Shown piece by piece: positions 1 through 64,000 of a stretch of 64,000 nt of DNA. How positions within the stretch are numbered: position 1 is the stretch's first letter; each line of letters starts with the position of its first letter. The position numbers and the translations under genes were made by a program. Below the pieces are notes generated by a model that saw only the letters and a program-made list of their open reading frames with translations, did no database searches and was not told the DNA's origin. The DNA lies in the NCBI RefSeq assembly GCF_030816485.1, contig NZ_JAUSYC010000001.1, positions 2,046,001 to 2,110,000 of the forward strand, read 5' to 3'. Source of the stretch: Arthrobacter sp. B1I2 (GTDB lineage: Bacteria; Actinomycetota; Actinomycetes; Actinomycetales; Micrococcaceae).

Positions 1-446
1 CGGGCCGTTGGCTCGTCTTCAAGAGCCACATCGGTCATGAGGGTCCTCGCGCCGGAAGCGCAGCTCAGATTGGAGTCGGGGCCGCTGTGCCCTGTCCACT
101 GGGTCTCACAACGCTGCGCTGTGAGGACGTATCCCGTGCCCGGTTGTGTCAGCCCACCCTGCGGGATGAACTCCAGGAACCCGTTGGCAGCGGATTGACC
201 AGTAAGATGCAGGCCGATCTGCCAGCTGAAACTGTCACCTGGATTAAGCCAGGCGATTGCAAGAGGTGATACGGATGACGTAAGGCTCAGCAGTCCCGGA
301 TGGCCGTTTTCAACAACCTCTACCATCGGTTCAAAAACATCTGGCGGGGCGGCCGCCGCCGCGGATGGCGGGCCGAGGCATAAGGCGGCCCCGGCCACGA
401 AACTGCTGACCGTGGCCCACCGAAGGGCCAGCTTAAACGGGATCAT
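1..446 (-). CDS. Exported protein downstream of SipW (partial, 3' end outside window)
   Basis: An open frame runs leftward from an ATG at 446 to the window edge (148 codons seen). The start ATG overlaps the TGA of the signal peptidase gene (TGATG), so the two are translationally coupled. The N-terminus has a Lys/Arg-containing start, a hydrophobic stretch and an Ala-rich cleavage region (residues about 1-36), so it is a predicted exported protein. Two cysteines lie near residues 105-120. I do not recognise the mature domain. Its place as third gene behind a SipW-cognate exported protein and SipW itself suggests a structural or accessory component of the same surface assembly; that is inference from context. 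Confidence 0.7.
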   Translation of the reverse strand, partial: MIPFKLALRWATVSSFVAGAALCLGPPSAAAAAPPDVFEPMVEVVENGHPGLLSLTSSVSPLAIAWLNPGDSFSWQIGLHLTGQSAANGFLEFIPQGGLTQPGTGYVLTAQRCETQWTGHSGPDSNLSCASGARTLMTDVALEDEPTA

Positions 447-1003
447 CAGGAATCCGCCTGCATGGACGCGCGCGGACCCCGGCTCGTCCTGGGCCAGAAT
501 ATCCAGGTGACAAGGGCTGCCATGGCAAGAGTGCAGACTCCCATAAGCCACGGAGTTTGCAGACGCATGACCCAGTAACCAAGGGCGGGTGCCGAGAACA
601 ACAGTCTCTTGGCGGTCGGGACGTTGTAGCGGACCGGGTCCTCTGACTCGTTCGCGTCACCTTTCATAGTGAGGAGGACCTTTTGCGGATCCGCCGGATC
701 GGTAACGTTTGCAACAACGCGGTGAGTGACCGGCAGGGCAGATGCCTCACGTTGGACCGTGGCCACATCACCTGGCTGTAACGATGCGGCCGGGACTTCC
801 TGTACGACGGCGATGTCACCGGGATTGATCCCCGGTGACATCGACCCGGTCCGGAAGACAACCAGACTGACGTTCAGCACGGCTCCGGCCAGGACAGCAA
901 GCAGACACAAGCCGCCGGCCATTGCCAGGACCGTCAGACCGGCTTCCTGACCGGCCTTTACCAGCCGCGATAAGAGTGGACTCTGGTTCTTACTGACCGA
1001 CAC
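446..1003 (-). CDS. sipW: SipW-type signal peptidase I
   Basis: 185 aa membrane peptidase of family S26B, the SipW/archaeal/ER type. A hydrophobic segment spans residues 22-50, followed by the catalytic serine motif GSMSPGI (Ser54). A histidine in THRVV (His94) stands where bacterial LepB enzymes use lysine, the hallmark of the SipW class. A C-terminal hydrophobic segment (about 147-170) gives a second membrane anchor. Known SipW proteins cleave a dedicated class of signal peptides on biofilm or matrix proteins such as TasA. The upstream gene (990-1679) overlaps it by 14 bp and carries such a signal, so it is the likely local substrate. The surface proteins at 51.3-53.4 kb are possible further substrates. 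Confidence 0.9.
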   Translation of the reverse strand: MSVSKNQSPLLSRLVKAGQEAGLTVLAMAGGLCLLAVLAGAVLNVSLVVFRTGSMSPGINPGDIAVVQEVPAASLQPGDVATVQREASALPVTHRVVANVTDPADPQKVLLTMKGDANESEDPVRYNVPTAKRLLFSAPALGYWVMRLQTPWLMGVCTLAMAALVTWIFWPRTSRGPRASMQADS

Positions 1004-1679
1004 TGCTGGTGAACCGCCATACGGGCACGGTGTTCAGCCCCTGAAGGTCCACGCTGGCCGTGGACGGAAGAGTCAGTGCAAAGCACAGGTTTTCCGGATC
1101 GCCCGGGGTACTGGCGTTAGCGCCTGCAGCCAGGGGAAAAGTCGTGGGGGACACGGCGGTCAGGGGTGACCCTGCCGGCACAACCACAGAACCGCCGTTC
1201 ACTGTCCCGGCCGCGCACGCAGCCTTACCTACACCCTTGAACACGCCATATGTGAGTGCGGCGTACAGGGCCGGACTGTTTTTCGTACCCTGGTCCAGGA
1301 CAGACTGGATACCCTCTGCGAGGGAAACATTGAGCGCCTCGGAGCCAGCAACAGTCCGGAGCTGCATAGGCGAGTACACGGTCTTCCCCGGGACCAGTTT
1401 TCCGGGATCGACCGAGAAGGTCAGCGCACCGCCGTTGGCATCCTTTTCATCGGTCCACTTCTCGGCGCCGGAATCCCCCGCCCACGTGTTCTGCTGCATG
1501 CGGTAAACGCCGGTGCCGGGAGTGTTAGGCCCCGTGCCGTCGCCGTTCCCGGAGCCGCCGAACACCCACTCGTTATCAGTCCATGCAGCCAAAGTGGCCG
1601 CGGCGCCTACCCCCAGAACCAGGCCTCCGGCCAGAAGAGCCCTACCCTTTGTCCAACGGCTCGCTTTTACAGTTTCCAC
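990..1679 (-). CDS. Exported protein with SipW-type signal peptide
   Basis: 229 aa. The N-terminus (residues 1-40) has a basic start, a Gly/Ala/Leu core and a cleavage region around LAAWTDNE, resembling the alternate or SipW-dependent signal peptides found beside sipW genes. The mature part is rich in Gly, Thr, Asn and Ser with few charges and looks beta-rich; two Cys near residues 155 and 199 might form a disulfide. It overlaps sipW by 14 bp and is the first gene of the three-gene leftward operon. By analogy with TasA/CalY it may be a fibre or matrix component, but no specific domain is recognised. The start ATG at 1679 was kept because it lies directly before the signal peptide. Confidence 0.8.
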   Translation of the reverse strand: METVKASRWTKGRALLAGGLVLGVGAAATLAAWTDNEWVFGGSGNGDGTGPNTPGTGVYRMQQNTWAGDSGAEKWTDEKDANGGALTFSVDPGKLVPGKTVYSPMQLRTVAGSEALNVSLAEGIQSVLDQGTKNSPALYAALTYGVFKGVGKAACAAGTVNGGSVVVPAGSPLTAVSPTTFPLAAGANASTPGDPENLCFALTLPSTASVDLQGLNTVPVWRFTSSVGQ

Positions 1680-1865
1680 TTATCCCCCAATGAAATTTGA
1701 GACCACCACTGCGACGGCTCGCCGCAGTTGCTCGTTCCGTAAGACCATCAAACGGACTTGCTTTAAAGCTGAAAGAAAAGCTCAAGATTTCCCGAGTTTG
1801 CTGCATTATTCCGTGCCGGGGCACATAATCGCGACCGTGCCCGTTCGGGGCGGGTCAACAGATCG

Positions 1866-2005
1866 GTGTTGTCTGGTGCGGACCAGGACGACTTTATGCA
1901 GTGCTGGTTGGCGTTGCGGTCTCCGCCTCTGCTGGGCGGGCGACAGGTGGTCTTGCCTGAGGACGCGGGTATGGGCGCGACCAGAGGAGCTACCCCACAC
2001 AGTCC
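1866..2005 (-). mobile_element. Remnant of an IS110-family transposase (C-terminal part)
   Basis: In one leftward frame (about 2005-1904) the translation contains LCGVAP, IPASSGKTT and SRGGDRNANQ. In a second frame (1904-1866) it continues as ALHKVVLVR. Together these match the C-terminal transposase domain of the IS110/IS116/IS902 family, where a 'P.P.SSGK' motif is followed by 'GG(D/N)R.AN.ALH..V..R'. A frameshift near 1904 and the absence of the rest of the gene mark it as a dead fragment. It fills most of the 455-bp gap between the sipW operon and paaA. Confidence 0.6.
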
Positions 2006-2071
2006 TGGCGGCCTGCGGAGATGCAGGGGAGGAGGCCCGCACGCTTGACGAGGTCCGGCGCTCCCGCATAT

Positions 2072-2093
2072 CCTGAACGAACGGTCGGTAAAT
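2072..2093. promoter_or_regulatory. Putative PaaR operator upstream of paaA
   Basis: An imperfect palindrome lies 42 bp before the paaA start: CCTGAACGAACGG followed by TCGGTAAAT. As I remember it, the published consensus for the TetR-type regulator PaaR of actinobacterial paa clusters has half-sites ACCG and CGGT around a central CG, with outer ACT and AGT. This site agrees at 13 of its 16 fixed positions. The assignment is by motif recall and position; paaR itself is not in the window. Confidence 0.45.
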
Positions 2094-2134
2094 AATTCGG
2101 CACGTCCCAGACGGTCTTTGCATAGGAGCAACCC

Positions 2135-3139
2135 ATGGCAGCGCAGAACTTGCAGTCAGTGCCCGCTGAGCTAACCCCGGAAGAAGAAGCCGCAGGCCAG
2201 GCCCACTTCGACCGGATCATCGCCGAGGACTCCCGCATCGAGCCCCGCGACTGGATGCCGGCGGCCTACCGCAAGACCCTCCTGCGCCAGGTCTCCCAGC
2301 ACGCACACTCCGAGATCATCGGCATGCAGCCCGAGGCCAACTGGATCTCCCGCGCCCCCAGCCTGAAGCGCAAAGCCATCCTCATGGCCAAGGTCCAGGA
2401 CGAGGCCGGCCACGGGCTCTACCTCTACTCAGCCGCCGAAACCCTGGGGCAGTCCAGGGACAAGATGATGGACGACCTCATCGCCGGCAAGGCCCGCTAC
2501 TCCAGCATCTTCAACTACCCGGCGCTCACCTGGGCGGACATGGGCGCCATCGGCTGGCTGGTGGACGGCGCAGCCATCTGCAACCAGGTCCCGCTGTGCC
2601 GCGCCTCCTACGGCCCCTACGGCCGGGCCATGGTGCGCATCTGCAAGGAAGAGTCCTTCCACCAGCGCCAGGGCTTCGAGATCCTCCTTGAACTTTCCAA
2701 CGGCACCCCCGAGCAGAAGCAGATGGCGCAGGACGCCGTGAACCGCTGGTACGCCCCGGCCCTGATGATGTTCGGCCCGCCGGATGACGATTCGCCCAAC
2801 TCCAAGCAGTCCATGGCCTGGAACATCAAGCGGTTCAGCAATGACGAGCTCCGCAGCCGCTTCGTGGGCATGATGGTGGAGCAGGTCCGGGTCCTGGGCC
2901 TCACCCTCCCGGATGACCAGGTCCGCTTCAACGAGGACACCAAGAAGTGGGAGCACGGCCCGCTGGACTGGCACGAGTTCCAGGAAGTCCTGGCCGGCCG
3001 CGGTCCCTGCAACGCCCAGCGCCTTGAGCGGCGGAGGGAAGCGCACGACGACGGCGCCTGGGTCCGCGAGGCAGCCGCCGCCTATGCGGCAAAACAGCAG
3101 GCAAAAGAGTCAATGAAGACGAAGGAATACGCAGCATGA
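2135..3139 (+). CDS. paaA: 1,2-phenylacetyl-CoA epoxidase, catalytic subunit A
   Basis: 334 aa, ferritin-like di-iron oxygenase subunit of the multicomponent PaaABCE monooxygenase, which converts phenylacetyl-CoA to the ring-1,2-epoxide in the aerobic phenylacetate pathway. Iron-ligand motifs are visible as DEAGH (residues 89-93) and EESFH (172-176). Length is usual for PaaA. The start ATG at 2135 is preceded by a clear AGGAG site ending about 9 bp upstream. The stop overlaps the paaB start (ATGA at 3136), indicating translational coupling. It opens a rightward operon paaABCDE-enoyl-CoA hydratase. Confidence 0.97.
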
Positions 3140-3549
3140 GCCCGCACGGCAACCCGGACGCCCCCGTAAGCGCCGCCACCGAGATCAACCGCGAAGCCCC
3201 CAAGGCCAGCCCCAAAGTAGAGGCAAGCCCGGTACCGGAGCAGACAGCCACGCCGGAGCACCACGACCGCGGCGCCTGGGGCCTCTGGGAGGTCTTCGTC
3301 CGCTCCAGCCGCGGCCTGAGCCACGTCCACGCCGGATCCCTGCACGCCCCGGACGCCGCCATGGCCCTCCGCAACGCGCGCGACCTCTACACCCGCCGCA
3401 ACGAGGGCGTCTCCATCTGGGTGGTCCCGGCTGAGGCCATCGCCGCCAGCGACCCCGACTCCAAGGGCTCCTTCTTCGAGTCCCCGCAGGGCAAGGACTA
3501 CCGGCACGCCACGTACTACACCAAGAGCGAAGGGGTGAAGCACCTGTGA
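3136..3549 (+). CDS. paaB: 1,2-phenylacetyl-CoA epoxidase subunit B
   Basis: 137 aa. The PaaB core begins around residue 46 ([13 protein letters not shown]) and runs to the C-terminus with the typical [12 protein letters not shown] and [11 protein letters not shown] blocks. The first 45 or so residues are a low-complexity Pro/Ala/Glu extension; many PaaB proteins are near 95 aa, so this one carries an N-terminal tail. The ATG at 3136 overlaps the paaA stop. PaaB bridges PaaAC heterodimers in the epoxidase complex. It ends 4 bp into paaC. Confidence 0.95.
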
Positions 3550-4388
3550 GCGAAGCCAACGCCAGCGCCACAAGAATCACCCCCGGCAACGCCCTCCGCC
3601 CGGAGGACATCGCCCTCGAGGTCCGCACAGGCCTGGTGAAACCCTCCGAGGATATCGCCGAGTACGCACTCCGCCTGGGCGACGACGCCCTCATCCTCGC
3701 CCAGCGCCTGGGCCACTGGATCTCCCGCGCACCGGAGCTGGAGGAGGACATCGCCTTGGGCAACATCGCCCTGGACCAGCTGGGCCACGCCCGCAGCTTC
3801 CTCACCTACGCCGGCGCCGCCTGGGACAAGTCCGAGGATGACCTGGCCTACTTCCGCCGCGAACACGAGTTCCGCAGCGTGCAGCTGTTCGAGCAGCCCA
3901 ACGGCGACTTCGCGGCCACCATCGCCCGCCAGTTCGTGGTGAGCTACTACCAGTACCAGCTCTACCGCCGTCTCACCGAATCCACTGATGAAACCCTGGC
4001 CGCCATCGCCGCCAAGGCCGTGAAGGAAGTGGATTACCACCGGGACCACAGTGCCCAGTGGGTCCTGCGCCTGGCCGGCGGCACGGAGGAGTCCCGCACC
4101 CGGATGATCCACGGCCTGCGGACCATGTGGCCGTACGTCAACGAACTGTTCCAGGACGATGACCTGACGCAGCGCCTCGCTGAGGCGGGCGCCGCCGTCG
4201 CGCCTTCCAGCCTGAAGGAAGACTTTGACCGGCTGACCGGTGAAATCCTGACCGAGGCTGAGCTGGAGGTCCCGGACGTGCCGGCAGCGCCGGGCGGCGG
4301 CCGGTACGGCAAGCACTCGGAACACCTGGGCTACATCCTCGCGGAGATGCAGGTGCTGGCGCGCGAGCATCCCGGCGCCAGCTGGTGA
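3546..4388 (+). CDS. paaC: 1,2-phenylacetyl-CoA epoxidase subunit C
   Basis: 280 aa ferritin-like subunit, the structural partner of PaaA without a full catalytic di-iron site. The typical block HWISRAPELEEDIALGNIA is at about residues 57-75 and LDQLGHAR at 77-84. The GTG start at 3546 overlaps the paaB stop; a GGGGTGAAG sequence just upstream serves as ribosome binding site. It also overlaps paaD at its end. The whole paaABCD set is joined by 4-bp overlaps, typical of stoichiometric complex subunits. Confidence 0.95.
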   Translation: MSEANASATRITPGNALRPEDIALEVRTGLVKPSEDIAEYALRLGDDALILAQRLGHWISRAPELEEDIALGNIALDQLGHARSFLTYAGAAWDKSEDDLAYFRREHEFRSVQLFEQPNGDFAATIARQFVVSYYQYQLYRRLTESTDETLAAIAAKAVKEVDYHRDHSAQWVLRLAGGTEESRTRMIHGLRTMWPYVNELFQDDDLTQRLAEAGAAVAPSSLKEDFDRLTGEILTEAELEVPDVPAAPGGGRYGKHSEHLGYILAEMQVLAREHPGASW

Positions 4389-4918
4389 CGGCCATGTACA
4401 TTTCAGACTTCGAGACCCGGACCCGGACTCCGCAGCACAAGGCGTGGGACATCGCGGCCACGGTCTGCGATCCGGAGATCCCCGTGCTCACCATCGCTGA
4501 CCTGGGGATTCTGCGGAAGGTCGACGTCGGCCCGGACAACAAAGTCTCGGTCACCATCACGCCCACGTACTCGGGCTGCCCGGCCATGGACGCCATCCGC
4601 GACGACCTGTACACGGCCTTCAAGAAGGAAGGCTACGACGACGTCCAGGTGGACCTGGTCCTGGCCCCGGCGTGGACCACGGACTGGATGACGGAGGCCG
4701 GCAAGCAGAAGCTGCAGCAGTACGGCATCGCCCCGCCCAGCGGAAACAGTAAGGCCGGCGGCCACTCAGGCCCCATCCGGCTGAGCCTGGCCGTGAAGTG
4801 CCCGCAGTGCTCCAGCCTCAACACCAAGGAACTCACCCGCTTCGGTTCCACGTCCTGCAAGGCGCTGTATGTGTGCCAGGACTGCAAGGAACCGTTCGAC
4901 TACTTCAAAGTCCTGTAA
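4385..4918 (+). CDS. paaD: PaaD, Fe-S cluster assembly-type maturation factor of the PaaABCE epoxidase
   Basis: 177 aa. The N-terminal MIP18/DUF59 domain (about residues 12-100) has DPEIPVLTIADLGILR and SGCPAMD, with the conserved Cys in TYSGCP. The C-terminal zinc-ribbon has Cys139, Cys142, Cys164 and Cys167. PaaD is required for the epoxidase and probably helps mature its metal centres. The GTG at 4385 overlaps paaC; an in-frame ATG at 4394 is an alternative that would shorten it by three residues. Confidence 0.93.
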   Translation: MTAMYISDFETRTRTPQHKAWDIAATVCDPEIPVLTIADLGILRKVDVGPDNKVSVTITPTYSGCPAMDAIRDDLYTAFKKEGYDDVQVDLVLAPAWTTDWMTEAGKQKLQQYGIAPPSGNSKAGGHSGPIRLSLAVKCPQCSSLNTKELTRFGSTSCKALYVCQDCKEPFDYFKVL

Positions 4919-4927
4919 GGAACCCCC

Positions 4928-6154
4928 ATGCCTGTTGTCCGCCAGACCGCCGCCGAAGAGGCTGAGGTGACCGGCCGCCGTCGTCCGTCCTTCCACACCC
5001 TTGAGGTGCAGGAGGTGCGCCGGCTCACCGAGGACGCCATCGAGGTCAGCTTCCATGTGCCGGCGGAGCTCGCCGGCAAGTTCGACTACCTGCCCGGCCA
5101 GTACGTGGCCCTGCGCACCACGCTGCCGGATGAGGACGGCGAGCCCAAGGAAATCCGCCGCAGCTACTCCATCTGCGCTGAGCCGCGCAGCTTCCCGGAC
5201 GGCACCAGCGAGATCCGCGTGGCCATCAAGAAGGACCTGGGCGGCCTGTTCTCCACGTGGGCCAACGCCGAGCTGAAGGCGGGGGACACCCTGGACGTGA
5301 TGAGCCCCATGGGCGCGTTCGTGTCCAAGCACGGCCGGGACGGCGTGGCGGTGGACCAGAACGTCATGAACTCGATGAACCACCCGGAGGAGCTGGCCGG
5401 GGAGGCAGGGAGCTTCGTGGCCATCGCGGCGGGCTCCGGCATCACCCCGGTGATCGCCATCGCCCGGACGCTGCTGGCCGCCAACCCGGAGACCCGGTTC
5501 GACCTGATCTACGCCAACAAGGCCGCCATGGACGTGATGTTCCTGGAGGAGCTGGCGGACCTGAAGGACAAGTACCCGCAGCGGCTGGCCATCCACCACG
5601 TGCTCTCCCGCGAGCAGCGGATCGCGCCGCTGCTGTCCGGCCGGATCGATTCCGAGAAGCTGCGGCAGCTGCTGGGCACCGCCCTGCACGCGGACGATGT
5701 GGACGAGTGGTTCCTGTGCGGGCCGTTCGAGCTGGTGCAGCTGTGCCGGGACACGCTGGCCGAGCGCGGGGTGAAGCCGGAGAACGTCCGGTTCGAGCTG
5801 TTCACGTCCGGCAAGCCCGACCGCCCGGAGGGCAACGCCGGCCGTCCCGTGGTGGTGGACGAGTCCAAGGAGACGTACAAGATCACGTTCAAGCTGGACG
5901 GCCTGCAGGGCGAGGTGGCCAGCCCCACCCACGCCCGCGAGTCCATCCTCAACGCGGCGCTGCGGGTGCGCCCGGACGTGCCGTTCGCGTGCGCCGGGGG
6001 AGTGTGCGGCACCTGCCGGGCCAAGGTGGTCACCGGCAGCGTGACCATGGACGAGAACTACGCGCTGGAGCAGGATGAGCTGGACAGGGGCTACGTCCTC
6101 ACCTGCCAGAGCCACCCCACCAGCAAGGAAGTCACGGTCGACTTCGACGTCTAA
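4928..6154 (+). CDS. paaE: 1,2-phenylacetyl-CoA epoxidase reductase subunit E
   Basis: 408 aa electron-transfer subunit. The N-terminal ferredoxin-NADP reductase-like region binds flavin (RRSYSIC at about residues 78-84) and NAD(P)H (AAGSGITPVIAIA, about 167-179). A C-terminal plant-type 2Fe-2S ferredoxin has ligands Cys355, Cys360, Cys363 and Cys393. It passes electrons from NADPH to the PaaA di-iron centre. The start is the ATG at 4928 behind AAGGAACCCCC, 9 bp after paaD. Confidence 0.96.
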   Translation: MPVVRQTAAEEAEVTGRRRPSFHTLEVQEVRRLTEDAIEVSFHVPAELAGKFDYLPGQYVALRTTLPDEDGEPKEIRRSYSICAEPRSFPDGTSEIRVAIKKDLGGLFSTWANAELKAGDTLDVMSPMGAFVSKHGRDGVAVDQNVMNSMNHPEELAGEAGSFVAIAAGSGITPVIAIARTLLAANPETRFDLIYANKAAMDVMFLEELADLKDKYPQRLAIHHVLSREQRIAPLLSGRIDSEKLRQLLGTALHADDVDEWFLCGPFELVQLCRDTLAERGVKPENVRFELFTSGKPDRPEGNAGRPVVVDESKETYKITFKLDGLQGEVASPTHARESILNAALRVRPDVPFACAGGVCGTCRAKVVTGSVTMDENYALEQDELDRGYVLTCQSHPTSKEVTVDFDV

Positions 6155-6178
6155 GTCATTTTTCACCAAAGGAGCCCC

Positions 6179-6988
6179 ATGATTTCCCTTTCCATCAGCA
6201 ACGGCATCGCCGAGGTAGTGCTGGACGCGCCGCAGAAGCTGAACTCGCTGGATGAGCAGGCGCTGCGGGATTTAACACAGGCGTACGACGACGCTGCTGC
6301 CGCCGCCTCGCGCGGTGAGGTGCGGGCGCTGCTGCTGAGGGGAGAGGGCCGGGCCTTCTGCGCGGGCCGGGACATCGCGGGGGTCACCCCGGAGAGTGAC
6401 GACGCCGCCGCGTACCTGGGCGGGCTGGTGGAGCCGCTGCTGAAGAAGATGGCGTCCTTCCCGGCGCCGACGTTCGCGGCGGCGCAGGGCGCATGCTTGG
6501 GCGTGGGGCTGGGGCTGCTGCTGGCCACGGACGTGGTGTACGTGGCGGAGAACGCCAAGTTCGGCTCGCCGTTCGCCAAGCTGGGGGCCACGCTGGACTC
6601 GGGCGGGCACTGGTACTTCACCGAGCGGCTGGGTATGCACCGGACGCTGGACCTGATCTACACGGCGGACCTGATTTCGGGCGCCGAGGCGGTGGCGCAG
6701 GGGATGTTCAGCCGTGCCATGCCGGCTGATTCCCTTTTGGAGTCCACACGGGCGATCGTGGAGCGTGTTGCTGCCGGCGCTACGGGCGCGTTCGTTGCCT
6801 CGAAGGAGCTGGTGGCGCACATCCGTGACCAGCGGCTGGGCCTGTGGCAGGCCATGCAGGAGGAGAACGAGGAGCAGGCGCGGCTCTGCAAAACCGACGA
6901 TTATGCGGAGGGTTTCCGGGCTTTCCAGGAGAAGCGTGAGCCGAAGTTCACAGGCGGCAAATTGCCTTTGTCTGCCGCTGATTTGTAA
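6179..6988 (+). CDS. Enoyl-CoA hydratase/isomerase of the phenylacetate operon (PaaG/PaaF-like)
   Basis: 269 aa crotonase-fold protein, 24 bp after paaE behind AAAGGAG. The oxyanion-hole segments are visible as FCAGRDI (about residues 60-66) and the later GACLGVGLGL block (about 103-112). Position in the paa operon points to the ring 1,2-epoxyphenylacetyl-CoA isomerase (PaaG) or the enoyl-CoA hydratase (PaaF). The sequence alone does not let me choose, so I give no symbol. Confidence 0.85.
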   Translation: MISLSISNGIAEVVLDAPQKLNSLDEQALRDLTQAYDDAAAAASRGEVRALLLRGEGRAFCAGRDIAGVTPESDDAAAYLGGLVEPLLKKMASFPAPTFAAAQGACLGVGLGLLLATDVVYVAENAKFGSPFAKLGATLDSGGHWYFTERLGMHRTLDLIYTADLISGAEAVAQGMFSRAMPADSLLESTRAIVERVAAGATGAFVASKELVAHIRDQRLGLWQAMQEENEEQARLCKTDDYAEGFRAFQEKREPKFTGGKLPLSAADL

Positions 6989-6997
6989 GGTTCAGCT

Positions 6998-7888
6998 ATG
7001 ACTAAGGGGAAAGCTATTACCAAAGCCGTCATTCCTGCTGCCGGATTGGGGACACGCTTCCTGCCCGCCACTAAGGCAATGCCGAAGGAAATGTTGCCGG
7101 TGGTGGACCGCCCGGCGATCCAGTATGTGGTGGAGGAAGCGATTGACGCAGGCCTCACGGACCTGCTGATGATCACGGGCCGCAACAAGCGCGCCCTCGA
7201 GGACCACTTCGACCGTGAACCCGGTCTGGAGGCCGCGCTCGAGGCCAAGGGCGACAAGGACAAGCTGGGCATGGTGGAGTACGCCTCCAACCTGGGCCCC
7301 ATCCACTACGTCCGCCAGGGCGAAGCCAAGGGCCTGGGCCACGCTGTGCTCTGCGCACAGCAGCACGTGGGTGACGAGCCGTTCGCCGTGCTCCTGGGTG
7401 ATGACCTCATCGACGAGGCCGAGGACCTGCTGAGCACCATGATGGAGGTGCAGCAGAAGACCGGTGGTTCGGTAATCGCCCTGATCGAAGTTGATCCGTC
7501 CCAGATCAGCGCCTATGGCTGCGCAGACATCACTGCTGTGGAAGGCGAAGACTACGTCCGCGTGAACAGCCTGGTGGAGAAGCCGGCCGCCGGCGAGGCA
7601 CCGTCCAACCTGGCTGTCATCGGTCGCTACGTGCTGCACCACTCCGTGTTCGGCGTCCTGGAGAACACGGAGCCTGGCCGGGGTGGGGAAATCCAGTTGA
7701 CCGACGCCCTGCAGACCCTGGCCGCCGGCGAGGGCGAAGGCACCGGCGTGTACGGCGTGGTGTTCAAGGGCCGCCGCTACGACACCGGCGACAAGCTGAG
7801 CTACCTCAAGGCCGTCATCACCCTCGCGTCTGAGCGCGTGGAGTTCGGCGAGGACCTGAAGACCTGGATGAAGGGTTTCGTCGGATAG
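6998..7888 (+). CDS. galU: UTP-glucose-1-phosphate uridylyltransferase
   Basis: 296 aa nucleotidyltransferase making UDP-glucose from UTP and glucose-1-phosphate. The nucleotide-binding signature AAGLGTRFLPATKAMPKEMLPV spans residues 14-35; VEKPAAGEAPSNLAVIGRY and GGEIQLTDAL are further family blocks. It starts 9 bp after the enoyl-CoA hydratase with no terminator between, so read-through from paa is likely, although function ties it to UDP-sugar supply. UDP-glucose feeds the UDP-glucose dehydrogenase at 11.3-12.6 kb and the polysaccharide locus. Confidence 0.95.
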   Translation: MTKGKAITKAVIPAAGLGTRFLPATKAMPKEMLPVVDRPAIQYVVEEAIDAGLTDLLMITGRNKRALEDHFDREPGLEAALEAKGDKDKLGMVEYASNLGPIHYVRQGEAKGLGHAVLCAQQHVGDEPFAVLLGDDLIDEAEDLLSTMMEVQQKTGGSVIALIEVDPSQISAYGCADITAVEGEDYVRVNSLVEKPAAGEAPSNLAVIGRYVLHHSVFGVLENTEPGRGGEIQLTDALQTLAAGEGEGTGVYGVVFKGRRYDTGDKLSYLKAVITLASERVEFGEDLKTWMKGFVG

Positions 7889-7898
7889 TCTTGACGCC

Positions 7899-8402
7899 CT
7901 ACTGCTTCTTGGAGGCCCGTTGCCGGAAGGCAGCGGGCCTCTTCTGCGTCTGGGCGGCCAGGGCCGCCAGGAGGGCGCCTATGACTGCCCCTGACGTGTT
8001 TGTCACGATATCTGACGGGCTTGCAAAGCGCTCGTGAAGAAACAGGAGCTGGCCTAGTTCGATACAGCCGGAAATCAGCAGTCCGAAAGCCCCTATTTGC
8101 CACCAGCGTTTGGCGGGAAACGCCAGTGACCCCACAAAACCGACCGGTATGAAAAGGAGCACGTTGGCAGCGGCTTCAACAAATTGGTAGTTAAACCACC
8201 ACGGGATCCCATGGCGGTGGAGAAATTGCAGAACCACGGAGAGCTGTCCCGAAACAGGTTGGTCTACCGGCGACGGCCAAAAGGCAATGAGCGCCAGGGG
8301 AATGAACATCGCGAGCAGAACCGTCCGCCAAAGGCGAGGGCTCCGGAGGATTATCAAAGACGCCTCAGGAGACTCGGAGCAGGGCGAGCGCAGCTGTTCC
8401 AA
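7899..8402 (-). CDS. VanZ-family membrane protein
   Basis: 167 aa with about four hydrophobic segments: an N-terminal one (about residues 27-45), two in the middle (75-95 and 102-120) and one before the C-terminus (137-153). The NVLLFIPVGF and SGCIELGQLLFL..R..SPSDIVTNTSGAVIGAL blocks are typical of VanZ-like proteins, whose founder gives low-level teicoplanin resistance; most members have no known function. It is convergent with galU (10 bp apart), and the galU terminator hairpin lies inside its 3' end. The short upstream ORF (8365-8511) overlaps its start. Confidence 0.85.
   Translation of the reverse strand: MEQLRSPCSESPEASLIILRSPRLWRTVLLAMFIPLALIAFWPSPVDQPVSGQLSVVLQFLHRHGIPWWFNYQFVEAAANVLLFIPVGFVGSLAFPAKRWWQIGAFGLLISGCIELGQLLFLHERFASPSDIVTNTSGAVIGALLAALAAQTQKRPAAFRQRASKKQ
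7912..7941 (+). terminator. Hairpin after galU
   Basis: Arms GAGGCCCGTTGCC and GGCAGCGGGCCTC pair around a GGAA loop with one G-T wobble, followed by TTCTGC. It lies 24 bp after the galU stop and inside the 3' end of the convergent VanZ gene, so it may act on both transcripts. Confidence 0.65.
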
Positions 8403-8511
8403 GGGAACATGCAGCGAGTAGCACGAGAAGGACGTAGCGGAGTACCTGCGGCCGGGGGAGGGGGATGGAAAAGTCGTACTCGCGTGGTGCTCTGCGCCAA
8501 TGTCTCCCCAT
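8365..8511 (-). CDS. Small membrane protein ahead of the VanZ gene
   Basis: 48 aa ORF from the ATG at 8511: a basic N-terminus (residues 1-10) and one hydrophobic segment (about residues 24-44, VLRYVLLVLLAACSLGTAALAL). It overlaps the VanZ start by 38 bp in another frame, suggesting coupling. A longer in-frame start at 8571 would run through the terminator hairpin at 8539-8578, so I prefer the internal ATG. No family recognised. Confidence 0.4.
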   Translation of the reverse strand: MGRHWRRAPREYDFSIPLPRPQVLRYVLLVLLAACSLGTAALALLRVS

Positions 8512-8538
8512 AGCCCTAATAGTTACCACACAAAGCAA

Positions 8539-8578
8539 AAGGTGGGTGCATCTCCGTCTCCGGAGATGCACCCACCTT
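8539..8578 (-). terminator. Strong intrinsic terminator of the LANTG gene
   Basis: A perfect 18-bp stem (AAGGTGGGTGCATCTCCG and its complement) with a 4-nt TCTC loop. Read on the minus strand it is followed by TTTTGCTTTG, so it terminates the leftward LANTG-protein gene that stops at 8603. Confidence 0.88.
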
Positions 8579-8602
8579 CGTTGGTGCTAGGAAGCGTTGC
8601 TG

Positions 8603-9217
8603 TTAGGCAGCAGCCTCATCCTTCGCGCGGCGGCGAACCACCACTACCGAGGTTGCGCCGGCAGCCAGTGCGCCTGCGCCAACCAACGTCCAGAGAACCA
8701 GACCGGAGTCAGCACCGGTGTTGGCCAGGCCGCCCGTGTTGGCAAGCGGTGCGCCACCGGTCGTACCGGCAACGGAGCCGCCGGTGTTGGCCAAGGACGC
8801 CGCAACCGTAACCGTGACGGGACCAACGGTAACGCCTGAAGTCTCACCGGTGGCCGTGATGGAGTAGGTTCCGGCTTCGTTGATAGCGATCGGCAGCGCG
8901 ACGGCACCCTGAGCGTCAGCAACTGCAGAAAGGGTCTGAGCTTCGGCGACAACGGCGATGCGGCCTGCCACTGCACGGCTACCGGCAATGTTGGCTCCGT
9001 TGGAGGCGGGTGCCTGGCCGGGCGTGACGCGGATGATCAGCCGTTCTCCGGCAAGGAAGCCCTGGCCGCGGAAGACGAAGGTTTCACCCGGACCAACGGT
9101 GCCGTCGGAAACGGCGGCCTGCGGCGGAAGTGCAGGGTAGGTTGCGGCCATGGCGGGCGCGGAACCGATGAGTGCGATGGAGCCGGCAAGTGCGAGTGCG
9201 GCGAGTGTTTTCTTCAT
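8603..9217 (-). CDS. Cell-wall-anchored surface protein with LANTG sorting signal
   Basis: 204 aa. The signal peptide (residues 1-26) starts KKTLAALALAGSIALIGSAPAMA. The mature part contains one beta-sandwich-like region with FVFRGQGFLAGERL and a GTYSITATGE strand pattern. It ends with an LANTG motif repeated three times (ASLANTGG, APLANTGG, GLANTGAD), a hydrophobic segment and a basic tail RRRAKDEAAA, the layout of a sortase substrate with a variant LPxTG motif. The start ATG at 9217 follows a GGGGGGAC ribosome site; an in-frame ATG at 9286 would put the signal peptide internal. It is transcribed alone between two leftward units. Confidence 0.85.
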   Translation of the reverse strand: MKKTLAALALAGSIALIGSAPAMAATYPALPPQAAVSDGTVGPGETFVFRGQGFLAGERLIIRVTPGQAPASNGANIAGSRAVAGRIAVVAEAQTLSAVADAQGAVALPIAINEAGTYSITATGETSGVTVGPVTVTVAASLANTGGSVAGTTGGAPLANTGGLANTGADSGLVLWTLVGAGALAAGATSVVVVRRRAKDEAAA

Positions 9218-9385
9218 TTTTGTCCCCCCGGAGACGTTTAAGTTTTGATTACCCGATTGGGAAGAAGTCCCTCCGCACGAGACCATGTGCAGAACTACGG
9301 ATAGATACCCCAGACAAAATGTACCATCCGGACTAGGGTGTAACCAACCTCAATCCAATCGGTTTACATAGTGTTAACGCGACCG

Positions 9386-11263
9386 TCACCGGCCGTGATC
9401 GCAGGTTGTATTTGCCGTTGGCAGGATTACGTCCTTAACAGGCTGGACTGTGGGCGTGACAACCACGTTAGGTTCCGTGTGCTGAACAATTTTTCCGAAG
9501 GTGAACTCCACCGTTTTGCTTTCGCCAGGAGCGAGTTGCTGGGCAACAACCCCTACGGGCCTGTTCGCATGCAGGTACGGCGCAAAAGGAGTCTTCTGGC
9601 CATCGACGGTTGTTGATTCCACGTTTGCCTGCACAGGACCGTAGGCAACGATGTTTGTTTGCACTGTACCCGGCGCCACACCGAAAATGCCTGCACCCGT
9701 GACATACGCGGGCAGTGAAGTGGCCGCGTCCGCCGGCGCAGTGTTGGTGCTGGTGACGCGCACGGTCGTTTGCCCGTAGTCGTCCGCCGGGCACTGCTTG
9801 ACGAGCTGGACGGTGTGCTTGACGTAGTAGTCCATCTTGGCACCGGTGCCGTCGTTGAAATAGACACCAAATTGGGCGGGCAACACGCTGGGTCCAGAAA
9901 TAGCGCCACTTAGGGCGTACTTTGAGATTACTGCCTGCTCGGACGCGTTGGCGGACCACACGAGGACGCGTCCTTCTTCCGCACCTCGGGTAATCCCGCT
10001 GATGAGGCCTTTGGCTTCGCCCTTGCCGCTGGAAAGGGCAGAGAAGACCTCCTTGGCCACACCAGCAAAATATGCGTCCTGAAGCTTCGGTTGCGCAATT
10101 CTTGCATACACGTCTGAGAGCAGTGTCGGTACAACATTATTGCCCGTCAGTTCCGTTGGCAGGCCTGATTCCTTGACCGCCGCCAGTTCAGGGCCGTTGA
10201 CTGAAACCGGCCCTGTGGACTGAAGGATATAGCTGAGGACAAGCGGGTCAACTGAAATGACCCCGTCCACGCGTTGTCCAGTTTTCCTTTCCCACATCGC
10301 CTGGGCGGTACTCGCAGCAGTGGGGAAGTCAGGCGTGAGATTCACGTCCTGCATATATTTCCCCAGCCGGGTCGAGTAGATCTGCTGCTGCTGCGGATCC
10401 ACGGACAACACGGGTGACATGATGCCGACGTCTCCCGCGCTTCCCTGGGCGCTGAGCGTGAGCTTTCCGTGGTCGAGGGTGAGAACGGCCAGCGCCCCAG
10501 GTATTCCACCTGAGGCCCTTGCTTCTGCATTGTTTTGAACTATGAGAAGGAAATTCTTTGGTCCATCAGCGCCCAGCATTGCTGGGGCTATGGTCGCTGC
10601 ATCGGAGGCAGAATCCAGCGCCCCGCTTGCAAGCTTCAATTCTGCCGTGGCGTCCTCCAGTGGTTTGGAAACCTGGGGGAGGAGCTGGCCAGTATCGATT
10701 TCTTCCAGTCTCTGCGACGACGCACGAACGGCGTAAGCCGAGGAGGCCACGCTCGGCGCTGCTGACCGAAGCGGCTCAAGGTTCGCTCCCGCCCCGCTGG
10801 GTATAAGGGCATCCCAGTTGAGGGACTCGTAGACACGAACCAGCGGCGTCAGGCCTAGCGTAGCAACATCGTCTGCCGACCTTGCCACCTCGGAAATAGC
10901 GCTTAGGTTGGTGCCGATCCAGGGAAGGCCGGATGCAAGAGTCCATAGAGGATCCTGGGCTTCCGCTCTTGCCTTGGAGGTGTGCTCCCGCACCGTCGCG
11001 ACTGTGTCGGAAGCAGAATCCGCATCTGAAGAAACGATTTCTTGCTTAAGCTGCGGCACAAGCTGCGACGCGTCTTCCAAGTTTGTCTTGATGGAGGTCG
11101 CTTTGAGACTCAACCACGCTACGCAACCACACAAAACTAAGCCGAGGACCGCGACAGCCAGGCAGATTTTCAGCAGGAGGCGGCGTTTAGGCCGACTCTC
11201 TCGTGGATGGGTGCCGCGCCGGTGCATCGACGGGAGTGTTCCGTGAATTCTTTCGTCGTTCAT
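9386..11263 (-). CDS. DUF4012 membrane-anchored protein of the polysaccharide locus
   Basis: 625 aa with a basic cytoplasmic N-terminus and one hydrophobic anchor (about residues 33-52), then a large extracytoplasmic region. Blocks such as NFLLIVQNNAEARASGGIPGA and RVDGVISVDPLVLSYIL are typical of the DUF4012 family, found in actinobacterial exopolysaccharide clusters without an assigned biochemical role. The ATG at 11263 lies 2 bp after the ugd stop; a start at 11311 would overlap ugd by 46 bp, so the short form is preferred. It is the last gene of the ugd-DUF4012 pair. Confidence 0.85.
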   Translation of the reverse strand: MNDERIHGTLPSMHRRGTHPRESRPKRRLLLKICLAVAVLGLVLCGCVAWLSLKATSIKTNLEDASQLVPQLKQEIVSSDADSASDTVATVREHTSKARAEAQDPLWTLASGLPWIGTNLSAISEVARSADDVATLGLTPLVRVYESLNWDALIPSGAGANLEPLRSAAPSVASSAYAVRASSQRLEEIDTGQLLPQVSKPLEDATAELKLASGALDSASDAATIAPAMLGADGPKNFLLIVQNNAEARASGGIPGALAVLTLDHGKLTLSAQGSAGDVGIMSPVLSVDPQQQQIYSTRLGKYMQDVNLTPDFPTAASTAQAMWERKTGQRVDGVISVDPLVLSYILQSTGPVSVNGPELAAVKESGLPTELTGNNVVPTLLSDVYARIAQPKLQDAYFAGVAKEVFSALSSGKGEAKGLISGITRGAEEGRVLVWSANASEQAVISKYALSGAISGPSVLPAQFGVYFNDGTGAKMDYYVKHTVQLVKQCPADDYGQTTVRVTSTNTAPADAATSLPAYVTGAGIFGVAPGTVQTNIVAYGPVQANVESTTVDGQKTPFAPYLHANRPVGVVAQQLAPGESKTVEFTFGKIVQHTEPNVVVTPTVQPVKDVILPTANTTCDHGR

Positions 11264-11265
11264 GA

Positions 11266-12579
11266 TCAGGGTCGTCCGAGGCCGCGAAAGGTCCAGCCGG
11301 CAGCGCGCCATTTGTTGGAGTTCAAGGCGTTACGGCCGTCCAGAATTCGAGTCGCCGAAACAAGTGTTGCAGCCTCGTACGGGTCGAGGTCCCGGTATTC
11401 CGTCCATTCAGTCAGCAACAGAACGGCATCGGCGCGGCGCAACGCAACCTCTGTAGATTTTTCGTAGTGGAGTTCGGGGAATCGACGGGCCGCGTTTTTG
11501 AGTGCTTCTGGATCACTCACCGTCACCACGGCTCCCTGGAGTTGCAGTTGGGCGGCAATACTAAGGGCTGGCGAGTCGCGCACATCGTCACTTTCGGGTT
11601 TGAACGCAGCTCCCAAAACGGTGATCCGCTGTCCCAGAAGCGAACCACCGCAAAGTTCGCGAGTTAGCTCAACGACGCGAGTGCGGCGTCGCATGTTGAT
11701 CGCGTCCACCTCACGTAGAAAAGTCAAGGCTTGGTCCGCGCCTAGTTCACCGGCGCGAGCCATAAAAGCTCGTATGTCTTTGGGAAGGCATCCGCCCCCG
11801 AAACCGATCCCAGCATTGAGGAATTTGCGGCCGATCCTGTCATCCATCCCGATGGCATCGGCCAAGAGAGTGACGTCGGCTCCTGCGGCCTCGCAGAGTT
11901 CGGCCATGGCATTGATAAACGAGATCTTGGTGGCCAAGAAAGAATTCGCCGCAGTCTTTACCAGCTCGGCCGTGGGTAAATCCGTAACCAACCTGGGTGA
12001 ACCCGCTTCCAAGGCTACGGCATACACCTTGTCTAAGACTTGAACGGCATGATGGTCTTCTGATCCGTTCTCGACTCCGTATACGAATCGATCGGGTTGG
12101 AGTGTGTCTGCTACCGCGTGTCCTTCACGAAGAAACTCCGGGTTCCACAAAAGATGGGCCTCGGGCTGGACCTCCCTAACGATCTTGGCAAGACGCGCTG
12201 CGGTTCCTACTGGCACCGTAGATTTTCCAACTACAACGTCGCCATCGTTCAGATAAGGAATGAGCTCGCCTGCTGCCGCGTCGACATATGTCAAGTCAGC
12301 ACCATTCTCTCCATCTTTTTGGGGAGTGCCCACACAGATAAAGTGCACGCTGCTTCCCTTCACGGCAGCGATATCCGTCGTGAAGGACAACCGCCCAGTG
12401 GCTTGCACCTCGCGGAGTAGCTCTTCAAGGCCGGGCTCAAAGAAAGGGGCACGCGCGGAAGATAGCTCCGAGATTTTCCTTTCATCGACGTCGACGCCAG
12501 TTACCTCATGTCCTAGTTTTGCCATGCAGGCTGCGTGGACGGCTCCAAGATAGCCACAACCGATTACTGAAATGCGCAT
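11266..12579 (-). CDS. ugd: UDP-glucose 6-dehydrogenase
   Basis: 437 aa. It makes UDP-glucuronate from UDP-glucose with two NAD+. The N-terminal Rossmann motif is GCGYLG (residues 7-12), the substrate region contains NPEFLREGHA (146-155), and the active-site cysteine is Cys264 in GGGCLPKD. The C-terminal UDP-binding domain carries LGAAFKPESDDVRDSP. It supplies glucuronate donors to the surrounding exopolysaccharide locus and complements galU at 7 kb. Confidence 0.95.
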   Translation of the reverse strand: MRISVIGCGYLGAVHAACMAKLGHEVTGVDVDERKISELSSARAPFFEPGLEELLREVQATGRLSFTTDIAAVKGSSVHFICVGTPQKDGENGADLTYVDAAAGELIPYLNDGDVVVGKSTVPVGTAARLAKIVREVQPEAHLLWNPEFLREGHAVADTLQPDRFVYGVENGSEDHHAVQVLDKVYAVALEAGSPRLVTDLPTAELVKTAANSFLATKISFINAMAELCEAAGADVTLLADAIGMDDRIGRKFLNAGIGFGGGCLPKDIRAFMARAGELGADQALTFLREVDAINMRRRTRVVELTRELCGGSLLGQRITVLGAAFKPESDDVRDSPALSIAAQLQLQGAVVTVSDPEALKNAARRFPELHYEKSTEVALRRADAVLLLTEWTEYRDLDPYEAATLVSATRILDGRNALNSNKWRAAGWTFRGLGRP

Positions 12580-12640
12580 ATACTGCCTTCCCCAATTGCC
12601 AAGGTGGCGGACCTTTTGCTAGAGGTGTGACCGCTACTGG

Positions 12641-14089
12641 TCAGACTGCTCCAGTGCTTTTGAATACTGCCTTGAACGTCTTAAAAAGGATGATGAGGTC
12701 TCCCATAAGTGACCAGTTCTCTACGTAGTACAGATCTAGTCGGATGCTCTCTTCCCAAGTCAGATTGGAACGCCCGCTGACTTGCCAAAGGCCGCTCATT
12801 CCTGGGCTGACATATAACCGTCTGTGGGCTGCATCGTCGTATAGTGCAACCTCTCCCTCGCGTTGGGGCCTCGGTCCGACAAGGCTCATGCTGCCTCCTA
12901 ACACATTGAGTAGTTGAGGAAGCTCGTCTAAAGAGTATTTCCGAAGTATGCGGCCAATGGGCGTGATGCGTGGATCGTTCTCAACCTTGAAGAGGGGAGT
13001 GTCACTCGATCCTTGGGCGCGCAATAGGGACTGAAGCTCTGCGTCCGCGTTTACTTTCATCGAGCGAAACTTCAGCATGGAAAATCTTGTGCCGCGGATC
13101 CCGATGCGGTCCTGCCGGTAAAAGACAGGTCCAGGATTTGTTAGACGAACCAGAAGAGCAAGCACCAGAAACAACGGTGACAGGCAGATCACGAGCAAAC
13201 CTGCAACCAGGATGTCGAACGTGCGCTTCGCAGCCTTCTTGCTTCCAGTTAGCTTCGGGGTAGAAACGTGTATAAGCGGCAATCCGGCGACAGGCTGGGT
13301 ATGTATGCGGGGACCCGCTATGTCTGTTAGCGCGGGAGCGAGGATCATGCCTATGTCTCTGGCTGCCAGTTCCCAGCCAAGCCGTCTGAGGTCTTGCGGG
13401 TGCAAATTCACTCCCGCCGAAATGGCAACCGTATCGACGTCCGATACCAAAATTGTGTCCAGGATTGAATCGAAGTCCGTGCTCACGCCAGCGACAGGGA
13501 CGCCGAGCCCTGCGAGAGTGGTTAGCGATGGTGTGGCGCCAGGGAGGTGGGCGGCAACGGGGGTGTAGCCAGCACTTGGAGCGCTCCGCAGTGATGCAGC
13601 CAGATGAGCTGCCGAGTAAGGTCCCCCGATTATCAAAACTTTGGAACTACTCTTGCCATATCTTCGCTCAATGCTGAGGTGCTGTCGGACAAGCCATCGT
13701 CCGGCCATCAATCCGAAGAGGCCCGACGGAAAGGCCAATCCAACGAAGCCACGTGCGGTATCTATACGCAGCGCGTAAGAAACTATGGCGACAAGACCGA
13801 ATAGCCACAATGAGCTGGACAGCACTCCCCGGTACTCCTCGGAACCGGACCCGAGTACTCGGGGTTCACGCGAACCCCAAAGGCCGAGCATGAGCCACCA
13901 GGCTATGACGAGCACCACCGAGAGCGCGGCGTAGTCTATTTCGCTGGTGCCAGCAACGCCGCCATCCGAAAGACCAAAGCGCACTCCGTAGGCCCCGGCG
14001 ACGGCCCATAATATGATTCCTGCATCCAAGAAACCCAGTCGCTTCGCATATTTGCGGCGCCACGAGCCCTTGATCGGTTTGCGCCCCAA
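12641..14089 (-). CDS. Polyprenyl-phosphate sugar phosphotransferase (initiating glycosyltransferase)
   Basis: 482 aa polyisoprenyl-phosphate hexose-1-phosphate transferase of the WbaP/WcaJ/CpsE type. Several N-terminal membrane segments (first about 130 residues) precede a CoA-binding-like region (LIIGGPYSAAHL). The C-terminal catalytic domain begins at KRTFDILVAGLL (about residue 288) and shows the family motifs FSMLKFRSMK, YSLDELPQLLNVL and MSLVGPRP. It should start repeat-unit synthesis by putting the first sugar phosphate onto undecaprenyl phosphate at the inner membrane. Confidence 0.93.
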   Translation of the reverse strand: MGRKPIKGSWRRKYAKRLGFLDAGIILWAVAGAYGVRFGLSDGGVAGTSEIDYAALSVVLVIAWWLMLGLWGSREPRVLGSGSEEYRGVLSSSLWLFGLVAIVSYALRIDTARGFVGLAFPSGLFGLMAGRWLVRQHLSIERRYGKSSSKVLIIGGPYSAAHLAASLRSAPSAGYTPVAAHLPGATPSLTTLAGLGVPVAGVSTDFDSILDTILVSDVDTVAISAGVNLHPQDLRRLGWELAARDIGMILAPALTDIAGPRIHTQPVAGLPLIHVSTPKLTGSKKAAKRTFDILVAGLLVICLSPLFLVLALLVRLTNPGPVFYRQDRIGIRGTRFSMLKFRSMKVNADAELQSLLRAQGSSDTPLFKVENDPRITPIGRILRKYSLDELPQLLNVLGGSMSLVGPRPQREGEVALYDDAAHRRLYVSPGMSGLWQVSGRSNLTWEESIRLDLYYVENWSLMGDLIILFKTFKAVFKSTGAV

Positions 14090-14238
14090 CTTCCCCCACC
14101 TTTGTTATCGTGCTTTGAGGATCATACTGTCTGTTGGCCGTATAGTCGGACTCGGCCTCCCTCAGCTGTAACGCTGGCGCGACAAAACGTCATCGCTGCC
14201 TGGAAAATCCCACCCTCCGAGACGGCAAGTACGGAACC

Positions 14239-15357
14239 TCATCCTCCGGCCATGTCCTCAACACAATCGATAACAAGGCGGGCACTTGAAAGTAGTTTGA
14301 AGCGAAGTTTGCTGTCACGCGCTTCTTTCCTAAGTTTTTCAAACAGCTGGGGCTGGGTCGCTACTTCATAGAGTGCAAGGCCCATTTCTTCAGGGGAAGA
14401 CGAAGTAGAAATTCCGCCACCGTACTCGAGAATTTCTAAAGTGCCACCCAACCCATATGCAATGACTGGGCGGCTAAGGAGTATCGCCTCAGCCGTCGTT
14501 TTTCCGAATCCCTCGTTGCGCGAACAAACGAGAGCTAGATCAGCGGATAAATAAACGCTAATCATGTCTGACGCGGGACCCTTGAATTTTATCCAATTAC
14601 TCAGTTGGAGTTCCCGGATAAGCAACTCTACCTCGTATATATCGGCGGCTTTTCCCTGCCCGTATATATCTAAGGAGATCTCGGCACCCTGATCTCTGGC
14701 CACTTTGATCGCTCGTATTGCGTCAAGTTGACCCTTCTCGGGGCTGATAGTGCCGCATATGACCGCGCGCTGGGGCATTATCGGAGTGGTGCTTGCGGGG
14801 CTCTGAAAATCTAGGAACCGTTCACTGACTTGGGGGTATATAACTCGACTCGGATAATCGTATTGCGCAGCGACATACTTAGATATGCAAATTACGAACG
14901 AAGACCAAGAAAAAATAAGGCGTTTGATCAGGGCTTTCGGGAGCGCCGACCTTAGCATCGGGTTGCTAATCAAACTCTCCCGGACCATCTGAAGAGCCGG
15001 GATCCCTGCAATGCGAGCGGCAACCAACGGCACAGGCGAAACGCTGCTATTTACTACCACAGCGTCATAGTTGCCGGCTCGGATGTGAGCCACGTATCCC
15101 GGAATGTCAAGTGTGGCCTGTAGAGCGCGAACGGTTCCAACTAGGCGTGAAAATCGTCTTCCCATCCAGAGCCGATTTCTTAGGATGACAACTTCGAAGG
15201 AACCCGGCAGCTCTTCGACTTGCCCTCTAAGCGGCCCACGCTCGGGAAGTACTACTACGCCAGTGTGACCCCGGCGAGCGGCTTCCTGCACGAGGTGCAA
15301 CAAGCTCTGCTCTGCCCCGGCGAGTCCGGAGCTGTGCGACGCAAAGAGTATCTTCAT
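14239..15357 (-). CDS. Glycosyltransferase family 4 (paralogue of 20157-21287)
   Basis: 372 aa GT-B fold enzyme. The acceptor-side domain begins LFASHSSGLAGAEQSL. The donor-binding domain shows GTISPEKGQLDAI (about 204-216) and the EX7E-like stretch SRNEGFGKTTAEAIL (about 296-310), followed by GLGGTLEIL. It has the same start and block order as the gene at 20157-21287 on the opposite strand. A GGGAGGA ribosome site precedes the ATG. It probably adds one sugar of the exopolysaccharide repeat; donor and acceptor cannot be read from sequence. Confidence 0.88.
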   Translation of the reverse strand: MKILFASHSSGLAGAEQSLLHLVQEAARRGHTGVVVLPERGPLRGQVEELPGSFEVVILRNRLWMGRRFSRLVGTVRALQATLDIPGYVAHIRAGNYDAVVVNSSVSPVPLVAARIAGIPALQMVRESLISNPMLRSALPKALIKRLIFSWSSFVICISKYVAAQYDYPSRVIYPQVSERFLDFQSPASTTPIMPQRAVICGTISPEKGQLDAIRAIKVARDQGAEISLDIYGQGKAADIYEVELLIRELQLSNWIKFKGPASDMISVYLSADLALVCSRNEGFGKTTAEAILLSRPVIAYGLGGTLEILEYGGGISTSSSPEEMGLALYEVATQPQLFEKLRKEARDSKLRFKLLSSARLVIDCVEDMAGG

Positions 15358-15659
15358 CTGGAAGTTTCCTCCCTAATTGAATGGCTCTTCCGCGTTCCCG
15401 GGAATGGTCCGCTGAGATGAACGTTTAGGCTACCGGCCGGGTTGTACTTCTCAAAAGGATACGCGACGTGTGGTTGCCCGGTTCCGATGGCCCCTCGCAC
15501 CGCACGTTTGATTGCCGTATCGTTTTGCCTCTACCCCGGCCGTAGCGGGCCAGGTAGACAACGAGGACCTCGATCTTGGCCCACCACCGGGCCCACCGCC
15601 TGATGGACCCTGTTTGTTTCCAGCACCGCGGCGCGTGTCACAAGGTCTTCAAGTGCCGT

Positions 15660-15790
15660 TCTTGGCGGCACTCGATCAAACGCACCGCCAGCGGAAAGCG
15701 CAACGCCGCCAACTACACATCGGTTATCGACTTGAGAACTGCTTTCTGGACGGTGGCACGACGCTCATTCAGGGGATCCATTGCCTCATG
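15660..15790 (+). mobile_element. Remnant of an ISL3-family transposase C-terminus (first copy)
   Basis: The frame at 15669-15743 reads HSIKRTASGKRNAANY followed by TSVIDLRTA. This matches the 3' end of ISL3-family (IS204/IS1001/IS1165) transposases, where NTSIK.IKRT..G.RN..NY..RI.LR(S/T)A is conserved. No start, DDE domain or inverted repeats can be recognised nearby. The rest of the 500-bp gap 15358-15858 shows no gene. Confidence 0.55.
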
Positions 15791-15858
15791 AACGTGAAGA
15801 GCCAACCCTTAACGTTAGGGACGTGAAAATGGCGGAAAACGTCGAGGCCAATCTACGA

Positions 15859-16680
15859 CTAACTGTATAGAGTCCCCCGCGTCTCCTGTAGCCGCCTGAT
15901 GAACCAGCGGGACTGTTCAGGTCCGTAGGGCAGGACCGGGATGGCTTTGGTGGCGTCGCTGGGGGTGTCGCGGATGGACTGACGGGCCTGGCGGACGGCG
16001 GTGGTCATGGTGTTTGCCATGGTCTTCACGAACTGGTCACTGCACGGCTCTCCGTGCCCCGGGATCAGGAATTCGTAGCGGTGGCGCAGCGCGGAGATGT
16101 GCCGGAGCGCGTCCGCCCATTCCTCCGGGAAGGAGTCCTCGAAGGAGGGGTGGGCGCCCTGCTCCACCAGGTCGCCCACGTAGAGCGTGGTGGGCGTTCC
16201 CACCAGGAGGTCACCGTCGGTGTGGGCGCGACCCAGGTAGAAGAGGGTTGCTGTCAGGCCGCCGAGGTCCACCAAGACGGGCTGGTCCTTGACGATGGCG
16301 TTGGGAACCACGAGCTCGACGTTCTCCCCCTCACCGGCGGACATCTCGGGTTCGAGGGTCCCGACGTGACGGCGCTGCACGTCGCCTCGCTGGTCGATCT
16401 CGGTGGCACAGTTTTGGTGTGCCCAGAATTCCGTGACGCCGGCTTCGGCGAAGACGGCGTTGCCGAAGAAGTGGTCGTAGTGGGCATGGGTATTCACCAC
16501 CACGAGGGGCAGGTCAGTTTTCTCCCTCACCGCATCAAGGACTTCGCGTCCCTGCCGAGGGCCGCAGCCGGTGTCGATGAGCATGGCGCGCTCGGAGCCG
16601 ACGATAAGGCCCGTGTTTAGCAGGGCTCCTTCAGCGACCAGTACATAGTTGTCTGTGCCGACTTCGAGCCATTCCGACAT
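15859..16680 (-). CDS. MBL-fold metallo-hydrolase
   Basis: 273 aa metallo-beta-lactamase fold protein. The metal motif is THAHYDH (about residues 93-99), with further ligands in LGRAHTDGD (about 148-156) and IPGHGEP (about 206-212), so both metal sites look intact. Substrate is unknown; the family includes glyoxalase-II-like thioesterases, lactonases and beta-lactamases. It stands alone between two ISL3-type remnants, so it may have arrived with, or survived within, a rearranged segment. Confidence 0.88.
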   Translation of the reverse strand: MSEWLEVGTDNYVLVAEGALLNTGLIVGSERAMLIDTGCGPRQGREVLDAVREKTDLPLVVVNTHAHYDHFFGNAVFAEAGVTEFWAHQNCATEIDQRGDVQRRHVGTLEPEMSAGEGENVELVVPNAIVKDQPVLVDLGGLTATLFYLGRAHTDGDLLVGTPTTLYVGDLVEQGAHPSFEDSFPEEWADALRHISALRHRYEFLIPGHGEPCSDQFVKTMANTMTTAVRQARQSIRDTPSDATKAIPVLPYGPEQSRWFIRRLQETRGTLYS

Positions 16681-17169
16681 TCTTTCTCAGTACCTCCGGT
16701 AAAGAAGTGTGCATTCGTCTTGGTCCCAGATTCTACCTATGGAGCTTGATCTCTGGGCGCCCGCCGCACGGGGGGGCGTCCAGGACTGCCCGGTGACGAT
16801 GCAACACCAGCCTTCTGGTCAGGCGTGAACGCAGCGGAATCTCGTCAGCGACCCGCACGAAGGACCGCCTCGGACACTCCGGTTCCGAGGATTCCAGCTG
16901 CCGCTTCCGGACATGGACTTCCGCCGGAGCGCAACTGCACCGGACGTCCGGAGGTGGACGGGCGGCCCCAAGCCGGGATGACAGCAAGCCGCGGTCCGGG
17001 CAATCGACGCAGCATCGCACGTCTGCGTAATCTGCAACAAGGCTCGTACTCGGCAGCAATAGATGTCTCGACAACACTTTGTTCGCAAGGCTACGAGCCC
17101 GTTCGTTTGAAGGACGCCACGCTAAAGTCGATGAGCCGCTAACCGGCGGCTACCCCTGCGCGCCGGCGA
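16681..17169. other. Non-coding stretch, no gene recognised
   Basis: About 490 bp between the MBL-fold gene and the second ISL3 remnant. Open frames exist on both strands but have no recognisable domain, ribosome site or coding pattern. It is probably decayed sequence. Confidence 0.5.
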
Positions 17170-17460
17170 CAGACTGTCGGGGCGCCCCGGAACAGGCTCA
17201 GCACCTTATTCGCGGCCGACGATGCGACTCGGAAGCTGCACGCTGCGTGGCTGGTCAAAGCGGCCGTGAGGTCGGAAACGAACAGGCCCTACCGCACCCG
17301 TCTGCAGATGGCAAAAATAGATCGCGGTGCTGATCATTACCGGCGCCGGACAGGCAAGGGGGAGGCCAACAAAACCGGAAAAAAATCAGCGAACTGCTCG
17401 CGGGTGCCGTATCGCCGCCAACTTCAAGTCGTTTATTCTTGAGAGGTGCCGTCCGGACGG
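17170..17460 (+). mobile_element. Remnant of an ISL3-family transposase C-terminus (second copy)
   Basis: One frame (from about 17170) reads APRNRLSTLFAADDATRKL then HAAWLVKAAVR. A second frame (from 17327) continues LIITGAGQARG and RTARGCRIAANFKSFIL. Both match the C-terminal DDE region of ISL3-family transposases (AAW.VKEQLR, then VLI.TGA...VEANN..IK..KRTARG.RN..N.K.RIL). Frameshifts and a missing 5' part show it is dead. The following 200 bp up to the flippase gene show nothing. Confidence 0.6.
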
Positions 17461-17659
17461 CGGCATGACGCCCATTCCAGGATCCAATTCGCCACGAACC
17501 TTAAAGAGGCCCCAAAGGTGCCTCCTCTCCGGGCTGTCTCTCGTGCACACGGGCAGATTCGCTTGTCGATGTCGATGGCATCCACATCGGCGCCGTAAGG
17601 GTGACTAATACCCCAGGCCATCCGCGTCCGCCCGACACTCAAACAACGGAACACCGCAA

Positions 17660-18922
17660 TCAAGCGCGCGCATTCAGCTCGGTTGCTGACGCCAGATCCG
17701 CTTCCAAACTATTCGTTTTGATGGCAGACGCCACGAATGTGTATTGGATTGTCAGTACAACCACTTCGGCTACTATCTCCGCTATTAGTCCACCCATCGC
17801 CCCGTAAGTCGCCGAACCGAGGAGGATCAAGGGGATTCCAACAAGTGCTCCAGACAGAGCGCTGATCGTAATCACTTTCACTCTTTGCAGCGCAACAAGT
17901 GCTAAGTTGCCCGTAGCTTTGGAAATCGAAACAACAAAAATAAGAGCCCCTGACAGAGCCGCGAGTTGGATTGGTATGTTGGCCGCGCCAGCGAAGACGT
18001 ATTTAGAGATAAAGGGAGCAGAGAGGGTGAATGCGGTCGCCGCAACTACACCGAGCAAGGCATTCCAGGCAATTGCACGCCGTATTCTCGAGTTTCTCTC
18101 ATTCGGCTCAACAGCACGTCCTAGCCAGTTCTGCATCACATTAGGTACCGCATCGAGCAATTGAAGACAAATTCTCTGCAGCCTCTCGGCAGCAGCGAAG
18201 ATTGCAACGGAACCGGGGGCGACCCAAGTCACAAGAGCGACAGGCAGTGCAATGTAAAGACCGCTTAAGGCACGCCCAGCCATCCCCAAACTTTGAAATC
18301 TGAGCACCAAGAAGATTCGACTCCACGTAAGACCCCGCAAATCCCGAAGTCTAACCCCCTCGGCAAGAAGAGTCGAAAAAGGAGAAATACAGCTCGGGAC
18401 GATAATACCAAGCGTAGGATAAACCCAGAGTGGCGCTCCGAGTAAAACTAGGAGCGATGCCGTTACAACGCCCACCAGGCGCGGCATGGCATCTGTTAAG
18501 AATATCCGGGTAACAGACAGGATGCCGATGTAATACCAGACCGAGCTAAGTCCCACTGCAGTGGTCCCGATCGCGACTAGCGCTGAGGTAAATGCGTGTT
18601 GCGGTGATAATCCCGCGCTAACAAGGGCGGAGACCGTGGCCATAGGAAGAAATAGTAATAGCTTGGATGAAATTGATAAGGCCAGAAGCCTACGGCGCGC
18701 TCCGCCACGCATTCGCGCAGCCCGTTGAGGGCCTGTCAAGCTCCAAGCAAGCTCGACAATAATTGCAGAAGCCCCGCCCACCGATTGGCCAACAGCGATT
18801 GCCACCCATGCGGTAGCTCCAAACTGGGAAGTGACGGCAGGCAGCGCGAGCAAAGGACTCGCCATGCTGGCCATTGGCAAAACAACAAAACCCGCCAAGC
18901 GGGCTAGGCCAGGAAACCTCAT
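17660..18922 (-). CDS. Wzx-like polysaccharide flippase
   Basis: 420 aa polytopic protein with about 12 hydrophobic segments. Its arrangement fits the PST/MATE-type oligosaccharide flippases that move undecaprenyl-linked repeat units across the membrane. The block VAIFAAAERLQRICLQLLDAVPNVMQNWLGR is typical of this family. The start at 18922 is chosen because AGGGAG lies 6 bp upstream; a longer in-frame ATG at 19042 would add a 40-residue non-hydrophobic leader. A decayed paralogue lies at 24930-25440. AT content is higher than in the flanking metabolic operons. Confidence 0.85.
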   Translation of the reverse strand: MRFPGLARLAGFVVLPMASMASPLLALPAVTSQFGATAWVAIAVGQSVGGASAIIVELAWSLTGPQRAARMRGGARRRLLALSISSKLLLFLPMATVSALVSAGLSPQHAFTSALVAIGTTAVGLSSVWYYIGILSVTRIFLTDAMPRLVGVVTASLLVLLGAPLWVYPTLGIIVPSCISPFSTLLAEGVRLRDLRGLTWSRIFLVLRFQSLGMAGRALSGLYIALPVALVTWVAPGSVAIFAAAERLQRICLQLLDAVPNVMQNWLGRAVEPNERNSRIRRAIAWNALLGVVAATAFTLSAPFISKYVFAGAANIPIQLAALSGALIFVVSISKATGNLALVALQRVKVITISALSGALVGIPLILLGSATYGAMGGLIAEIVAEVVVLTIQYTFVASAIKTNSLEADLASATELNARA

Positions 18923-19205
18923 CCATAACTCCCTATCTACGACGCCGCACAACCAGTTCCTGTGATCATTCTTCAGCAGTTCAAAGGAGCGAGGCAGTAA
19001 TGGACTCGGACAGGCCGATTGCCCCAGGCGATCAAACGCCACCTCCTGGCCCGACTGCCGTGGTCACCCAGCAACGGCCTCAGTGGTCCCGCAACCTACT
19101 TCTGTGCAGGATTGATCAACTGCTATAAGTGTAGCGGGGTAGCGTCACACCAGGGGTCAAGTGACGATGTAGGATCGCACTGACGCAAGGCGTCCAACCC
19201 GTGAT

Positions 19206-20156
19206 TTGATGCAATATCGCTGTCGACTTGTACCTGATCCCAACCGCCAGAAATACTTCGCCGATAGGAATGAATTGGACAGTCAAGTCTCGACATGCAT
19301 CATAATCCTTAATTGGAACAGCGCAGGAGATGTCATCCAGTGCTTAGGGCATATTGATTCCCGCGAATGGGATATTTTGATCGTAGATAACGCATCCTCC
19401 GATAGTGAGGAGGCAGAATCTATCAAGCTCACTTTCCCGGCTGTTCACCTACTCAAAAATAGTACTAACCTTGGTTATGCGGGAGGAATGAATTCTGGCA
19501 TGCGTTGGGCCAAGGAGAATGGCTATTCTTCGGCGCTTTTATTGAATCCCGATACAAAGCCCACGCTCGAACTGATTAGATCTATGATTAATGCTTCCAA
19601 GGAAGCTTCGGTGGTCGGAACCGCACAGGTTTCTCCCGATGGGGCCGGAGTTATGGTTCCCTATGTATCAGCGGCAACTCTCAGGGGCGATAAACCCATT
19701 TCCTATGAATGGTCTACTGAAACCAACGAATTAGTAGAAGTTGATATCGTAACCGGCGCCGCTATCCTTGTAGACTTGTCGGAGGCAGCACGCATAAATT
19801 ATATGGACGAGCAATTTTTTCATTATAAAGAAGAATACGATTTTGCTTTCCGTATGCGCAAGGCCGGCAACCGCATCGTTTTCGTTTCGGAATATCCGCT
19901 AGTGCACGAACGGGGCGGCTCGCTTCCATTACATTCCGCCCAAGCCGTCTACTACAACTATCGGAACGAGCTCTTATTCCTACGGAAGCATTTTGGTATC
20001 TTCGGGTTTGCTCGAGGACCGGGGATATTTCGGGATGCAGTCCGCCACGGGTTCAACTCTCCAAGACTGGCCGTCCCCATAGTCCTGGGACTGTTCCATG
20101 GCCTAAGGGGCGTGACGGGACCTGTGACATTGCGTTCCGGAAACAGGACTTCATAG
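19206..20156 (+). CDS. Glycosyltransferase family 2 (rhamnosyltransferase-like)
   Basis: 316 aa GT-A fold enzyme. The nucleotide-binding segment IIILNWNS is at about residues 33-40, IVDNASSDS at about 58-66, the NLGYAGGMNSGM block at about 87-98 and LLNPDTKP, holding the DxD-type metal site, at about 111-118. Late HYKEEYDFAFR fits the catalytic acid region of rhamnosyltransferase-like GT2. The start is uncertain: TTG at 19206 or ATG at 19209, with no strong ribosome site. The stop directly abuts the GTG start of the next gene. It is clearly AT-richer than the paa or bkd operons. Confidence 0.85.
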   Translation: MMQYRCRLVPDPNRQKYFADRNELDSQVSTCIIILNWNSAGDVIQCLGHIDSREWDILIVDNASSDSEEAESIKLTFPAVHLLKNSTNLGYAGGMNSGMRWAKENGYSSALLLNPDTKPTLELIRSMINASKEASVVGTAQVSPDGAGVMVPYVSAATLRGDKPISYEWSTETNELVEVDIVTGAAILVDLSEAARINYMDEQFFHYKEEYDFAFRMRKAGNRIVFVSEYPLVHERGGSLPLHSAQAVYYNYRNELLFLRKHFGIFGFARGPGIFRDAVRHGFNSPRLAVPIVLGLFHGLRGVTGPVTLRSGNRTS

Positions 20157-21287
20157 GTGCGCCTTCTGTTTGCGTCGCACAGCGCAGAATTGGCGGGCGC
20201 GGAACTTTGCTTGGTTACTTTGGTGCAAACTGCGACCGCAAGGGGACATACGGGCGTTGTTTCAGTTCCGAGGAACGGACCCTTGGTGGGCCTTCTGGGA
20301 CAGTACAAGAGCAGTTTCAGGGTGGTGATTACTCCCGTTCGTCCATGGATGGGACGAAGATTTCTCGGACCTGTTGCGTTCATTAGGCTTGTTCAAGCCC
20401 TTGCTGGCCTTTTCACTTTTCGGCGCTTGTTGAAAAATGAGCATTTCGATTTGGTTGTGGTCAATACTGCGGTAATTCCCGCGCCGTTATTGGCTGCCAA
20501 AGCGGCGGGAATCCGGAGCTTACTAATCGTCCGTGAGAGCCTTATGACAAATCCCACCTTGCGATGTGCTTTACCTCGCCGTTTGGTCCGGTGGCTTTTA
20601 TTTCGATGGGCCACAAAAGTCATTACGAACTCGGATTATATTTCACGACAGTTTTCGCATTTGAGTCGCATGATCTACCCGGAGCTTTCGAACGAACACT
20701 TCGTGCGTTCGCCTTGTCGGCCTCATCCCCTGGTAGCGAGTCCACTGCGAGCGGTCATGCTCGGCACGTTAAGTTTTGAGAAAGGCCAAACTGACGCCGT
20801 TCGCGCTCTAGCGAAGGTTCGGGATATGGGCGTAACAATTCATCTTGACATTTATGGTCATGGTTCCAAGCGAGAGGTGGAGAGACTACACAGAGCTATC
20901 TTGCGCTTAGGTCTCCACGAGCTGGTGACTATCCATCCTCCGACGTCAAATCCGAAACGTGCCTTTGAACGGGCCGACGTATCGATTGTTTGCTCTCGAA
21001 ATGAAGCGTTCGGTATGGTGACTGCAGAATCAGTCCTTTCTGGGACTCCAGTCGTCGGCTACGACCGCGGCGGCACCTCAGAGATACTGGGTTACGGAGG
21101 GGGCGTTCTCGTTGCCCCCGAACCAGCAAGCCTTGCAAAGGCGCTAGTCGACCTGGACAAGGACCGTAACTCGCTCGCGAGACTGGCGGCGGATTGCGAA
21201 GGAAGTGCCATACGACGGCTGCTCGTTGGCTCACCTGATCGGGTGCTGGACTTTGTAGAATCCGTACCTGGGATCAGATCGAGTTAG
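20157..21287 (+). CDS. Glycosyltransferase family 4 (paralogue of 14239-15357)
   Basis: 376 aa GT-B fold enzyme starting with GTG immediately after the TAG of the preceding GT2 gene. It opens LLFASHSAELAGAELCLV and shares LRCALPRRLV, LGTLSFEKGQTDAVRA, IHLDIYGHG and SRNEAFGMVTAESVLSGTPVVGYDRGGT with its paralogue on the other strand. The EX7E-type donor site is in the SRNEAFGMVTAE segment (about 281-292). Presumed to add a sugar to the exopolysaccharide repeat. Confidence 0.88.
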   Translation: MRLLFASHSAELAGAELCLVTLVQTATARGHTGVVSVPRNGPLVGLLGQYKSSFRVVITPVRPWMGRRFLGPVAFIRLVQALAGLFTFRRLLKNEHFDLVVVNTAVIPAPLLAAKAAGIRSLLIVRESLMTNPTLRCALPRRLVRWLLFRWATKVITNSDYISRQFSHLSRMIYPELSNEHFVRSPCRPHPLVASPLRAVMLGTLSFEKGQTDAVRALAKVRDMGVTIHLDIYGHGSKREVERLHRAILRLGLHELVTIHPPTSNPKRAFERADVSIVCSRNEAFGMVTAESVLSGTPVVGYDRGGTSEILGYGGGVLVAPEPASLAKALVDLDKDRNSLARLAADCEGSAIRRLLVGSPDRVLDFVESVPGIRSS

Positions 21288-21405
21288 GGGACCGGCGGCG
21301 GGGGCTGCTGGGTCTCAAGAATTGAAGGTTTGCGGTTTGCCGCGGCTTCCAGTTCTTATCCAGGGGACTGCTGAAGCTTGGTCGACCGCTGGGGTCGATA
21401 AACTC

Positions 21406-22400
21406 TTACTCGGCTGAGACCACGTTTTTTATTGTCTCAACCTCGATGGGCGTCAGCCGTCCGAGGGCGCGTTGGCGGCGTTTTGGTGGTAGCTGCGCTC
21501 GATTCAGGTTTGTTATGGCGAGCCTGAGTTCGGTGCGGGTTTCCGATCGTTTGCGGTTCAGGACGTTCTTTTGCAGCAAGGAGAAGAGCAGATTTCATCG
21601 CTGCGTTGTCACCGTACGCCGCTGCCCGGCCCATCGATCCGCTCAGGCCGTAGTGTTCACGACCAGGACGAACTTTCTGGATCTGAACTGGGACGCACAA
21701 TTGCTATGGACCACCGTGCCCGCTGGTTTCCAGAGGGGCCACGGCGGGGTCCATTGCGGCGACGGCCAGGGATGTCTTTATCCGCCCGTCCATCGAGTAC
21801 CCGCCGATCCGGTTCGAATGCAGGTCCCTGATCGGGCACGGGGACAGCTTGCCCTCCTTGGTGTGGTGCTCGATGATGTCCGTCCGCCATTTCCGGTTCG
21901 GTGCCGTGGCGCCGAAGTCCCGTTCGATGATGTCATAGTGAAGGGGGCCCTGGCCTTGAGCCTGAGCGGCGCCGGCGGTGCGATAGTCACGGTTGTGGTC
22001 GACGGCGGCGTTGATCAGGTTTGCTTTTTCCCAGTCGTGGGCCGGGACAGGTCGGCGGCCCAGTGGTAGTAGACCTGTCTGGAGAATTTCAGTACCGGGC
22101 AGGACTCTGCCACGAGAACCCTGATCGGGCGTCCCTGTCAGCCAGCCCGCGGACCAGCGGGGACATCATTCTTTTGGGTTGATGTCCCGGGATATACAGG
22201 CGAGGAAGGCACGGCGCATGACTTCGGCTTCCTGTTCCAAGAGCCGGATCCGTTTGTTGTCTCCCGTAGCTTCGCGCGTCATCGGACATGGCGCCGGACT
22301 TCTCGCCGTCTTGTTCTTCGGCGATCTTCATCCAGCAGTGCAGGGCTCCGACTCGACGTCGCGGCGGAAATCTTAGGGAAATGCTTTGGTTATCGTGACC
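21406..22400 (-). mobile_element. Decayed IS3-family insertion sequence (orfA/orfB remnants)
   Basis: Leftward translation in several frames gives IS3 transposase pieces. OrfA: TITKAFP, stop, DFRRDV (about 22400-22350), then LHCWMKIAEEQDG and KRIRLLEQEAEVMRRAF. OrfB: ESCPVLKFSRQVYYHW, RKWRTDIIEHHTKEGKL, DLHSNRIGGYSMDGR, GLSGSMGRAAAYGDNAA and a correct end RRQRALGRLTPIE finishing at the TAA at 21406. Internal stops, frameshifts and an orfA deletion make it inactive. Terminal inverted repeats were not found by eye. It separates the rightward glycosyltransferase pair from the leftward pair. Confidence 0.8.
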
Positions 22401-22725
22401 TTCCTTCCACCGGCAAGGACCAAATCCTCACAGGCAAAGTGTCAATCAAACCTTCAACTATCCCCAGGGGTGGCCGTAGAAGGATTTTCTGACAACGCCC
22501 ATCTGAGAAGAGCCGCTAAAGTGAAAGAACCAACAACACTGCGATCAAACAAATCAAAAGGACAGCCCGGGAACTCAGCGACTCACGCAAATACAAAACG
22601 CGGATCGTGTTGTGCCGTGTCGCCGGAACAGCGGCATGAACATTCAAGACGGCAGAACATTGACCATAAAGTGCAAAGTATCAACAAGCGTATCCCCAAA
22701 TACGAAGAGCCCAATCGTCAAAATG
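22401..22725. other. Non-coding stretch, no gene recognised
   Basis: About 325 bp of AT-rich sequence between the IS3 remnant and the end of the leftward GT2 gene. A rightward open frame here has no ribosome site and no recognisable domain. Confidence 0.5.
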
Positions 22726-23751
22726 TTAAACTTTTCTTGTTATGGGCTTCGATAGTCCATGAAGTATACCAATCCACACCGCCTTAGCGCCACGAAGGTT
22801 CCCCCTGGCGAGCACCATCGACATATACGCGATTCGGCTTGCCATAAGCAGCGGCACCCGTGCGGGATAAAATTTTCTGAAAAATACAATTCTGCTCTTC
22901 GTGGATTCCAGGAAGGCTGTTGTGGATTTAGTTCTCATGTTGTTCGTGCTGCCCGTCGTGAGGCCTTGGTCGTGGTGCACTGTGACACTTTTTAGCGTGC
23001 CCACGTCGATGCCCAAGGTTATTGACCTCATTGTCAGGTCAGCTTCTTCCATGAACAAGAAATAGTCCTCATCAAAGCCCTTGAGTAAGCTCCATGTCCC
23101 GGCGAGTGACAGTATTGAGTGTCCTCCCGGGTAGCAGAGGCTGAAGTTATTTACGAACGTGGTTCTATTGAAACTTCGTTTTGCGCGCCCCGTGAGCGTG
23201 TTGAGCTTGCCGAGACCATGGGATTCTCGAGTGTCTTCGACAGTAACCGTTGACCAGAGCGATGATTTGCTTCGGGCCACCTCCTGTATGAGTTCAAGTG
23301 CAGTGCCGTTGACTGTGATGTCCGGGTTGAGGACCCAAAGTAAGTTTGCTCCTCGTTCGAACAACCGGTTCATCGCTAAGTTGTTGCCGGCGGCATACCC
23401 AAGGTTGCTTTCGGCGGCAAGAACCTCAACATCAAGGGTGCCGGTTGATGCTTCATTTGCGAGTAAGACCAGGCGCTCAAATTCACTATCGGAGTCGTCT
23501 TGGCTATTATCAACGATTGTGATGAAAATCCGTATGTCACCCGCAAAAACTTGAAGGGACTTCAATAAACTAGCGACACTGATATGGCAAAAATAGTTGA
23601 CAATGGAGATTCCCAGCACTAAGTCCTGTCTACTTTCAGAAAGCGGGGCCTTTATCGGCTGAGTAGTCACAAATTTCCCAATCTGGTCTTGAAATATTGG
23701 AGAGGGGGCGCAGCCAGCCTTACTTCTGAGGGGCAGATCCGGATCATGCAC
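22726..23751 (-). CDS. Glycosyltransferase family 2
   Basis: 341 aa GT-A fold enzyme. ISIVNYFCH (about residues 48-56) starts the nucleotide-binding domain, ITIVDNSQDDSDSEF is at about 77-91, SNLGYAAGNNLAM at about 114-126 and LWVLNPDITVNG, holding the DxD-like metal site, at about 137-148. GFDEDYFLFMEEADLTMR near 224-241 carries the catalytic acid region. It has an unusually long N-terminal extension of about 45 residues. It overlaps the upstream GT4 gene by 8 bp, so the two are co-transcribed leftward. Confidence 0.85.
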   Translation of the reverse strand: MHDPDLPLRSKAGCAPSPIFQDQIGKFVTTQPIKAPLSESRQDLVLGISIVNYFCHISVASLLKSLQVFAGDIRIFITIVDNSQDDSDSEFERLVLLANEASTGTLDVEVLAAESNLGYAAGNNLAMNRLFERGANLLWVLNPDITVNGTALELIQEVARSKSSLWSTVTVEDTRESHGLGKLNTLTGRAKRSFNRTTFVNNFSLCYPGGHSILSLAGTWSLLKGFDEDYFLFMEEADLTMRSITLGIDVGTLKSVTVHHDQGLTTGSTNNMRTKSTTAFLESTKSRIVFFRKFYPARVPLLMASRIAYMSMVLARGNLRGAKAVWIGILHGLSKPITRKV

Positions 23752-24847
23752 TCATCCATTCGCGAAGGTTTGCGCTGAATGATTCTTCGGAGAACATCGC
23801 AGCTTTTGAAGTTGCTTCGGTCATGTCTTTACCGATAGTTGAACTGAGGGCTTCTGCGATCTCGCTGCCACTGAAAGTTGACACTGCAGAGCCACCGTTT
23901 AGTGCAGAGACACTCTCAACGGCACCTCCCACTGCGTTAACCACGACCGGCGTCCCCAGAGCCATCGCTTCGACTGGCAAAATACCAAAGTCTTCGACCG
24001 GAGGAAAAACGAAGACTTGCGCCTTCTGGATGAGTGCAAAGAGAAGAGTGTCGGAGGGTGACTTTACGAAAAATACGGGAACGGATGCATCCTGCGCAAC
24101 ATTGCGAAGATACGCTTCTTCTGGTCCCGCACCAGCCAAAACCACAGGGAGATTCGCGGCCTCCCCGGCAGCGACAACGTTCTCTAACTGCTTGTATGCA
24201 ACGAATCGCGATGCTCCGAGAATATATTCCGGCGGAAGGCTTGAGAGCACCTCTGACTCGCCCAAGGTGACTAGATCCGCCCATGACTCTTGGGACTGCA
24301 AGTTGGCGATCGCAACAGGGGGATAAATTACCGTGGCATCTTGCTCCCAAGTGCCGCGAATTCGCTGCTTGATGAAATTGCTGTTCGCTGCGAAGGTTGT
24401 ACCTTCAGATGCCCGCTTTCGATCCAAGCTCTGGAAGACTGGTGAGATGCGACGGCTGACTCTCGATTGCCCCCGTTTATCTAACTCGGGCACCCAGATG
24501 TACCTGGCCGGGGTATGAATATACGCAAAAATTTTCGAATTTGCACGACTTCTTCTCGTCCCCACATGGTGTGCGAAAAGATGAGAACTAACTAGGGTCC
24601 ACTCGTACGAATCGAGCGCGACAGTGCCCCAGACCATGGGCATGAAGGGAAGAGCCGCGGCTTTATTCTTCCTCAGTGGCGTCTTAGCTAGCAAAGATTC
24701 TTTTACAACGCGATTAGCGAATCTTTGATGCGCGTCGTTCCACAGACAATAAATATCCGAGGTCGGGAATGTATTAGACATTGCCTGAAGTACATTTTCG
24801 GATCCGCCCGAGCGCGCAATCCACTCGTGGACTAATAAACCGCCCAT
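23744..24847 (-). CDS. Glycosyltransferase family 4 (mannosyltransferase-like)
   Basis: 367 aa GT-B fold enzyme. The N-terminal GGLLVHEWIARSGGSENVL (residues 2-20) and YIHTPARYIW (about 109-118) are typical of GT4 enzymes of the WbaZ/mannosyltransferase group. The donor domain shows YILGASRFVAYKQLENVV (about 208-225) and the EX7E-type segment VEDFGILPVEAMALGTPVV (about 282-300). First gene of the leftward GT4-GT2 pair; upstream of it lie 80 bp of spacer and a flippase pseudogene. Confidence 0.87.
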   Translation of the reverse strand: MGGLLVHEWIARSGGSENVLQAMSNTFPTSDIYCLWNDAHQRFANRVVKESLLAKTPLRKNKAAALPFMPMVWGTVALDSYEWTLVSSHLFAHHVGTRRSRANSKIFAYIHTPARYIWVPELDKRGQSRVSRRISPVFQSLDRKRASEGTTFAANSNFIKQRIRGTWEQDATVIYPPVAIANLQSQESWADLVTLGESEVLSSLPPEYILGASRFVAYKQLENVVAAGEAANLPVVLAGAGPEEAYLRNVAQDASVPVFFVKSPSDTLLFALIQKAQVFVFPPVEDFGILPVEAMALGTPVVVNAVGGAVESVSALNGGSAVSTFSGSEIAEALSSTIGKDMTEATSKAAMFSEESFSANLREWMSA

Positions 24848-24929
24848 TATTTTGACCTTCCTTACATAAATGATAAACCTGACAAGTTCTAATTTTTGGG
24901 CTGATGTGAAAGTTCCGCCGTTCTAGACC

Positions 24930-25440
24930 GGTGCCGAGAAAGACGTTCGGGGATCCCTGGCCGTACATGCAGCGGCGCTGATCACGTGACTTTGAGCGAC
25001 CAGGTGAAATCTCCTGATGTTGGCAATGGGTACAAGAGAAAAATGAGTACCCTATAAATTCCCGCATTTTCTGACGGAAATCCGACCGAGTGGCAAGAGT
25101 CATGGTAGGCGTTGTAGGTGCCGCCATGGTGAAACCTGACTCAGCAAGGAGGGTGAGTAGGGCGCTGTAGTCTAACGGCTTGGGCGCGCGTCCATATTTT
25201 CGCGGACTTGCTTGCGATTGGCCCACCCACTTCCGCATCTTGTGTGGGGTAGCCGCGACTAACTGTAGGTAGATTCGCTGCAGCCGCTCGTTTGCAGAAA
25301 AGACTGAGGCGGCTGACGGCGTGACCAAGCTGACCAGGTGACGGCGAGAGACACGTATAGTGCGCTCAGCGCCATGCTGCCCGACGTTGTGCTTTGGGCG
25401 GCGATTGTTTTGATAAACCGCACTACTGCATCCCACGAGT
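24930..25440 (-). pseudogene. Decayed flippase gene, paralogue of 17660-18922
   Basis: Leftward translation across frames gives SWDAVVRFIKT and GSMALSALYVSLAVT (25438-25337). In the next frame it gives LVSLVTPSAASVFSANERLQRI and YLQLVAATPHKMRKWVGQ (25337-25230), then LVAQSHVISAAA near 25000. These align in order with SGLYIALPVALVTWVAPGS, AERLQRICLQLLDAVPN, MQNWLGR and LVALQRVKVITISA of the intact flippase. Frameshifts near 25335 and downstream and the absence of the 5' half make it a pseudogene. It sits directly upstream of the leftward glycosyltransferase pair. Confidence 0.65.
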
Positions 25441-26035
25441 GCCCCTTACTGACTGTCCGAGTGCAGCTGCAGGCTGCACCCTGTTGCCGGACCTTGATGT
25501 AATTGGGGGCATGGTAAGTAGGGGACTGGCGAACTTCAGCATTGGCGACCAGAAAGCTTGAGATTTGAATCAGTCGATCGCGCAGCACTACTCCCTTTTA
25601 GGTGGTTACTAGTGGCACGTGCCTCTAGGTGAACTAACGGTCTCGGCCGCCTTATGCTCGGGCTAGCCCCAGCGACGTCCAACTTGAGGTTGGCACGTTC
25701 GGCCAAGGCTCGCCTCTGCAGGTGCAAATGACTATAAGCACAGAGAGCATACCTAAGACGTGACTTCGACAGTGATTATTCCTTCAGTGCAGTTCAGCGC
25801 CAAAATCGGGTTGTGAAGTTGACGTCACTTACGGGATTCCTTCCTACGCGGACGCGTTTAGCCCTCTGCGCGCTCGCTTCCGTTCTCGGGTCCCGCCTGC
25901 TTAACGATCCCGATGGCGGCACGCCCTCCCTGGGGCAGATATCCTTGTCCCGGGGGACTATGGTTGCGCTGAACGCGAAGGCTGCCTCCGAAGCGTTGTT
26001 GACTTTGCCCCGCATGAATCGGAGAGGTTCAAACT
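25441..26035. other. Spacer upstream of the tyrosine autokinase gene
   Basis: About 600 bp with no recognisable gene. Short open frames on both strands carry no known domain. The last 20 bp provide GGAGAGG as ribosome site for the gene at 26036, and the region should hold its promoter, although no convincing -35/-10 pair is evident. Confidence 0.45.
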
Positions 26036-27541
26036 TTGGAGATTACCGACTACTTTAAGCTTCTGCGCCGCAACTGGCTGCTCATTGCGGCGTCAACCTT
26101 GGTGGGTCTGCTGTTGGCCGGGGTTGCCGCGATGGTAACAACTCCTACGTATACTGCTCGAACTCAGCTCTTCGTGGCTACCCAGAACTCTGGCAGCGTG
26201 GCTGAGCTTCAACAAGGTAACACCTTCAGCCAAGCCCGAGTCGCTTCCTATGTCGAGACCTCGAAGACCCCGATGGTTCTCCAACCAGTAATTGACTCCC
26301 TAGGCTTGGATATGTCCCCCTCGGCTTTGGCAAGCAAAATTAGTGCCAATGTCGAGGGGTCAACCGTATTGCTGAATATTTCAGCGACGGACTCATCGCC
26401 GGTGAGGTCCGCAGCTATTGCTGAGGCGGTTGCCAACAGTCTTATTTCGGCAGTGAACCGACTGGAAAGCCCGTCGAAGGACGGAACCTCCCCAGTGAGG
26501 TTGTCAGTCGTAACGCCTGCGTCGGCTCCCTCAGCGCCAGCGTCACCAAATACGAGTCTCTATCTACTGGCGGGTCTTCTTATCGGGGCTGCGGTCGGCG
26601 TTGGTTCTGCGCTGGTGCGTTCTGCAGTCGACACCAGAGTCTTGGGCGAAGTCGATTTACGGAGGATCACGAACGCAAGTGTGCTCGGTGGTATTGCATA
26701 TGAAGCGGATGCTGGCAAGAAGCCGCTTCTTACTCAGGTGCAGCCTCAGAGTCCTAGGGCGGAGTCCTTCCGGCAGATTCGAACCAACCTTCAGTTTGCT
26801 CAGGTAGGCCATAGTTCCAAGTCTGTGTTGATTACGTCGTCGCTGCCCGGCGAAGGAAAAAGTACAACGGCCGTGAACATGGCAATTTCACTTGCTCAGG
26901 CCGGCCAAAGGGTTGCCTTGGTGGACGCCGACCTGCGGCGGCCCATGGTGGGTGAATATCTTGGGCTGGATCGAAGCGTCGGATTAACGACTTACTTGGT
27001 TGGCCAAGGCAATCTTGAGGATCTTCTGCAACTCTGGGGAACAGACGACCTCCACGTTCTTGCATCCGGGCAAATTCCGCCCAATCCGAGCGAACTATTG
27101 GGATCTGCCGCAATGTTAGGTCTGATACAAGCGTTAGAGGAGCGATATGACGCCGTCGTTATCGATGCGCCGCCACTTCTCCCGGTAACAGATGCTGCTG
27201 TTCTGGCACAGCGAGTGGGCGGCGTCGTGCTTGTTGTTGGAAGTCAGCTTGTGAAGAGCACGGACCTGCAAAAGTCCTTGTCCTCGCTGGAGATGGTTGA
27301 AGCGGATCTCCTGGGTGTGGTAATGAACCGCTTGCCTGCAAAAGAACCCCATGCCTACACGTATTCGTACTACTCCACGACAAGTGCGGATACGCCGGCC
27401 GTGACTCCCGCCCTGCGGGAGGCCTCCGGCGGGAGGAGTCGCAAAGATCGCAACCCAAACGACTTCGATCAGATCATCTTTGGTGACGAGGATTCGTCGA
27501 CGCTGCCACGCTACTTTGGGCCTCGAACGCCAAATTCCTAG
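26036..27541 (+). CDS. Polysaccharide chain-length regulator fused to tyrosine autokinase
   Basis: 501 aa. The N-terminal Wzz domain has a first membrane segment at residues 14-34 and a second at about 174-193, enclosing an extracytoplasmic region. The C-terminal BY-kinase domain has Walker A LPGEGKSTT (270-278), Walker A' LVDADLRRP (295-303) and Walker B VVIDAPPLLPVTD (about 375). A tyrosine-rich stretch AYTYSYYST after the ATPase core is the likely autophosphorylation site. The start is a TTG behind GGAGAGG. It is expected to control polymerisation and export of the locus's polysaccharide. A single-chain Wzz-kinase is typical of actinobacteria and proteobacteria, unlike the split firmicute form. 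Confidence 0.92.
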   Translation: MEITDYFKLLRRNWLLIAASTLVGLLLAGVAAMVTTPTYTARTQLFVATQNSGSVAELQQGNTFSQARVASYVETSKTPMVLQPVIDSLGLDMSPSALASKISANVEGSTVLLNISATDSSPVRSAAIAEAVANSLISAVNRLESPSKDGTSPVRLSVVTPASAPSAPASPNTSLYLLAGLLIGAAVGVGSALVRSAVDTRVLGEVDLRRITNASVLGGIAYEADAGKKPLLTQVQPQSPRAESFRQIRTNLQFAQVGHSSKSVLITSSLPGEGKSTTAVNMAISLAQAGQRVALVDADLRRPMVGEYLGLDRSVGLTTYLVGQGNLEDLLQLWGTDDLHVLASGQIPPNPSELLGSAAMLGLIQALEERYDAVVIDAPPLLPVTDAAVLAQRVGGVVLVVGSQLVKSTDLQKSLSSLEMVEADLLGVVMNRLPAKEPHAYTYSYYSTTSADTPAVTPALREASGGRSRKDRNPNDFDQIIFGDEDSSTLPRYFGPRTPNS

Positions 27542-27996
27542 TCATTGATGCGGTCTTTCAAAGAAGTAATTCCGCGCTGGATGATGAAGGTGTAGGGCAA
27601 TCCTTCTGAATATTAAGCCGGAGACGCTAACGACTCGACTTATTAAAGTAATACGCTAAGTCTGATCGGATTTGCGTTGGTTGTGCTCGTCACATTTTTC
27701 GCACAGGTACCATTTGCTTCATTTACCCAAGGTTTGCGATGGAGACATTTGGGGCTCGGCGTTTTGCCGTGAGCGGTTTCTTTGCCCTTCCTCGGGTACC
27801 TAATAACCCTAAGTCGTCACCGTACGTTCCGAAAAGCTTCGCGGCCACTCCTTCAAGCCCGGCTTCGCGCGCGTCCCGCACGGCTGGGCACCACCCTGCC
27901 CATAGCGTTCGACGCCGGCGCTACCGCCCAGCAGAACACCATCAACGCGGCAACGCTGGCGTTCTCCCTCCAGCGCGACAACGGCGCCGGCACCGG
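27542..27996. other. Decayed spacer with membrane-protein-like fragments
   Basis: About 455 bp with no intact gene. A rightward frame around 27660-27830 gives a hydrophobic piece (LIGFALVVLVTFFAQVPFA) interrupted by a stop and then LPFLGYLITLSRHR, suggesting remains of a membrane protein. The family cannot be named. Confidence 0.35.
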
Positions 27997-28160
27997 TGGC
28001 GGATCGCGATCTTCGCCTTGCTGAATCCGGTCTACTTGGTGCACCACGCCGAGGGCGCCTGGCGCGCGGCCTGGCAGATGGTCACCAGCCCGCGCAAATG
28101 GGAGAAGACGCCCCACGGGTCTGGACGAGGAATACAACGACGACGGCCGGTGGTACGCGT
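27997..28160 (+). pseudogene. C-terminal fragment of a membrane glycosyltransferase (GT2)
   Basis: The frame 27997-28119 reads WRIAIFALLNPVYLVHHAEG then AWRAAWQMVTSPRKWEKTPHG, and after a one-base shift LDEEYNDDGRW. This resembles the last membrane segment and the conserved W..T.HG tail of processive GT2 enzymes (cellulose/hyaluronan-synthase-like). Only the tail is present, so this is a fragment left by deletion or recombination at the edge of the polysaccharide locus. Confidence 0.5.
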
Positions 28161-28397
28161 TAACACCCACCTTCCCGTGCTGGATTCCCCCCGCAGCCTC
28201 CATCAAGTGTCGGATGTCCCGAAGATCAATCGATTCAAGCAGGCGGAATGCGCTTTCACAAGAGCTTTGAACCTTGGCGGGTACGGGAAGAAACTGGCCT
28301 CTTGCGTAAACCTTGAGGTTTGACGAAACTTGTCAATTAGCTTGTCTCATGATTGGGTTGTGGAAATTAGGAACACTACTGACCAATGGAGGCTGTT

Positions 28398-28544
28398 GTG
28401 GCTGTTTCGGAATATGCCCTGGCACTGTGCGCTCTATTGGGCACGCTGCTGGTACCTTTCAGTGTTCTTTACCAGATGCTGCGGCTGAAGCGTCGCGCAC
28501 TCCTGATCCCCGCCCGGCCCGCACCCCGAGGTAACCAACGCTGA
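28398..28544 (+). CDS. Small single-span membrane protein A ahead of the MinD-like ATPase
   Basis: 48 aa from a GTG at 28398, which has GGAGG exactly 5 bp upstream; an in-frame ATG at 28386 lacks such a site. A hydrophobic segment (about residues 6-26, YALALCALLGTLLVPFSVL) is followed by a basic, proline-rich tail. The stop is 2 bp before the start of the next small ORF, so the two are coupled. No family recognised. Confidence 0.55.
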   Translation: MAVSEYALALCALLGTLLVPFSVLYQMLRLKRRALLIPARPAPRGNQR

Positions 28545-28546
28545 CC

Positions 28547-28666
28547 ATGCCGTACGTCGATATCAACCCCCACAAAGGCCGCCCCAAGTGGGTGGGCTAC
28601 ACCATCCTTGCCATCCTTCTGGTACTTACCGCTGCCGTGGTTTCGGCCGCGCTCATCCATCACTGA
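28547..28666 (+). CDS. Small single-span membrane protein B ahead of the MinD-like ATPase
   Basis: 39 aa from the ATG at 28547. A polar N-terminus (MPYVDINPHKGRPK) is followed by one membrane segment (about residues 15-37) and a short IHH tail. It starts 2 bp after the preceding ORF and lies 111 bp before the ATPase gene in the same direction. Function unknown. Confidence 0.55.
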   Translation: MPYVDINPHKGRPKWVGYTILAILLVLTAAVVSAALIHH

Positions 28667-28777
28667 CCTGCATCACGGATCACCGGATGCTGGGCAGGAG
28701 CTCCCGCCTGACCCCCTAGACTTACTGATTGAACCAGTGCCGCAGACCCGTTTGCCGAAACGTCCGGGGGGACAGAC

Positions 28778-30184
28778 ATGCCAGATCCGGCGGATCAGAA
28801 TGCAGGCGCCCAAGCAGAGGATGCAGGGCAGCCGCAGCTGCGCCGACGCCGCGACCTTCGTCGTGCCGACGGCTCAGTGCAGGATGCCTGGACAGGAACC
28901 ATGCCAGCCGTAACCCCTTCCCCTTCTAGTTCAAACGACGCCGGCAAGCCCGTGACGCGCCGCTCCTCCTGGGCGGAGGCGGCAGCGGCGGCCGACGCCA
29001 CTAAGCCGTCCAGGGCACCTTCACCTGCCCCGGCGGCTCCTGTGCAGCCTGCACCCGCACCTGCGCAGCCGGCCCGGCTGCCGGCTGCCGATCCGGCCCC
29101 CGAACCTATCGCCTCGGTGCCCGCCGCCGCGACGCGTTCCGCGCGGGGTGCGGTGGCTCCTGAAGCTGCCGCGCCGGCGTCGGACGCTCCCGCCGAAACC
29201 CCCGCTTTCCGCCGGAGCCGGCCCACCGTGGCCGACGAGATCGCCGAGAGCCCCATGCCGGACTTCATCAGCTCGCCGGGCCTGTTCGTCAAGGAACAGA
29301 GGCCGCGGCCGGTCGGTGGTTTCCGCGGCGCCCTGTACAACCTGACCGGCGGCGCGTGGAACCTGGGGCCGGGTCCCAAGCAGCGCCAGGAGGATGAGCT
29401 GGCCCGCCGGATTTCGCGCCAGCTCCAGGGCAGCTACAACACCGCCGTCCTCAGCCTCAAGGGCGGGATCGGCAAGACCTCCACCACGGTGGGCGTGGGC
29501 CTGACGCTGGCCGAATACCGTGGCGACGCGCCCTGCGCCATCGACGCCAACCCGGACTCCGGCGACCTGGTAGAGCGCGCGCTGGGCGAGGGCATCTACC
29601 AGCAGGCCAGCCCGCGGACCATCACGGACCTGCTCGAAAACATCGAGTCCATCAATTCGCTGACCGCGCTGGCCCGGTACATGCACCACGCCGGCCGCCT
29701 GCACCTGATCGCGGGGGAACAGGACCCGGAGGTCTCGGACTCGCTGACGGCTGAGGAATACCTGCGGATCCGCAAGCTCATCTCCAGCTACTACTCCGTG
29801 GCGCTGACCGACTGCGGCACCGGCGTGACGCACAACGCCATGAGCGGGATCCTGCAGTCGGCGGACAACCTGGTGATCGCCGCCGGCTACGCGGTCTCCG
29901 GCGCCAAGCGGGCCCGCAGCACCCTGCACTGGCTGGCCAGCCACGGCTACGAAGACCTGGCCCGCAACGCGATCGTTGTGATCACGGACAAGGATGAGGT
30001 GTCCTCCCGTGTGGACAAGGACGCGATCGAGGAGCACCTGTCGGGGATCTGCCGCGAACTCATCGCAGTCCCGCACGACCGCGGCGTGGCCGACGGCGAC
30101 CTCGTGACCCTTGACGTACTCAAGCCCGAGACGCGGCGGGCGTACAAGGAGATCGCAGCCGCGATCGTGGACGGGTACCGGTAG
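28778..30184 (+). CDS. MinD/ParA-type ATPase with long Pro/Ala-rich N-terminus (EspI-like)
   Basis: 468 aa. Residues 1 to about 150 are a disordered Ala/Pro/Arg-rich region. A linker with SSPGLFVKEQRPRPVGGFRGALYNLTGG leads to a MinD-like deviant Walker ATPase domain with LKGGIGKTSTTVG (about 223-235), DANPDSGDL and LTDCGTGV. This architecture resembles EspI-type proteins of ESX/type VII loci and similar MinD-like regulators. GGGGGGAC precedes the ATG. Its last codons are duplicated at 36482-36513, where a 6.3-kb segment seems to have been inserted. Two tiny membrane proteins precede it. Confidence 0.8.
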   Translation: MPDPADQNAGAQAEDAGQPQLRRRRDLRRADGSVQDAWTGTMPAVTPSPSSSNDAGKPVTRRSSWAEAAAAADATKPSRAPSPAPAAPVQPAPAPAQPARLPAADPAPEPIASVPAAATRSARGAVAPEAAAPASDAPAETPAFRRSRPTVADEIAESPMPDFISSPGLFVKEQRPRPVGGFRGALYNLTGGAWNLGPGPKQRQEDELARRISRQLQGSYNTAVLSLKGGIGKTSTTVGVGLTLAEYRGDAPCAIDANPDSGDLVERALGEGIYQQASPRTITDLLENIESINSLTALARYMHHAGRLHLIAGEQDPEVSDSLTAEEYLRIRKLISSYYSVALTDCGTGVTHNAMSGILQSADNLVIAAGYAVSGAKRARSTLHWLASHGYEDLARNAIVVITDKDEVSSRVDKDAIEEHLSGICRELIAVPHDRGVADGDLVTLDVLKPETRRAYKEIAAAIVDGYR

Positions 30185-30186
30185 CC
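30155..30186 (+). repeat. Left copy of 32-bp direct repeat (putative attL)
   Basis: Covers the last nine codons and stop of the MinD-like ATPase gene plus CC. It matches 36482-36513 at 29 of 32 positions, including a perfect 13-bp core GGTACCGGTAGCC, and the right copy still encodes AAIVDWYR and a stop. This is the signature of site-specific integration into the 3' end of a gene with restoration of that end. Confidence 0.7.
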
Positions 30187-30390
30187 GCGCTGACTGGGTT
30201 CTTCACCGGGACTGCTCAGCAAGACAAGTTAGTTGCCCGAGGACTTCTGCCTGGCCAGAATCGAGATCTTGACAGCCAGTCGCAACAGGGCTGGCTCGTT
30301 TGGCGAGGCCAAGGTAGCTCCAGGGGCACTAAACCGGTCTTATCTAACCGCTAGAATAGGGCCCTTACAGGTCTCTTATGGGGGAATCAA

Positions 30391-32583
30391 ATGGCAGAAA
30401 AACTGGCGATCAAGCCTGTCCGGAATCTGGGCGCCAGCGGGGCCGAGAGGAAGTCGGTTTTCAGAGCCGATATTCAGGGCCTTCGCGCCCTTGCCGTTCT
30501 GGTGGTTATCGCAGACCACCTTTTCGCATACCCTTCAGGCGGGTTCGTCGGCGTGGACGTTTTCTTCGTCATCAGCGGATTCCTCATCACGGGACTCCTG
30601 CTCAAGGAGCACGACCGCACCGGGCACATTTCTTTCGTGGGTTTCTACCGGCGCCGCGCCAAGCGGATCCTGCCCGCTTCGGCGCTTGTGTTGGCTGCCA
30701 CAGCGGCAGGGGCTTACTTCGTCTTTAACACCGGCCGTTCCATCGGCGTCTTCATTGATGCCGCCTGGGCGTTTTGCTTCACGGCTAACTGGCGCTTCGC
30801 AAGTGTCGGAACAGACTATTTCCAAGGCACCGGCGCAGTGTCGCCCCTGCAGCACTTCTGGTCCCTGGCCGTTGAGGAACAGTTCTACTTCGTATGGCCC
30901 TGGTTGATGCTCCTCATCTTCGTTGTAGTGGGCCGAAAGGCAGCCGGTGACATAAAGCTTGCCCACCGAGCCGTGGCTGTGGCCATGTTCATCATCGTCG
31001 CTGCATCTTTCTCGTGGGCTGTATACGAGACGGCTACGTCCCCGACGTGGGCGTACTTCTCAACGCTCTCTCGCACTTGGGAACTTGGCATTGGCGCCCT
31101 TCTTGCTGTTGGTTCAACTCAATTGCGCCGACTGCCGGCGTACGTGCGCCCAGTTCTGGCCTGGGCGGGCCTTGCTGGAATTGTCGCAAGCCTGTTCGTA
31201 GTTTCATCCGACTCCTTGTTCCCCGCACCCTGGGCGGCTCTACCGGTGCTGTCCACCGCGTTTGTGATAGCTGCCGGGACTGGGGGCGAGCAGAGATTTC
31301 TGGCGCCGATAACGAATCCGCTCGCTCGGTACATCGGCAACATCTCGTACTCGCTATACCTCTGGCATTTTCCAGTCATCGTCCTCGGCCAAGTCTTTTT
31401 CCGCGACAAGGACATGCTGTATTTCGCTTCAACACTCGCATTAATGGCAGTGCTGTCCGTTGCCTCATATCACGTCGTCGAAGATCCCATACGCAAGTCG
31501 TCGTGGTTAGATCCCCGGAACAAGCGGGCACTTGAGCGGCCAAAGTCCTCCGACAAATCCTCGCAAATTCGGTCGATCGCGGCGCTGGGCGTCCTCGCGC
31601 TAGCGGCGAGTATCACGACGGGGGTGGCCCTTAGCCTTGACAAGGGGCGGTCATCCGACGCCCAAATTTCGGTCCCGCATGTAATGCCGTCGCCCTCATC
31701 AACCGCGACGAGCCTGACGGCGCAGGCCGCGCTTGCAGCGAAGGTTGAAGAGTCGGCCAGAGCCACTGAATGGCCAGAACTGAGCCCATCCATGGATGGG
31801 CTCGGACGTGCTTCCTTAGCGCCGGAGTGGTCCAACGACGGTTGTCTCGGACTAGAGCAGAAGGCGCTTGCCAACCCGCAAGCGAACGCCGAGCGATGTG
31901 TTTACGGAGACCCTAAAGCGGCGAAGACGGCGATGGTCCTTGGGGATTCTGTTGCCATAAGCTATGTGCCAGCTATCAGGGCCGCGCTTGAACCCCGAGG
32001 ATATAAGGTCTTGGTCTACACAATGCAGCAGTGTCCTGCCGCGAAGGTATCCGTGTTGAAACTGGACAAGTCACCGCACCCTGAATGTGATGCATTTAGG
32101 GATTGGACGTGGACGAAGGCCAACGAGCTTCATCCGGACCTGTTGTTCCTGACTAGCACCGTAAGCCCCACACTTGCCAGTGGAGCCCAAGGATCTGCAT
32201 TCCTCGACGAGTGGGCGCAAGGTTACGGAGACACATTCCGGGCCCTTAACAGTGCTGCAAAGCGAACGGTTGTACTGGACCCTCCCCCAGGAGGGCAATC
32301 ATTGAGCGATTGTGCTACCCGGATCAGCAGGCCAAGTGACTGCAAAACGACGGTATCGAAGCTCTACGCGGACGTTCACACGGTGGCTAGCGATCAAGTC
32401 CAAGAACTTGGCAACAAGTCTTTCGAAGTCCTGACCACAAGGACCTGGTTCTGCACTGACTATGGTTACTGTCCCTCGTTTATGGGAACAACGCCAGTTT
32501 ATGCGGATGGCACCCACCTGACCGCAAAGTATTCATCCTCGTTGGGGCCAGTCCTCGCGGAGGCCCTCAAACTCGCGGCTTAA
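30391..32583 (+). CDS. OatA-like acyltransferase (AT3 membrane domain plus SGNH domain)
   Basis: 730 aa. The N-terminal acyltransferase-3 domain (about residues 25-385) begins FRADIQGLRALAVLVVIADH and includes GGFVGVDVFFVISGFLI and PLQHFWSLAVEEQFY, with about ten membrane segments. A linker and an eleventh segment (about 395-412) lead to a C-terminal SGNH hydrolase-like domain with GDSVAISYVPAI (about 515-526) and the catalytic pair in DGTHLT near the end. Such enzymes O-acetylate peptidoglycan or exopolysaccharides. First gene inside the direct-repeat-bounded segment; the target is probably a surface glycan. Confidence 0.92.
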   Translation: MAEKLAIKPVRNLGASGAERKSVFRADIQGLRALAVLVVIADHLFAYPSGGFVGVDVFFVISGFLITGLLLKEHDRTGHISFVGFYRRRAKRILPASALVLAATAAGAYFVFNTGRSIGVFIDAAWAFCFTANWRFASVGTDYFQGTGAVSPLQHFWSLAVEEQFYFVWPWLMLLIFVVVGRKAAGDIKLAHRAVAVAMFIIVAASFSWAVYETATSPTWAYFSTLSRTWELGIGALLAVGSTQLRRLPAYVRPVLAWAGLAGIVASLFVVSSDSLFPAPWAALPVLSTAFVIAAGTGGEQRFLAPITNPLARYIGNISYSLYLWHFPVIVLGQVFFRDKDMLYFASTLALMAVLSVASYHVVEDPIRKSSWLDPRNKRALERPKSSDKSSQIRSIAALGVLALAASITTGVALSLDKGRSSDAQISVPHVMPSPSSTATSLTAQAALAAKVEESARATEWPELSPSMDGLGRASLAPEWSNDGCLGLEQKALANPQANAERCVYGDPKAAKTAMVLGDSVAISYVPAIRAALEPRGYKVLVYTMQQCPAAKVSVLKLDKSPHPECDAFRDWTWTKANELHPDLLFLTSTVSPTLASGAQGSAFLDEWAQGYGDTFRALNSAAKRTVVLDPPPGGQSLSDCATRISRPSDCKTTVSKLYADVHTVASDQVQELGNKSFEVLTTRTWFCTDYGYCPSFMGTTPVYADGTHLTAKYSSSLGPVLAEALKLAA

Positions 32584-32781
32584 GACCCTCCAATTGCTAG
32601 CCCCTATACTGGGGCGCCTGGGGAATCTTCTAGAGGCTGTCCGCCGCGTGCGTTCCACCGTGAAGCTTTTGGCGAGGGCCGTGCGCCGCCTGCTTCACAG
32701 CGCTGCGAGACGACGCAACTACCCGGTTCTGCTCACAAGCGTGCGCGGATGACTTTCACCTGGACACGCTCACCTAGGCCG

Positions 32782-32898
32782 CTAGATCTTAGCCGGGTCC
32801 GTGAAGCTGTCGCCGTAGTAGCGGCCGCCAACTCCGAAGGCCTCGGCGTAGAGTGCGGCGTCGAGGGCTTCGAGTTGCGCATAACTGCGGCCGGACAC
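32782..32898 (-). CDS. Very small ORF after the O-antigen ligase gene
   Basis: 38 aa (from a GTG at 32898), 6 bp after the stop of the leftward ligase gene and in the same frame. It reads SGRSYAQLEALDAALYAEAF and ends GRYYGDSFTDPAKI. It could be a coupled small protein or the tail of a disrupted gene. No family recognised. The rest of the 320-bp gap shows only a possible TATACT -10 box at 32605-32610. Confidence 0.25.
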   Translation of the reverse strand: MSGRSYAQLEALDAALYAEAFGVGGRYYGDSFTDPAKI

Positions 32899-32904
32899 CG
32901 TGTC

Positions 32905-34374
32905 TTATTTGACCCCTCGCCGTAGGAGGAGGGCGCTCCCCTGCTTCTGCGCCGCTTCCGGTTCATCATCAGGCCGTGGAGCCGTGGACGCTGCTGCGAG
33001 GCCCAGAGCGATGAACACGAAGGCGTTCCACGGGTTCTGGTCCAGCATGTCCACTGAGATTGACCGCCAGATGAGTGCAGCGATCACGGCACCGGCTGCG
33101 ATGCCCCACAGGCGCCGGTCGCCCGTGGACTTCCAGAGTGCGCTGCACATCGGGGCGAGCATCGTTAGGGCCATTGCGAACATGCCGAGGACGCCTGATT
33201 CAAGCAGGATCTTCAGCCAACTGTTGTCTACGGTGGCTCGGCGAGCACTCGCTGGGTCGACATCAAGTCCGTGCTGACCGGCGAAGAGTTCAGGCGCGTA
33301 GCCGCCAAACCCGGTTCCGATGAACATGTTTCCGTTCTGCGTCGATTGGAGGCGAGTCAGCCAAACATTACTCCGCTGGGTGGCGCTTGCGTCCACGCCA
33401 GACACAATCTCAATGAAGGACTGTAGAAGACGGTCGAGTTCCCGTGAACCGGTAATGACGTAAGCAACGATAGCGAGTCCAAGGACTGTGATCCCGAGTG
33501 CTACACCGCGTTTTCCGGCGAAGAAAAAAAGAACGACTACACCGATGGCGACTGCAACGAGGCCGCCACGGGAGCCGGTCAGGACGATGCCGACAGCGAA
33601 GAGTCCCATTAGCATGAGGAAGCCGACCTTCGTTCTCCGAGGCAGGTCCGCCAGAAGGCAGGCCGCGAGGACGATCACCCCGCACGCGAGAACTAGGGCG
33701 AGGTTGTTGGGGTTCATGGTGAAGCCGGTGTATCGCGTCAACCAGGAACTTGTTTCAGGGTTGTACGTCAGCCCTGACGTCAGTAGGCCGCCCCAAGTTC
33801 CCTTCATCAAGCCTGCCATTTGCAAGCCCACCCCGATCATCTGGAAGATGCTGGTCACAACCAGTCCAAACCCGGCACCCCTGATGTCTGGTCTGCGGAA
33901 ACCAAGCCACAGCAGCGGAATGAACATTGTCCAGTTGAGTAGGCGTGACAGTCCATAGGCCGAGGAGGCGGCGCCTAAGGTGCTCAAGATCAGGGACACC
34001 AGGAGAATTACCACCCCTGCCTTCGCCGCCTTATTCATGCGTGGCGCTGGCAGGCTGAAGCTGTGGATCAACGCAACGAGGCAGACGCCCGCCAGCACAA
34101 ACCTGGAGATGGTTCCTACGGTTCCGAGGGCTGGCGCCCAGCAAGTCACGAAAATGACCAGAGCATAGAGCCAGCCGACCGGCGCTTTCGGAAGGAAGCG
34201 TCCCAGCCCAATGGATTGGACAAGCGCCAGGACTGCGAGGGCAGCGAAGGCGCCGAACGAATAGCGGATGTCGAAGAATCCAGCGACCACAGCGACAACT
34301 GAAGTGACGATGAGGATTATTCCGGGCGCGGATTTGTTGACTGCGCCGACATCATTTTGATTGGTGAGTTTCAA
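32905..34374 (-). CDS. O-antigen ligase/polymerase-type membrane protein
   Basis: 489 aa with about 12 hydrophobic segments and one large external loop. Blocks YTGFTMNPNNLALVLA, LTGSRGGLVA, GTGFGG and the DNSWLKILLESGVLG stretch are typical of the Wzy/WaaL O-antigen ligase superfamily. It would polymerise or ligate surface glycan units outside the membrane. The main polysaccharide locus at 9-27 kb shows no Wzy gene, so this protein inside the repeat-bounded segment may serve it or alter its product. That link is inference. Confidence 0.85.
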   Translation of the reverse strand: MKLTNQNDVGAVNKSAPGIILIVTSVVAVVAGFFDIRYSFGAFAALAVLALVQSIGLGRFLPKAPVGWLYALVIFVTCWAPALGTVGTISRFVLAGVCLVALIHSFSLPAPRMNKAAKAGVVILLVSLILSTLGAASSAYGLSRLLNWTMFIPLLWLGFRRPDIRGAGFGLVVTSIFQMIGVGLQMAGLMKGTWGGLLTSGLTYNPETSSWLTRYTGFTMNPNNLALVLACGVIVLAACLLADLPRRTKVGFLMLMGLFAVGIVLTGSRGGLVAVAIGVVVLFFFAGKRGVALGITVLGLAIVAYVITGSRELDRLLQSFIEIVSGVDASATQRSNVWLTRLQSTQNGNMFIGTGFGGYAPELFAGQHGLDVDPASARRATVDNSWLKILLESGVLGMFAMALTMLAPMCSALWKSTGDRRLWGIAAGAVIAALIWRSISVDMLDQNPWNAFVFIALGLAAASTAPRPDDEPEAAQKQGSALLLRRGVK

Positions 34375-34464
34375 GCGGCGTGTCCTTGTTTAATCGTCCC
34401 CCGCACGGTCCCGGTCAACGATACAGCAGTGCCGCCTTTATACTTGGCGAATGGCTAAGGGGGA

Positions 34465-34842
34465 ATGACGGTTGGCAAAGGCGTTCTTGCCGTCGCGGCT
34501 AGCCTTGGGGTTGCAACGCTTGTGTGCTTCCCGGAGGTATTCTTCGGGCAGTCCAACGCCTCCACCCCATCCACGCCAACTGGACTTTCAGCGGCCTATA
34601 ACGGTGCCATCCCATCCTTTGTTGAAGCTGTGAACGCGAAGTACCCTGGTGCGGTCCCGGCAGATGACGCGGCGATCATTGGTTATACGGTTTGCCAAAC
34701 TTTTGACGCCGACCCCGCCACGGCATACGCCAGCTTTATGGCTCAGGAAAAGGCGGCTGGCGCCAGCGTTCAGCAGGCAGACTTTATGACGAGGACAGCG
34801 GTGCAAACCATCTGTCCCCGCCAAAAGTCTCACATGCCCTAA
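34465..34842 (+). CDS. Small exported protein, DUF732-like
   Basis: 125 aa. An N-terminal hydrophobic segment (residues 6-27) acts as signal peptide or anchor. The mature domain (about 44-120) has the layout of DUF732-type secreted actinobacterial proteins: FVEAVNAKYP, then a Cys in GYTVCQTFD and a C-terminal Cys in AVQTICP, likely forming a disulfide. AAGGGGGA precedes the ATG and a TATACT box lies at 34439-34444. The role is unknown. It diverges from the ligase gene inside the repeat-bounded segment. Confidence 0.65.
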   Translation: MTVGKGVLAVAASLGVATLVCFPEVFFGQSNASTPSTPTGLSAAYNGAIPSFVEAVNAKYPGAVPADDAAIIGYTVCQTFDADPATAYASFMAQEKAAGASVQQADFMTRTAVQTICPRQKSHMP

Positions 34843-34853
34843 AGACACTGCAC

Positions 34854-34881
34854 TTCACCCCATCGCATTGAGCTCTACAAT
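34854..34881 (+). promoter_or_regulatory. Putative promoter of a leaderless transcript
   Basis: A -10-like TACAAT at 34876-34881 has TTCACC 16 bp upstream as a weak -35. The ATG of the zinc-ribbon ORF begins 7 bp after the -10 box with no ribosome site, so transcription would start at or next to the initiation codon. Confidence 0.35.
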
Positions 34882-34887
34882 CGGTGC

Positions 34888-35043
34888 ATGACTATTGGGG
34901 GACTAATCAGCCGTTGGAACACTGCCAGGAAGCTGCGTAAGGGCCGGTGCGCTGAATGCAACCAGCCCTTACGCGATGATGCCGCGGACCTGTTCTGCTC
35001 TGACGAATGCGCCGTTGGGAACAGGGTTCACGGCTCCTACTAG
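34888..35043 (+). CDS. Zinc-ribbon mini-protein
   Basis: 51 aa. Basic N-terminal half (SRWNTARKLRKGR), then CAEC (residues 21-24) and a second pair in FCSDEC (Cys37 and Cys41), giving a four-cysteine zinc ribbon of the kind common in small phage and actinobacterial proteins. The start has a -10 box immediately upstream, suggesting leaderless translation. Its TAG overlaps the stop of the convergent SGNH gene. Confidence 0.55.
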   Translation: MTIGGLISRWNTARKLRKGRCAECNQPLRDDAADLFCSDECAVGNRVHGSY

Positions 35044-36183
35044 CGCGGTGCGATGAACCGGGTGAACGCTGCAACCCAGTGCAGGACGCCGGCGTCGTTG
35101 GGGTGGACGCCGTCACTGATGAGGATGCCGGCTTCTGCCACGGTCTCACCGAAGCGGGGGCGCCATATCAAACACCAGCACGTTGCTCTGCTCATTCTCA
35201 AGCTGTTTGGCTTTGGCGACATAGTTAGACCAGGGCTCAATAGGTGCCGTGCCCAAGGCATCAAGGATCTCGGCACAGAGCACGATGGTCGGCAGCTTAT
35301 CCGCCGCATATTGCCCGTTGATTTTGCCGATCATGGCGGTAAGGTTCGCTTTTACCGTTGCGGAGGGCACCCCGCCTGACCAGTCGTTCCGCATGTCGGT
35401 GATTATCATCAGTGATGGGGTGAACGTTTTGAGGTTGTCCCAATGGTTCTGGGTGGTGGCGTCCAGCCAGAAGTTGGTTTGCGTGGAGCTGGCGCCGTGG
35501 GGGACAACAGTGACGCCGACACTTGCGTCCCCGTTGAACACCATGAACCCGTTGAATGTGACGATGCCGCCGGATGACCAGCCGACCTCGACGCTGTGTA
35601 CCCCCGAGGTGAGGGTGATGTTGACCAGCTGACCGCCCACTGTGGAAGCGTTGAAACTGTCAAAGGCGACCGCCGCTCCACCGTCTACTTTGTAGTAGCC
35701 GATGCCGCCTCCCGACTTTTTAGTGAGGACCAGGAACAACCGGTTTGTTTGGACGTTCGTGAGCGTGACCTTGTGGTCCACGGTAGATAGTTCAAAGGCG
35801 TGCCGCCCGATGCCGCTGGTGCTGGGCTGTGGCACGTTTGGCATAGTGATTGGCAGGATGCTCATGTTACCCATTGATGGGGTAGCCCAGGCGATGTATC
35901 CAAGGCCCGGGGTTGTGACGCCGTTGGCAGGAAACTGTGCGGCGAGAGCAAGGTTGAGCTGGTGCGTGAACCGGGCCGTGTAGCTGCTCACACCCGCGCC
36001 TTCAATGAATGAGTGACCAATGGCCCATACGTAACATTTGCCGCCGTTGCGGCCCGCGAGTGCGCGGTGGAAGGGGCGGAGACGTCGGGCGCGGGTAGCC
36101 TCAATGTCCTCCAGCCCTCGGGGGGTTGCTGGGGCGGCACCGATGGATGCTGGCGTTACGGGTGCGTCGAGAATGCTTCCCAT
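35040..36183 (-). pseudogene. SGNH/GDSL-type hydrolase with a frameshift (phage tail-like)
   Basis: From ATG 36183 a 345-residue frame carries a nucleophile region YVWAIGHSFIEGAG (about residues 50-63) and a beta-rich insert, then ends after FDMAPPLR. A one-base shift at the GGGGG run 35156-35160 (C-run on the coding strand) lets it continue as FGETVAEAGILISDGVHPND and on to FIAPR at 35040. DGVHPN is the expected catalytic Asp-His block, so the original protein was about 380 aa and is broken here, by a real mutation or a sequencing slip. The first frame lacks the catalytic histidine. It starts 3 bp after the tail-like ORF stop. Confidence 0.65.
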
Positions 36184-36186
36184 GGA

Positions 36187-36480
36187 TTAGCTCACCAGAA
36201 TCTGGGGTACGTTGGTCGCCGCGCCGGCAGCGTTCCCGGTGATGGTCGGCTGCGTGAAGGTCTTGATGACCGGCGAGCCGTAGGTGACGTTGTAGGCGAG
36301 GACTGCGTTGTTAGCGTCCCGACTGGTGATGGTTAGCGTTCCGGGCTTTCCGTCCGGCCACTGCACGGCGGCGCTGGTGACTAGGTTGTTCGCGTCCACC
36401 GTGACAGTCCCGGCAATGATCGTGTCCGGGGTCTTGGCGATGTTCGCATAGCTGGCATAAGTGGCATTGTTTTCCCCTCG
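36187..36480 (-). pseudogene. 5'-truncated phage/tail-like ORF at the right repeat
   Basis: The leftward frame reads YASYANIAKTPDTIIAGTVTV, DGKPGTLTITSRDANNAVLA and TFTQPTITGNAAGAATNVPQ, an Asn/Thr/Ala-rich beta-type C-terminus like those of phage tail or fibre proteins. No start codon lies in frame between the right repeat and the coding blocks; the frame stays open through the repeat to 36636 but that upstream part looks non-coding. I read it as a gene whose 5' end was lost or exchanged at the recombination site. It is followed 3 bp later by the SGNH gene. Confidence 0.45.
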
Positions 36481-36481
36481 C

Positions 36482-36513
36482 GCCGCCGCGATCGTCGACT
36501 GGTACCGGTAGCC
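36482..36513 (+). repeat. Right copy of 32-bp direct repeat (putative attR)
   Basis: Identical to 30155-30186 at 29 of 32 positions, with the core GGTACCGGTAGCC perfect. In the ATPase reading frame it still encodes AAIVDWYR and a TAG, though no ATPase gene precedes it. It marks the right border of the inserted segment. Confidence 0.7.
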
Positions 36514-36658
36514 CCTCCCGCCTCTTCTCTCTAGTGCGGGGTGACGTTTCGGTGCCTGCCGCCGTCGTACTCCTGCCTTCCGCTCCCAGTAGTGCCCCGC
36601 GCAAAGACAGGTAGCCGGTGCGGGGGCGTTCCGCACTGCGGCCTCCTAGCCTTTCAGC

Positions 36659-36862
36659 ATGATGGAACTCATGGACGGTGGGCGCCGCCGTCGCCGCCTG
36701 CCGAAGCGCGAACCCTGGAGCTGGTGGGCTTCTGCATTGTCGGTAACTGCAGCCGCGGTGTTGCTGCCCGCCATAGGGCTCAAAGCCCTGGCCACCGCCC
36801 TGCCGTTGGGGAAGAACCCGGCGGCGCGGCCGGACCCTGACGACTCCTACCTCCTTAACTAG
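36659..36862 (+). CDS. Small single-span membrane protein
   Basis: 67 aa. A basic N-terminus with a five-Arg run (residues 9-13), one hydrophobic segment (about 23-46, WASALSVTAAAVLLPAIGLKALATAL) and an acidic tail. No good ribosome site is seen before the double ATG at 36659. It lies just right of the repeat-bounded segment, so before integration it would have followed the MinD-like ATPase gene in the same direction. A terminator follows. Confidence 0.5.
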   Translation: MMELMDGGRRRRRLPKREPWSWWASALSVTAAAVLLPAIGLKALATALPLGKNPAARPDPDDSYLLN

Positions 36863-36879
36863 GGCACCCCCGGGGGCCG

Positions 36880-36911
36880 AACTGCCCGCCTCTCCGGCGA
36901 GACGGGCAGTT
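36880..36911. terminator. Hairpin between convergent genes
   Basis: AACTGCCCG pairs with CGGGCAGTT across a 14-nt loop that itself can pair CTC with GAG. It lies 17 bp after the small membrane protein and 13 bp from the end of the leftward hydroxyacid dehydrogenase gene, so it may serve both. Confidence 0.65.
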
Positions 36912-36924
36912 TGGAGTGCCGTTT

Positions 36925-38100
36925 TTAGACGAGCAGGCTCTCCGGTAAGGCAGCCGGGCTCGTCTTCGCGAAAATAGAGCTGTCCAGTTCTGTGACGGAG
37001 GGCTTCCCGACAAATCCCATTGCGCCCTTGAATTCCTCCTGGAGGATTGAGAACACCCGGTCCACGGCCAGCTCACCGCCAGTCGCGAGGGCGTAGGCGA
37101 ACGGACGTCCGGCCAGCGTCGCCTTGGCCCCCAAAGCGACTGCCTTGACGATGTCGTGCCCCCGGCGGATGCCGCCGTCGAGATAGATCTCCGCCCGTCC
37201 GCCCACAGCGTCAACAATTGACGGCAGCACGTCGATGGTCGCCGGCTGGGAGTCGAACTGCCGGCCGCCGTGATTGGAAACGAAAATGCCGTCCGCTCCC
37301 TCATTCACTGCCCGGGCTGCGTCCTCAGCGTCCATGATGCCCTTGATCACCAGGTTCCCCTTCCACTCGGAGCGGAGCCGGGCGAAGTCATCCCACGTGG
37401 CACCCGGGTTCTTGTTGGACGCCATCCAGTTGTTCATCTCGTCCATACGCAGCGGGCGGCCGTTGATCTGGTAGTTGCCGTACGTCATCCTCCGGCCCGT
37501 GAGCCAGCGCCAGAGCCAGGCCGGGCGCGTTGCGGCGTTGAAGTAATCTGCCACCGGTGGCCGCGGCGGCATGGACAGCCCGTGGTGCAGGTCCCGTTCG
37601 CGCTTGCTGGAGGACCCCACATCGCCTGCCACTACCAGCGTCTCAACCCCCACAGCCCGCGCCCGGTTGATGTAGCTGGCGGTTTCCGCCGGATCCTTCC
37701 AGAAGGCGATTTGCGCCCACAGATTGTTGGGAGCCACCTTGGCCACCTCTTCCAGGGAACACCCCGCCCAGGCACTGTGGATGAAGATCGATCCTGCCCT
37801 GACCGCAGCCCTGGCAACGGCAGGATCCGAACCCGGGTGGAAAATGGTGAGCATCCCCATTGGTGCCACCATCAGCGGCATCGCCAGGGAATGGCCCAGC
37901 ACCGTGGTGGACGTGTTCATGCCCCGCAGATCCACCATCGAGCGTTGCCGAAGCATCAGGGCATCGAAACGGTCCTCGTTGGCGCGCATGGTGGTCTCGT
38001 CCAGCGCACCGCCCTCCAAATAATCCGAAATCATCTTAGGCAGCTGCTTGCGCGAGGCTTTGCGGTAGTCCTCGACGCTGACAATCCATTTGTTTCTCAA
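36925..38100 (-). CDS. FMN-dependent alpha-hydroxyacid dehydrogenase (L-lactate dehydrogenase-like)
   Basis: 391 aa TIM-barrel flavoprotein that oxidises 2-hydroxyacids to 2-oxoacids. Visible are MVAPMGMLTIFHPGSD (about 76-91, FMN and substrate region), VIKGIMDAEDAARA (about 249-262) and the active-site HGGRQFDSQPATID (His about 281, Arg about 284), then YLDGGIRRGHDIVKA for phosphate binding. It is the last gene of the leftward unit headed by an amino-acid-type ABC importer, so its substrate may be an imported hydroxyacid rather than lactate itself. Confidence 0.9.
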   Translation of the reverse strand: MRNKWIVSVEDYRKASRKQLPKMISDYLEGGALDETTMRANEDRFDALMLRQRSMVDLRGMNTSTTVLGHSLAMPLMVAPMGMLTIFHPGSDPAVARAAVRAGSIFIHSAWAGCSLEEVAKVAPNNLWAQIAFWKDPAETASYINRARAVGVETLVVAGDVGSSSKRERDLHHGLSMPPRPPVADYFNAATRPAWLWRWLTGRRMTYGNYQINGRPLRMDEMNNWMASNKNPGATWDDFARLRSEWKGNLVIKGIMDAEDAARAVNEGADGIFVSNHGGRQFDSQPATIDVLPSIVDAVGGRAEIYLDGGIRRGHDIVKAVALGAKATLAGRPFAYALATGGELAVDRVFSILQEEFKGAMGFVGKPSVTELDSSIFAKTSPAALPESLLV

Positions 38101-38123
38101 GAGTCCTGCTCCAATGTGAAGGT

Positions 38124-38888
38124 CTAAATTACTTTCGCCAGGAATTGCTTAGTGCGTTCATGCCGCGGTTCCCGCAGGACGGTCCGCGGGTCGCCCTGTT
38201 CCACGATGCCGCCACCATCCATAAAGATCAGGTGGTCGCCAACTTCCCGGGCGAAGCCAATCTCGTGGGTGACCACGATCATGGTCATCCCGGCGTCCGC
38301 GAGCTTGCGCATCACGTCCAGCACCTCGCCTACAAGCTCCGGGTCCAAGGCGGAAGTGGGCTCGTCAAAAAGCATCAGCCGGGGCTCCATGGCCAGCGCC
38401 CTGGCGATGGCCACGCGCTGCTGCTGGCCACCGGAAAGGGACGCCGGGTAGGCATGGACTTTTTCTGCCAGTCCCACGCGTTCCAGGAGGATCCGTGCCC
38501 GGGCCTGGACGGCCTTCCGGCTCTCCTTCTTCACCCTGACCGGTGCCTCGCAGACGTTCTCCAACACCGTCATGTGGGGAAAAAGATTGAAGCTCTGGAA
38601 GACCATGCCGATGTTCTCGCGCATCCTCGCCGCCTCAGCGTTGTTCTGCGCGTGCAGCCGGCCCTTCTTGATCTTCACCCCAACCGGCTGTCCCTCCACA
38701 AGGATGTACCCGCCGTCGAGCGTTTCCAGCTGGTTGATGCAGCGGAGGAATGTCGACTTACCGGAGCCCGACGGCCCGATAATGCAGGTGACACTGCCCT
38801 TAGGGACTGTCAGATCGATGCCTTTCAGCACTTCAAGGTCACCGAAGCTCTTGGTAACTCCCTGTGCTTCGATCATCACGTCAGTCAT
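38124..38888 (-). CDS. Polar amino acid-type ABC transporter, ATP-binding protein
   Basis: 254 aa GlnQ/HisP-family ATPase. Walker [10 protein letters not shown] (about 38-46), Q-loop [17 protein letters not shown], signature LSGGQQQR (about 152-159), Walker [14 protein letters not shown] (about 172-184) and switch His in VTHEIGFA. Its ATG overlaps the permease stop (38885-38888). It energises the importer with the permease and lipoprotein encoded upstream. Confidence 0.95.
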
Positions 38889-39847
38889 GGCCGGACCTCC
38901 TCTGGTGTGGCGCGGGAGTTCACCGCTTTGGGCTTTCGGGGGCCGCGGATGCTTCGCCCTGAGGTAATGCCGCCCCGGTTGAAATGCCGTTCAATGAAGT
39001 ACTGCCCCAGGCTCAGGATGCTCGTGACCAGCAGGTACCACATGCTTGCGGCGATGAGCAGCGGAATGGTCTTGAAGTTTGCGCTGTAGACCAGCTGCGC
39101 GGAGTACAGCAGCTCCGGGAAGGCGAGGACGCTTACCAGGGAGGTGGTCTTCAGCATGGAAATGGTCTGGTTGCCCGTGGGCGGGATGATGATCCTCATC
39201 GCCTGCGGCAGCACAATCCGCGAAAGTATGGCGAACCGACGCATGCCCAGTGCCGTGGCCGCTTCCGTCTGCCCGCGGTTGACGCTCAGGAGTCCTGCGC
39301 GGACGATCTCGGACATGTAGGCACCTTCGTTCAGTCCCAAGCCCAGGATTGCCGCCATGAAGGGGGTGATGAGCACGTTGGCATCCACGGAGAAGAACTC
39401 GGGCCCGAACGGCACTCCTACCGCAATCCGCGGGTAGATGGCTGCGATGAAACCCCAGAAGAGGAGCTGGACGAAGACCGGCACCCCGCGGAAGAGCCAC
39501 ACCAGGAACGCGGCGGTCCCGCCGACGATGACGTTGGGAGCGAGCCTGGCCAGCGCCAACAGGACGCCGACGACGATTCCCACGGCCATGGAGATGGCCG
39601 TAAGTCCCAGCGTGCGAAGGAGGCCCGTGAACAGCCGCTCTGAGGTGAACCAGCCGAAGACGACGTTCCACTCGAAGCGGGGATTGGTGACGAGGGAGTA
39701 GGCCACCAGGAAGATGGCAAACAGGACGATTGCCGCCGTGAGCCACAACCCTCCGTGGCGCTGGTGGGGACGTCCCAGGAGAAGCTGCCGGTCCAGCCCG
39801 TCACCGGCTGGTGCCTTGGCGTCGGGTTCCGTGGCTGTGTTGGCCAT
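38885..39847 (-). CDS. Polar amino acid-type ABC transporter, permease
   Basis: 320 aa. A polar N-terminal tail of about 40 residues, then about five membrane segments. The EAA-type loop is [21 protein letters not shown], with [13 protein letters not shown] typical of the HisM/GlnP family. The start at 39847 is preferred: it lies 4 bp after the binding-protein stop; an in-frame ATG at 39889 would overlap that gene. A single permease gene suggests a homodimeric channel. Confidence 0.92.
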
Positions 39848-39851
39848 GTGG

Positions 39852-40766
39852 CTACTGCGCTTTGTTGAAGGCGAAGTCAGAGATTGCACCGCTGCCTACG
39901 CCCCACTTGTCGAGGATCTCCTTGTACTTGCCGCTCTTGGCCAGCGACTCCATGCCGAGCTGGATGGCCTTCTCCAGTCCGGCGCCCTTCTTGAAGCCGA
40001 TGCTGACGGGGGAGACGTCTTTTTCGCCGAGCAGTTCGATCTGGCCGCCCTGCTTGATGGCGTAGCCCAGCGTGGGTCCGTCAATGTAGACGGCGTCAAT
40101 GCGGCCGGCAGTAAGTGCGAGGTTGGGGGCCTGCATATCGGGGTAAGTCATGGCTTCGATGGCCGGGTTGCCGGCGGCCGTGCACGCCTGGGACAGGGCT
40201 GGAAGACGCTTGAGGTCCTGGAAGGAACCCTTCAGCACGCCGACCCGCTTGCCGCAGAGGGTGTCCACCGTGACGTGCTGCGGGTTGCCCGGAGCCACAC
40301 CGATGCCGCTGCCTGACTGGTAGTAATCCACAAAATCAAGCACTTTCATGCGTTCGGTGGAGGGGGACATCTGGGAGATGGCCATGTCGAACTTCCCCGC
40401 GGCAATGCCGGGGATGATGCCGTCGAAGGGGCCGCTCTTGACCTCCGTCTTCAGGCCCAGTGTCTGCCCGAGGGCCATGGCAATTTCGGGGTCCACGCCG
40501 TGGGTGGTTGTTCCGTCCGGTGCCATGAAGTGCAGGGGCGGTGAGCTCTGGCTCATGGTCACGGTGAGGGTTCCCTTGTCCCGTGCGTCCTTGGGGAGGG
40601 CTGCCGCGGCGGCTTCGTCGACTTTGACGGCTTCCGCGGAGCTGGAGGATTTGGGGGCGTCGGACTGGGCCGAGCTGGTCGTCTCCGGATTGGAGCAGCC
40701 GGAGAGAAGCACGCTCGCCATGGATACTGCGGCGATGGTCACCAACATCGATCGAAACTGAATCAT
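39852..40766 (-). CDS. ABC transporter solute-binding lipoprotein
   Basis: 304 aa family 3 (polar amino acid type) periplasmic-binding-fold protein. Signal peptide with lipobox LLSGC, lipidated Cys24, then a Ser/Ala-rich linker. The ligand-binding domain shows HGVDPEIAMALGQTLGLK, FDGIIPGIAAGKFDMAISQMSPSTERMKVLDFVDYY and GKRVGVLKGS. First gene of the leftward import/oxidation unit and divergent from the GntR regulator. Confidence 0.93.
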   Translation of the reverse strand: MIQFRSMLVTIAAVSMASVLLSGCSNPETTSSAQSDAPKSSSSAEAVKVDEAAAAALPKDARDKGTLTVTMSQSSPPLHFMAPDGTTTHGVDPEIAMALGQTLGLKTEVKSGPFDGIIPGIAAGKFDMAISQMSPSTERMKVLDFVDYYQSGSGIGVAPGNPQHVTVDTLCGKRVGVLKGSFQDLKRLPALSQACTAAGNPAIEAMTYPDMQAPNLALTAGRIDAVYIDGPTLGYAIKQGGQIELLGEKDVSPVSIGFKKGAGLEKAIQLGMESLAKSGKYKEILDKWGVGSGAISDFAFNKAQ

Positions 40767-40866
40767 CTACACGCCTTCGGAGTTGGGGGAGGAGGGGTGG
40801 TAGGAGAGCTTCCAACCTTGGTGGGCAGCAGTAACTGTGTTACAGATCACTTTGCTGTCCTGTATC

Positions 40867-40879
40867 ATGTACCGTACAT
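40867..40879. promoter_or_regulatory. Putative GntR operator between divergent genes
   Basis: A perfect palindrome ATGTAC-C-GTACAT lies 100 bp upstream of the binding-protein gene and 115 bp upstream of the GntR gene. FadR/FCD-type GntR proteins typically bind short palindromes of this size, so it is a good candidate for control of both transcripts. Confidence 0.5.
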
Positions 40880-40994
40880 CATGCACGATTTTCCGCAAAC
40901 ACCTTTTTGCTTTGTCCGGTTTGTGACGGCGCGCTGATGAACGTCCTGCTGTTGGCCAATCCGATTGACCCGAAAATTCACATAGGATTCCGAA

Positions 40995-41696
40995 ATGAAC
41001 GCCGCTTCGCCCGAAGAAGAAGTCCTGATCCCCGGCCGGCCGATGCTGGTGGACCAGGTGTTCGAGGCCATCCTGTCCCTGTTGTTGGATGACAAGATCT
41101 CCACTGGGGCGCCGTTGAGCATCGATGGATTGGCTAAGCGCTTCAAGGTTTCCTCAACACCCGTGCGGGAGGCGCTGGCCCGCCTGGAAACGACCGGCAT
41201 GGTCCGGCGGGAAGCGTTGCGCGGCTACAAGGTTGCGCCGGAACCCACTGCCCGGGACATCGCCGCACTTCTGGCATCACGGCAGATTCTTGAACCTGCC
41301 TGCAGCAGTATTGCCGCGACCAACTCGACGGATGAGTTGGTGGTGGACCTGGAGGGGTTCCACCACGACCTTGAGGCGTCCCGACGGGGCGGGGATACCT
41401 TTGCCGGCTACCGCGCTTACTGGAAGGCCGATGAGAACTTTCACCGGCGGATCGTGGAGGCCACGGACAACGAGTTCCTCTTGCGTGCCTACGGTTCTAT
41501 CGAGGGCCACATCCAGCGCTTCCGGCTCATGGTGCACAACGACATGAGCGGCGACCACACGGTGCAGGAACACCACGCCATCATCGATGCCATCAAAGCC
41601 GGCGACCCGGACGCAGCCACGGCCGCCATGACGCGGCATATCGAGGGTATTAGGTCCCGCTCGCTGGGCCTTAAGAAGTTCGGTCAGTCACAGTAG
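40995..41696 (+). CDS. GntR-family regulator with FCD effector domain
   Basis: 233 aa. N-terminal winged helix (about residues 15-80) with SIDGLAKRFKVSSTPVREALARLETTGMV and the wing segment RGYKVAP. The C-terminal all-helical FCD domain (about 90-220) has metal-type histidines in NFHRRIVEATDNEFL and HHAIIDAI. AGGA lies about 8 bp before the ATG. It is divergent from the ABC importer/hydroxyacid dehydrogenase unit and probably represses it until an organic or hydroxy acid binds the FCD domain. Confidence 0.92.
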   Translation: MNAASPEEEVLIPGRPMLVDQVFEAILSLLLDDKISTGAPLSIDGLAKRFKVSSTPVREALARLETTGMVRREALRGYKVAPEPTARDIAALLASRQILEPACSSIAATNSTDELVVDLEGFHHDLEASRRGGDTFAGYRAYWKADENFHRRIVEATDNEFLLRAYGSIEGHIQRFRLMVHNDMSGDHTVQEHHAIIDAIKAGDPDAATAAMTRHIEGIRSRSLGLKKFGQSQ

Positions 41697-41702
41697 TACG
41701 TG

Positions 41703-42608
41703 CTACCCCAAAGTGACGGGTTTCCTGACCGTGGCGAGCAGGAGGACACCTGCCACAGCGGTGGCTCCGGACAGCAGGAACATGACGATCGCCAGCGGGG
41801 GTGCAGCGTCGGCTTCGCCCAGGATGGTGATCCCGATTGCGACGGCCACCAGCGGGTCGATGACGGTCAAACCGGCGACCACCAGCTCGGGGGTTCCCCG
41901 GGTGTGGGCGTTCTGGACCAGGAAGCTGCCGGCCAGGGCGGCAATGAGCAGCCCCGCCAGGCACGTCAGCGACAGCCACTCGAAGTCGCCCTGGAACAAA
42001 CGGGCGATGACGGTCTTGGCCAGGGCTGCCACGAACCCGAACAGGATCCCGGCTCCGGCGGTGAAGACCACGGCGCCCCAACGGTGCCGCCCCAACGCGA
42101 AGGCCACCGCCAGCACCACGAGAACCGCGGCAAGCACGATCAGAATGGTGACCAGGTGCCGGTCGCTGATCTCCACGTCTTCCGCGGACAGCGCCGCTAC
42201 CGCAACAAACACACCCACGCCGCCAACGCACAACGCCACCGCTGTGAGCGCCCGCCGCCCGGGGGACCGGCGGGTCATCCGCGCGGTGGCCAGCGTGGTG
42301 ACCACCAGGGCGATTGCGCCGATGGGCTGCACCACGATCAGGGGCGAGAACCGGAGGCTGGTGAGCTGGAGGAGGATGGCAGCGCCGAGCATCGCCGTCC
42401 CGGCCAGCCACACGGGCCTCCCCATCAGGGCCTGAAGGCGTCCACCACCCATGCTGCCCGCCGCGCGGCCGGCAGCAGCCGGCTGGTCCTCCACGGCCCG
42501 GTGCTGGAACAGTGTTCCCAGGGCGAGCAGGACGGCGCCGGCGGCGGCGATCGGAATCCCCAGCCAGTGATAGGACGTGAGTGCGGACACGGACGCAGCC
42601 TGGATCAT
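41703..42608 (-). CDS. DMT-superfamily membrane protein
   Basis: 301 aa with about nine to ten hydrophobic segments. The first is at residues 15-34 (LGIPIAAAGAVLLALGTLFQHRAV) and the block IVVQPIGAIALVVTTLATARMTRR resembles DMT/EamA-type transporters of the NIPA-like subgroup. GLTVIDPLVAVAIGITILGE near residue 250 is a conserved late repeat. Substrate unknown. It is convergent with the GntR gene, separated by 6 bp. Confidence 0.8.
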   Translation of the reverse strand: MIQAASVSALTSYHWLGIPIAAAGAVLLALGTLFQHRAVEDQPAAAGRAAGSMGGGRLQALMGRPVWLAGTAMLGAAILLQLTSLRFSPLIVVQPIGAIALVVTTLATARMTRRSPGRRALTAVALCVGGVGVFVAVAALSAEDVEISDRHLVTILIVLAAVLVVLAVAFALGRHRWGAVVFTAGAGILFGFVAALAKTVIARLFQGDFEWLSLTCLAGLLIAALAGSFLVQNAHTRGTPELVVAGLTVIDPLVAVAIGITILGEADAAPPLAIVMFLLSGATAVAGVLLLATVRKPVTLG

Positions 42609-42711
42609 GCTCAGACCTTACCCAACCCGGGGCCAGGCAACCCGCCCAGGGTGACCACCCGCCGTCGTACCTTTGCGCAGCCGGCCCGCTGAGCGGCCGC
42701 GCACCGCACGG

Positions 42712-42990
42712 CTAGATCAGGCTTGGCTGGCTGGCAAGGATATAGTCGACGGCGGCAGGCCCGGTCATGGACAGCTCGCGCCATTCTCTTCGCCAGCCAA
42801 TGTCCTGCTGCGTGTGTCCTTCCTGGGCGGCGGCTGCCGACAACGCCGTGGCGGAACCCGGTTCCTCAGCGTTGAGCACGCACCAGCTCAGGTACAACCC
42901 GTACAGGTCGTCTTCGCCCAGGCCCGGCTGCTTTCCGGGGACGGAGACGATGCATTCCGACAGGAAACGGCGGTAGTTTGAACCACTCAT
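42712..42990 (-). CDS. Conserved-looking hypothetical protein, 92 aa
   Basis: Short soluble, Trp-containing protein with SNYRRFLSECIV, DLYGLYLSWCVLNAEEP and IGWRREWRELS blocks. The YGLYLSWCxLN pattern recalls helical domains in primase/helicase accessory proteins, but the match is too weak to use. The reading frame has the codon pattern of its GC-rich neighbours. It is encoded alone, leftward, between the DMT gene and the repeat protein gene. Confidence 0.5.
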   Translation of the reverse strand: MSGSNYRRFLSECIVSVPGKQPGLGEDDLYGLYLSWCVLNAEEPGSATALSAAAAQEGHTQQDIGWRREWRELSMTGPAAVDYILASQPSLI

Positions 42991-43206
42991 GGATGAGCCC
43001 TTCAGCTGGGTATGGACTTACAGTGTCATTTGCTGTGCCCGCGACCGGACGCCGCTTACACACAGGCCATTCGTAGCCGGAATAGCCCCGGATGGGCCGC
43101 GGCCGTGTAATTTTTGGTACGCAAAACTGCTAATCATGCTTAGTATTGTTGGGCGCGGGCTGCCCGCTGGGGGCAGAGCACCCGCGCCGCACCGGAGGTC
43201 TCAAAC

Positions 43207-43875
43207 ATGGACAACGAAATGCGTCCCCTCACTGATGAAGAACTGATGTCGGAGCAGGCCACCGCCCTGCCGGACAAGGAAGTGGCGTCCGTTCTGGACC
43301 TGAACGCAGACCTGGACCTGGGCATCAACGCCGCAGCACCCATCGACCTGGCCGTCGCCGCCAACGCCAACGTGGCCGCACCCATCGACGCCGCGGCTTC
43401 GGCCAACATCCTCTCCTTCGGCTCCGACGCGCAGGCACTGTCCAGCCAGGACGCCACCATTGACCAGGGCATCACGGCGGACGCGAACGCCGACTCCACC
43501 CAGGACAGCGTGATCGGCCAGGCTGATGACACGGCTGACGCGGGCACCGACACCGGAACTGCGGACGGCACGGCAGGTGCGGTGACGGATCCCACGAGCA
43601 CCGGCGGGCTGACGGACGCGGCCGGCGTGCTGAACGGCAACCTGCTGAACGTCGACGTGAACCTGGACGCCGACGCCGCCATCGCCGCCCCGATCAACGG
43701 CGCCGTGGCCGCCAACGCCAACGTGGCGGCACCCATCGACGCAGCGGTCGCCGCCAACATCGGCTCCATCGACAGCCAGGCGTACGCCATCTCGGACCAG
43801 AGCGCCACCATCTCGCAGCACATCGACGGCGAGGCCAACGCCACCGCCGACCAGCAGTCCGACCTGCAGCAGTAA
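43207..43875 (+). CDS. Internally repeated Ala/Asp-rich protein with RiPP-like leader, putative substrate of the adjacent M50 protease
   Basis: 222 aa, very acidic, no Cys, no Trp and no classical signal peptide. The N-terminus (MRPLTDEELMSEQATALPDKE, residues 5-25) looks like a leader of ribosomal peptide precursors. Two long repeats follow: about 28-100 and 149-216. Each holds AAPI(D/N).AVAANANVAAPIDA then a S(D/S)QSATI- or SSQDATI-type segment, joined by a Thr/Gly/Ala/Asp linker (about 101-148). GGAGG lies 7 bp upstream of the ATG. The membrane M50 protease gene begins 6 bp downstream. I recognise this as a recurring uncharacterised actinobacterial pairing; no function is established. Confidence 0.8.
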   Translation: MDNEMRPLTDEELMSEQATALPDKEVASVLDLNADLDLGINAAAPIDLAVAANANVAAPIDAAASANILSFGSDAQALSSQDATIDQGITADANADSTQDSVIGQADDTADAGTDTGTADGTAGAVTDPTSTGGLTDAAGVLNGNLLNVDVNLDADAAIAAPINGAVAANANVAAPIDAAVAANIGSIDSQAYAISDQSATISQHIDGEANATADQQSDLQQ

Positions 43876-43881
43876 GAAAAG

Positions 43882-46335
43882 ATGACCCAAACCCACGGCG
43901 GCCCGCCTCCCGAGGCGGGCCCGCCGTCGTCACGCGCCACCCTTGCCCAGGACCCGCCTACACACACCATTACGACGGCGGGAGCCCACCTTCCCGCCCG
44001 GGCCGACGGTGTGCAGCTGCTCGGCACGGCCGAGGGGTCCGGCTACCGTGAGCCGCCCGCCCTGGTGCGCCGCGCCGACGGCCAGACCCTGCAGCTGACC
44101 CGCCTCCTGTACCTGGTGCTGGAAGCCGCCGACGGGACGCAGGACCTGGAGGGCGTCGCCCGGCACGCCAGTGCCGGATCCGGGCGGCTGGTCAGCGCGG
44201 ACAACATCCGCACCCTGATGGACTCGCAGCTGCTGCCCATGGGCCTGCTCCGCCTCGCTGACGGCACCCAGCCGGAAGTGAAGAAGGCCAACCCCTTGTT
44301 GGGCCTGCGCTTCCGATACGTCGTGTCCGATCCCGAACGCACCCGCAGGATCACGGCACCGTTCGCCGTGCTCTTCAACCCGCTGATCGTGGTGGCCGTG
44401 ACGGCCGCGTTCCTGGCGGCATGCTGGTGGCTGCTCATGGTCAAGGGCCTCGGCTCCGCGACGCACGAGGCCTTCGAGCAGCCTGCGCTCCTGCTGCTGA
44501 TCCTCGCCGTCACCATCCTGTCCGCCGGCTTCCACGAATTCGGCCACGCCGCCGCCACCCGCAAGGGCGGGGCAACACCCGGGGCCATGGGCGCCGGGCT
44601 GTACCTGCTGTGGCCGGCGTTCTTCACCGACGTCACCGACTCCTACCGGCTGGGCCGCGGCGGCAGGATCCGCACGGACCTGGGCGGGCTGTACTTCAAC
44701 GCCATCGTGGCGGTGGCCATCATGGGGCTGTGGTGGGTCACCGGCTTTGACGCGCTCCTGCTGGTGGTGGTCACCCAGATCCTGCAGATGGTCCGCCAAC
44801 TCATCCCGCTGGTGAAGTACGACGGCTACCACATCCTGGCCGATGCCACCGGCGTGCCCGACCTCTTCCAGCGGATCAAGCCCACCCTCCTGGGGCTCCT
44901 TCCCTGGCGCTGGGGCAACCCCGAAAGCAAGGTGCTGAAGCCCTGGGCGCGGGCGGTGGTGACCGTGTGGGTCCTCGTCACCGTACCCGTGCTGCTGTTC
45001 AGCATGGTGATGATGGTGCTGTCCCTGCCGCGGCTGCTGGCCACCGGCTGGGCAAGCGCCGGCAAGCAGCAGGAGATGCTGGCCGCGAGCCTGTCCGCCG
45101 GGGATTTCGTGGGCGTGGCCGTGCGGGCGCTGGCGATCGTTGTGGTGGCGGTGCCCATGCTGGGCCTCCTGTACATCGTGGTCCGGCTCCTGCGGCAGCT
45201 GGTCACAGGCCTGTGGCGGAAGACCCAGGGCAAGCTTGTCCAGCGGACCGTCGCCATGGGCGCCGTGGCGGCCCTGCTCGCGGGGCTGGCCTGGGCATGG
45301 TGGCCCGACGGCGGGACGTACCGTCCGGTGCAGGCGTACGAACGCGGGACGCTGGGTGACGCCACCCGCGCGGTCCTTCCCCAGCGCAAGGCCGGGGTGT
45401 TGCGGCAGGGCGCCACCGGCCGAACCGTCGCCCTGTGGCCGGCCGGTGCCACGAAGCCCACGCGGGACAACCCGCAGTTGAGCATGGTGCTGGTGCCGGT
45501 GGAGAAGTCCGGTTCCGGCGCGTCTTCAACCGGCGGCGGGTCATCTGCTGCGTCCGGTGCTGCGGCGCCGTCCTGGGTGTTCCCGTTCGACCGGCCCGCT
45601 GCCCCTGCCGGTGACGGAAACCAGGCGCTCGCCGTCAACACCACGGACGGCTCGGTCCAGTACAGTGTGGCGTTCGCGCTAGTGTGGGCCGAGGACGGAG
45701 AGCCCGTGACCACGACCAACGAGGCTTACGCGTTTGCCAGCTGTACCGGCTGCGCCGCCGTGGCCGTGGGCTTCCAGGTGGTCCTGGTGGTGGGCCAGAC
45801 CGACGTGATCGTCCCGCAGAACCTCTCCGCGGCGGCCAACTACAACTGCCTGGACTGCCTCGCCTACGCGTTGGCGAGCCAGCTGGTCCTCACCCTCGAC
45901 GGGCCGCTGGACGCAGCGAGCAGGCAACAGCTTGAGGCCCTGTGGGCACAGATCGCCGAATACGGCCGGAACATCCAGAACGTGCCGCTCTCCGAAATCC
46001 AGGCCACTCTCAACGGATACAAGGAGCAGATCACGGCCATCATCAAGGGCAGCTCCGGGTCGGCGTCCACCGCGCCCACATCCCCGGCATCCGCTGACCC
46101 CGCCCCGAGCCCCACCTCGTCCCTGGCCCAAGCCGAGCCCACGGGCACGGCCCCGGCAACCGCCCCCGCCGGTGTTCCCAACCCGGCCCCGACTCAAGGA
46201 GCAACCGCCCCGGCCGGCCCATATGTGGAAGGCGGGGAGCCGACGTCGTCCGTTGACTATGCCACGCCGGCACCCACTGCTGATTCCGGGACGGGGGAGA
46301 CCCTGGCGCCGGTTCCCACCTCCAGCGCCGGCTAA
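43882..46335 (+). CDS. Membrane M50 metalloprotease with PqqD-like N-terminus and paired CxxC motifs
   Basis: 817 aa. Residues about 55-125 (PPALVRRADGQTLQLTRLLYLVLEAADG and the following helices) look like a PqqD-type precursor-recognition domain. The core has membrane segments around 162-188 and 200-216, zinc motif HEFGH (218-222) and the third-ligand block KYDGYHILAD (312-321), then four or more further segments up to about 475. The outer C-terminal domain carries CTGC (621-624) and CLDC (656-659) in a conserved-looking beta domain, then a Pro/Ala/Thr-rich tail from about 705. The start is uncertain: ATG 43882 lacks a good ribosome site and a hairpin covers codons 5-16; a GTG near 44011 would still keep the PqqD-like domain. 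Confidence 0.82.
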   Translation: MTQTHGGPPPEAGPPSSRATLAQDPPTHTITTAGAHLPARADGVQLLGTAEGSGYREPPALVRRADGQTLQLTRLLYLVLEAADGTQDLEGVARHASAGSGRLVSADNIRTLMDSQLLPMGLLRLADGTQPEVKKANPLLGLRFRYVVSDPERTRRITAPFAVLFNPLIVVAVTAAFLAACWWLLMVKGLGSATHEAFEQPALLLLILAVTILSAGFHEFGHAAATRKGGATPGAMGAGLYLLWPAFFTDVTDSYRLGRGGRIRTDLGGLYFNAIVAVAIMGLWWVTGFDALLLVVVTQILQMVRQLIPLVKYDGYHILADATGVPDLFQRIKPTLLGLLPWRWGNPESKVLKPWARAVVTVWVLVTVPVLLFSMVMMVLSLPRLLATGWASAGKQQEMLAASLSAGDFVGVAVRALAIVVVAVPMLGLLYIVVRLLRQLVTGLWRKTQGKLVQRTVAMGAVAALLAGLAWAWWPDGGTYRPVQAYERGTLGDATRAVLPQRKAGVLRQGATGRTVALWPAGATKPTRDNPQLSMVLVPVEKSGSGASSTGGGSSAASGAAAPSWVFPFDRPAAPAGDGNQALAVNTTDGSVQYSVAFALVWAEDGEPVTTTNEAYAFASCTGCAAVAVGFQVVLVVGQTDVIVPQNLSAAANYNCLDCLAYALASQLVLTLDGPLDAASRQQLEALWAQIAEYGRNIQNVPLSEIQATLNGYKEQITAIIKGSSGSASTAPTSPASADPAPSPTSSLAQAEPTGTAPATAPAGVPNPAPTQGATAPAGPYVEGGEPTSSVDYATPAPTADSGTGETLAPVPTSSAG
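43895..43927 (+). promoter_or_regulatory. Strong hairpin at the start of the protease gene (possible attenuator)
   Basis: ACGGCGGCCCGCCTC pairs with GAGGCGGGCCCGCCGT around a CC loop with a single bulged G. It lies 20 bp after the stop of the repeat-protein gene and inside the beginning of the M50 frame. It could lower protease expression relative to its presumed substrate or protect the upstream mRNA. No T-run follows. Confidence 0.55.
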
Positions 46336-46678
46336 CCCGGCATTGCTCCGCCTCCCAAACCGCCTTCCGGGATGGTCTGGACAATGATGCGGGTGGCGAG
46401 GATTGTGATAACTGCGTCCCCTCTTCCGTGCGCTTCCACCAGTGCACGACTGCGAAGGCGCCTGGAATCAGAATTGAGTCATGCGACGCACCGTTTTGCG
46501 GTGCCTGTGCGGCCGGTGGGCCCTGAAGTTTTGAAGGGTCCGCTGCCGCAGCATGGACAGCCGGGGATCCTTGCTCCCAAAGGGTGACCAGTTTGCAGCC
46601 CTCCCAACGGGAGGCGGACCGGCCACGCTGAGCGTCGGCCTTCACAGGCTGAGCATCGTTCAAAAAGAGAGCATTCCG
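46336..46678. other. Intergenic stretch, no gene recognised
   Basis: About 340 bp between the M50 protease gene and the cupredoxin gene. Open frames here are without ribosome sites or recognisable domains. It should contain the promoter of the downstream gene, but I cannot point to one. Confidence 0.45.
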
Positions 46679-47644
46679 ATGCAACACAGTCCGGGAATCC
46701 CGAGGGGATTCCACAAAATTCCGATCATTTTTGCGGCCGCTATTGCCCTTGCCCTGTCCGTGGCATGGGCCGGACCGGCAGGGGCGTCCTCCTGGGGCCC
46801 CCGTTCCTGGACGGTCCAAGTTGGTTCCGAGTCATGGGACCAGGAAATCCAGGGGATGGCCTTCCTCCCCACTGACATCACGGTCAACGAAGAGGACAGC
46901 ATCACCTGGGAGGCGAACTCCGCCGAGATCCACACGGTGACGTTCCTGGCCTCGGGCCAGTCGCTGGAGCCCTTCAACCCGGGGGCCCCTGACCAGCTGA
47001 ATAAGCGGGGCGGCAGCTGGTACGACGGGCAGTCGTACTACAACTCCGGCCTTCTGGCGAACGTACACGTTCCGGGATTCCCCACGGTGAAGAGCTACAA
47101 GTTGAAGTTTCCGCACGAAGGTCACTTCACCTACTACTGCCTGGTTCACGGCATGGCCATGAAGGGCACCGTCCACGTCCAGCAGCGAGGGTCCGCGTAC
47201 CCGCATACGCAGCGGGACTACGACCGCTCGTCAGCGGTCCAGGAGGAAGCCATTCTTAAGGATGGAATGAAACTTGACGACGCTCTGGCCAAGCATGCGA
47301 GCAGCCGCAAAGTCTTCGCCGGCGACGACGATGGCATCGCCATGGTCATGCGCTTCGTCCAGCCGACGGTGAGAGTCCACGTGGGCGATACGGTCCATTT
47401 CATCAATCCAGGAATGGGCGCACCGCACACAGTCACCTTTGGCGACGAACCGGCGGACATTTTCGCCCCGAGCGGTGATCCCAAGGATTACCGCGGTGGC
47501 GACCTCAACTCCGGGATAATCCCCGCCGATGCAGGCCCGCATTCCACGTTCGACGTCACGTTCAAGACGGCGGGAACGTTCAGGTACATCTGCGCACTCC
47601 ATGACTACATGGGCATGGTGGGCAAGGTGATCGTGGTCGACTAA
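46679..47644 (+). CDS. Secreted protein with two cupredoxin domains
   Basis: 321 aa. Signal peptide at residues 1-37 (hydrophobic IIFAAAIALALSVAWA, then GPAGASS). Domain 1 (about 45-180) has copper ligands in EIHTVTF and the Cys-His-Met cluster YYCLVHGMAMKG. Domain 2 (about 215-320) has APHTVTF and YICALHDYMGMVG. Both keep the type-1 copper His/Cys/His/Met set, so this is a tandem blue-copper protein rather than a multicopper oxidase. It could carry electrons or bind copper outside the membrane. The ATG at 46679 is preferred over an upstream in-frame ATG because it begins the signal peptide. A terminator follows. Confidence 0.88.
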   Translation: MQHSPGIPRGFHKIPIIFAAAIALALSVAWAGPAGASSWGPRSWTVQVGSESWDQEIQGMAFLPTDITVNEEDSITWEANSAEIHTVTFLASGQSLEPFNPGAPDQLNKRGGSWYDGQSYYNSGLLANVHVPGFPTVKSYKLKFPHEGHFTYYCLVHGMAMKGTVHVQQRGSAYPHTQRDYDRSSAVQEEAILKDGMKLDDALAKHASSRKVFAGDDDGIAMVMRFVQPTVRVHVGDTVHFINPGMGAPHTVTFGDEPADIFAPSGDPKDYRGGDLNSGIIPADAGPHSTFDVTFKTAGTFRYICALHDYMGMVGKVIVVD

Positions 47645-47661
47645 CGCCGGCCCCTCACGAA

Positions 47662-47696
47662 GCGGCCCCTCAACGACCTGATCGATGAGGGGCCGC
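47662..47696 (+). terminator. Terminator of the cupredoxin gene
   Basis: A perfect 11-bp stem GCGGCCCCTCA/TGAGGGGCCGC with a 13-nt loop, 18 bp after the stop, followed by GTTCGCGGG with no real T-run. It also lies just beyond the end of the convergent SRPBCC gene. Confidence 0.7.
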
Positions 47697-47727
47697 GTTC
47701 GCGGGACAGAGTCGGGCTCTGTTCTTG

Positions 47728-48297
47728 TCAGGAAGGGTCTTTACGTCCTGGGCGGTGCCGGCCTGCAAAAGTGGGAGGCGCAGGCTGGGGGATGCTGGAA
47801 TGATCCCCGCCCGGCCGCCGTCGCCGTAATTCCAGGGCGAGGGCTTCCTGCCCCCGGGCCATTGCCCAGCGGTGGTTCGCTGAAAAGGCGGGTTTGAGGA
47901 GCCAACTCAGCCGACGCAGGAGTGGTTTGGACGCGCTGACCCGCCAATCGTAGATGACAACCGTTTCTGGTCCGTCCTCTTTAAAGGTCCAGCGTCCGGT
48001 GCCGTTCAGGTCTCCATGCGCGGAGAGAGCCAACCCGTGTTCTGTGACGGGCTCAGTGACGGTGAGCTGCCACTTGAGTGTGTACGGCAGCCAGCCCTTG
48101 GTGTGGAGGAAGAAGGTTTGGCCGGTGCCATCCGAGTTGCCCGGATCCAGCCGCTCAACACGCAAGTACACAGAGGGCCACCAGCGGGCCAGCGTTCCGG
48201 CATCACCCAGAATGTCCACAACCTCGCGCGGGGTTCCGGCGACACGCCAGACAGTTAGAAATTCATAGTCGTTTCTACTTTTGGAATTGCCGCCCAT
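47728..48297 (-). CDS. SRPBCC-fold (START/polyketide cyclase-like) protein
   Basis: 189 aa. The first 145 residues have the typical layout: a first strand (YEFLTVWRVAGTPREVVDIL), a Trp-rich helix LARWWPSVYLRV, and late strands GRWTFKEDG and TVVIYDWRV, then a long C-terminal helix ANHRWAMARGQEALALEL. A disordered basic/proline tail follows. Such proteins bind hydrophobic ligands in an internal cavity; ligand unknown. The start at 48297 (MGGNSKS) is preferred to an ATG four codons upstream. Confidence 0.75.
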   Translation of the reverse strand: MGGNSKSRNDYEFLTVWRVAGTPREVVDILGDAGTLARWWPSVYLRVERLDPGNSDGTGQTFFLHTKGWLPYTLKWQLTVTEPVTEHGLALSAHGDLNGTGRWTFKEDGPETVVIYDWRVSASKPLLRRLSWLLKPAFSANHRWAMARGQEALALELRRRRPGGDHSSIPQPAPPTFAGRHRPGRKDPS

Positions 48298-48652
48298 TGC
48301 TGCCTCCACGCAAGGATTATGGAGCCACAGTACGTAGGGCGTTGCCCGTAATCAACGTCCCGAGCACCATCCGGTCCCTTGCTGAAGCACACCCCATGGC
48401 CCCGGCCCCGACTAGGGGGAATACCTGGGCGGCCGGCATATCCAGGGGGCCAGAAGGGGTAGGCGGATGGCGCCAGATGGGTGCGATCTACCCTTATGGC
48501 GCACTGGTGGCCCGTGTACGTTTGCTACTGCCGGAGAGTCCCGATCTCGCAGCATTCGCATTTTGGGAATCGGCTGGGAACCCAGTAGCGCCCGTACTGG
48601 ACTTGGGCAGGCCGCCCTTCAATTTCCCTTTGCCGAATCCATGGAGACACCC

Positions 48653-48865
48653 GTGTCTAAGCGCATTATTCCCGTCCTTGCTGCCGTTTTTGCGGCACTA
48701 TTCCTCTCGGCAGCTCCAGCCCCGGCCGCCACGGCCTCCGACAAGGACGCGATCACCGCGTACGCCAACTGTCCCCTGGAGCGCATCGGCACCCAGTTGG
48801 TTCGTTGCGACAACCTCACGGGCGCGGGGGTGGCTGCTCCTTTCTGGATACCTGAGCAGACGTAG
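48653..48865 (+). CDS. Small secreted protein with two cysteines
   Basis: 70 aa from a GTG at 48653 with GGAG about 8 bp upstream. Signal peptide MSKRIIPVLAAVFAALFLSA with cleavage near APAPAATA (about residue 28). The mature peptide of about 42 residues has Cys in ANCPLE and VRCDNL, likely one disulfide, and ends GVAAPFWIPEQT. No family recognised; it stands alone between divergent and convergent neighbours. Confidence 0.55.
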   Translation: MSKRIIPVLAAVFAALFLSAAPAPAATASDKDAITAYANCPLERIGTQLVRCDNLTGAGVAAPFWIPEQT

Positions 48866-49116
48866 CCTCTTTGAGGAGCGGGGCCCTGATGCTGCGGGGC
48901 TTACAACCTCGCGGATAGTAAGTAGACTTAGCAATGGACGTTGCGTCCAGCAGTGCGGCGCTGCGTTCCACGACCTTCGGGGTGCGTAAGGCGCTTCCGA
49001 ACGCTTCACCTCGTGCGGCGGGTCCACCTGCTCCGGGTAGGTTCCACAACCTTCAGCTCTGGTTCAGCCTCGCTGTCTGCCGGGTCTACTCACGCAAGTC
49101 CACCTAAACAGCCGAA

Positions 49117-49149
49117 CGGCTCCCCTCCGACCTGGGCGAAGGGGAGCCG
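49117..49149 (-). terminator. Hairpin after the surface-protein operon
   Basis: CGGCTCCCCT pairs with AGGGGAGCCG across a 13-nt loop, 19 bp beyond the stop of the leftward 700-residue protein. On the minus strand it is followed by TTCGGCTGTTT. The 250 bp between it and the small secreted protein (48866-49116) show no gene. Confidence 0.6.
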
Positions 49150-49167
49150 GTTGCTCCTGGGATGGTG

Positions 49168-51270
49168 TTAGAAGCCCGATGTGGCGGTTGCGGTAAAGGT
49201 GATGATGGGTTTGACGAAGGGGTTGCCTGCCAGGTCAGTGAGCGTCGTCGCCGGGGAGTAGGAGGGTTTTCCATAGGTGACACCTTGCAGAGTGCTCCCC
49301 GTGGCGGAATTTCCGAGTTTGATCGTTAATGTCTTGGCTGCGGAGTTCCAGATCAGGGTTGAAGAGCCGCCGGACCCGTTGGTGGGCCCAAACGTGGCCG
49401 TTGCTCCGACATAATTGCTACCCAGAGAAATTGTGCCGATGCTTAGCCCTGTGCAGTCGGTCGTTGCAAAGCTGAGCGAGTCATCGGACCCGTTGTCCGA
49501 CAGCGTGGCGGTCCCATTGAACGTGGTGGCGGTGCTGGTGCTGGAGCAGAACTTGGCCGGATCCAGTGATTTGGAGAATTGAATGGTTATTGTGTCGCCC
49601 TTGTCCGCTTGATACTGCTTAGGACCACCGTCCGCCATAGTGATGCCTGTTACTACAGGCGCCACTGTGTCCTTGGTGGTCGTACCGGCAGCGCTCGCCG
49701 TTCCACTGTTACCTGCCGCGTCGGTAGTGGCGGCTGTATAGGTCAGGGTGCCGTCTTTCAGAGTGGAGATGTCTATCGTCGTCGACCAGGTTGTGCCGGT
49801 GGGGGTGACCTGGCTGGTCACCGTCTTGAACACAGAATCCCTGACCGTGACGTTGACGACGGTTCCCGTCTCCGTGGTGCCGCTGACCTTGCTGCTAGTA
49901 CTGGCGTACATCGGTGCGGTAATGCTGAGGACCGGTGCCACAGTGTCCTTGATGTCTGAGGTAGTGGCGGCCGCGCTGGTGTTCCCCGCGGCGTCTTTGA
50001 CCGTCACGGTGTAGGTCACCGTCTCATCTTTGAGCGAGTCGAGATTGAGGTTCAGCGACCAGCTGCCGTCATTAGCCGTTGCCGTGCCTGTCACGGGTAA
50101 GGCCGATCCGGGGCTCGTTGCAGTAACAGTCAATGAGGCCCCGGCTTCTGCGCTTCCGGAAACAGGAACTGCAGCAACATTGCCGATGTTCACGTACCCC
50201 GGCACGCTCAAGCCCGTTGCCGCGGCCGGCGCCACTGTGTCTTTTGTGCTGGTAGCCGTCTTCGCAGCGCCCGTGTTGCCTGCGGGATCAGTTGCGGTGG
50301 CCGTGTAAGTCACGGTGCCTTGATTGAGGCTCGTCAGGTCGGGGCTGGCAGACCAGGTTCCCGTGCCGGAAGCGGTGACAGTAAACGTTACCGAATGGGC
50401 AGCGCCCGCGTCAGTGGCAGTAAGGGTGACTTTGGCCCCTGCTTCCGCCGTTCCGGTGACGGGTACGGCGGCAACGTTGGTGGGATTCACAAAGACCGGA
50501 GCCGCAAGCGAAGGCGCGTACGGCGCCTGGGTGTCGATCCACACACTCTGGTTCTGAGCAGCCCCGGAGTTGCCCGCGTTATCAGTGGCGAAGTAGGAGA
50601 CGGTGTGGGTCCAGTCGCCCGTGACGGGAACGTTCGCGACGGCGCCGCTCACGATCTGCTTTGCGCCGCCGTCGACCGCGTAGCTGATGGCGGCCACGCC
50701 TGAGCCGCCGGCACCGTCGTCGGCCGTGATGGTCACGGTGACGGGGCTGGTGTTGTTCCAGCCGGCCGCGTTCGGGGTTGGCGAGAGACTGGATACTGTG
50801 GCCACCGGGGCGGTGGAGTCGCTGCTGACGCCGCTGCTGCGTGGGCTTTCCGCGCCGGTCCACAGGGCGATGGTGGGCGTGACGGTGTAGTACCAGATAC
50901 CGCCGGGGACGCTCTGCTCGGTGCAGGTCAGCGTGGTCACGGTCCCGGCGCAACCGCCCGTGGCCGTCGTTCCGGTGCCACCCGTGGCTGCTGCGTACCT
51001 GGTGACGGTGTACCCGGTGGCTGCACGGCCGTTGGCGGTGGTGCCGGCTGCCCAGCTGACGCTGAGCGAGGCACCGTTGGCGGTGACGGACGGCTTGGAG
51101 CCCGGCGACAGCGCATCCGCAGCGGCGGCCGCGTTGTTGCTGCTGGTGGTGGAGGCCCAGAAGCCGTAGGCCGCGGTGGTTGTGCCGAGCAGGAGCAGGA
51201 GTGCGGTGACAATCCAGGGGAGCCGGCGGGAAGTGCCGCGGATCAGCAGGGTGCGTATGGCGAGGCTCAT
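49168..51270 (-). CDS. Large secreted protein with repeated Ig-like domains
   Basis: 700 aa. Signal or anchor segment at residues 19-42 ending in AAYGFWASTTSSN, which resembles a SipW-type cleavage region. The remainder is a string of bacterial Ig-like/fibronectin-like units. One unit has SWAAGTTANGRAATGYTVTRY. At least three units have D.VAP near their start and TATDPAGN, VKDAAGN or TTDAAGN near their end. The C-terminal unit has TDLAGNPFV. Few charges and very high Thr/Ser/Ala/Gly content fit a surface adhesin or fibre. Overlaps the stop of the next gene by 4 bp, so it is the last gene of a leftward unit. Confidence 0.85.
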   Translation of the reverse strand: MSLAIRTLLIRGTSRRLPWIVTALLLLLGTTTAAYGFWASTTSSNNAAAAADALSPGSKPSVTANGASLSVSWAAGTTANGRAATGYTVTRYAAATGGTGTTATGGCAGTVTTLTCTEQSVPGGIWYYTVTPTIALWTGAESPRSSGVSSDSTAPVATVSSLSPTPNAAGWNNTSPVTVTITADDGAGGSGVAAISYAVDGGAKQIVSGAVANVPVTGDWTHTVSYFATDNAGNSGAAQNQSVWIDTQAPYAPSLAAPVFVNPTNVAAVPVTGTAEAGAKVTLTATDAGAAHSVTFTVTASGTGTWSASPDLTSLNQGTVTYTATATDPAGNTGAAKTATSTKDTVAPAAATGLSVPGYVNIGNVAAVPVSGSAEAGASLTVTATSPGSALPVTGTATANDGSWSLNLNLDSLKDETVTYTVTVKDAAGNTSAAATTSDIKDTVAPVLSITAPMYASTSSKVSGTTETGTVVNVTVRDSVFKTVTSQVTPTGTTWSTTIDISTLKDGTLTYTAATTDAAGNSGTASAAGTTTKDTVAPVVTGITMADGGPKQYQADKGDTITIQFSKSLDPAKFCSSTSTATTFNGTATLSDNGSDDSLSFATTDCTGLSIGTISLGSNYVGATATFGPTNGSGGSSTLIWNSAAKTLTIKLGNSATGSTLQGVTYGKPSYSPATTLTDLAGNPFVKPIITFTATATSGF

Positions 51271-51773
51271 TTCCGGACCTCCGCCGTCACCGGGAGGCTG
51301 AAGGTTGCGCCCTGGCAGGCTGCGAGGGAGGTGGTATCCATGGCGGCCGCTCCGGGAAGGGTGACTAGTGCTGATGAGTTCGCGGCAACGGAGGTTGCGG
51401 GGGACAGCGGCGCGGCCGTCCCGGTAAAGCTGACGCCGGTGGTGGTGCAGCCGGGGTGCGCTGTATCGGCCGTCGCCGGGCCGTTAGCGGTAACGCTGTA
51501 CACCTGCACCGAGTAGGGGTTGGGATTGCTCAGGCGGAGTGCGACGTCGGCGCTGCCGCCAGGGATGAGGGCCGTCCTGGGGTTGTCGCCGGCTACGAGC
51601 GCATCAACGGTGACTGCCTGCATGGTGCCGGCGGCCGCGGACCCAGTGCCGCTGCCTCCTGCCCCGGTCCAGTAGGCGTAGGCGGTTCCGGCGCCGGCGG
51701 TGACCAGGAGGCCGGCGAGTGCCGCTGCCCTGACTCCCCGTCCATGGCGGACCGTCCTTGTAATGGCAGTCAT
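51267..51773 (-). CDS. Exported protein with SipW-type signal peptide
   Basis: 168 aa. A basic start (TAITRTVRHGRGVR), an Ala/Gly-rich core and AYAYWTGAGGSGTGSA at about residues 31-46, the hallmark of SipW-dependent signals. The mature domain is a small beta protein with Cys near residues 109 and 149, probably a disulfide. Its stop overlaps the start of the Ig-repeat gene. It may be a minor fibre or assembly subunit. Confidence 0.8.
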   Translation of the reverse strand: MTAITRTVRHGRGVRAAALAGLLVTAGAGTAYAYWTGAGGSGTGSAAAGTMQAVTVDALVAGDNPRTALIPGGSADVALRLSNPNPYSVQVYSVTANGPATADTAHPGCTTTGVSFTGTAAPLSPATSVAANSSALVTLPGAAAMDTTSLAACQGATFSLPVTAEVRK

Positions 51774-51774
51774 C

Positions 51775-52908
51775 TCAGTTCCCCTGTCCTGATCCTGAGT
51801 ATGTGAGCTTGAGGCTTGCGCCTTTGCAGCCGTCCTGGTTCGCGGAGGTGTCCAGCATGGCCACCCGCGGCCACGCGTTTGGTGCGACGTTGAGCCCGGA
51901 CAGCGCGCTGGTCCCGGTGGGTACGGCCAGCGGGTACGGGCCGCTGTATTGGGTGACCGTGAAGTCCGCCGGCGTGCAGGCGAGGTTTTTGGCCACGGCG
52001 TCCACGCTCCTGTTAACCCCCGCGATAGCTACGGACAGGTTTGTGAGGGCGAGGGACTTGCCGGTGGGATTGCTGATTTGCAGGTCCAGGCCGGCGGACG
52101 TTCCGGGGGAAAGTGTGCCGGGAACGTTGCCGGAGAGGGCGAACTGCTTGATGCTGGAATCCAGGACCAGCTGGACGTTCGCGTAGGCGTATTGTGCCTT
52201 CCCGCTGGAATCCTTGCCCGTGCCCACCAGGCAAAGGCTGGACGTTCCGTTGGGTGACGCCGACGTTGTGGTCACCTGCAGGGTGGTGGAGTTGCCCGTT
52301 GCGGGGTTTGGCGAGAACGATGCCGTGGCCCCGGCCGGCAGGCCGCCCAGGACGTTGAAGTTGACGGGACCGCTGAGATTGTTGCGGGTCAACTGCAGGG
52401 TGTAGACGGCAGTGGCTCCGGGCGGGATGGTCACCGAGTCCGGGGTGGCGCTCACGGAGAAGGACGTGGACATCTTGTAATTGACGGTGAGGCTGGCCGT
52501 GGTGCTGCCCGAGACCTTGCCGCTGGTACCCGTGATGGTGAGTGAGCTGGTCCCCGCCGGCGTGGTGGCCGCGGTGGTGATATTCAAGGTTGCGGTTGCG
52601 CTGCTTCCGGACTTGAGGGAGACGGACGACGGCGTATAGGCACCGGCTGCTCCGGCCTGCAGTCCTGCGGTGGTCAAGTTGACCGCACCGCTGAAGCCTC
52701 CAGTGGATGTAAGCGTCACGGTATACGTGGCTGACTGGCCCTGTTGGACGGACTGGCTGGCAGGGGAGATCTGCACGGTGATGCCCGGCTTGGGATTGTT
52801 CGCCGCCGCGATGAGCGCACCGGCGCTGATCAGTAAAAGCAGAAGTGCGATCAGCGCTGACTTGATGACTCTCCGCTTGCGCCGCGGATGTCCGTCCTGG
52901 TTGTGCAC
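51775..52908 (-). CDS. Secreted surface protein with two Ig-like/COG1470-type domains
   Basis: 377 aa. N-terminal basic stretch (RRKRRVIKSALIA) and one hydrophobic segment (about 15-35), which may stay as a membrane anchor. Two similar domains follow: VQISPASQSVQQGQSATYTVTL (about 45-66) and FSVSATPDSVTIPPGATAVYTLQL (about 154-177), typical of extracellular domains found between surface protein repeats. Three Cys lie in the C-terminal third. It lies 1 bp upstream of the next gene's start, in the same leftward unit. Confidence 0.8.
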   Translation of the reverse strand: MHNQDGHPRRKRRVIKSALIALLLLLISAGALIAAANNPKPGITVQISPASQSVQQGQSATYTVTLTSTGGFSGAVNLTTAGLQAGAAGAYTPSSVSLKSGSSATATLNITTAATTPAGTSSLTITGTSGKVSGSTTASLTVNYKMSTSFSVSATPDSVTIPPGATAVYTLQLTRNNLSGPVNFNVLGGLPAGATASFSPNPATGNSTTLQVTTTSASPNGTSSLCLVGTGKDSSGKAQYAYANVQLVLDSSIKQFALSGNVPGTLSPGTSAGLDLQISNPTGKSLALTNLSVAIAGVNRSVDAVAKNLACTPADFTVTQYSGPYPLAVPTGTSALSGLNVAPNAWPRVAMLDTSANQDGCKGASLKLTYSGSGQGN

Positions 52909-52986
52909 CCCGTGCCCCCTCTTTGTTTGGTGCAGTTGACGGCAAGCCGGGGGCGGATTCTCACCGCCCCCGGCCCGCTCGGGTTC

Positions 52987-53442
52987 TTACTTGCTGGTGA
53001 CGTTCACCGTGATGGTGGCGGTCTTGCAGGCGTCCTGGTTGGCCGCCGTGTCAGTGAACGTGAGAGTTCCGGTGCCAACGGTCGTTCCGGTCGTCTTTGC
53101 CAAAACGGTCGTCGGTGTATTGGACGCGTCTACCGTGAACCAGCTAGCGAGACAGTTCGTCGGATCACTTGTGGCAACGCTCGCAGCCAGGGAACCAACG
53201 ACGGTGCTGGACGTGTTCGAGTTATCGGCCGTGTAGGTTACAGCCCTTATTTCGCCGGGGGCGATGCCGTCAGCGAAGGTGCTGTGCAGGACAACGGTAT
53301 TGTTCCCGGACGAAGCCACGGCTGATCCGTTACCAGCACCCGTGGTGCTCCAGTAGGCGTATGCGGTACCGCCACCGACGGCCACCAGCGCGGCGGACAT
53401 TGCAACAGCGGCGATCTTGTTCTTCTTGGTCATAGGGCGCAT
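52987..53442 (-). CDS. Exported protein with SipW-type signal peptide (first gene of surface unit)
   Basis: 151 aa from the ATG at 53442, which has AAGGAG 7 bp upstream; the frame stays open for 66 more codons but that part looks non-coding. The signal is MTKKNKIAAVAMSAALVAVGG then GTAYAYWSTTGAGNGSA, the SipW-dependent pattern. The mature domain has Cys near residues 105 and 140 and alternating hydrophobic/polar strands like a small Ig-type fold. Similar ends (ANQDACK, ANQDGCKG) link it to the protein at 51775-52908. A major matrix subunit is possible by analogy with TasA/CalY. Confidence 0.8.
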   Translation of the reverse strand: MRPMTKKNKIAAVAMSAALVAVGGGTAYAYWSTTGAGNGSAVASSGNNTVVLHSTFADGIAPGEIRAVTYTADNSNTSSTVVGSLAASVATSDPTNCLASWFTVDASNTPTTVLAKTTGTTVGTGTLTFTDTAANQDACKTATITVNVTSK

Positions 53443-53847
53443 GGCAAGACTCCTTGTAAGTGTGATTGAGAACCCGTTCCCCCATAGGTGGCTCCATCGA
53501 GGTGCCTTCCGGTGGATCGATGACCCAATAGTTTCTGCTGGAGCAGGCCGCAACAACACGTACCCGTACCCGAATTTCCAGACGGTTGAAATTTCCAGTA
53601 CTTGGATTGGTACGCCACTACGCGCAGGGCTCAACGCCACCTGAAGTGCGCGATTACTCCCTGGCCCGCCACATCAGGGGCGCGTCGCCCCAATAAGTGG
53701 TGCCTGCGGATGGTGCCGGCTGACTCCTCCGACGATGTCCTGGAGCGCCCAGACCTGGCGAGTTACCGCGTCCCCAGAACGTCAAAATAAAGAAATGTTG
53801 TCATGCTCAACGGCGTGGTGGATATTGTCCGGTGCTAGGCTCCGGCC
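53443..53847. other. Intergenic region upstream of two divergent genes
   Basis: About 400 bp holding the promoters of the leftward surface-protein unit and the rightward glycosyltransferase. No gene or strong palindrome is recognised. Confidence 0.45.
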
Positions 53848-54813
53848 ATGGGTTCCGGGATCTCAGTGGCGATGTGCACCTACAACGGCGCCCCTTTCCT
53901 ATCGCGGCAAATAGACAGCATCCTCGCTCAGACTGTCCGGCCATCTCAGGTAGTGATTCGGGACGATGGTTCCACAGACGGCACCCTCCGCATCATTGAG
54001 AGCTACGGCGACGCGCTCACCCTGCTTCCAGCGGGACCGCGGTTGGGCGTGACCCGTAACTTCGAGCAGGCGATGTCTGCGTGCAGCGGCCAGTACATCG
54101 CCCTCAGCGACCAAGACGACGTATGGGAACCCCACAAACTGGAGCGGATGCGCCAGCCGTTCACCGCTGACGACACACTCCGGCTGGTCGGGGCGAACGC
54201 GACGGCGATCGATTCGAGCGACCAGCCAATGGGCTTCGACCTGTTTAGCGCGATTGCCCTCACAGCCGCAGAAAAGGCCGCAGTCTCAGACGGAAGGGCG
54301 TTCGACGCCCTGATCAAACGCCCGCTGTTCACAGGGGCGACGATCATGGTCCGGCGTGATCTGCTCGACGCCGCCCGTCCCTTTCCCGAAAACTGGCTCC
54401 ACGACGAATGGCTCGCCATTATCGCCGCGGCAACAGCGCACGTCCTGCTTCTCCCGGATCAGTTGACCCGCTACCGGCAGCACGGGGCCAACGTCGCTGG
54501 AGTGAAGAAGAAGACTGCCTTCCGGAGGCTGAGCACAGCGCGGAAGCTCATCGCCCCGCGGGCGGCGCGCAACCAGGCCCTCTGGGCTCGGCGTGAGTCG
54601 TTGCTGGAGCAGCTGGAAAGGATTAACGCACCAGCCAGCGCGATCGCGAAAGCTAAGGACGCGCTGGTCCACGAGGAGTTCCGGTCCGGGCTGCCCAAGT
54701 CCCGGGCGATGCGGATCGCACCCATCGTGGGCGAGCGCCGGACGGGCCGCTATGACACCGTCGACTACGGCAACCGTGAGGTGCTGAGGGACCTTCTCGC
54801 GTCGCCGCGGTGA
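53848..54813 (+). CDS. Glycosyltransferase family 2
   Basis: 321 aa GT-A enzyme. ISVAMCTYNGAPFLSRQIDSILAQ (residues 5-28), RDDGSTDGT (38-46) and SDQDDVWEPHKLERM (about 87-101, with the DxD metal site) are classic. HDEWLAIIAA (about 191-200) carries the catalytic region. It is close to the WbbL/rhamnosyltransferase-like group acting on surface glycans. It is encoded alone next to the surface-protein operon rather than in the polysaccharide locus. Confidence 0.88.
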   Translation: MGSGISVAMCTYNGAPFLSRQIDSILAQTVRPSQVVIRDDGSTDGTLRIIESYGDALTLLPAGPRLGVTRNFEQAMSACSGQYIALSDQDDVWEPHKLERMRQPFTADDTLRLVGANATAIDSSDQPMGFDLFSAIALTAAEKAAVSDGRAFDALIKRPLFTGATIMVRRDLLDAARPFPENWLHDEWLAIIAAATAHVLLLPDQLTRYRQHGANVAGVKKKTAFRRLSTARKLIAPRAARNQALWARRESLLEQLERINAPASAIAKAKDALVHEEFRSGLPKSRAMRIAPIVGERRTGRYDTVDYGNREVLRDLLASPR

Positions 54814-54952
54814 CCCCCGGCGGCGGTCCCTCGTGTGGCTGATCCCGGCGAGCAGGCTTTCATATCACCCTGTCCTTCCGAGCACCGCCGCCTGTACCTG
54901 CAGAGCCGTAGCCCGCTGGAACAGTAATATGGCGCACTCTGCGTCCGTCCGT

Positions 54953-55426
54953 TTACCGCGTATCCACGTCTTCGAAAACCAGGAACGTCTGGGTGTCCAG
55001 CACTCCCGGCATGGTCTGCAGCTGGTCGAAGATGACACGGCGCAGGTCGATGTTGTCCACGGCGCGGACCAGCAGGATCACATCGAAGTCCCCGCCCACC
55101 AGGGCGATGTGGTGCACCTCCGGGATAGCACCGAGCTGGTCGCGCAGTTCCCGCCAGGAGTCCTGCTTCAGCTTCAGCGTCACGTACGCCGAGGATTTCA
55201 GGCCCGCCTTGATGGGATCCACCAGCGCCGTGAACCGGGTCAGAACACCGTCCCCGGTCAGCCGCGCAATCCGGCTGTAGGCATGGGCCCGGGAAATGTG
55301 CACGTTCTCCGCCACCTGGGTTACGGACATCCGGCCGTCCCGGGTGAGCTCACGGATGATGCGCCGGTCGATCTCGTCCAGTTCCGCCGGATCGCTGCCG
55401 GCATCCTTGCCCGCCATCTTGCCCAC
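54953..55426 (-). CDS. Lrp/AsnC-family regulator, probable regulator of the bkd operon
   Basis: 157 aa. N-terminal helix-turn-helix (about 16-65) with LDEIDRRIIRELTRDGRMSVTQVAENVHISRAHAYSRIARL. C-terminal RAM ligand domain (about 75-155) with GDFDVILLVRAVDN. A 37-bp sequence just upstream of its start recurs upstream of bkdA, so it probably controls itself and the branched-chain 2-oxoacid dehydrogenase genes in response to an amino or oxo acid. Analogous BkdR proteins are known in other bacteria. Confidence 0.9.
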   Translation of the reverse strand: MGKMAGKDAGSDPAELDEIDRRIIRELTRDGRMSVTQVAENVHISRAHAYSRIARLTGDGVLTRFTALVDPIKAGLKSSAYVTLKLKQDSWRELRDQLGAIPEVHHIALVGGDFDVILLVRAVDNIDLRRVIFDQLQTMPGVLDTQTFLVFEDVDTR

Positions 55427-55430
55427 TCCC

Positions 55431-55467
55431 GCCGGTAATCCAGATCACGCTTACAAATCGTCTCCCA
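55431..55467. promoter_or_regulatory. Shared 37-bp element, copy at the Lrp-family gene
   Basis: Starts 5 bp upstream of the regulator's start codon. Blocks CCGGTAA, TCAC, CTT, CAA and TCGTCT are shared in register with 56982-57018 (29 of 37 positions equal). Likely an Lrp-type operator for autoregulation. Confidence 0.55.
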
Positions 55468-55584
55468 TCCTAGGCGGATGTGAGCACGTTTACGTGACTG
55501 GAGCCGGCTGCCAGATACGAAGCAGGCAATGGGAGAGGCCTGGGGCTAATAAGTGATATCGAAGGACGGCTACCGCCGAGCCTG

Positions 55585-55827
55585 TCAGAAGCGCTGGGAC
55601 GAGGCTTCGCCGTGGGAGGACTCGAACCAATCCGCTGCGCCGCGGATGAAATCGCAGTCGCCGTCGGAGAGCACGGTTTCGCCATGCCGGTCCTGTTCCA
55701 GCTCGGCCCCGGTGTTCTTCATGATCGCAGCCGCCACCGTGCGCGGGAGAATTTTGCACCCGGGATTGTCAATCAACCATTGCCGTGTTTCAGGTTCCAG
55801 TTGGTCCCACAACTTGGCTATTTCCAT
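55585..55827 (-). CDS. Small hypothetical protein, 80 aa
   Basis: From ATG 55827 behind GGGTGGGGCG. It opens MEIAKLWDQLEPETRQWLID then NPGCKILPRTVAAAI, ending in an acidic, Trp-containing tail. The frame remains open upstream to 56133 but crosses a terminator hairpin there, so the short form is preferred. Compact helical protein of unknown function. Confidence 0.55.
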   Translation of the reverse strand: MEIAKLWDQLEPETRQWLIDNPGCKILPRTVAAAIMKNTGAELEQDRHGETVLSDGDCDFIRGAADWFESSHGEASSQRF

Positions 55828-55949
55828 TGTTAACGCCCCACCCTTGTCGCTGTTGTTCGGGAAATGCCGCCGGGCCCGGATGTCCCAGGACCCGCGTGTC
55901 CAGCTTTTCAACTTCTGCATGCACGGCTGATGCGAAAACCTATGGAGAG

Positions 55950-55977
55950 GCGGAGGGGACCACGCTGTCCCCTCCGC
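55950..55977 (-). terminator. Hairpin downstream of the ArsR-ANTAR gene
   Basis: A perfect 11-bp stem GCGGAGGGGAC/GTCCCCTCCGC with a CACGCT loop, about 260 bp after the stop of the leftward regulator at 56235. On the minus strand it is followed after about 10 bp by GGTTTTCG. The remaining 55828-56234 interval shows no gene. Confidence 0.5.
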
Positions 55978-56234
55978 GTCCATCCCCGCACCATGAACCC
56001 CCAATTGGGAACTCCCTGCAACTTGGTGCGAAGTCTTTTCCCTGAGACGAGCGGAAAAGCACGGGACCGACAAAAAGACATTTTCGTCAATTCCCGTCAT
56101 CAGAGTGTGGCCCCTCCAACGGGGAGAGGTCAATGAATTTCTTCAGACTGGGGGAACCGTGACGCGGGAGAACACGGGGGTTAGGGGCAGGCTCCCACGT
56201 CACGAACAAGTTAGGCGCCGGCCGTGTTCCGGAG

Positions 56235-56852
56235 TCAGCCGTCGCTGCGGCCCTCTGCGGTGCGCAGTTCATCCAGGGCGGCCTCCAGCAAGGTCATGTG
56301 GCAGGTACGCGCCGTCATGATGAGGCGCCCGGCGGCTGCCTCAACAGTACAACCGGTCCGTTCAGCTATCGCCTGGCACGCGTCCGCGATTGCCGAGCGC
56401 GATACCAGTGCCGCCTCCGGAGCCGAGATCCGTTCGCCCCAGGCTGCCGTGAAGGGCTCTTCCTCCGGCATGGGTCCAAGGGAGTTGAGGGCGGCGGTTA
56501 TCCGTGCCTGAAGGACGGACCGGGCAGCACCAAGCAGTTCCGCGGCCTCCGGGTAAGTTAGCCGGTAGACCAACCGGCCGCCGGAACGCACGCACTCAAT
56601 CAACTGCTGGGAGCGCATCTGTGCCAGGTGCCGGGACAAGTGCGTGGGCTTCACGCCGGTGCCGTCGCACAACTGCGGGATGGACAGCTCGCCGCGGGAC
56701 AGCAACTCCAGGATTGTGGCCCGGACCGGATGCGCTACCGCCTTGAACAACTCCGCCGCTGCCAGCATTGAAGGCCCGGCGCTGCCCCCGTCAACAGGCC
56801 GGTCCACTGGGGCAGCCTGGCGGGTTTCAATACCAATGTCGTAACTGCTCAT
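56235..56852 (-). CDS. ArsR-type winged-helix protein with C-terminal ANTAR-like domain
   Basis: 205 aa from ATG 56852 behind GGGAGC. The N-terminal part (about residues 30-115) is an ArsR/SmtB-type winged helix: LFKAVAHPVRATILELLSRGELSIPQL, THLSRHLAQMRSQQLIE and RSGGRLVYRLTYP. No CxC metal site is seen in the recognition helix. The C-terminal 55 residues (about 150-203, AALVSRSAIADACQAIAERTG then CTVEAAAGRLI) resemble the three-helix RNA-binding ANTAR domain. A DNA-binding plus RNA-binding combination is uncommon. Target unknown; it lies between the Lrp regulator and the bkd operon. Confidence 0.75.
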   Translation of the reverse strand: MSSYDIGIETRQAAPVDRPVDGGSAGPSMLAAAELFKAVAHPVRATILELLSRGELSIPQLCDGTGVKPTHLSRHLAQMRSQQLIECVRSGGRLVYRLTYPEAAELLGAARSVLQARITAALNSLGPMPEEEPFTAAWGERISAPEAALVSRSAIADACQAIAERTGCTVEAAAGRLIMTARTCHMTLLEAALDELRTAEGRSDG

Positions 56853-56981
56853 GCCTCTGCTCCCTTCGGCCCCACATTCCATTATCCGGCGACGCAGGAT
56901 CGCTGTCCGCGCTTTCTTCGAAAAATCGCAACTTTGATATCAGTTCGGACTTCCGCGCCCGGCATTTTGTCCACAACCTCT

Positions 56982-57018
56982 GCCGGTAACCCACGTCACA
57001 CTTGCAATTCGTCTTCCA
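56982..57018. promoter_or_regulatory. Shared 37-bp element, copy upstream of bkd operon
   Basis: Same element as 55431-55467, in the same orientation on the plus strand, ending 107 bp before the bkdA start. Fits an Lrp-type operator controlling the bkd operon. Confidence 0.55.
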
Positions 57019-57125
57019 AAGCACGCCCCTGGCTACAGCTTCTCCACAATTCGCCCTGCCGGTGGATACGAAACCTGCCGCAGGACCATACTGGGAGCGA
57101 ATAGTGGCTACCGAAGGACGGACCA

Positions 57126-58343
57126 ATGACGATCTCCGCAGACCACACCGCGCCGGACACCACCAGCACCGAAGCAGCAGAAAATGCGCTCACGGAAGCT
57201 GTGAAGAAGTTCGGCATCACGGTGGAGGACTACATGCTCCCCGCCCGGCACCAGATCCAGATGGTGGACCCGGACGGCCGGCTCATCCCCGAAAGCGAGC
57301 AGGGCACCCAGCCCGGCCACGAATACCCCGTGCCCGGCGATAACGAACTGCTGGCCGCGTACGAACAACTCGTCGTCGGCCGCCGCGTCAATGACCAGAA
57401 TTCCGCCCTGGTCCGGCAGGGCCGCATGGCCGTCTACCCCTCCAGCCACGGCCAGGAAGCGTGCCAGGTGGCCGCCGCCCTGTGCCTCGCCGACGGTGAC
57501 TGGATGTTCCCCACCTACCGGGACGCCGTGGCCGTGATGACCCGCGGCGTGGACCCCGTGCAGGTGATGACCATCTTCCGCGGAGACTGGCACGGCGGCT
57601 ACGACCCCCTCAAGAACAAGGTGGGCATCCAGTGCACCCCGCTGACCACCCAGCTGCTGCACGCCGTGGGCGTGGCGCACGCCGCCAAGCTCCGCGGCGA
57701 GGACACCGTGGTACTGGCCATGTGCGGTGACGGCGCCACCAGCGAAGGGGACTTCCACGAAGCCCTGAACTTCGCTGCCGTCTTCCACCTGCCGGTGATC
57801 TTCTTCGTCCAGAACAACAAGTACGCCATCTCGGTGCCGCTGGCACACCAGTCCGTGGCGCCGTCACTCGCGCACAAGGCCGTGGGCTACGGCATGGCCG
57901 GCGAACGCGTGGACGGCAACGACGTGGTGGCCCTCCTCGCCGTCCTGGACCGTGCCGTGACGCTCGCCCGCGAAGGCTCCGGCCCCCTCCTGGTGGAAGC
58001 CAACACGTACCGCATGCAGGCGCACACCAACGCCGACGACGACACCCGCTACCGGGAAAACAGCGAAGTTGCGGAGTGGCGGGCCAAAGATCCTGTCAAC
58101 CGGATGCGCACGTACCTGACGGACCGGGGGCTCCTGGACGACGGCGGCGAGGTACGGATCAAGGGTAAGGCGGAGGCCGTTGCGGCCCAGCTCCGCGAAG
58201 GCCTCAGCGAGGACGTCCCCGTGGACCCCCAGGAACTCTTCCGCCACGTCTTCGCCACGCCCACACCGCAGTTGAAGGAACAGTCCGCCATGCTCGCCGA
58301 CGAGATTGCCCGCGACGCAGCAGCACAGGAGGCCGCCAAGTGA
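57126..58343 (+). CDS. bkdA: Branched-chain 2-oxoacid dehydrogenase E1 component, alpha subunit
   Basis: 405 aa thiamine-diphosphate enzyme subunit that decarboxylates branched 2-oxoacids from Val, Leu and Ile. Thiamine-binding GDGATSEGDFHEALNFA (about 199-215) and NNKYAIS (about 227-233) are intact; SVPLAHQSVAPSLAHKAVGYG precedes the regulatory loop. AAGGA lies 8 bp before the ATG. It overlaps the beta-subunit gene by 4 bp. The products feed degradation and branched-chain fatty acid starters, which dominate in this group of bacteria. Confidence 0.94.
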   Translation: MTISADHTAPDTTSTEAAENALTEAVKKFGITVEDYMLPARHQIQMVDPDGRLIPESEQGTQPGHEYPVPGDNELLAAYEQLVVGRRVNDQNSALVRQGRMAVYPSSHGQEACQVAAALCLADGDWMFPTYRDAVAVMTRGVDPVQVMTIFRGDWHGGYDPLKNKVGIQCTPLTTQLLHAVGVAHAAKLRGEDTVVLAMCGDGATSEGDFHEALNFAAVFHLPVIFFVQNNKYAISVPLAHQSVAPSLAHKAVGYGMAGERVDGNDVVALLAVLDRAVTLAREGSGPLLVEANTYRMQAHTNADDDTRYRENSEVAEWRAKDPVNRMRTYLTDRGLLDDGGEVRIKGKAEAVAAQLREGLSEDVPVDPQELFRHVFATPTPQLKEQSAMLADEIARDAAAQEAAK

Positions 58344-59452
58344 GCCCCACCATCACCACCTCGTCCGAGGCCAACGGCAACGTCAGCGCCGCCACCGCCC
58401 GGGCAGCAGCCTCGGCCGCGGCGTCTGCCGAGGCCGCCGGCCCGCAGCCCGTTACCATGGCCAAGGCACTGAATACCGCCCTGGCCGACGCCATGCACGC
58501 CGATTCCTCGGTCCTGGTGTTCGGCGAGGACGTGGGCATGCTGGGCGGCGTCTTCCGCATCACGGACGGCCTCACCGCCACGTTCGGCGAGCAGCGCTGC
58601 TTCGACACCCCGCTGGCGGAGTCCGGGATCGTGGGCATGGCCGTGGGCATGGCCATCAACGGGATGCGCCCCGTCATCGAGATGCAGTTCGACGCATTCG
58701 CCTACCCGGCCTTCGAACAGATCGTCAGCCACGTGGCCAAGATGCACAACCGCACCAAGGGCGCCGTGAAGCTGCCCATGGTCATCCGCATCCCGTACGG
58801 CGGCGGCATCGGGGGAGTGGAGCACCACTGCGATTCCTCCGAGTCCTACTACGCCCACACCGCCGGCCTGAAGGTCTACACCCCGGCCACCGTGGCGGAC
58901 GGCTACCGGATGCTCCGCGAGGCCATCGACTCGGACGATCCCGTCGTCTTCATGGAACCCAAGAAGATGTACTGGACCAAGGATCAGGTGGACTTGGGCG
59001 AGCTGCGGCGCCTGCACACGGAAGGTACGACGGCGGGACGCACCACCGAAGGCCGTGCCGCCGTCGCCCGTCCCGGCACCGACGCCACGCTGATTGCCTA
59101 CGGACCGTCCGTGCCCACGGCGCTCGCCGCCGCCGAAGCGGCCGCGTTGGAAGGGCGCTCGCTGGAAGTCATCGACGTGCGCACCATCGTCCCGTTCGAC
59201 GATGACACCGTGTGCGAGTCCGTCCGCAAGACCGGCCGGGCCGTGGTGATCGCCGAGGCGCACGGCTTCGCGTCCGTGTCCTCCGAGATCGTGGCCCGGG
59301 TCCAGGAGCGCTGTTTCCACTACCTGGCCGCCCCCATCCGCCGGGTGACAGGGTTCGACGTCCCGTACCCGGCGCCCAAACTCGAGAAGTACTACCTGCC
59401 CGGCGTGGACCGCATCCTCGACGCCGTTGACGACCTTCAGTGGGAGAACTGA
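58340..59452 (+). CDS. bkdB: Branched-chain 2-oxoacid dehydrogenase E1 component, beta subunit
   Basis: 370 aa. A GTG start overlaps the alpha-subunit stop. The first 35 residues are an Ala-rich extension. The transketolase-like core begins TMAKALNTALADAMHADSSVLVFGEDVG, and DTPLAESGIVGMAVGMAINGMRPVIEMQF is typical of E1 beta. C-terminal domain includes VIDVRTIVPFDDDTV. With BkdA it forms the alpha2beta2 E1. Confidence 0.94.
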   Translation: MSPTITTSSEANGNVSAATARAAASAAASAEAAGPQPVTMAKALNTALADAMHADSSVLVFGEDVGMLGGVFRITDGLTATFGEQRCFDTPLAESGIVGMAVGMAINGMRPVIEMQFDAFAYPAFEQIVSHVAKMHNRTKGAVKLPMVIRIPYGGGIGGVEHHCDSSESYYAHTAGLKVYTPATVADGYRMLREAIDSDDPVVFMEPKKMYWTKDQVDLGELRRLHTEGTTAGRTTEGRAAVARPGTDATLIAYGPSVPTALAAAEAAALEGRSLEVIDVRTIVPFDDDTVCESVRKTGRAVVIAEAHGFASVSSEIVARVQERCFHYLAAPIRRVTGFDVPYPAPKLEKYYLPGVDRILDAVDDLQWEN

Positions 59453-59454
59453 CC

Positions 59455-60960
59455 ATGAGCGAACCACGCGTTTTTTTGTTGCCTGATCTGGGCGAGGGCC
59501 TCACCGAAGCCGAACTGGTGGCCTGGCATGTGGCCGTGGGCGACGAGATTGCTGTTGACCAGCCGATCGCCGAGGTGGAAACCGCCAAGTCCGCCGTCGA
59601 GGTCCCTTCCCCCTATGCCGGGATTGTCACGGAACTGCACGGCCAGCCGGGCGAGACCCTGGACGTGGGGAAGCCGCTGATCTCGGTGACGCCTCTCTCT
59701 GTCGTGAACAACGCGGATGATGCCGCCCCCGCCCCTTCGCCGGACGGCCATGCTGCAAGCAGCATGCCGTCCGGCTCAGGAAGGCCCGATGCCACTCCCG
59801 GGGCGGCATCATCCGCGTCGACGGACGCTGACACCGCAGCCGAGACCTACCGGGAAGAGGAGAAGGCCGGGTCCGGAAATGTGCTGATCGGGTATGGCAC
59901 TCCTGGCGGTCATGGCGTTGCCCGCCGTACCCGTGCGCCTAAGACATCTGTCTCAGTACTGGAACCGCAGGAAACCAAGCCCAGTCAAGATGACCTCGCC
60001 CTCCTGCGCACCCGCGTCCCCGGCAAACTCGGGGCCGTGATCTCGCCGCTGGTCCGGCGCATGGCCCGGGAGCACGGCGTCGATCTCGGCGACATCTCCG
60101 GCTCGGGTGACAGCGGCCTGATCATGCGCCGCGACGTTGAGGCCGCACTGCGGACAGCGGCTCCGGCGGCTGCGCCGGAAGCCACGCCCGTAGAAGCACC
60201 GAAAACCACGGCACCTCGCGGAGCCCAGCCAGAGGGAACCGACGCCCGCACCGGCCTCGCCATCGCCGCGCGCACCCCGGTCCGTGGAGTACGCAAGGCC
60301 GTGGCCGCCAACATGGCCCGCAGCCGGTCCGAGATTCCGGAAGCAACCGTGTGGGTGGACGTGGACGCAACCGCGCTCATGGAGCTTCGCGGAGGACTCA
60401 AAGCCGGTGGGGCGGAGGTTCCGGGGCTGCTCGCGTTCATTGCCCGCTTCGTCACCGCGGGGCTGAAGAAGTACCCGGAGCTGAACACCCGGATCGAAAC
60501 GGCGGCGGACGGGTCGCAGGAGATCATCGCTTTCGACGGCATCAACCTCGGCATCGCCGCCCAGACCGAGCGCGGCCTGGTGGTGCCCTCGGTGCGCGCC
60601 GCGGAGAAGCTGACCGCCCGGGAACTGGACGCGGAGATCCGCCGGCTGACCGACGTCGCACGCCAGGGCAAGGCGACCCCTACCGAACTGGGCAGCGGCA
60701 CGTTCACCCTGAACAACTACGGCGTGTTCGGCGTGGACGGCTCCGCGGCCATCATCAACCACCCGGAGGTGGCCATCCTCGGCGTCGGCCGGATCATCGA
60801 CAAACCGTGGGTGGTCAACGGCGAACTGGCCGTCCGCAAGGTCACCGAACTCACCCTCACCTTCGACCACCGGGTCTGCGACGGCGGAACTGCGGCCGGC
60901 TTCCTCCGCTTCGTCGCGGACGCCATCGAAAACCCGAATAATCTCCTGGCCGATATTTGA
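59455..60960 (+). CDS. bkdC: Branched-chain 2-oxoacid dehydrogenase E2 (dihydrolipoyl acyltransferase)
   Basis: 501 aa from ATG 59455, 2 bp after the E1 beta stop. Lipoyl domain (residues 5-80) with the lipoylated Lys45 in [10 protein letters not shown]. An Ala/Ser/Asp-rich linker, then the E1/E3-binding domain (about 195-232, [19 protein letters not shown]). The catalytic acyltransferase domain (about 270-501) ends with the active-site FDHRVCDGG (His472, Asp476, Gly477). No E3 gene is present here, so dihydrolipoamide dehydrogenase must come from elsewhere. Confidence 0.94.
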
Positions 60961-60986
60961 CCCCTCCTTCCGCCCCACCCTCTATT

Positions 60987-61051
60987 GGAGTTTTTGGGCA
61001 GATATCCCGACTTCAGAAGCCCGGAAGTCCCCGTATCTGCCCAAAAACTCC
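60987..61051. repeat. Large palindromic element downstream of bkdC
   Basis: Perfect 18-bp arms (GGAGTTTTTGGGCAGATA and complement) flank a 29-nt centre that holds a second inverted pair GACTTC/GAAGTC. It lies 27 bp after the bkdC stop. It could be a terminator, but the size and symmetry resemble a REP-like dispersed palindrome. The remaining 61052-61378 stretch shows no gene. Confidence 0.75.
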
Positions 61052-61378
61052 TCCAGTCGTGGAAACCTCACCCCTCGCTCCTCGCGGCATTTGATGCACC
61101 GGACGGACCGGACCTGCATCACCATTTTTGGGTTGTCGCAGTGGTGGTTCTTATCTTTCATTTCCTTCGTGGCAGGTCCCGGGTCTGACAGTTCCCCTGA
61201 GCCTTCCCGGAGAGCGGCGGCCTGACCGCGATGCAATCCTGCCAGCTACATTTTGAGGGGCGGTCCTGGTGATGCAGGAACGGGCCTCAAAACACCCAGA
61301 GCGGGTAGCCGCACCCCCTAAGGACCAAAAAAATTGAGTACCCACTACTGGTGACCCCCTAGGGGGTGTGCCCGTAGG

Positions 61379-62455
61379 GTGAACCGAATAGGGGATCAGG
61401 CTCCCGCGCAATGTCTTGGGGAAGGGGTGGAAGCCTTGGAAAGAATTCAGCGCCGCGCGTGGACTTGCGCCGTCTTCGTCTTGATATTGACGGTCTTGTC
61501 CGCTGTTGCGTGTGGCGACATCAGTGGTGCTCCAAGGTCAGCGCCGTTCCAGGGTGCTGACCCGGAGAGCACGGTCTCCGGCTCTGCCCAGCCTGGCCAA
61601 GAGGAGCCTCCAGCCTCCGAATCCGCACAGCCGCCAACTTACGAGCCATCGCCGGCGGCAGAGCACACTCCCGCCTTCGAGCCTTCCCGGCCCTCAGACC
61701 CTTCAGCCGTCTCCGAAGCCATGCCTGTGGGCGATCTGCCCGGCTGGAGGCAGGTCTTCGTGGAGGACTTCGCCGAGGGAGATGTAGGCCCTGGCGCATT
61801 TCCCGGTCCCGTCTACGGCTCGCGATGGAGTGAGAACTACCGCGACGGCACGCCGGACACAGCTGCCCAACAGCAAAACAAGGGCGAGAGAACGTCCGGG
61901 TATTACCCATCGAAGGTCTTGACTGTCCACGATGGGGTTTTGGACATGTTTCTGCACTCCGAAAACGGCGTAGCAATGGGTGCAGCTCCGTCACCCAAAG
62001 TTGATGGAGCCGCTCAACGGCCCTACAACAGCCTGGTGTATGGGCGCTACTCGGTGCGCTTCAAGGCCGACGTGTTGCCCGGATTCAAGCTGGCATGGTT
62101 GCTGTGGCCTGACAGCAAGCAGTGGCCCCAGGACGGGGAGATCGATTTTCCAGAGGGGGACCTGTCAAAGGTCATTTACGCCGCCGTGCATGGCGTCGAA
62201 AACGGCGTCCACGATAATGAGGTCCTTCGTCCCAATGTGCCCTTCGGCGACTGGCACACAGCCACCACTGAGTGGCGTGCCGACGGCATCGAGTTCTTCC
62301 TTGATGGCAAATCGTTGGGCGTTTCCCGGCGGTTCACACCAACCAAGCCGATGCACTACATCCTGCAGACCGAGTCCTGCTCGCCCACATGCCCGTTGCC
62401 CGAAACACAGGGACATGTCCTGGTTGACTGGGTAGCCATCTGGGCGCCGTCCTAG
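61379..62455 (+). CDS. Secreted glycoside hydrolase family 16-like protein
   Basis: Up to 358 aa. N-terminal hydrophobic segment (about residues 28-44) ending in SAVACGD, which could be a lipobox. A Pro/Ser/Glu-rich linker (about 50-118) leads to a concanavalin-type beta-sandwich (about 125-358). The catalytic region is PQDGEIDFPEGD, matching the E-x-D-x-x-E pattern of GH16 endoglucanases and laminarinases, followed by YAAVHGVENGVHD. Likely cuts an extracellular beta-glucan or self-made polysaccharide. The start is unclear: GTG 61379, or an in-frame GTG or TTG about 50-60 bp later behind GGGGAAGG. Confidence 0.85.
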   Translation: MNRIGDQAPAQCLGEGVEALERIQRRAWTCAVFVLILTVLSAVACGDISGAPRSAPFQGADPESTVSGSAQPGQEEPPASESAQPPTYEPSPAAEHTPAFEPSRPSDPSAVSEAMPVGDLPGWRQVFVEDFAEGDVGPGAFPGPVYGSRWSENYRDGTPDTAAQQQNKGERTSGYYPSKVLTVHDGVLDMFLHSENGVAMGAAPSPKVDGAAQRPYNSLVYGRYSVRFKADVLPGFKLAWLLWPDSKQWPQDGEIDFPEGDLSKVIYAAVHGVENGVHDNEVLRPNVPFGDWHTATTEWRADGIEFFLDGKSLGVSRRFTPTKPMHYILQTESCSPTCPLPETQGHVLVDWVAIWAPS

Positions 62456-62474
62456 CCACGGAGTCCTGACCACG

Positions 62475-62504
62475 GCACGACGGCGGCCCGCACCGCCGTC
62501 GTGC
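62475..62504 (+). terminator. Intrinsic terminator of the GH16 gene
   Basis: Perfect 12-bp stem GCACGACGGCGG/CCGCCGTCGTGC with a 6-nt loop, followed by TTCTTCAATTTTTT, 20 bp after the stop. Clear rho-independent signal. Confidence 0.88.
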
Positions 62505-62658
62505 TTCTTCAATTTTTTCGCGGGAGGGTCTTTACGCACTGGCCGCGGATTATTAGAGTGGGTTGGGTCATAGTCCGGATGGACGCCGGGGGCGTCCGGG
62601 AAGGGGGAGTGCATCACCACTGACCGTAACCAAAAGACAAATGACCACTACGTTGAAG

Positions 62659-62676
62659 GCCCCTCCTAGGAGGGGC
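62659..62676 (-). terminator. Short hairpin overlapping the sigma factor stop
   Basis: GCCCCTCC/GGAGGGGC with a 2-nt TA loop includes the TAG of the leftward sigma factor gene. On the plus strand it is followed by TTTCCCTTT; on the minus strand no T-run follows. A weak terminator for either side. Confidence 0.4.
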
Positions 62677-63964
62677 TTTCCCTTTGCCCCCGTTCCCCTG
62701 CTTGCCCTGACCCGCCAGCCAGTGCACCCATGCGGGCCCGGAGGGAACGCCGTTCCGCTTCGTTGTCGGCGAGGATCAGCGCTTCCTGGAACGCCACCCG
62801 GGCCTCCTCCTCCCGGCCAAGCCGGGCCAGGAAATCGCCCCGCGCCGCGGCAAGGTACGGGTACCGTGCCAGCTGCGGCTCCGCCCCCAGCGCATCCAGC
62901 TCTGCCAGGCCCTCCGCATACCCCAGGGCGAAGCCGAGGGCGATGGCCCTGTTGAGCTGGACCACGGGTGAAGGCCACCGCTCCATGAGCAGGTCATACA
63001 GGCCCAGGATCTCCCGCCAGTCTGTGTCGGACCAGATTCCGCTTTCATCGTGTACGGCGGCAATTGCGGCCATGAGGGCGAACCGGCCGGGCGGCCGGGA
63101 AACCAAGGCCTCCCGCAGCAGCGCCACACCTTCCGCGATGGCACGCCGGTCCCACCTGGAGCGGTCCTGGTCCTCCAGCAGGACTTGTTCATGGAACTCA
63201 TTGAGCCGGGCATCCCTGCGGGCGTCGGTGAGAAGGATGAGGGCCAGGAGCCCGGCGACGTCTGGGTCGGCAGGGAGCAGGGCCCGCAGCGTACGCGCCA
63301 ATTCCAGGCCGCGTTCGGCAAGGTCCGTGCGCATCAGCTGAGCTCCCGACGGAGCGGTGTGTCCGGTGGTGTAGACGAGGTACACGACCGACAGGACGCC
63401 GTCGATACGATCGTGCAGCTCGGACGCCGGCGGCACCCGGTAGGGGATGTGCGCGGCGGCAATCTTCTTTTTCGCGCGGGTAATGCGTGCCGCCATGGTG
63501 GCCTCCGGGACGAGGAACGCGCGCGCCACATCGGCCGTGGACAGTCCGCACAGGAGCCGCAGCGTCAGGGCAACCTGGGCTTCGAATGCCAGGGCAGGAT
63601 GGCAACAGGTAAAGATCAGCCGGAGGCGGTCGTCAGCGATCCCTTCATCGTCCAGGCCCGGGCCGTCGGGCAGATACTCCTCCGGGCCGTGAAGCTTGGG
63701 GAGCGCCCGCTGTTCCGTCGCGGCGTGGCGGTGCATGTCCAGGGCGCGGTGCCGTGCGGCCACGGTGAGCCAGGCGCCGGGTTTGTCCGGAATGCCCCGC
63801 TCACCCCATGTGGCCAATGCGCTGGCGTAGGCGTCCTGGACCGCCTCTTCTGCGGCGTCAATGTCGCCTGCAACACGCACGGTGGCCGCCAGTACGAAAG
63901 CCCACTCCCGCCGGTGCGCGTCGGCAACCGCGGCAGCGACCTCCGAGCTGGCAGCCTGCGGCAT
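62666..63964 (-). CDS. ECF-type RNA polymerase sigma factor with long C-terminal TPR-like extension
   Basis: 432 aa. Region 2 (about residues 18-90) with DAAEEAVQDAYASALATW and GAWLTVAARHRALDMHR. Region 4 (about 125-180) with LTLRLLCGLSTADVARAFLVPEATMAARITRAKKKI. A long extension (about 190-420) has GVLSVVYLVYTTGHTA and NEFHEQVLLEDQDRSRWD and helical repeat-like segments. This is the group often called ECF42, which usually sits with a small YCII (DGPF) protein. Here the preceding gene's stop overlaps the start codon (TGATG) and its last residues fit that partner. No anti-sigma factor is typical; the extension is thought to regulate. Confidence 0.92.
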   Translation of the reverse strand: MPQAASSEVAAAVADAHRREWAFVLAATVRVAGDIDAAEEAVQDAYASALATWGERGIPDKPGAWLTVAARHRALDMHRHAATEQRALPKLHGPEEYLPDGPGLDDEGIADDRLRLIFTCCHPALAFEAQVALTLRLLCGLSTADVARAFLVPEATMAARITRAKKKIAAAHIPYRVPPASELHDRIDGVLSVVYLVYTTGHTAPSGAQLMRTDLAERGLELARTLRALLPADPDVAGLLALILLTDARRDARLNEFHEQVLLEDQDRSRWDRRAIAEGVALLREALVSRPPGRFALMAAIAAVHDESGIWSDTDWREILGLYDLLMERWPSPVVQLNRAIALGFALGYAEGLAELDALGAEPQLARYPYLAAARGDFLARLGREEEARVAFQEALILADNEAERRSLRARMGALAGGSGQAGERGQRESPS

Positions 63965-64000
63965 CAGCTGACCATCCGCACCGGGCGGACCTCCACGCCA
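63964..64000 (-). CDS. C-terminal end of a probable YCII/DGPF-family protein (partial)
   Basis: Only the last 11 codons are in the window: GVEVRPVRMVS and TGA, whose final A begins the sigma factor ATG. An IEVRP-type ending and this position are usual for the YCII-related partner of such sigma factors. Assigned mainly by context. Confidence 0.5.
   Translation of the reverse strand, partial: GVEVRPVRMVS

Follow-up and report, generated by a model that had tools for sequence, protein, structure and literature searches.

What does a repeat protein with a leader-like N-terminus do beside a membrane protease that appears to carry a leader-recognition domain? This question is raised by two adjacent genes within the window, a 64,000-nucleotide stretch of Arthrobacter sp. 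B1I2 that sits on a 4.3-Mb contig. An earlier note on this DNA had read the order of precursor, recognition domain and membrane protease as a system for processing or secretion, and our analysis supports that interpretation, with cleavage and export as the steps we infer. The list of open reading frames (ORFs) confirms both genes on the + strand: a 222-aa ORF (43207..43875, the precursor) and an 817-aa ORF encoding an M50-type membrane protease (43882..46335), which starts 6 bp after the precursor ORF, as the note had it. A ribosome-binding site (GGAGG, 43194..43198, + strand) lies 8 nt ahead of the first ATG of the precursor. Gaps between the two genes are short in 34 named relatives (median 7 nt, from -4 to 47, when each gene is read from its earliest possible start), so the pair looks like one operon. 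Since dN/dS was low for both the precursor (~0.07–0.19 in four comparisons, against four relatives) and the protease (~0.15–0.20 in three), both genes are under purifying selection. A phage or defence identity was dropped, as neither protein matched PHROGs or PADLOC at E 0.001.

The precursor (all features on the + strand) begins with a leader containing LPDKE (residues 1–29, 43207..43293), and its leader-like character holds up: the segment is conserved across species and shared with short leader-core peptides, and a weak model places a helix at residues 10–17. The two long internal repeats that had been described are a first module (residues 30–105, 43294..43521) and a second (residues 147–222, 43645..43872), which align without gaps at 42 of 76 identical positions and with a score of 178, compared to 51 for the best of 1000 shuffles. 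Inside each module is a 14-aa sub-repeat, corresponding to four 40-nt copies of family D1, and between the modules is a linker rich in D, T, A and G that varies in an alignment of 20 relatives (residues 106–146, 43522..43644). The protein is as acidic as first thought (36 D+E versus 2 K+R); its sole basic residues, R6 and K24, both fall within the leader, and it has no Cys. Among 77 named relatives, the region following the LPxKE motif never contains Cys and contains no Lys or Arg in 41, one in 35 and two in one. The strong conservation of the modules across relatives fits a structural or surface role better than that of a fast-evolving toxin. Neither Pfam nor NCBIfam listed any family for the window precursor (E up to 1 in both). 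Precursors from mycobacterial records (L169–L192) carry a G/S/T-rich C-terminal extension beyond module 2.

The recognition domain proposed for the protease was borne out in part. Residues 35–128 (43984..44265, + strand) are modelled as a PqqD/RRE-like winged helix, with structure matches led, among solved structures, by TbiB1 with its leader, but other winged helices score nearly as high, and a PDB sequence search with residues 40–150 returned no RRE. The membrane protease core that follows (residues 151–472, 44332..45297, + strand) is delimited by hydropathy, by the model and by matches to S2P and SpoIVFB. Both of its expected zinc motifs are present on the + strand, HEFGH at residues 218–222 (44533..44547) and DGYH at residues 314–317 (44821..44832); an alignment of 42 relatives shows no variation at positions 218, 219, 314, 315 and 317, and His at position 222 in 41. 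An HExxH and a DG zinc motif within a membrane protein place the sequence among M50/site-2 proteases, with proteolytic activity predicted. A Pfam scan of the window protease at E up to 1 listed no family, Peptidase_M50 included, and Foldseek with the whole protease gave no match at E<=0.001; Peptidase_M50 does match relatives L098 and L099. The protein ends in a C-terminal domain (CTD), discussed below, and a variable T/S/P-rich tail (residues 726–817, 46057..46332, + strand), which was delimited by alignments and modelled at pLDDT under 50. In one relative (L236, 3788-6340), HEFGR replaces HEFGH and the gene adjoins a 50-aa precursor piece; these look like joint decay of both genes, or sequence errors.

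The two genes travel together, as the pairing would predict. Across 198 genomes of the genus, the precursor family was found in 103 and a close protease (E at most 1.7e-150) in 102, and all 102 carry both; the lone precursor-only genome (G073) has a partial precursor match, and its assembly of 410 contigs is 83% complete. Both genes are present in 79 of the 80 named loci, which are the best 80 of 298 relatives from one scan, and a script placed the precursor directly upstream of the protease in 78, counting L203, where it is cut by the contig start, and L236, where it is the 50-aa piece. In L233 the precursor is located behind an extra CTD gene, and in L193 it is absent upstream of 4001, where the 5' end of the protease is lost. 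A precursor is also encoded at all 18 additional fused loci whose upstream DNA could be used (L140 and L151, where the protease is incomplete, are left out); the named and unnamed sets overlap, and these counts are therefore not independent. Within the class, 36 of 394 genomes, from 19 of 137 genera, encode a homologue of the CTD.

The precursor's leader places it in a family of short peptides whose leaders carry 'LPxRE' and whose genes adjoin split forms of the protease. Proteases without a fused CTD adjoin ~70-aa genes, each consisting of one leader and one module; 21 such peptides are found in seven loci of L152–L161 (L152 and L157 stop at the protease), and none has Lys or Arg after the leader motif. 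A second, paralogous RRE-M50 protease class (43–48% identical) occurs in 16 of the genus's 198 genomes; its loci (L082–L097) encode two small peptides of the LPxRETL type (31 counted over 16 loci), and these fall with the split-lineage peptides in one BLAST cluster spanning 26 loci. In L083 and L087, the two second-class loci that were read through, a C-terminal MinD/ParA-like ATPase with PKGGAHKTT stands where the CTD would be. Peptides of L162–L167 have LLPGREAL-like leaders, and a basic-free core is not general, since six of eight cores from L162–L168 carry 4–5 Lys/Arg, mostly ahead of the module.

In a tree of 45 rows, all 28 fused rows form a single clade (SH-aLRT 100), which puts the protease-CTD fusion and the two-module precursor on the same branch and suggests that the short peptides are older than the two-module precursor. 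This tree omits seven of 52 rows (six split, one daptide) whose HExxH variants the motif filter missed; its split lineages are thinly sampled, its root is a polytomy, its support is SH-aLRT only, and L166 is labelled with the g36 group though of another family.

The fused CTD (residues 484–722, 45331..46047, + strand) aligns with the separate CTD genes and contains CxxC at residues 621–624 and 656–659, with the Cys invariant in 42 rows. The separate CTD genes of split lineages have signal-like N-terminal starts (judged by eye), and for this reason the CTD is probably located outside the cell; speaking against this, hydropathy flags residues 616–646 as membrane-like. The domain is partly poorly modelled in the whole-protease model, and a PDB sequence search with it gave no meaningful match. 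Stand-alone extra CTD genes with signal-like starts lie just upstream of the precursor in L072 (5847-6641) and L233 (from 4001).

One CTD segment (residues 645–673, 45814..45900, + strand) resembles the precursor module, scoring 20.5 bits with a fixed gapless matrix built from 14 peptide modules. Of 8346 control ORFs (8569 before the removal of 223 with an LPxRE-like motif), one scored higher, a precursor truncated where its contig ends, and the next best reached 16.0; among 2000 shuffles the top score was 16.3. The best matrix offset fell on the same segment in 31 of 31 CTDs, with scores of -3.5 to 20.5 bits (-3.5 to 18.7 for the other 30), and the SxxS of the peptide modules corresponds in place to a CxxC of the CTD. 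Profile comparison of CTD and precursor picked the same place weakly (5.5% probability, E 0.007), and an iterated module matrix drifted, giving the segment 6.8 bits. Since inspection of the sequences prompted the idea, this is a post hoc test, and we treat the likeness as a lead, short of proof of homology.

Our data favour, with somewhat more confidence than doubt, a minimal two-gene unit that processes an unmodified modular protein within the membrane, guided by its leader, and delivers it to the cell surface. Docking of the leader would take place in the cytoplasm, on the protease's RRE-like domain, and the intramembrane M50 site would cut near the junction of leader and core. The acidic core, nearly free of Lys and Arg, would end up outside the cell, and there it may meet the protease's own outer CTD with its core-like segment. 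By the positive-inside rule, a scarcity of basic residues in the core is in keeping with its crossing the membrane, although the L162–L168 peptides are an exception.

Leader, RRE-like domain and M50 protease also follow the logic of a modified RiPP, a bacteriocin or signal whose modifying enzymes would be encoded elsewhere in the genome, and the protease has kin among such systems. Like the daptide protease (NF041824), it is an M50-type membrane protein, and it matches that model over residues 59–362, but its 104.4 bits fall below the cut-off of 300, and it adds an outer CTD and a substrate of unmodified-looking repeats. (M50 proteins of L098–L101, in the same genus, do exceed the daptide cut-off, at 365–382 bits.) The YydH/LiaK epipeptide metalloprotease (NF058609) is likewise a membrane protease for a leader-bearing peptide, though here the window protease reaches 34.2 bits against a cut-off of 225, and no radical-SAM gene was found beside the pair. 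Judged by these scores, the protease is related to both families and, by curated cut-off, outside both. The modelled winged helix is shared with the RREs of TbiB1 (5v1v) and TruD (4bs9), but the window domain is fused ahead of a membrane protease, and its leader binding is predicted. A leader and core are present, the leader being common to short leader-core peptides, but a nearby modifying enzyme is not. As the earlier note had observed, no radical SAM, cyclase or ABC family appeared in a Pfam scan of seven neighbouring ORFs (39852-51270), two of which had no Pfam match whatever, and clustering of flanking genes brought up neither a modifying enzyme nor an exporter that recurs next to the pair across genera. 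The flank clusters that, besides the pair, reach at least four genera run antisense over it (16 loci in nine genera, six loci in four genera), and we take them for gene-caller artefacts; six loci in three genera share a flanking 238-aa family, and there are also two-genus clusters. This absence of a third gene rests on imperfect gene calls, as at some loci the precursor or the protease itself escaped the caller. With Cys in none of the 77 named precursors and modules conserved in a manner unlike fast-evolving bacteriocins, we consider modification improbable and do not file the pair as a RiPP, despite its leader/RRE/protease logic, because it bears no sign of modification. Elsewhere in the flanks, the downstream gene (46553-47644) encodes two plastocyanin-like copper-binding stretches, and the minus strand (49168-51270) encodes a 700-aa protein with bacterial Ig-like repeats.

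The membrane core itself matches S2P (3b4r) and the SpoIVFB:pro-sigma-K complex (8vjl), sharing HExxH, the DG motif and the membrane core with site-2 proteases, and the repeat protein could accordingly be imagined as a regulator freed by regulated intramembrane proteolysis, as pro-sigma-K is by SpoIVFB. The window protease differs from site-2 proteases in lacking a Pfam Peptidase_M50 match and in its extra RRE-like and CTD parts. Its apparently outer domain resembles the substrate, the precursor has no known regulator domain in Pfam, and its relatives are short peptides encoded in arrays, so that we regard such a switch as very unlikely. Closer to surface delivery, and an extension of it, is the possibility that the modules, once processed, form stacks or polymers nucleated by the membrane-anchored CTD, much as curli pair a repeat subunit with an anchored module of similar sequence; we draw this parallel by analogy only, and the secretion parts of curli are different. 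The regular, Q/A/N-rich modules are modelled as strands (E74-90, E93-104, E191-207 and E210-221), are strongly conserved and resemble the CTD segment. Against this, the precursor model (pLDDT 53.9) is weak, too weak to serve as a fold-search query; Pfam listed no curlin family for any of 36 precursors, even at E up to 10; and a PDB sequence search with the precursor gave a single chance-level match (E 2.1). A surface polymer is thus conceivable but doubtful.

Leader-guided processing and surface delivery, carried further, would describe an Actinomycetota surface-assembly system in which one membrane protein recognises (RRE), cuts (M50), delivers and templates assembly through an outer domain derived from the module, with CxxC for SxxS. 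The unfused form would be seen in the split lineages, where single-module peptides are encoded in arrays and the CTD would be secreted as a protein of its own, and one fusion event would have produced the two-gene form; we offer this picture tentatively and think it rather unlikely as a whole. New here are the links of the precursor to short leader-bearing peptides, to split proteases and to a module-like CTD segment, for a pair that is common (298 relatives in one scan) yet has no Pfam family. With its two genes, the system offers a test of the idea that a leader-bearing protein can leave the cell by way of a site-2 protease. If our reading is true, a single polypeptide would combine a recognition domain, an intramembrane protease and a partner domain on the outside, and RRE-guided recognition would serve beyond peptide modification, in the processing and display of a conserved surface protein.
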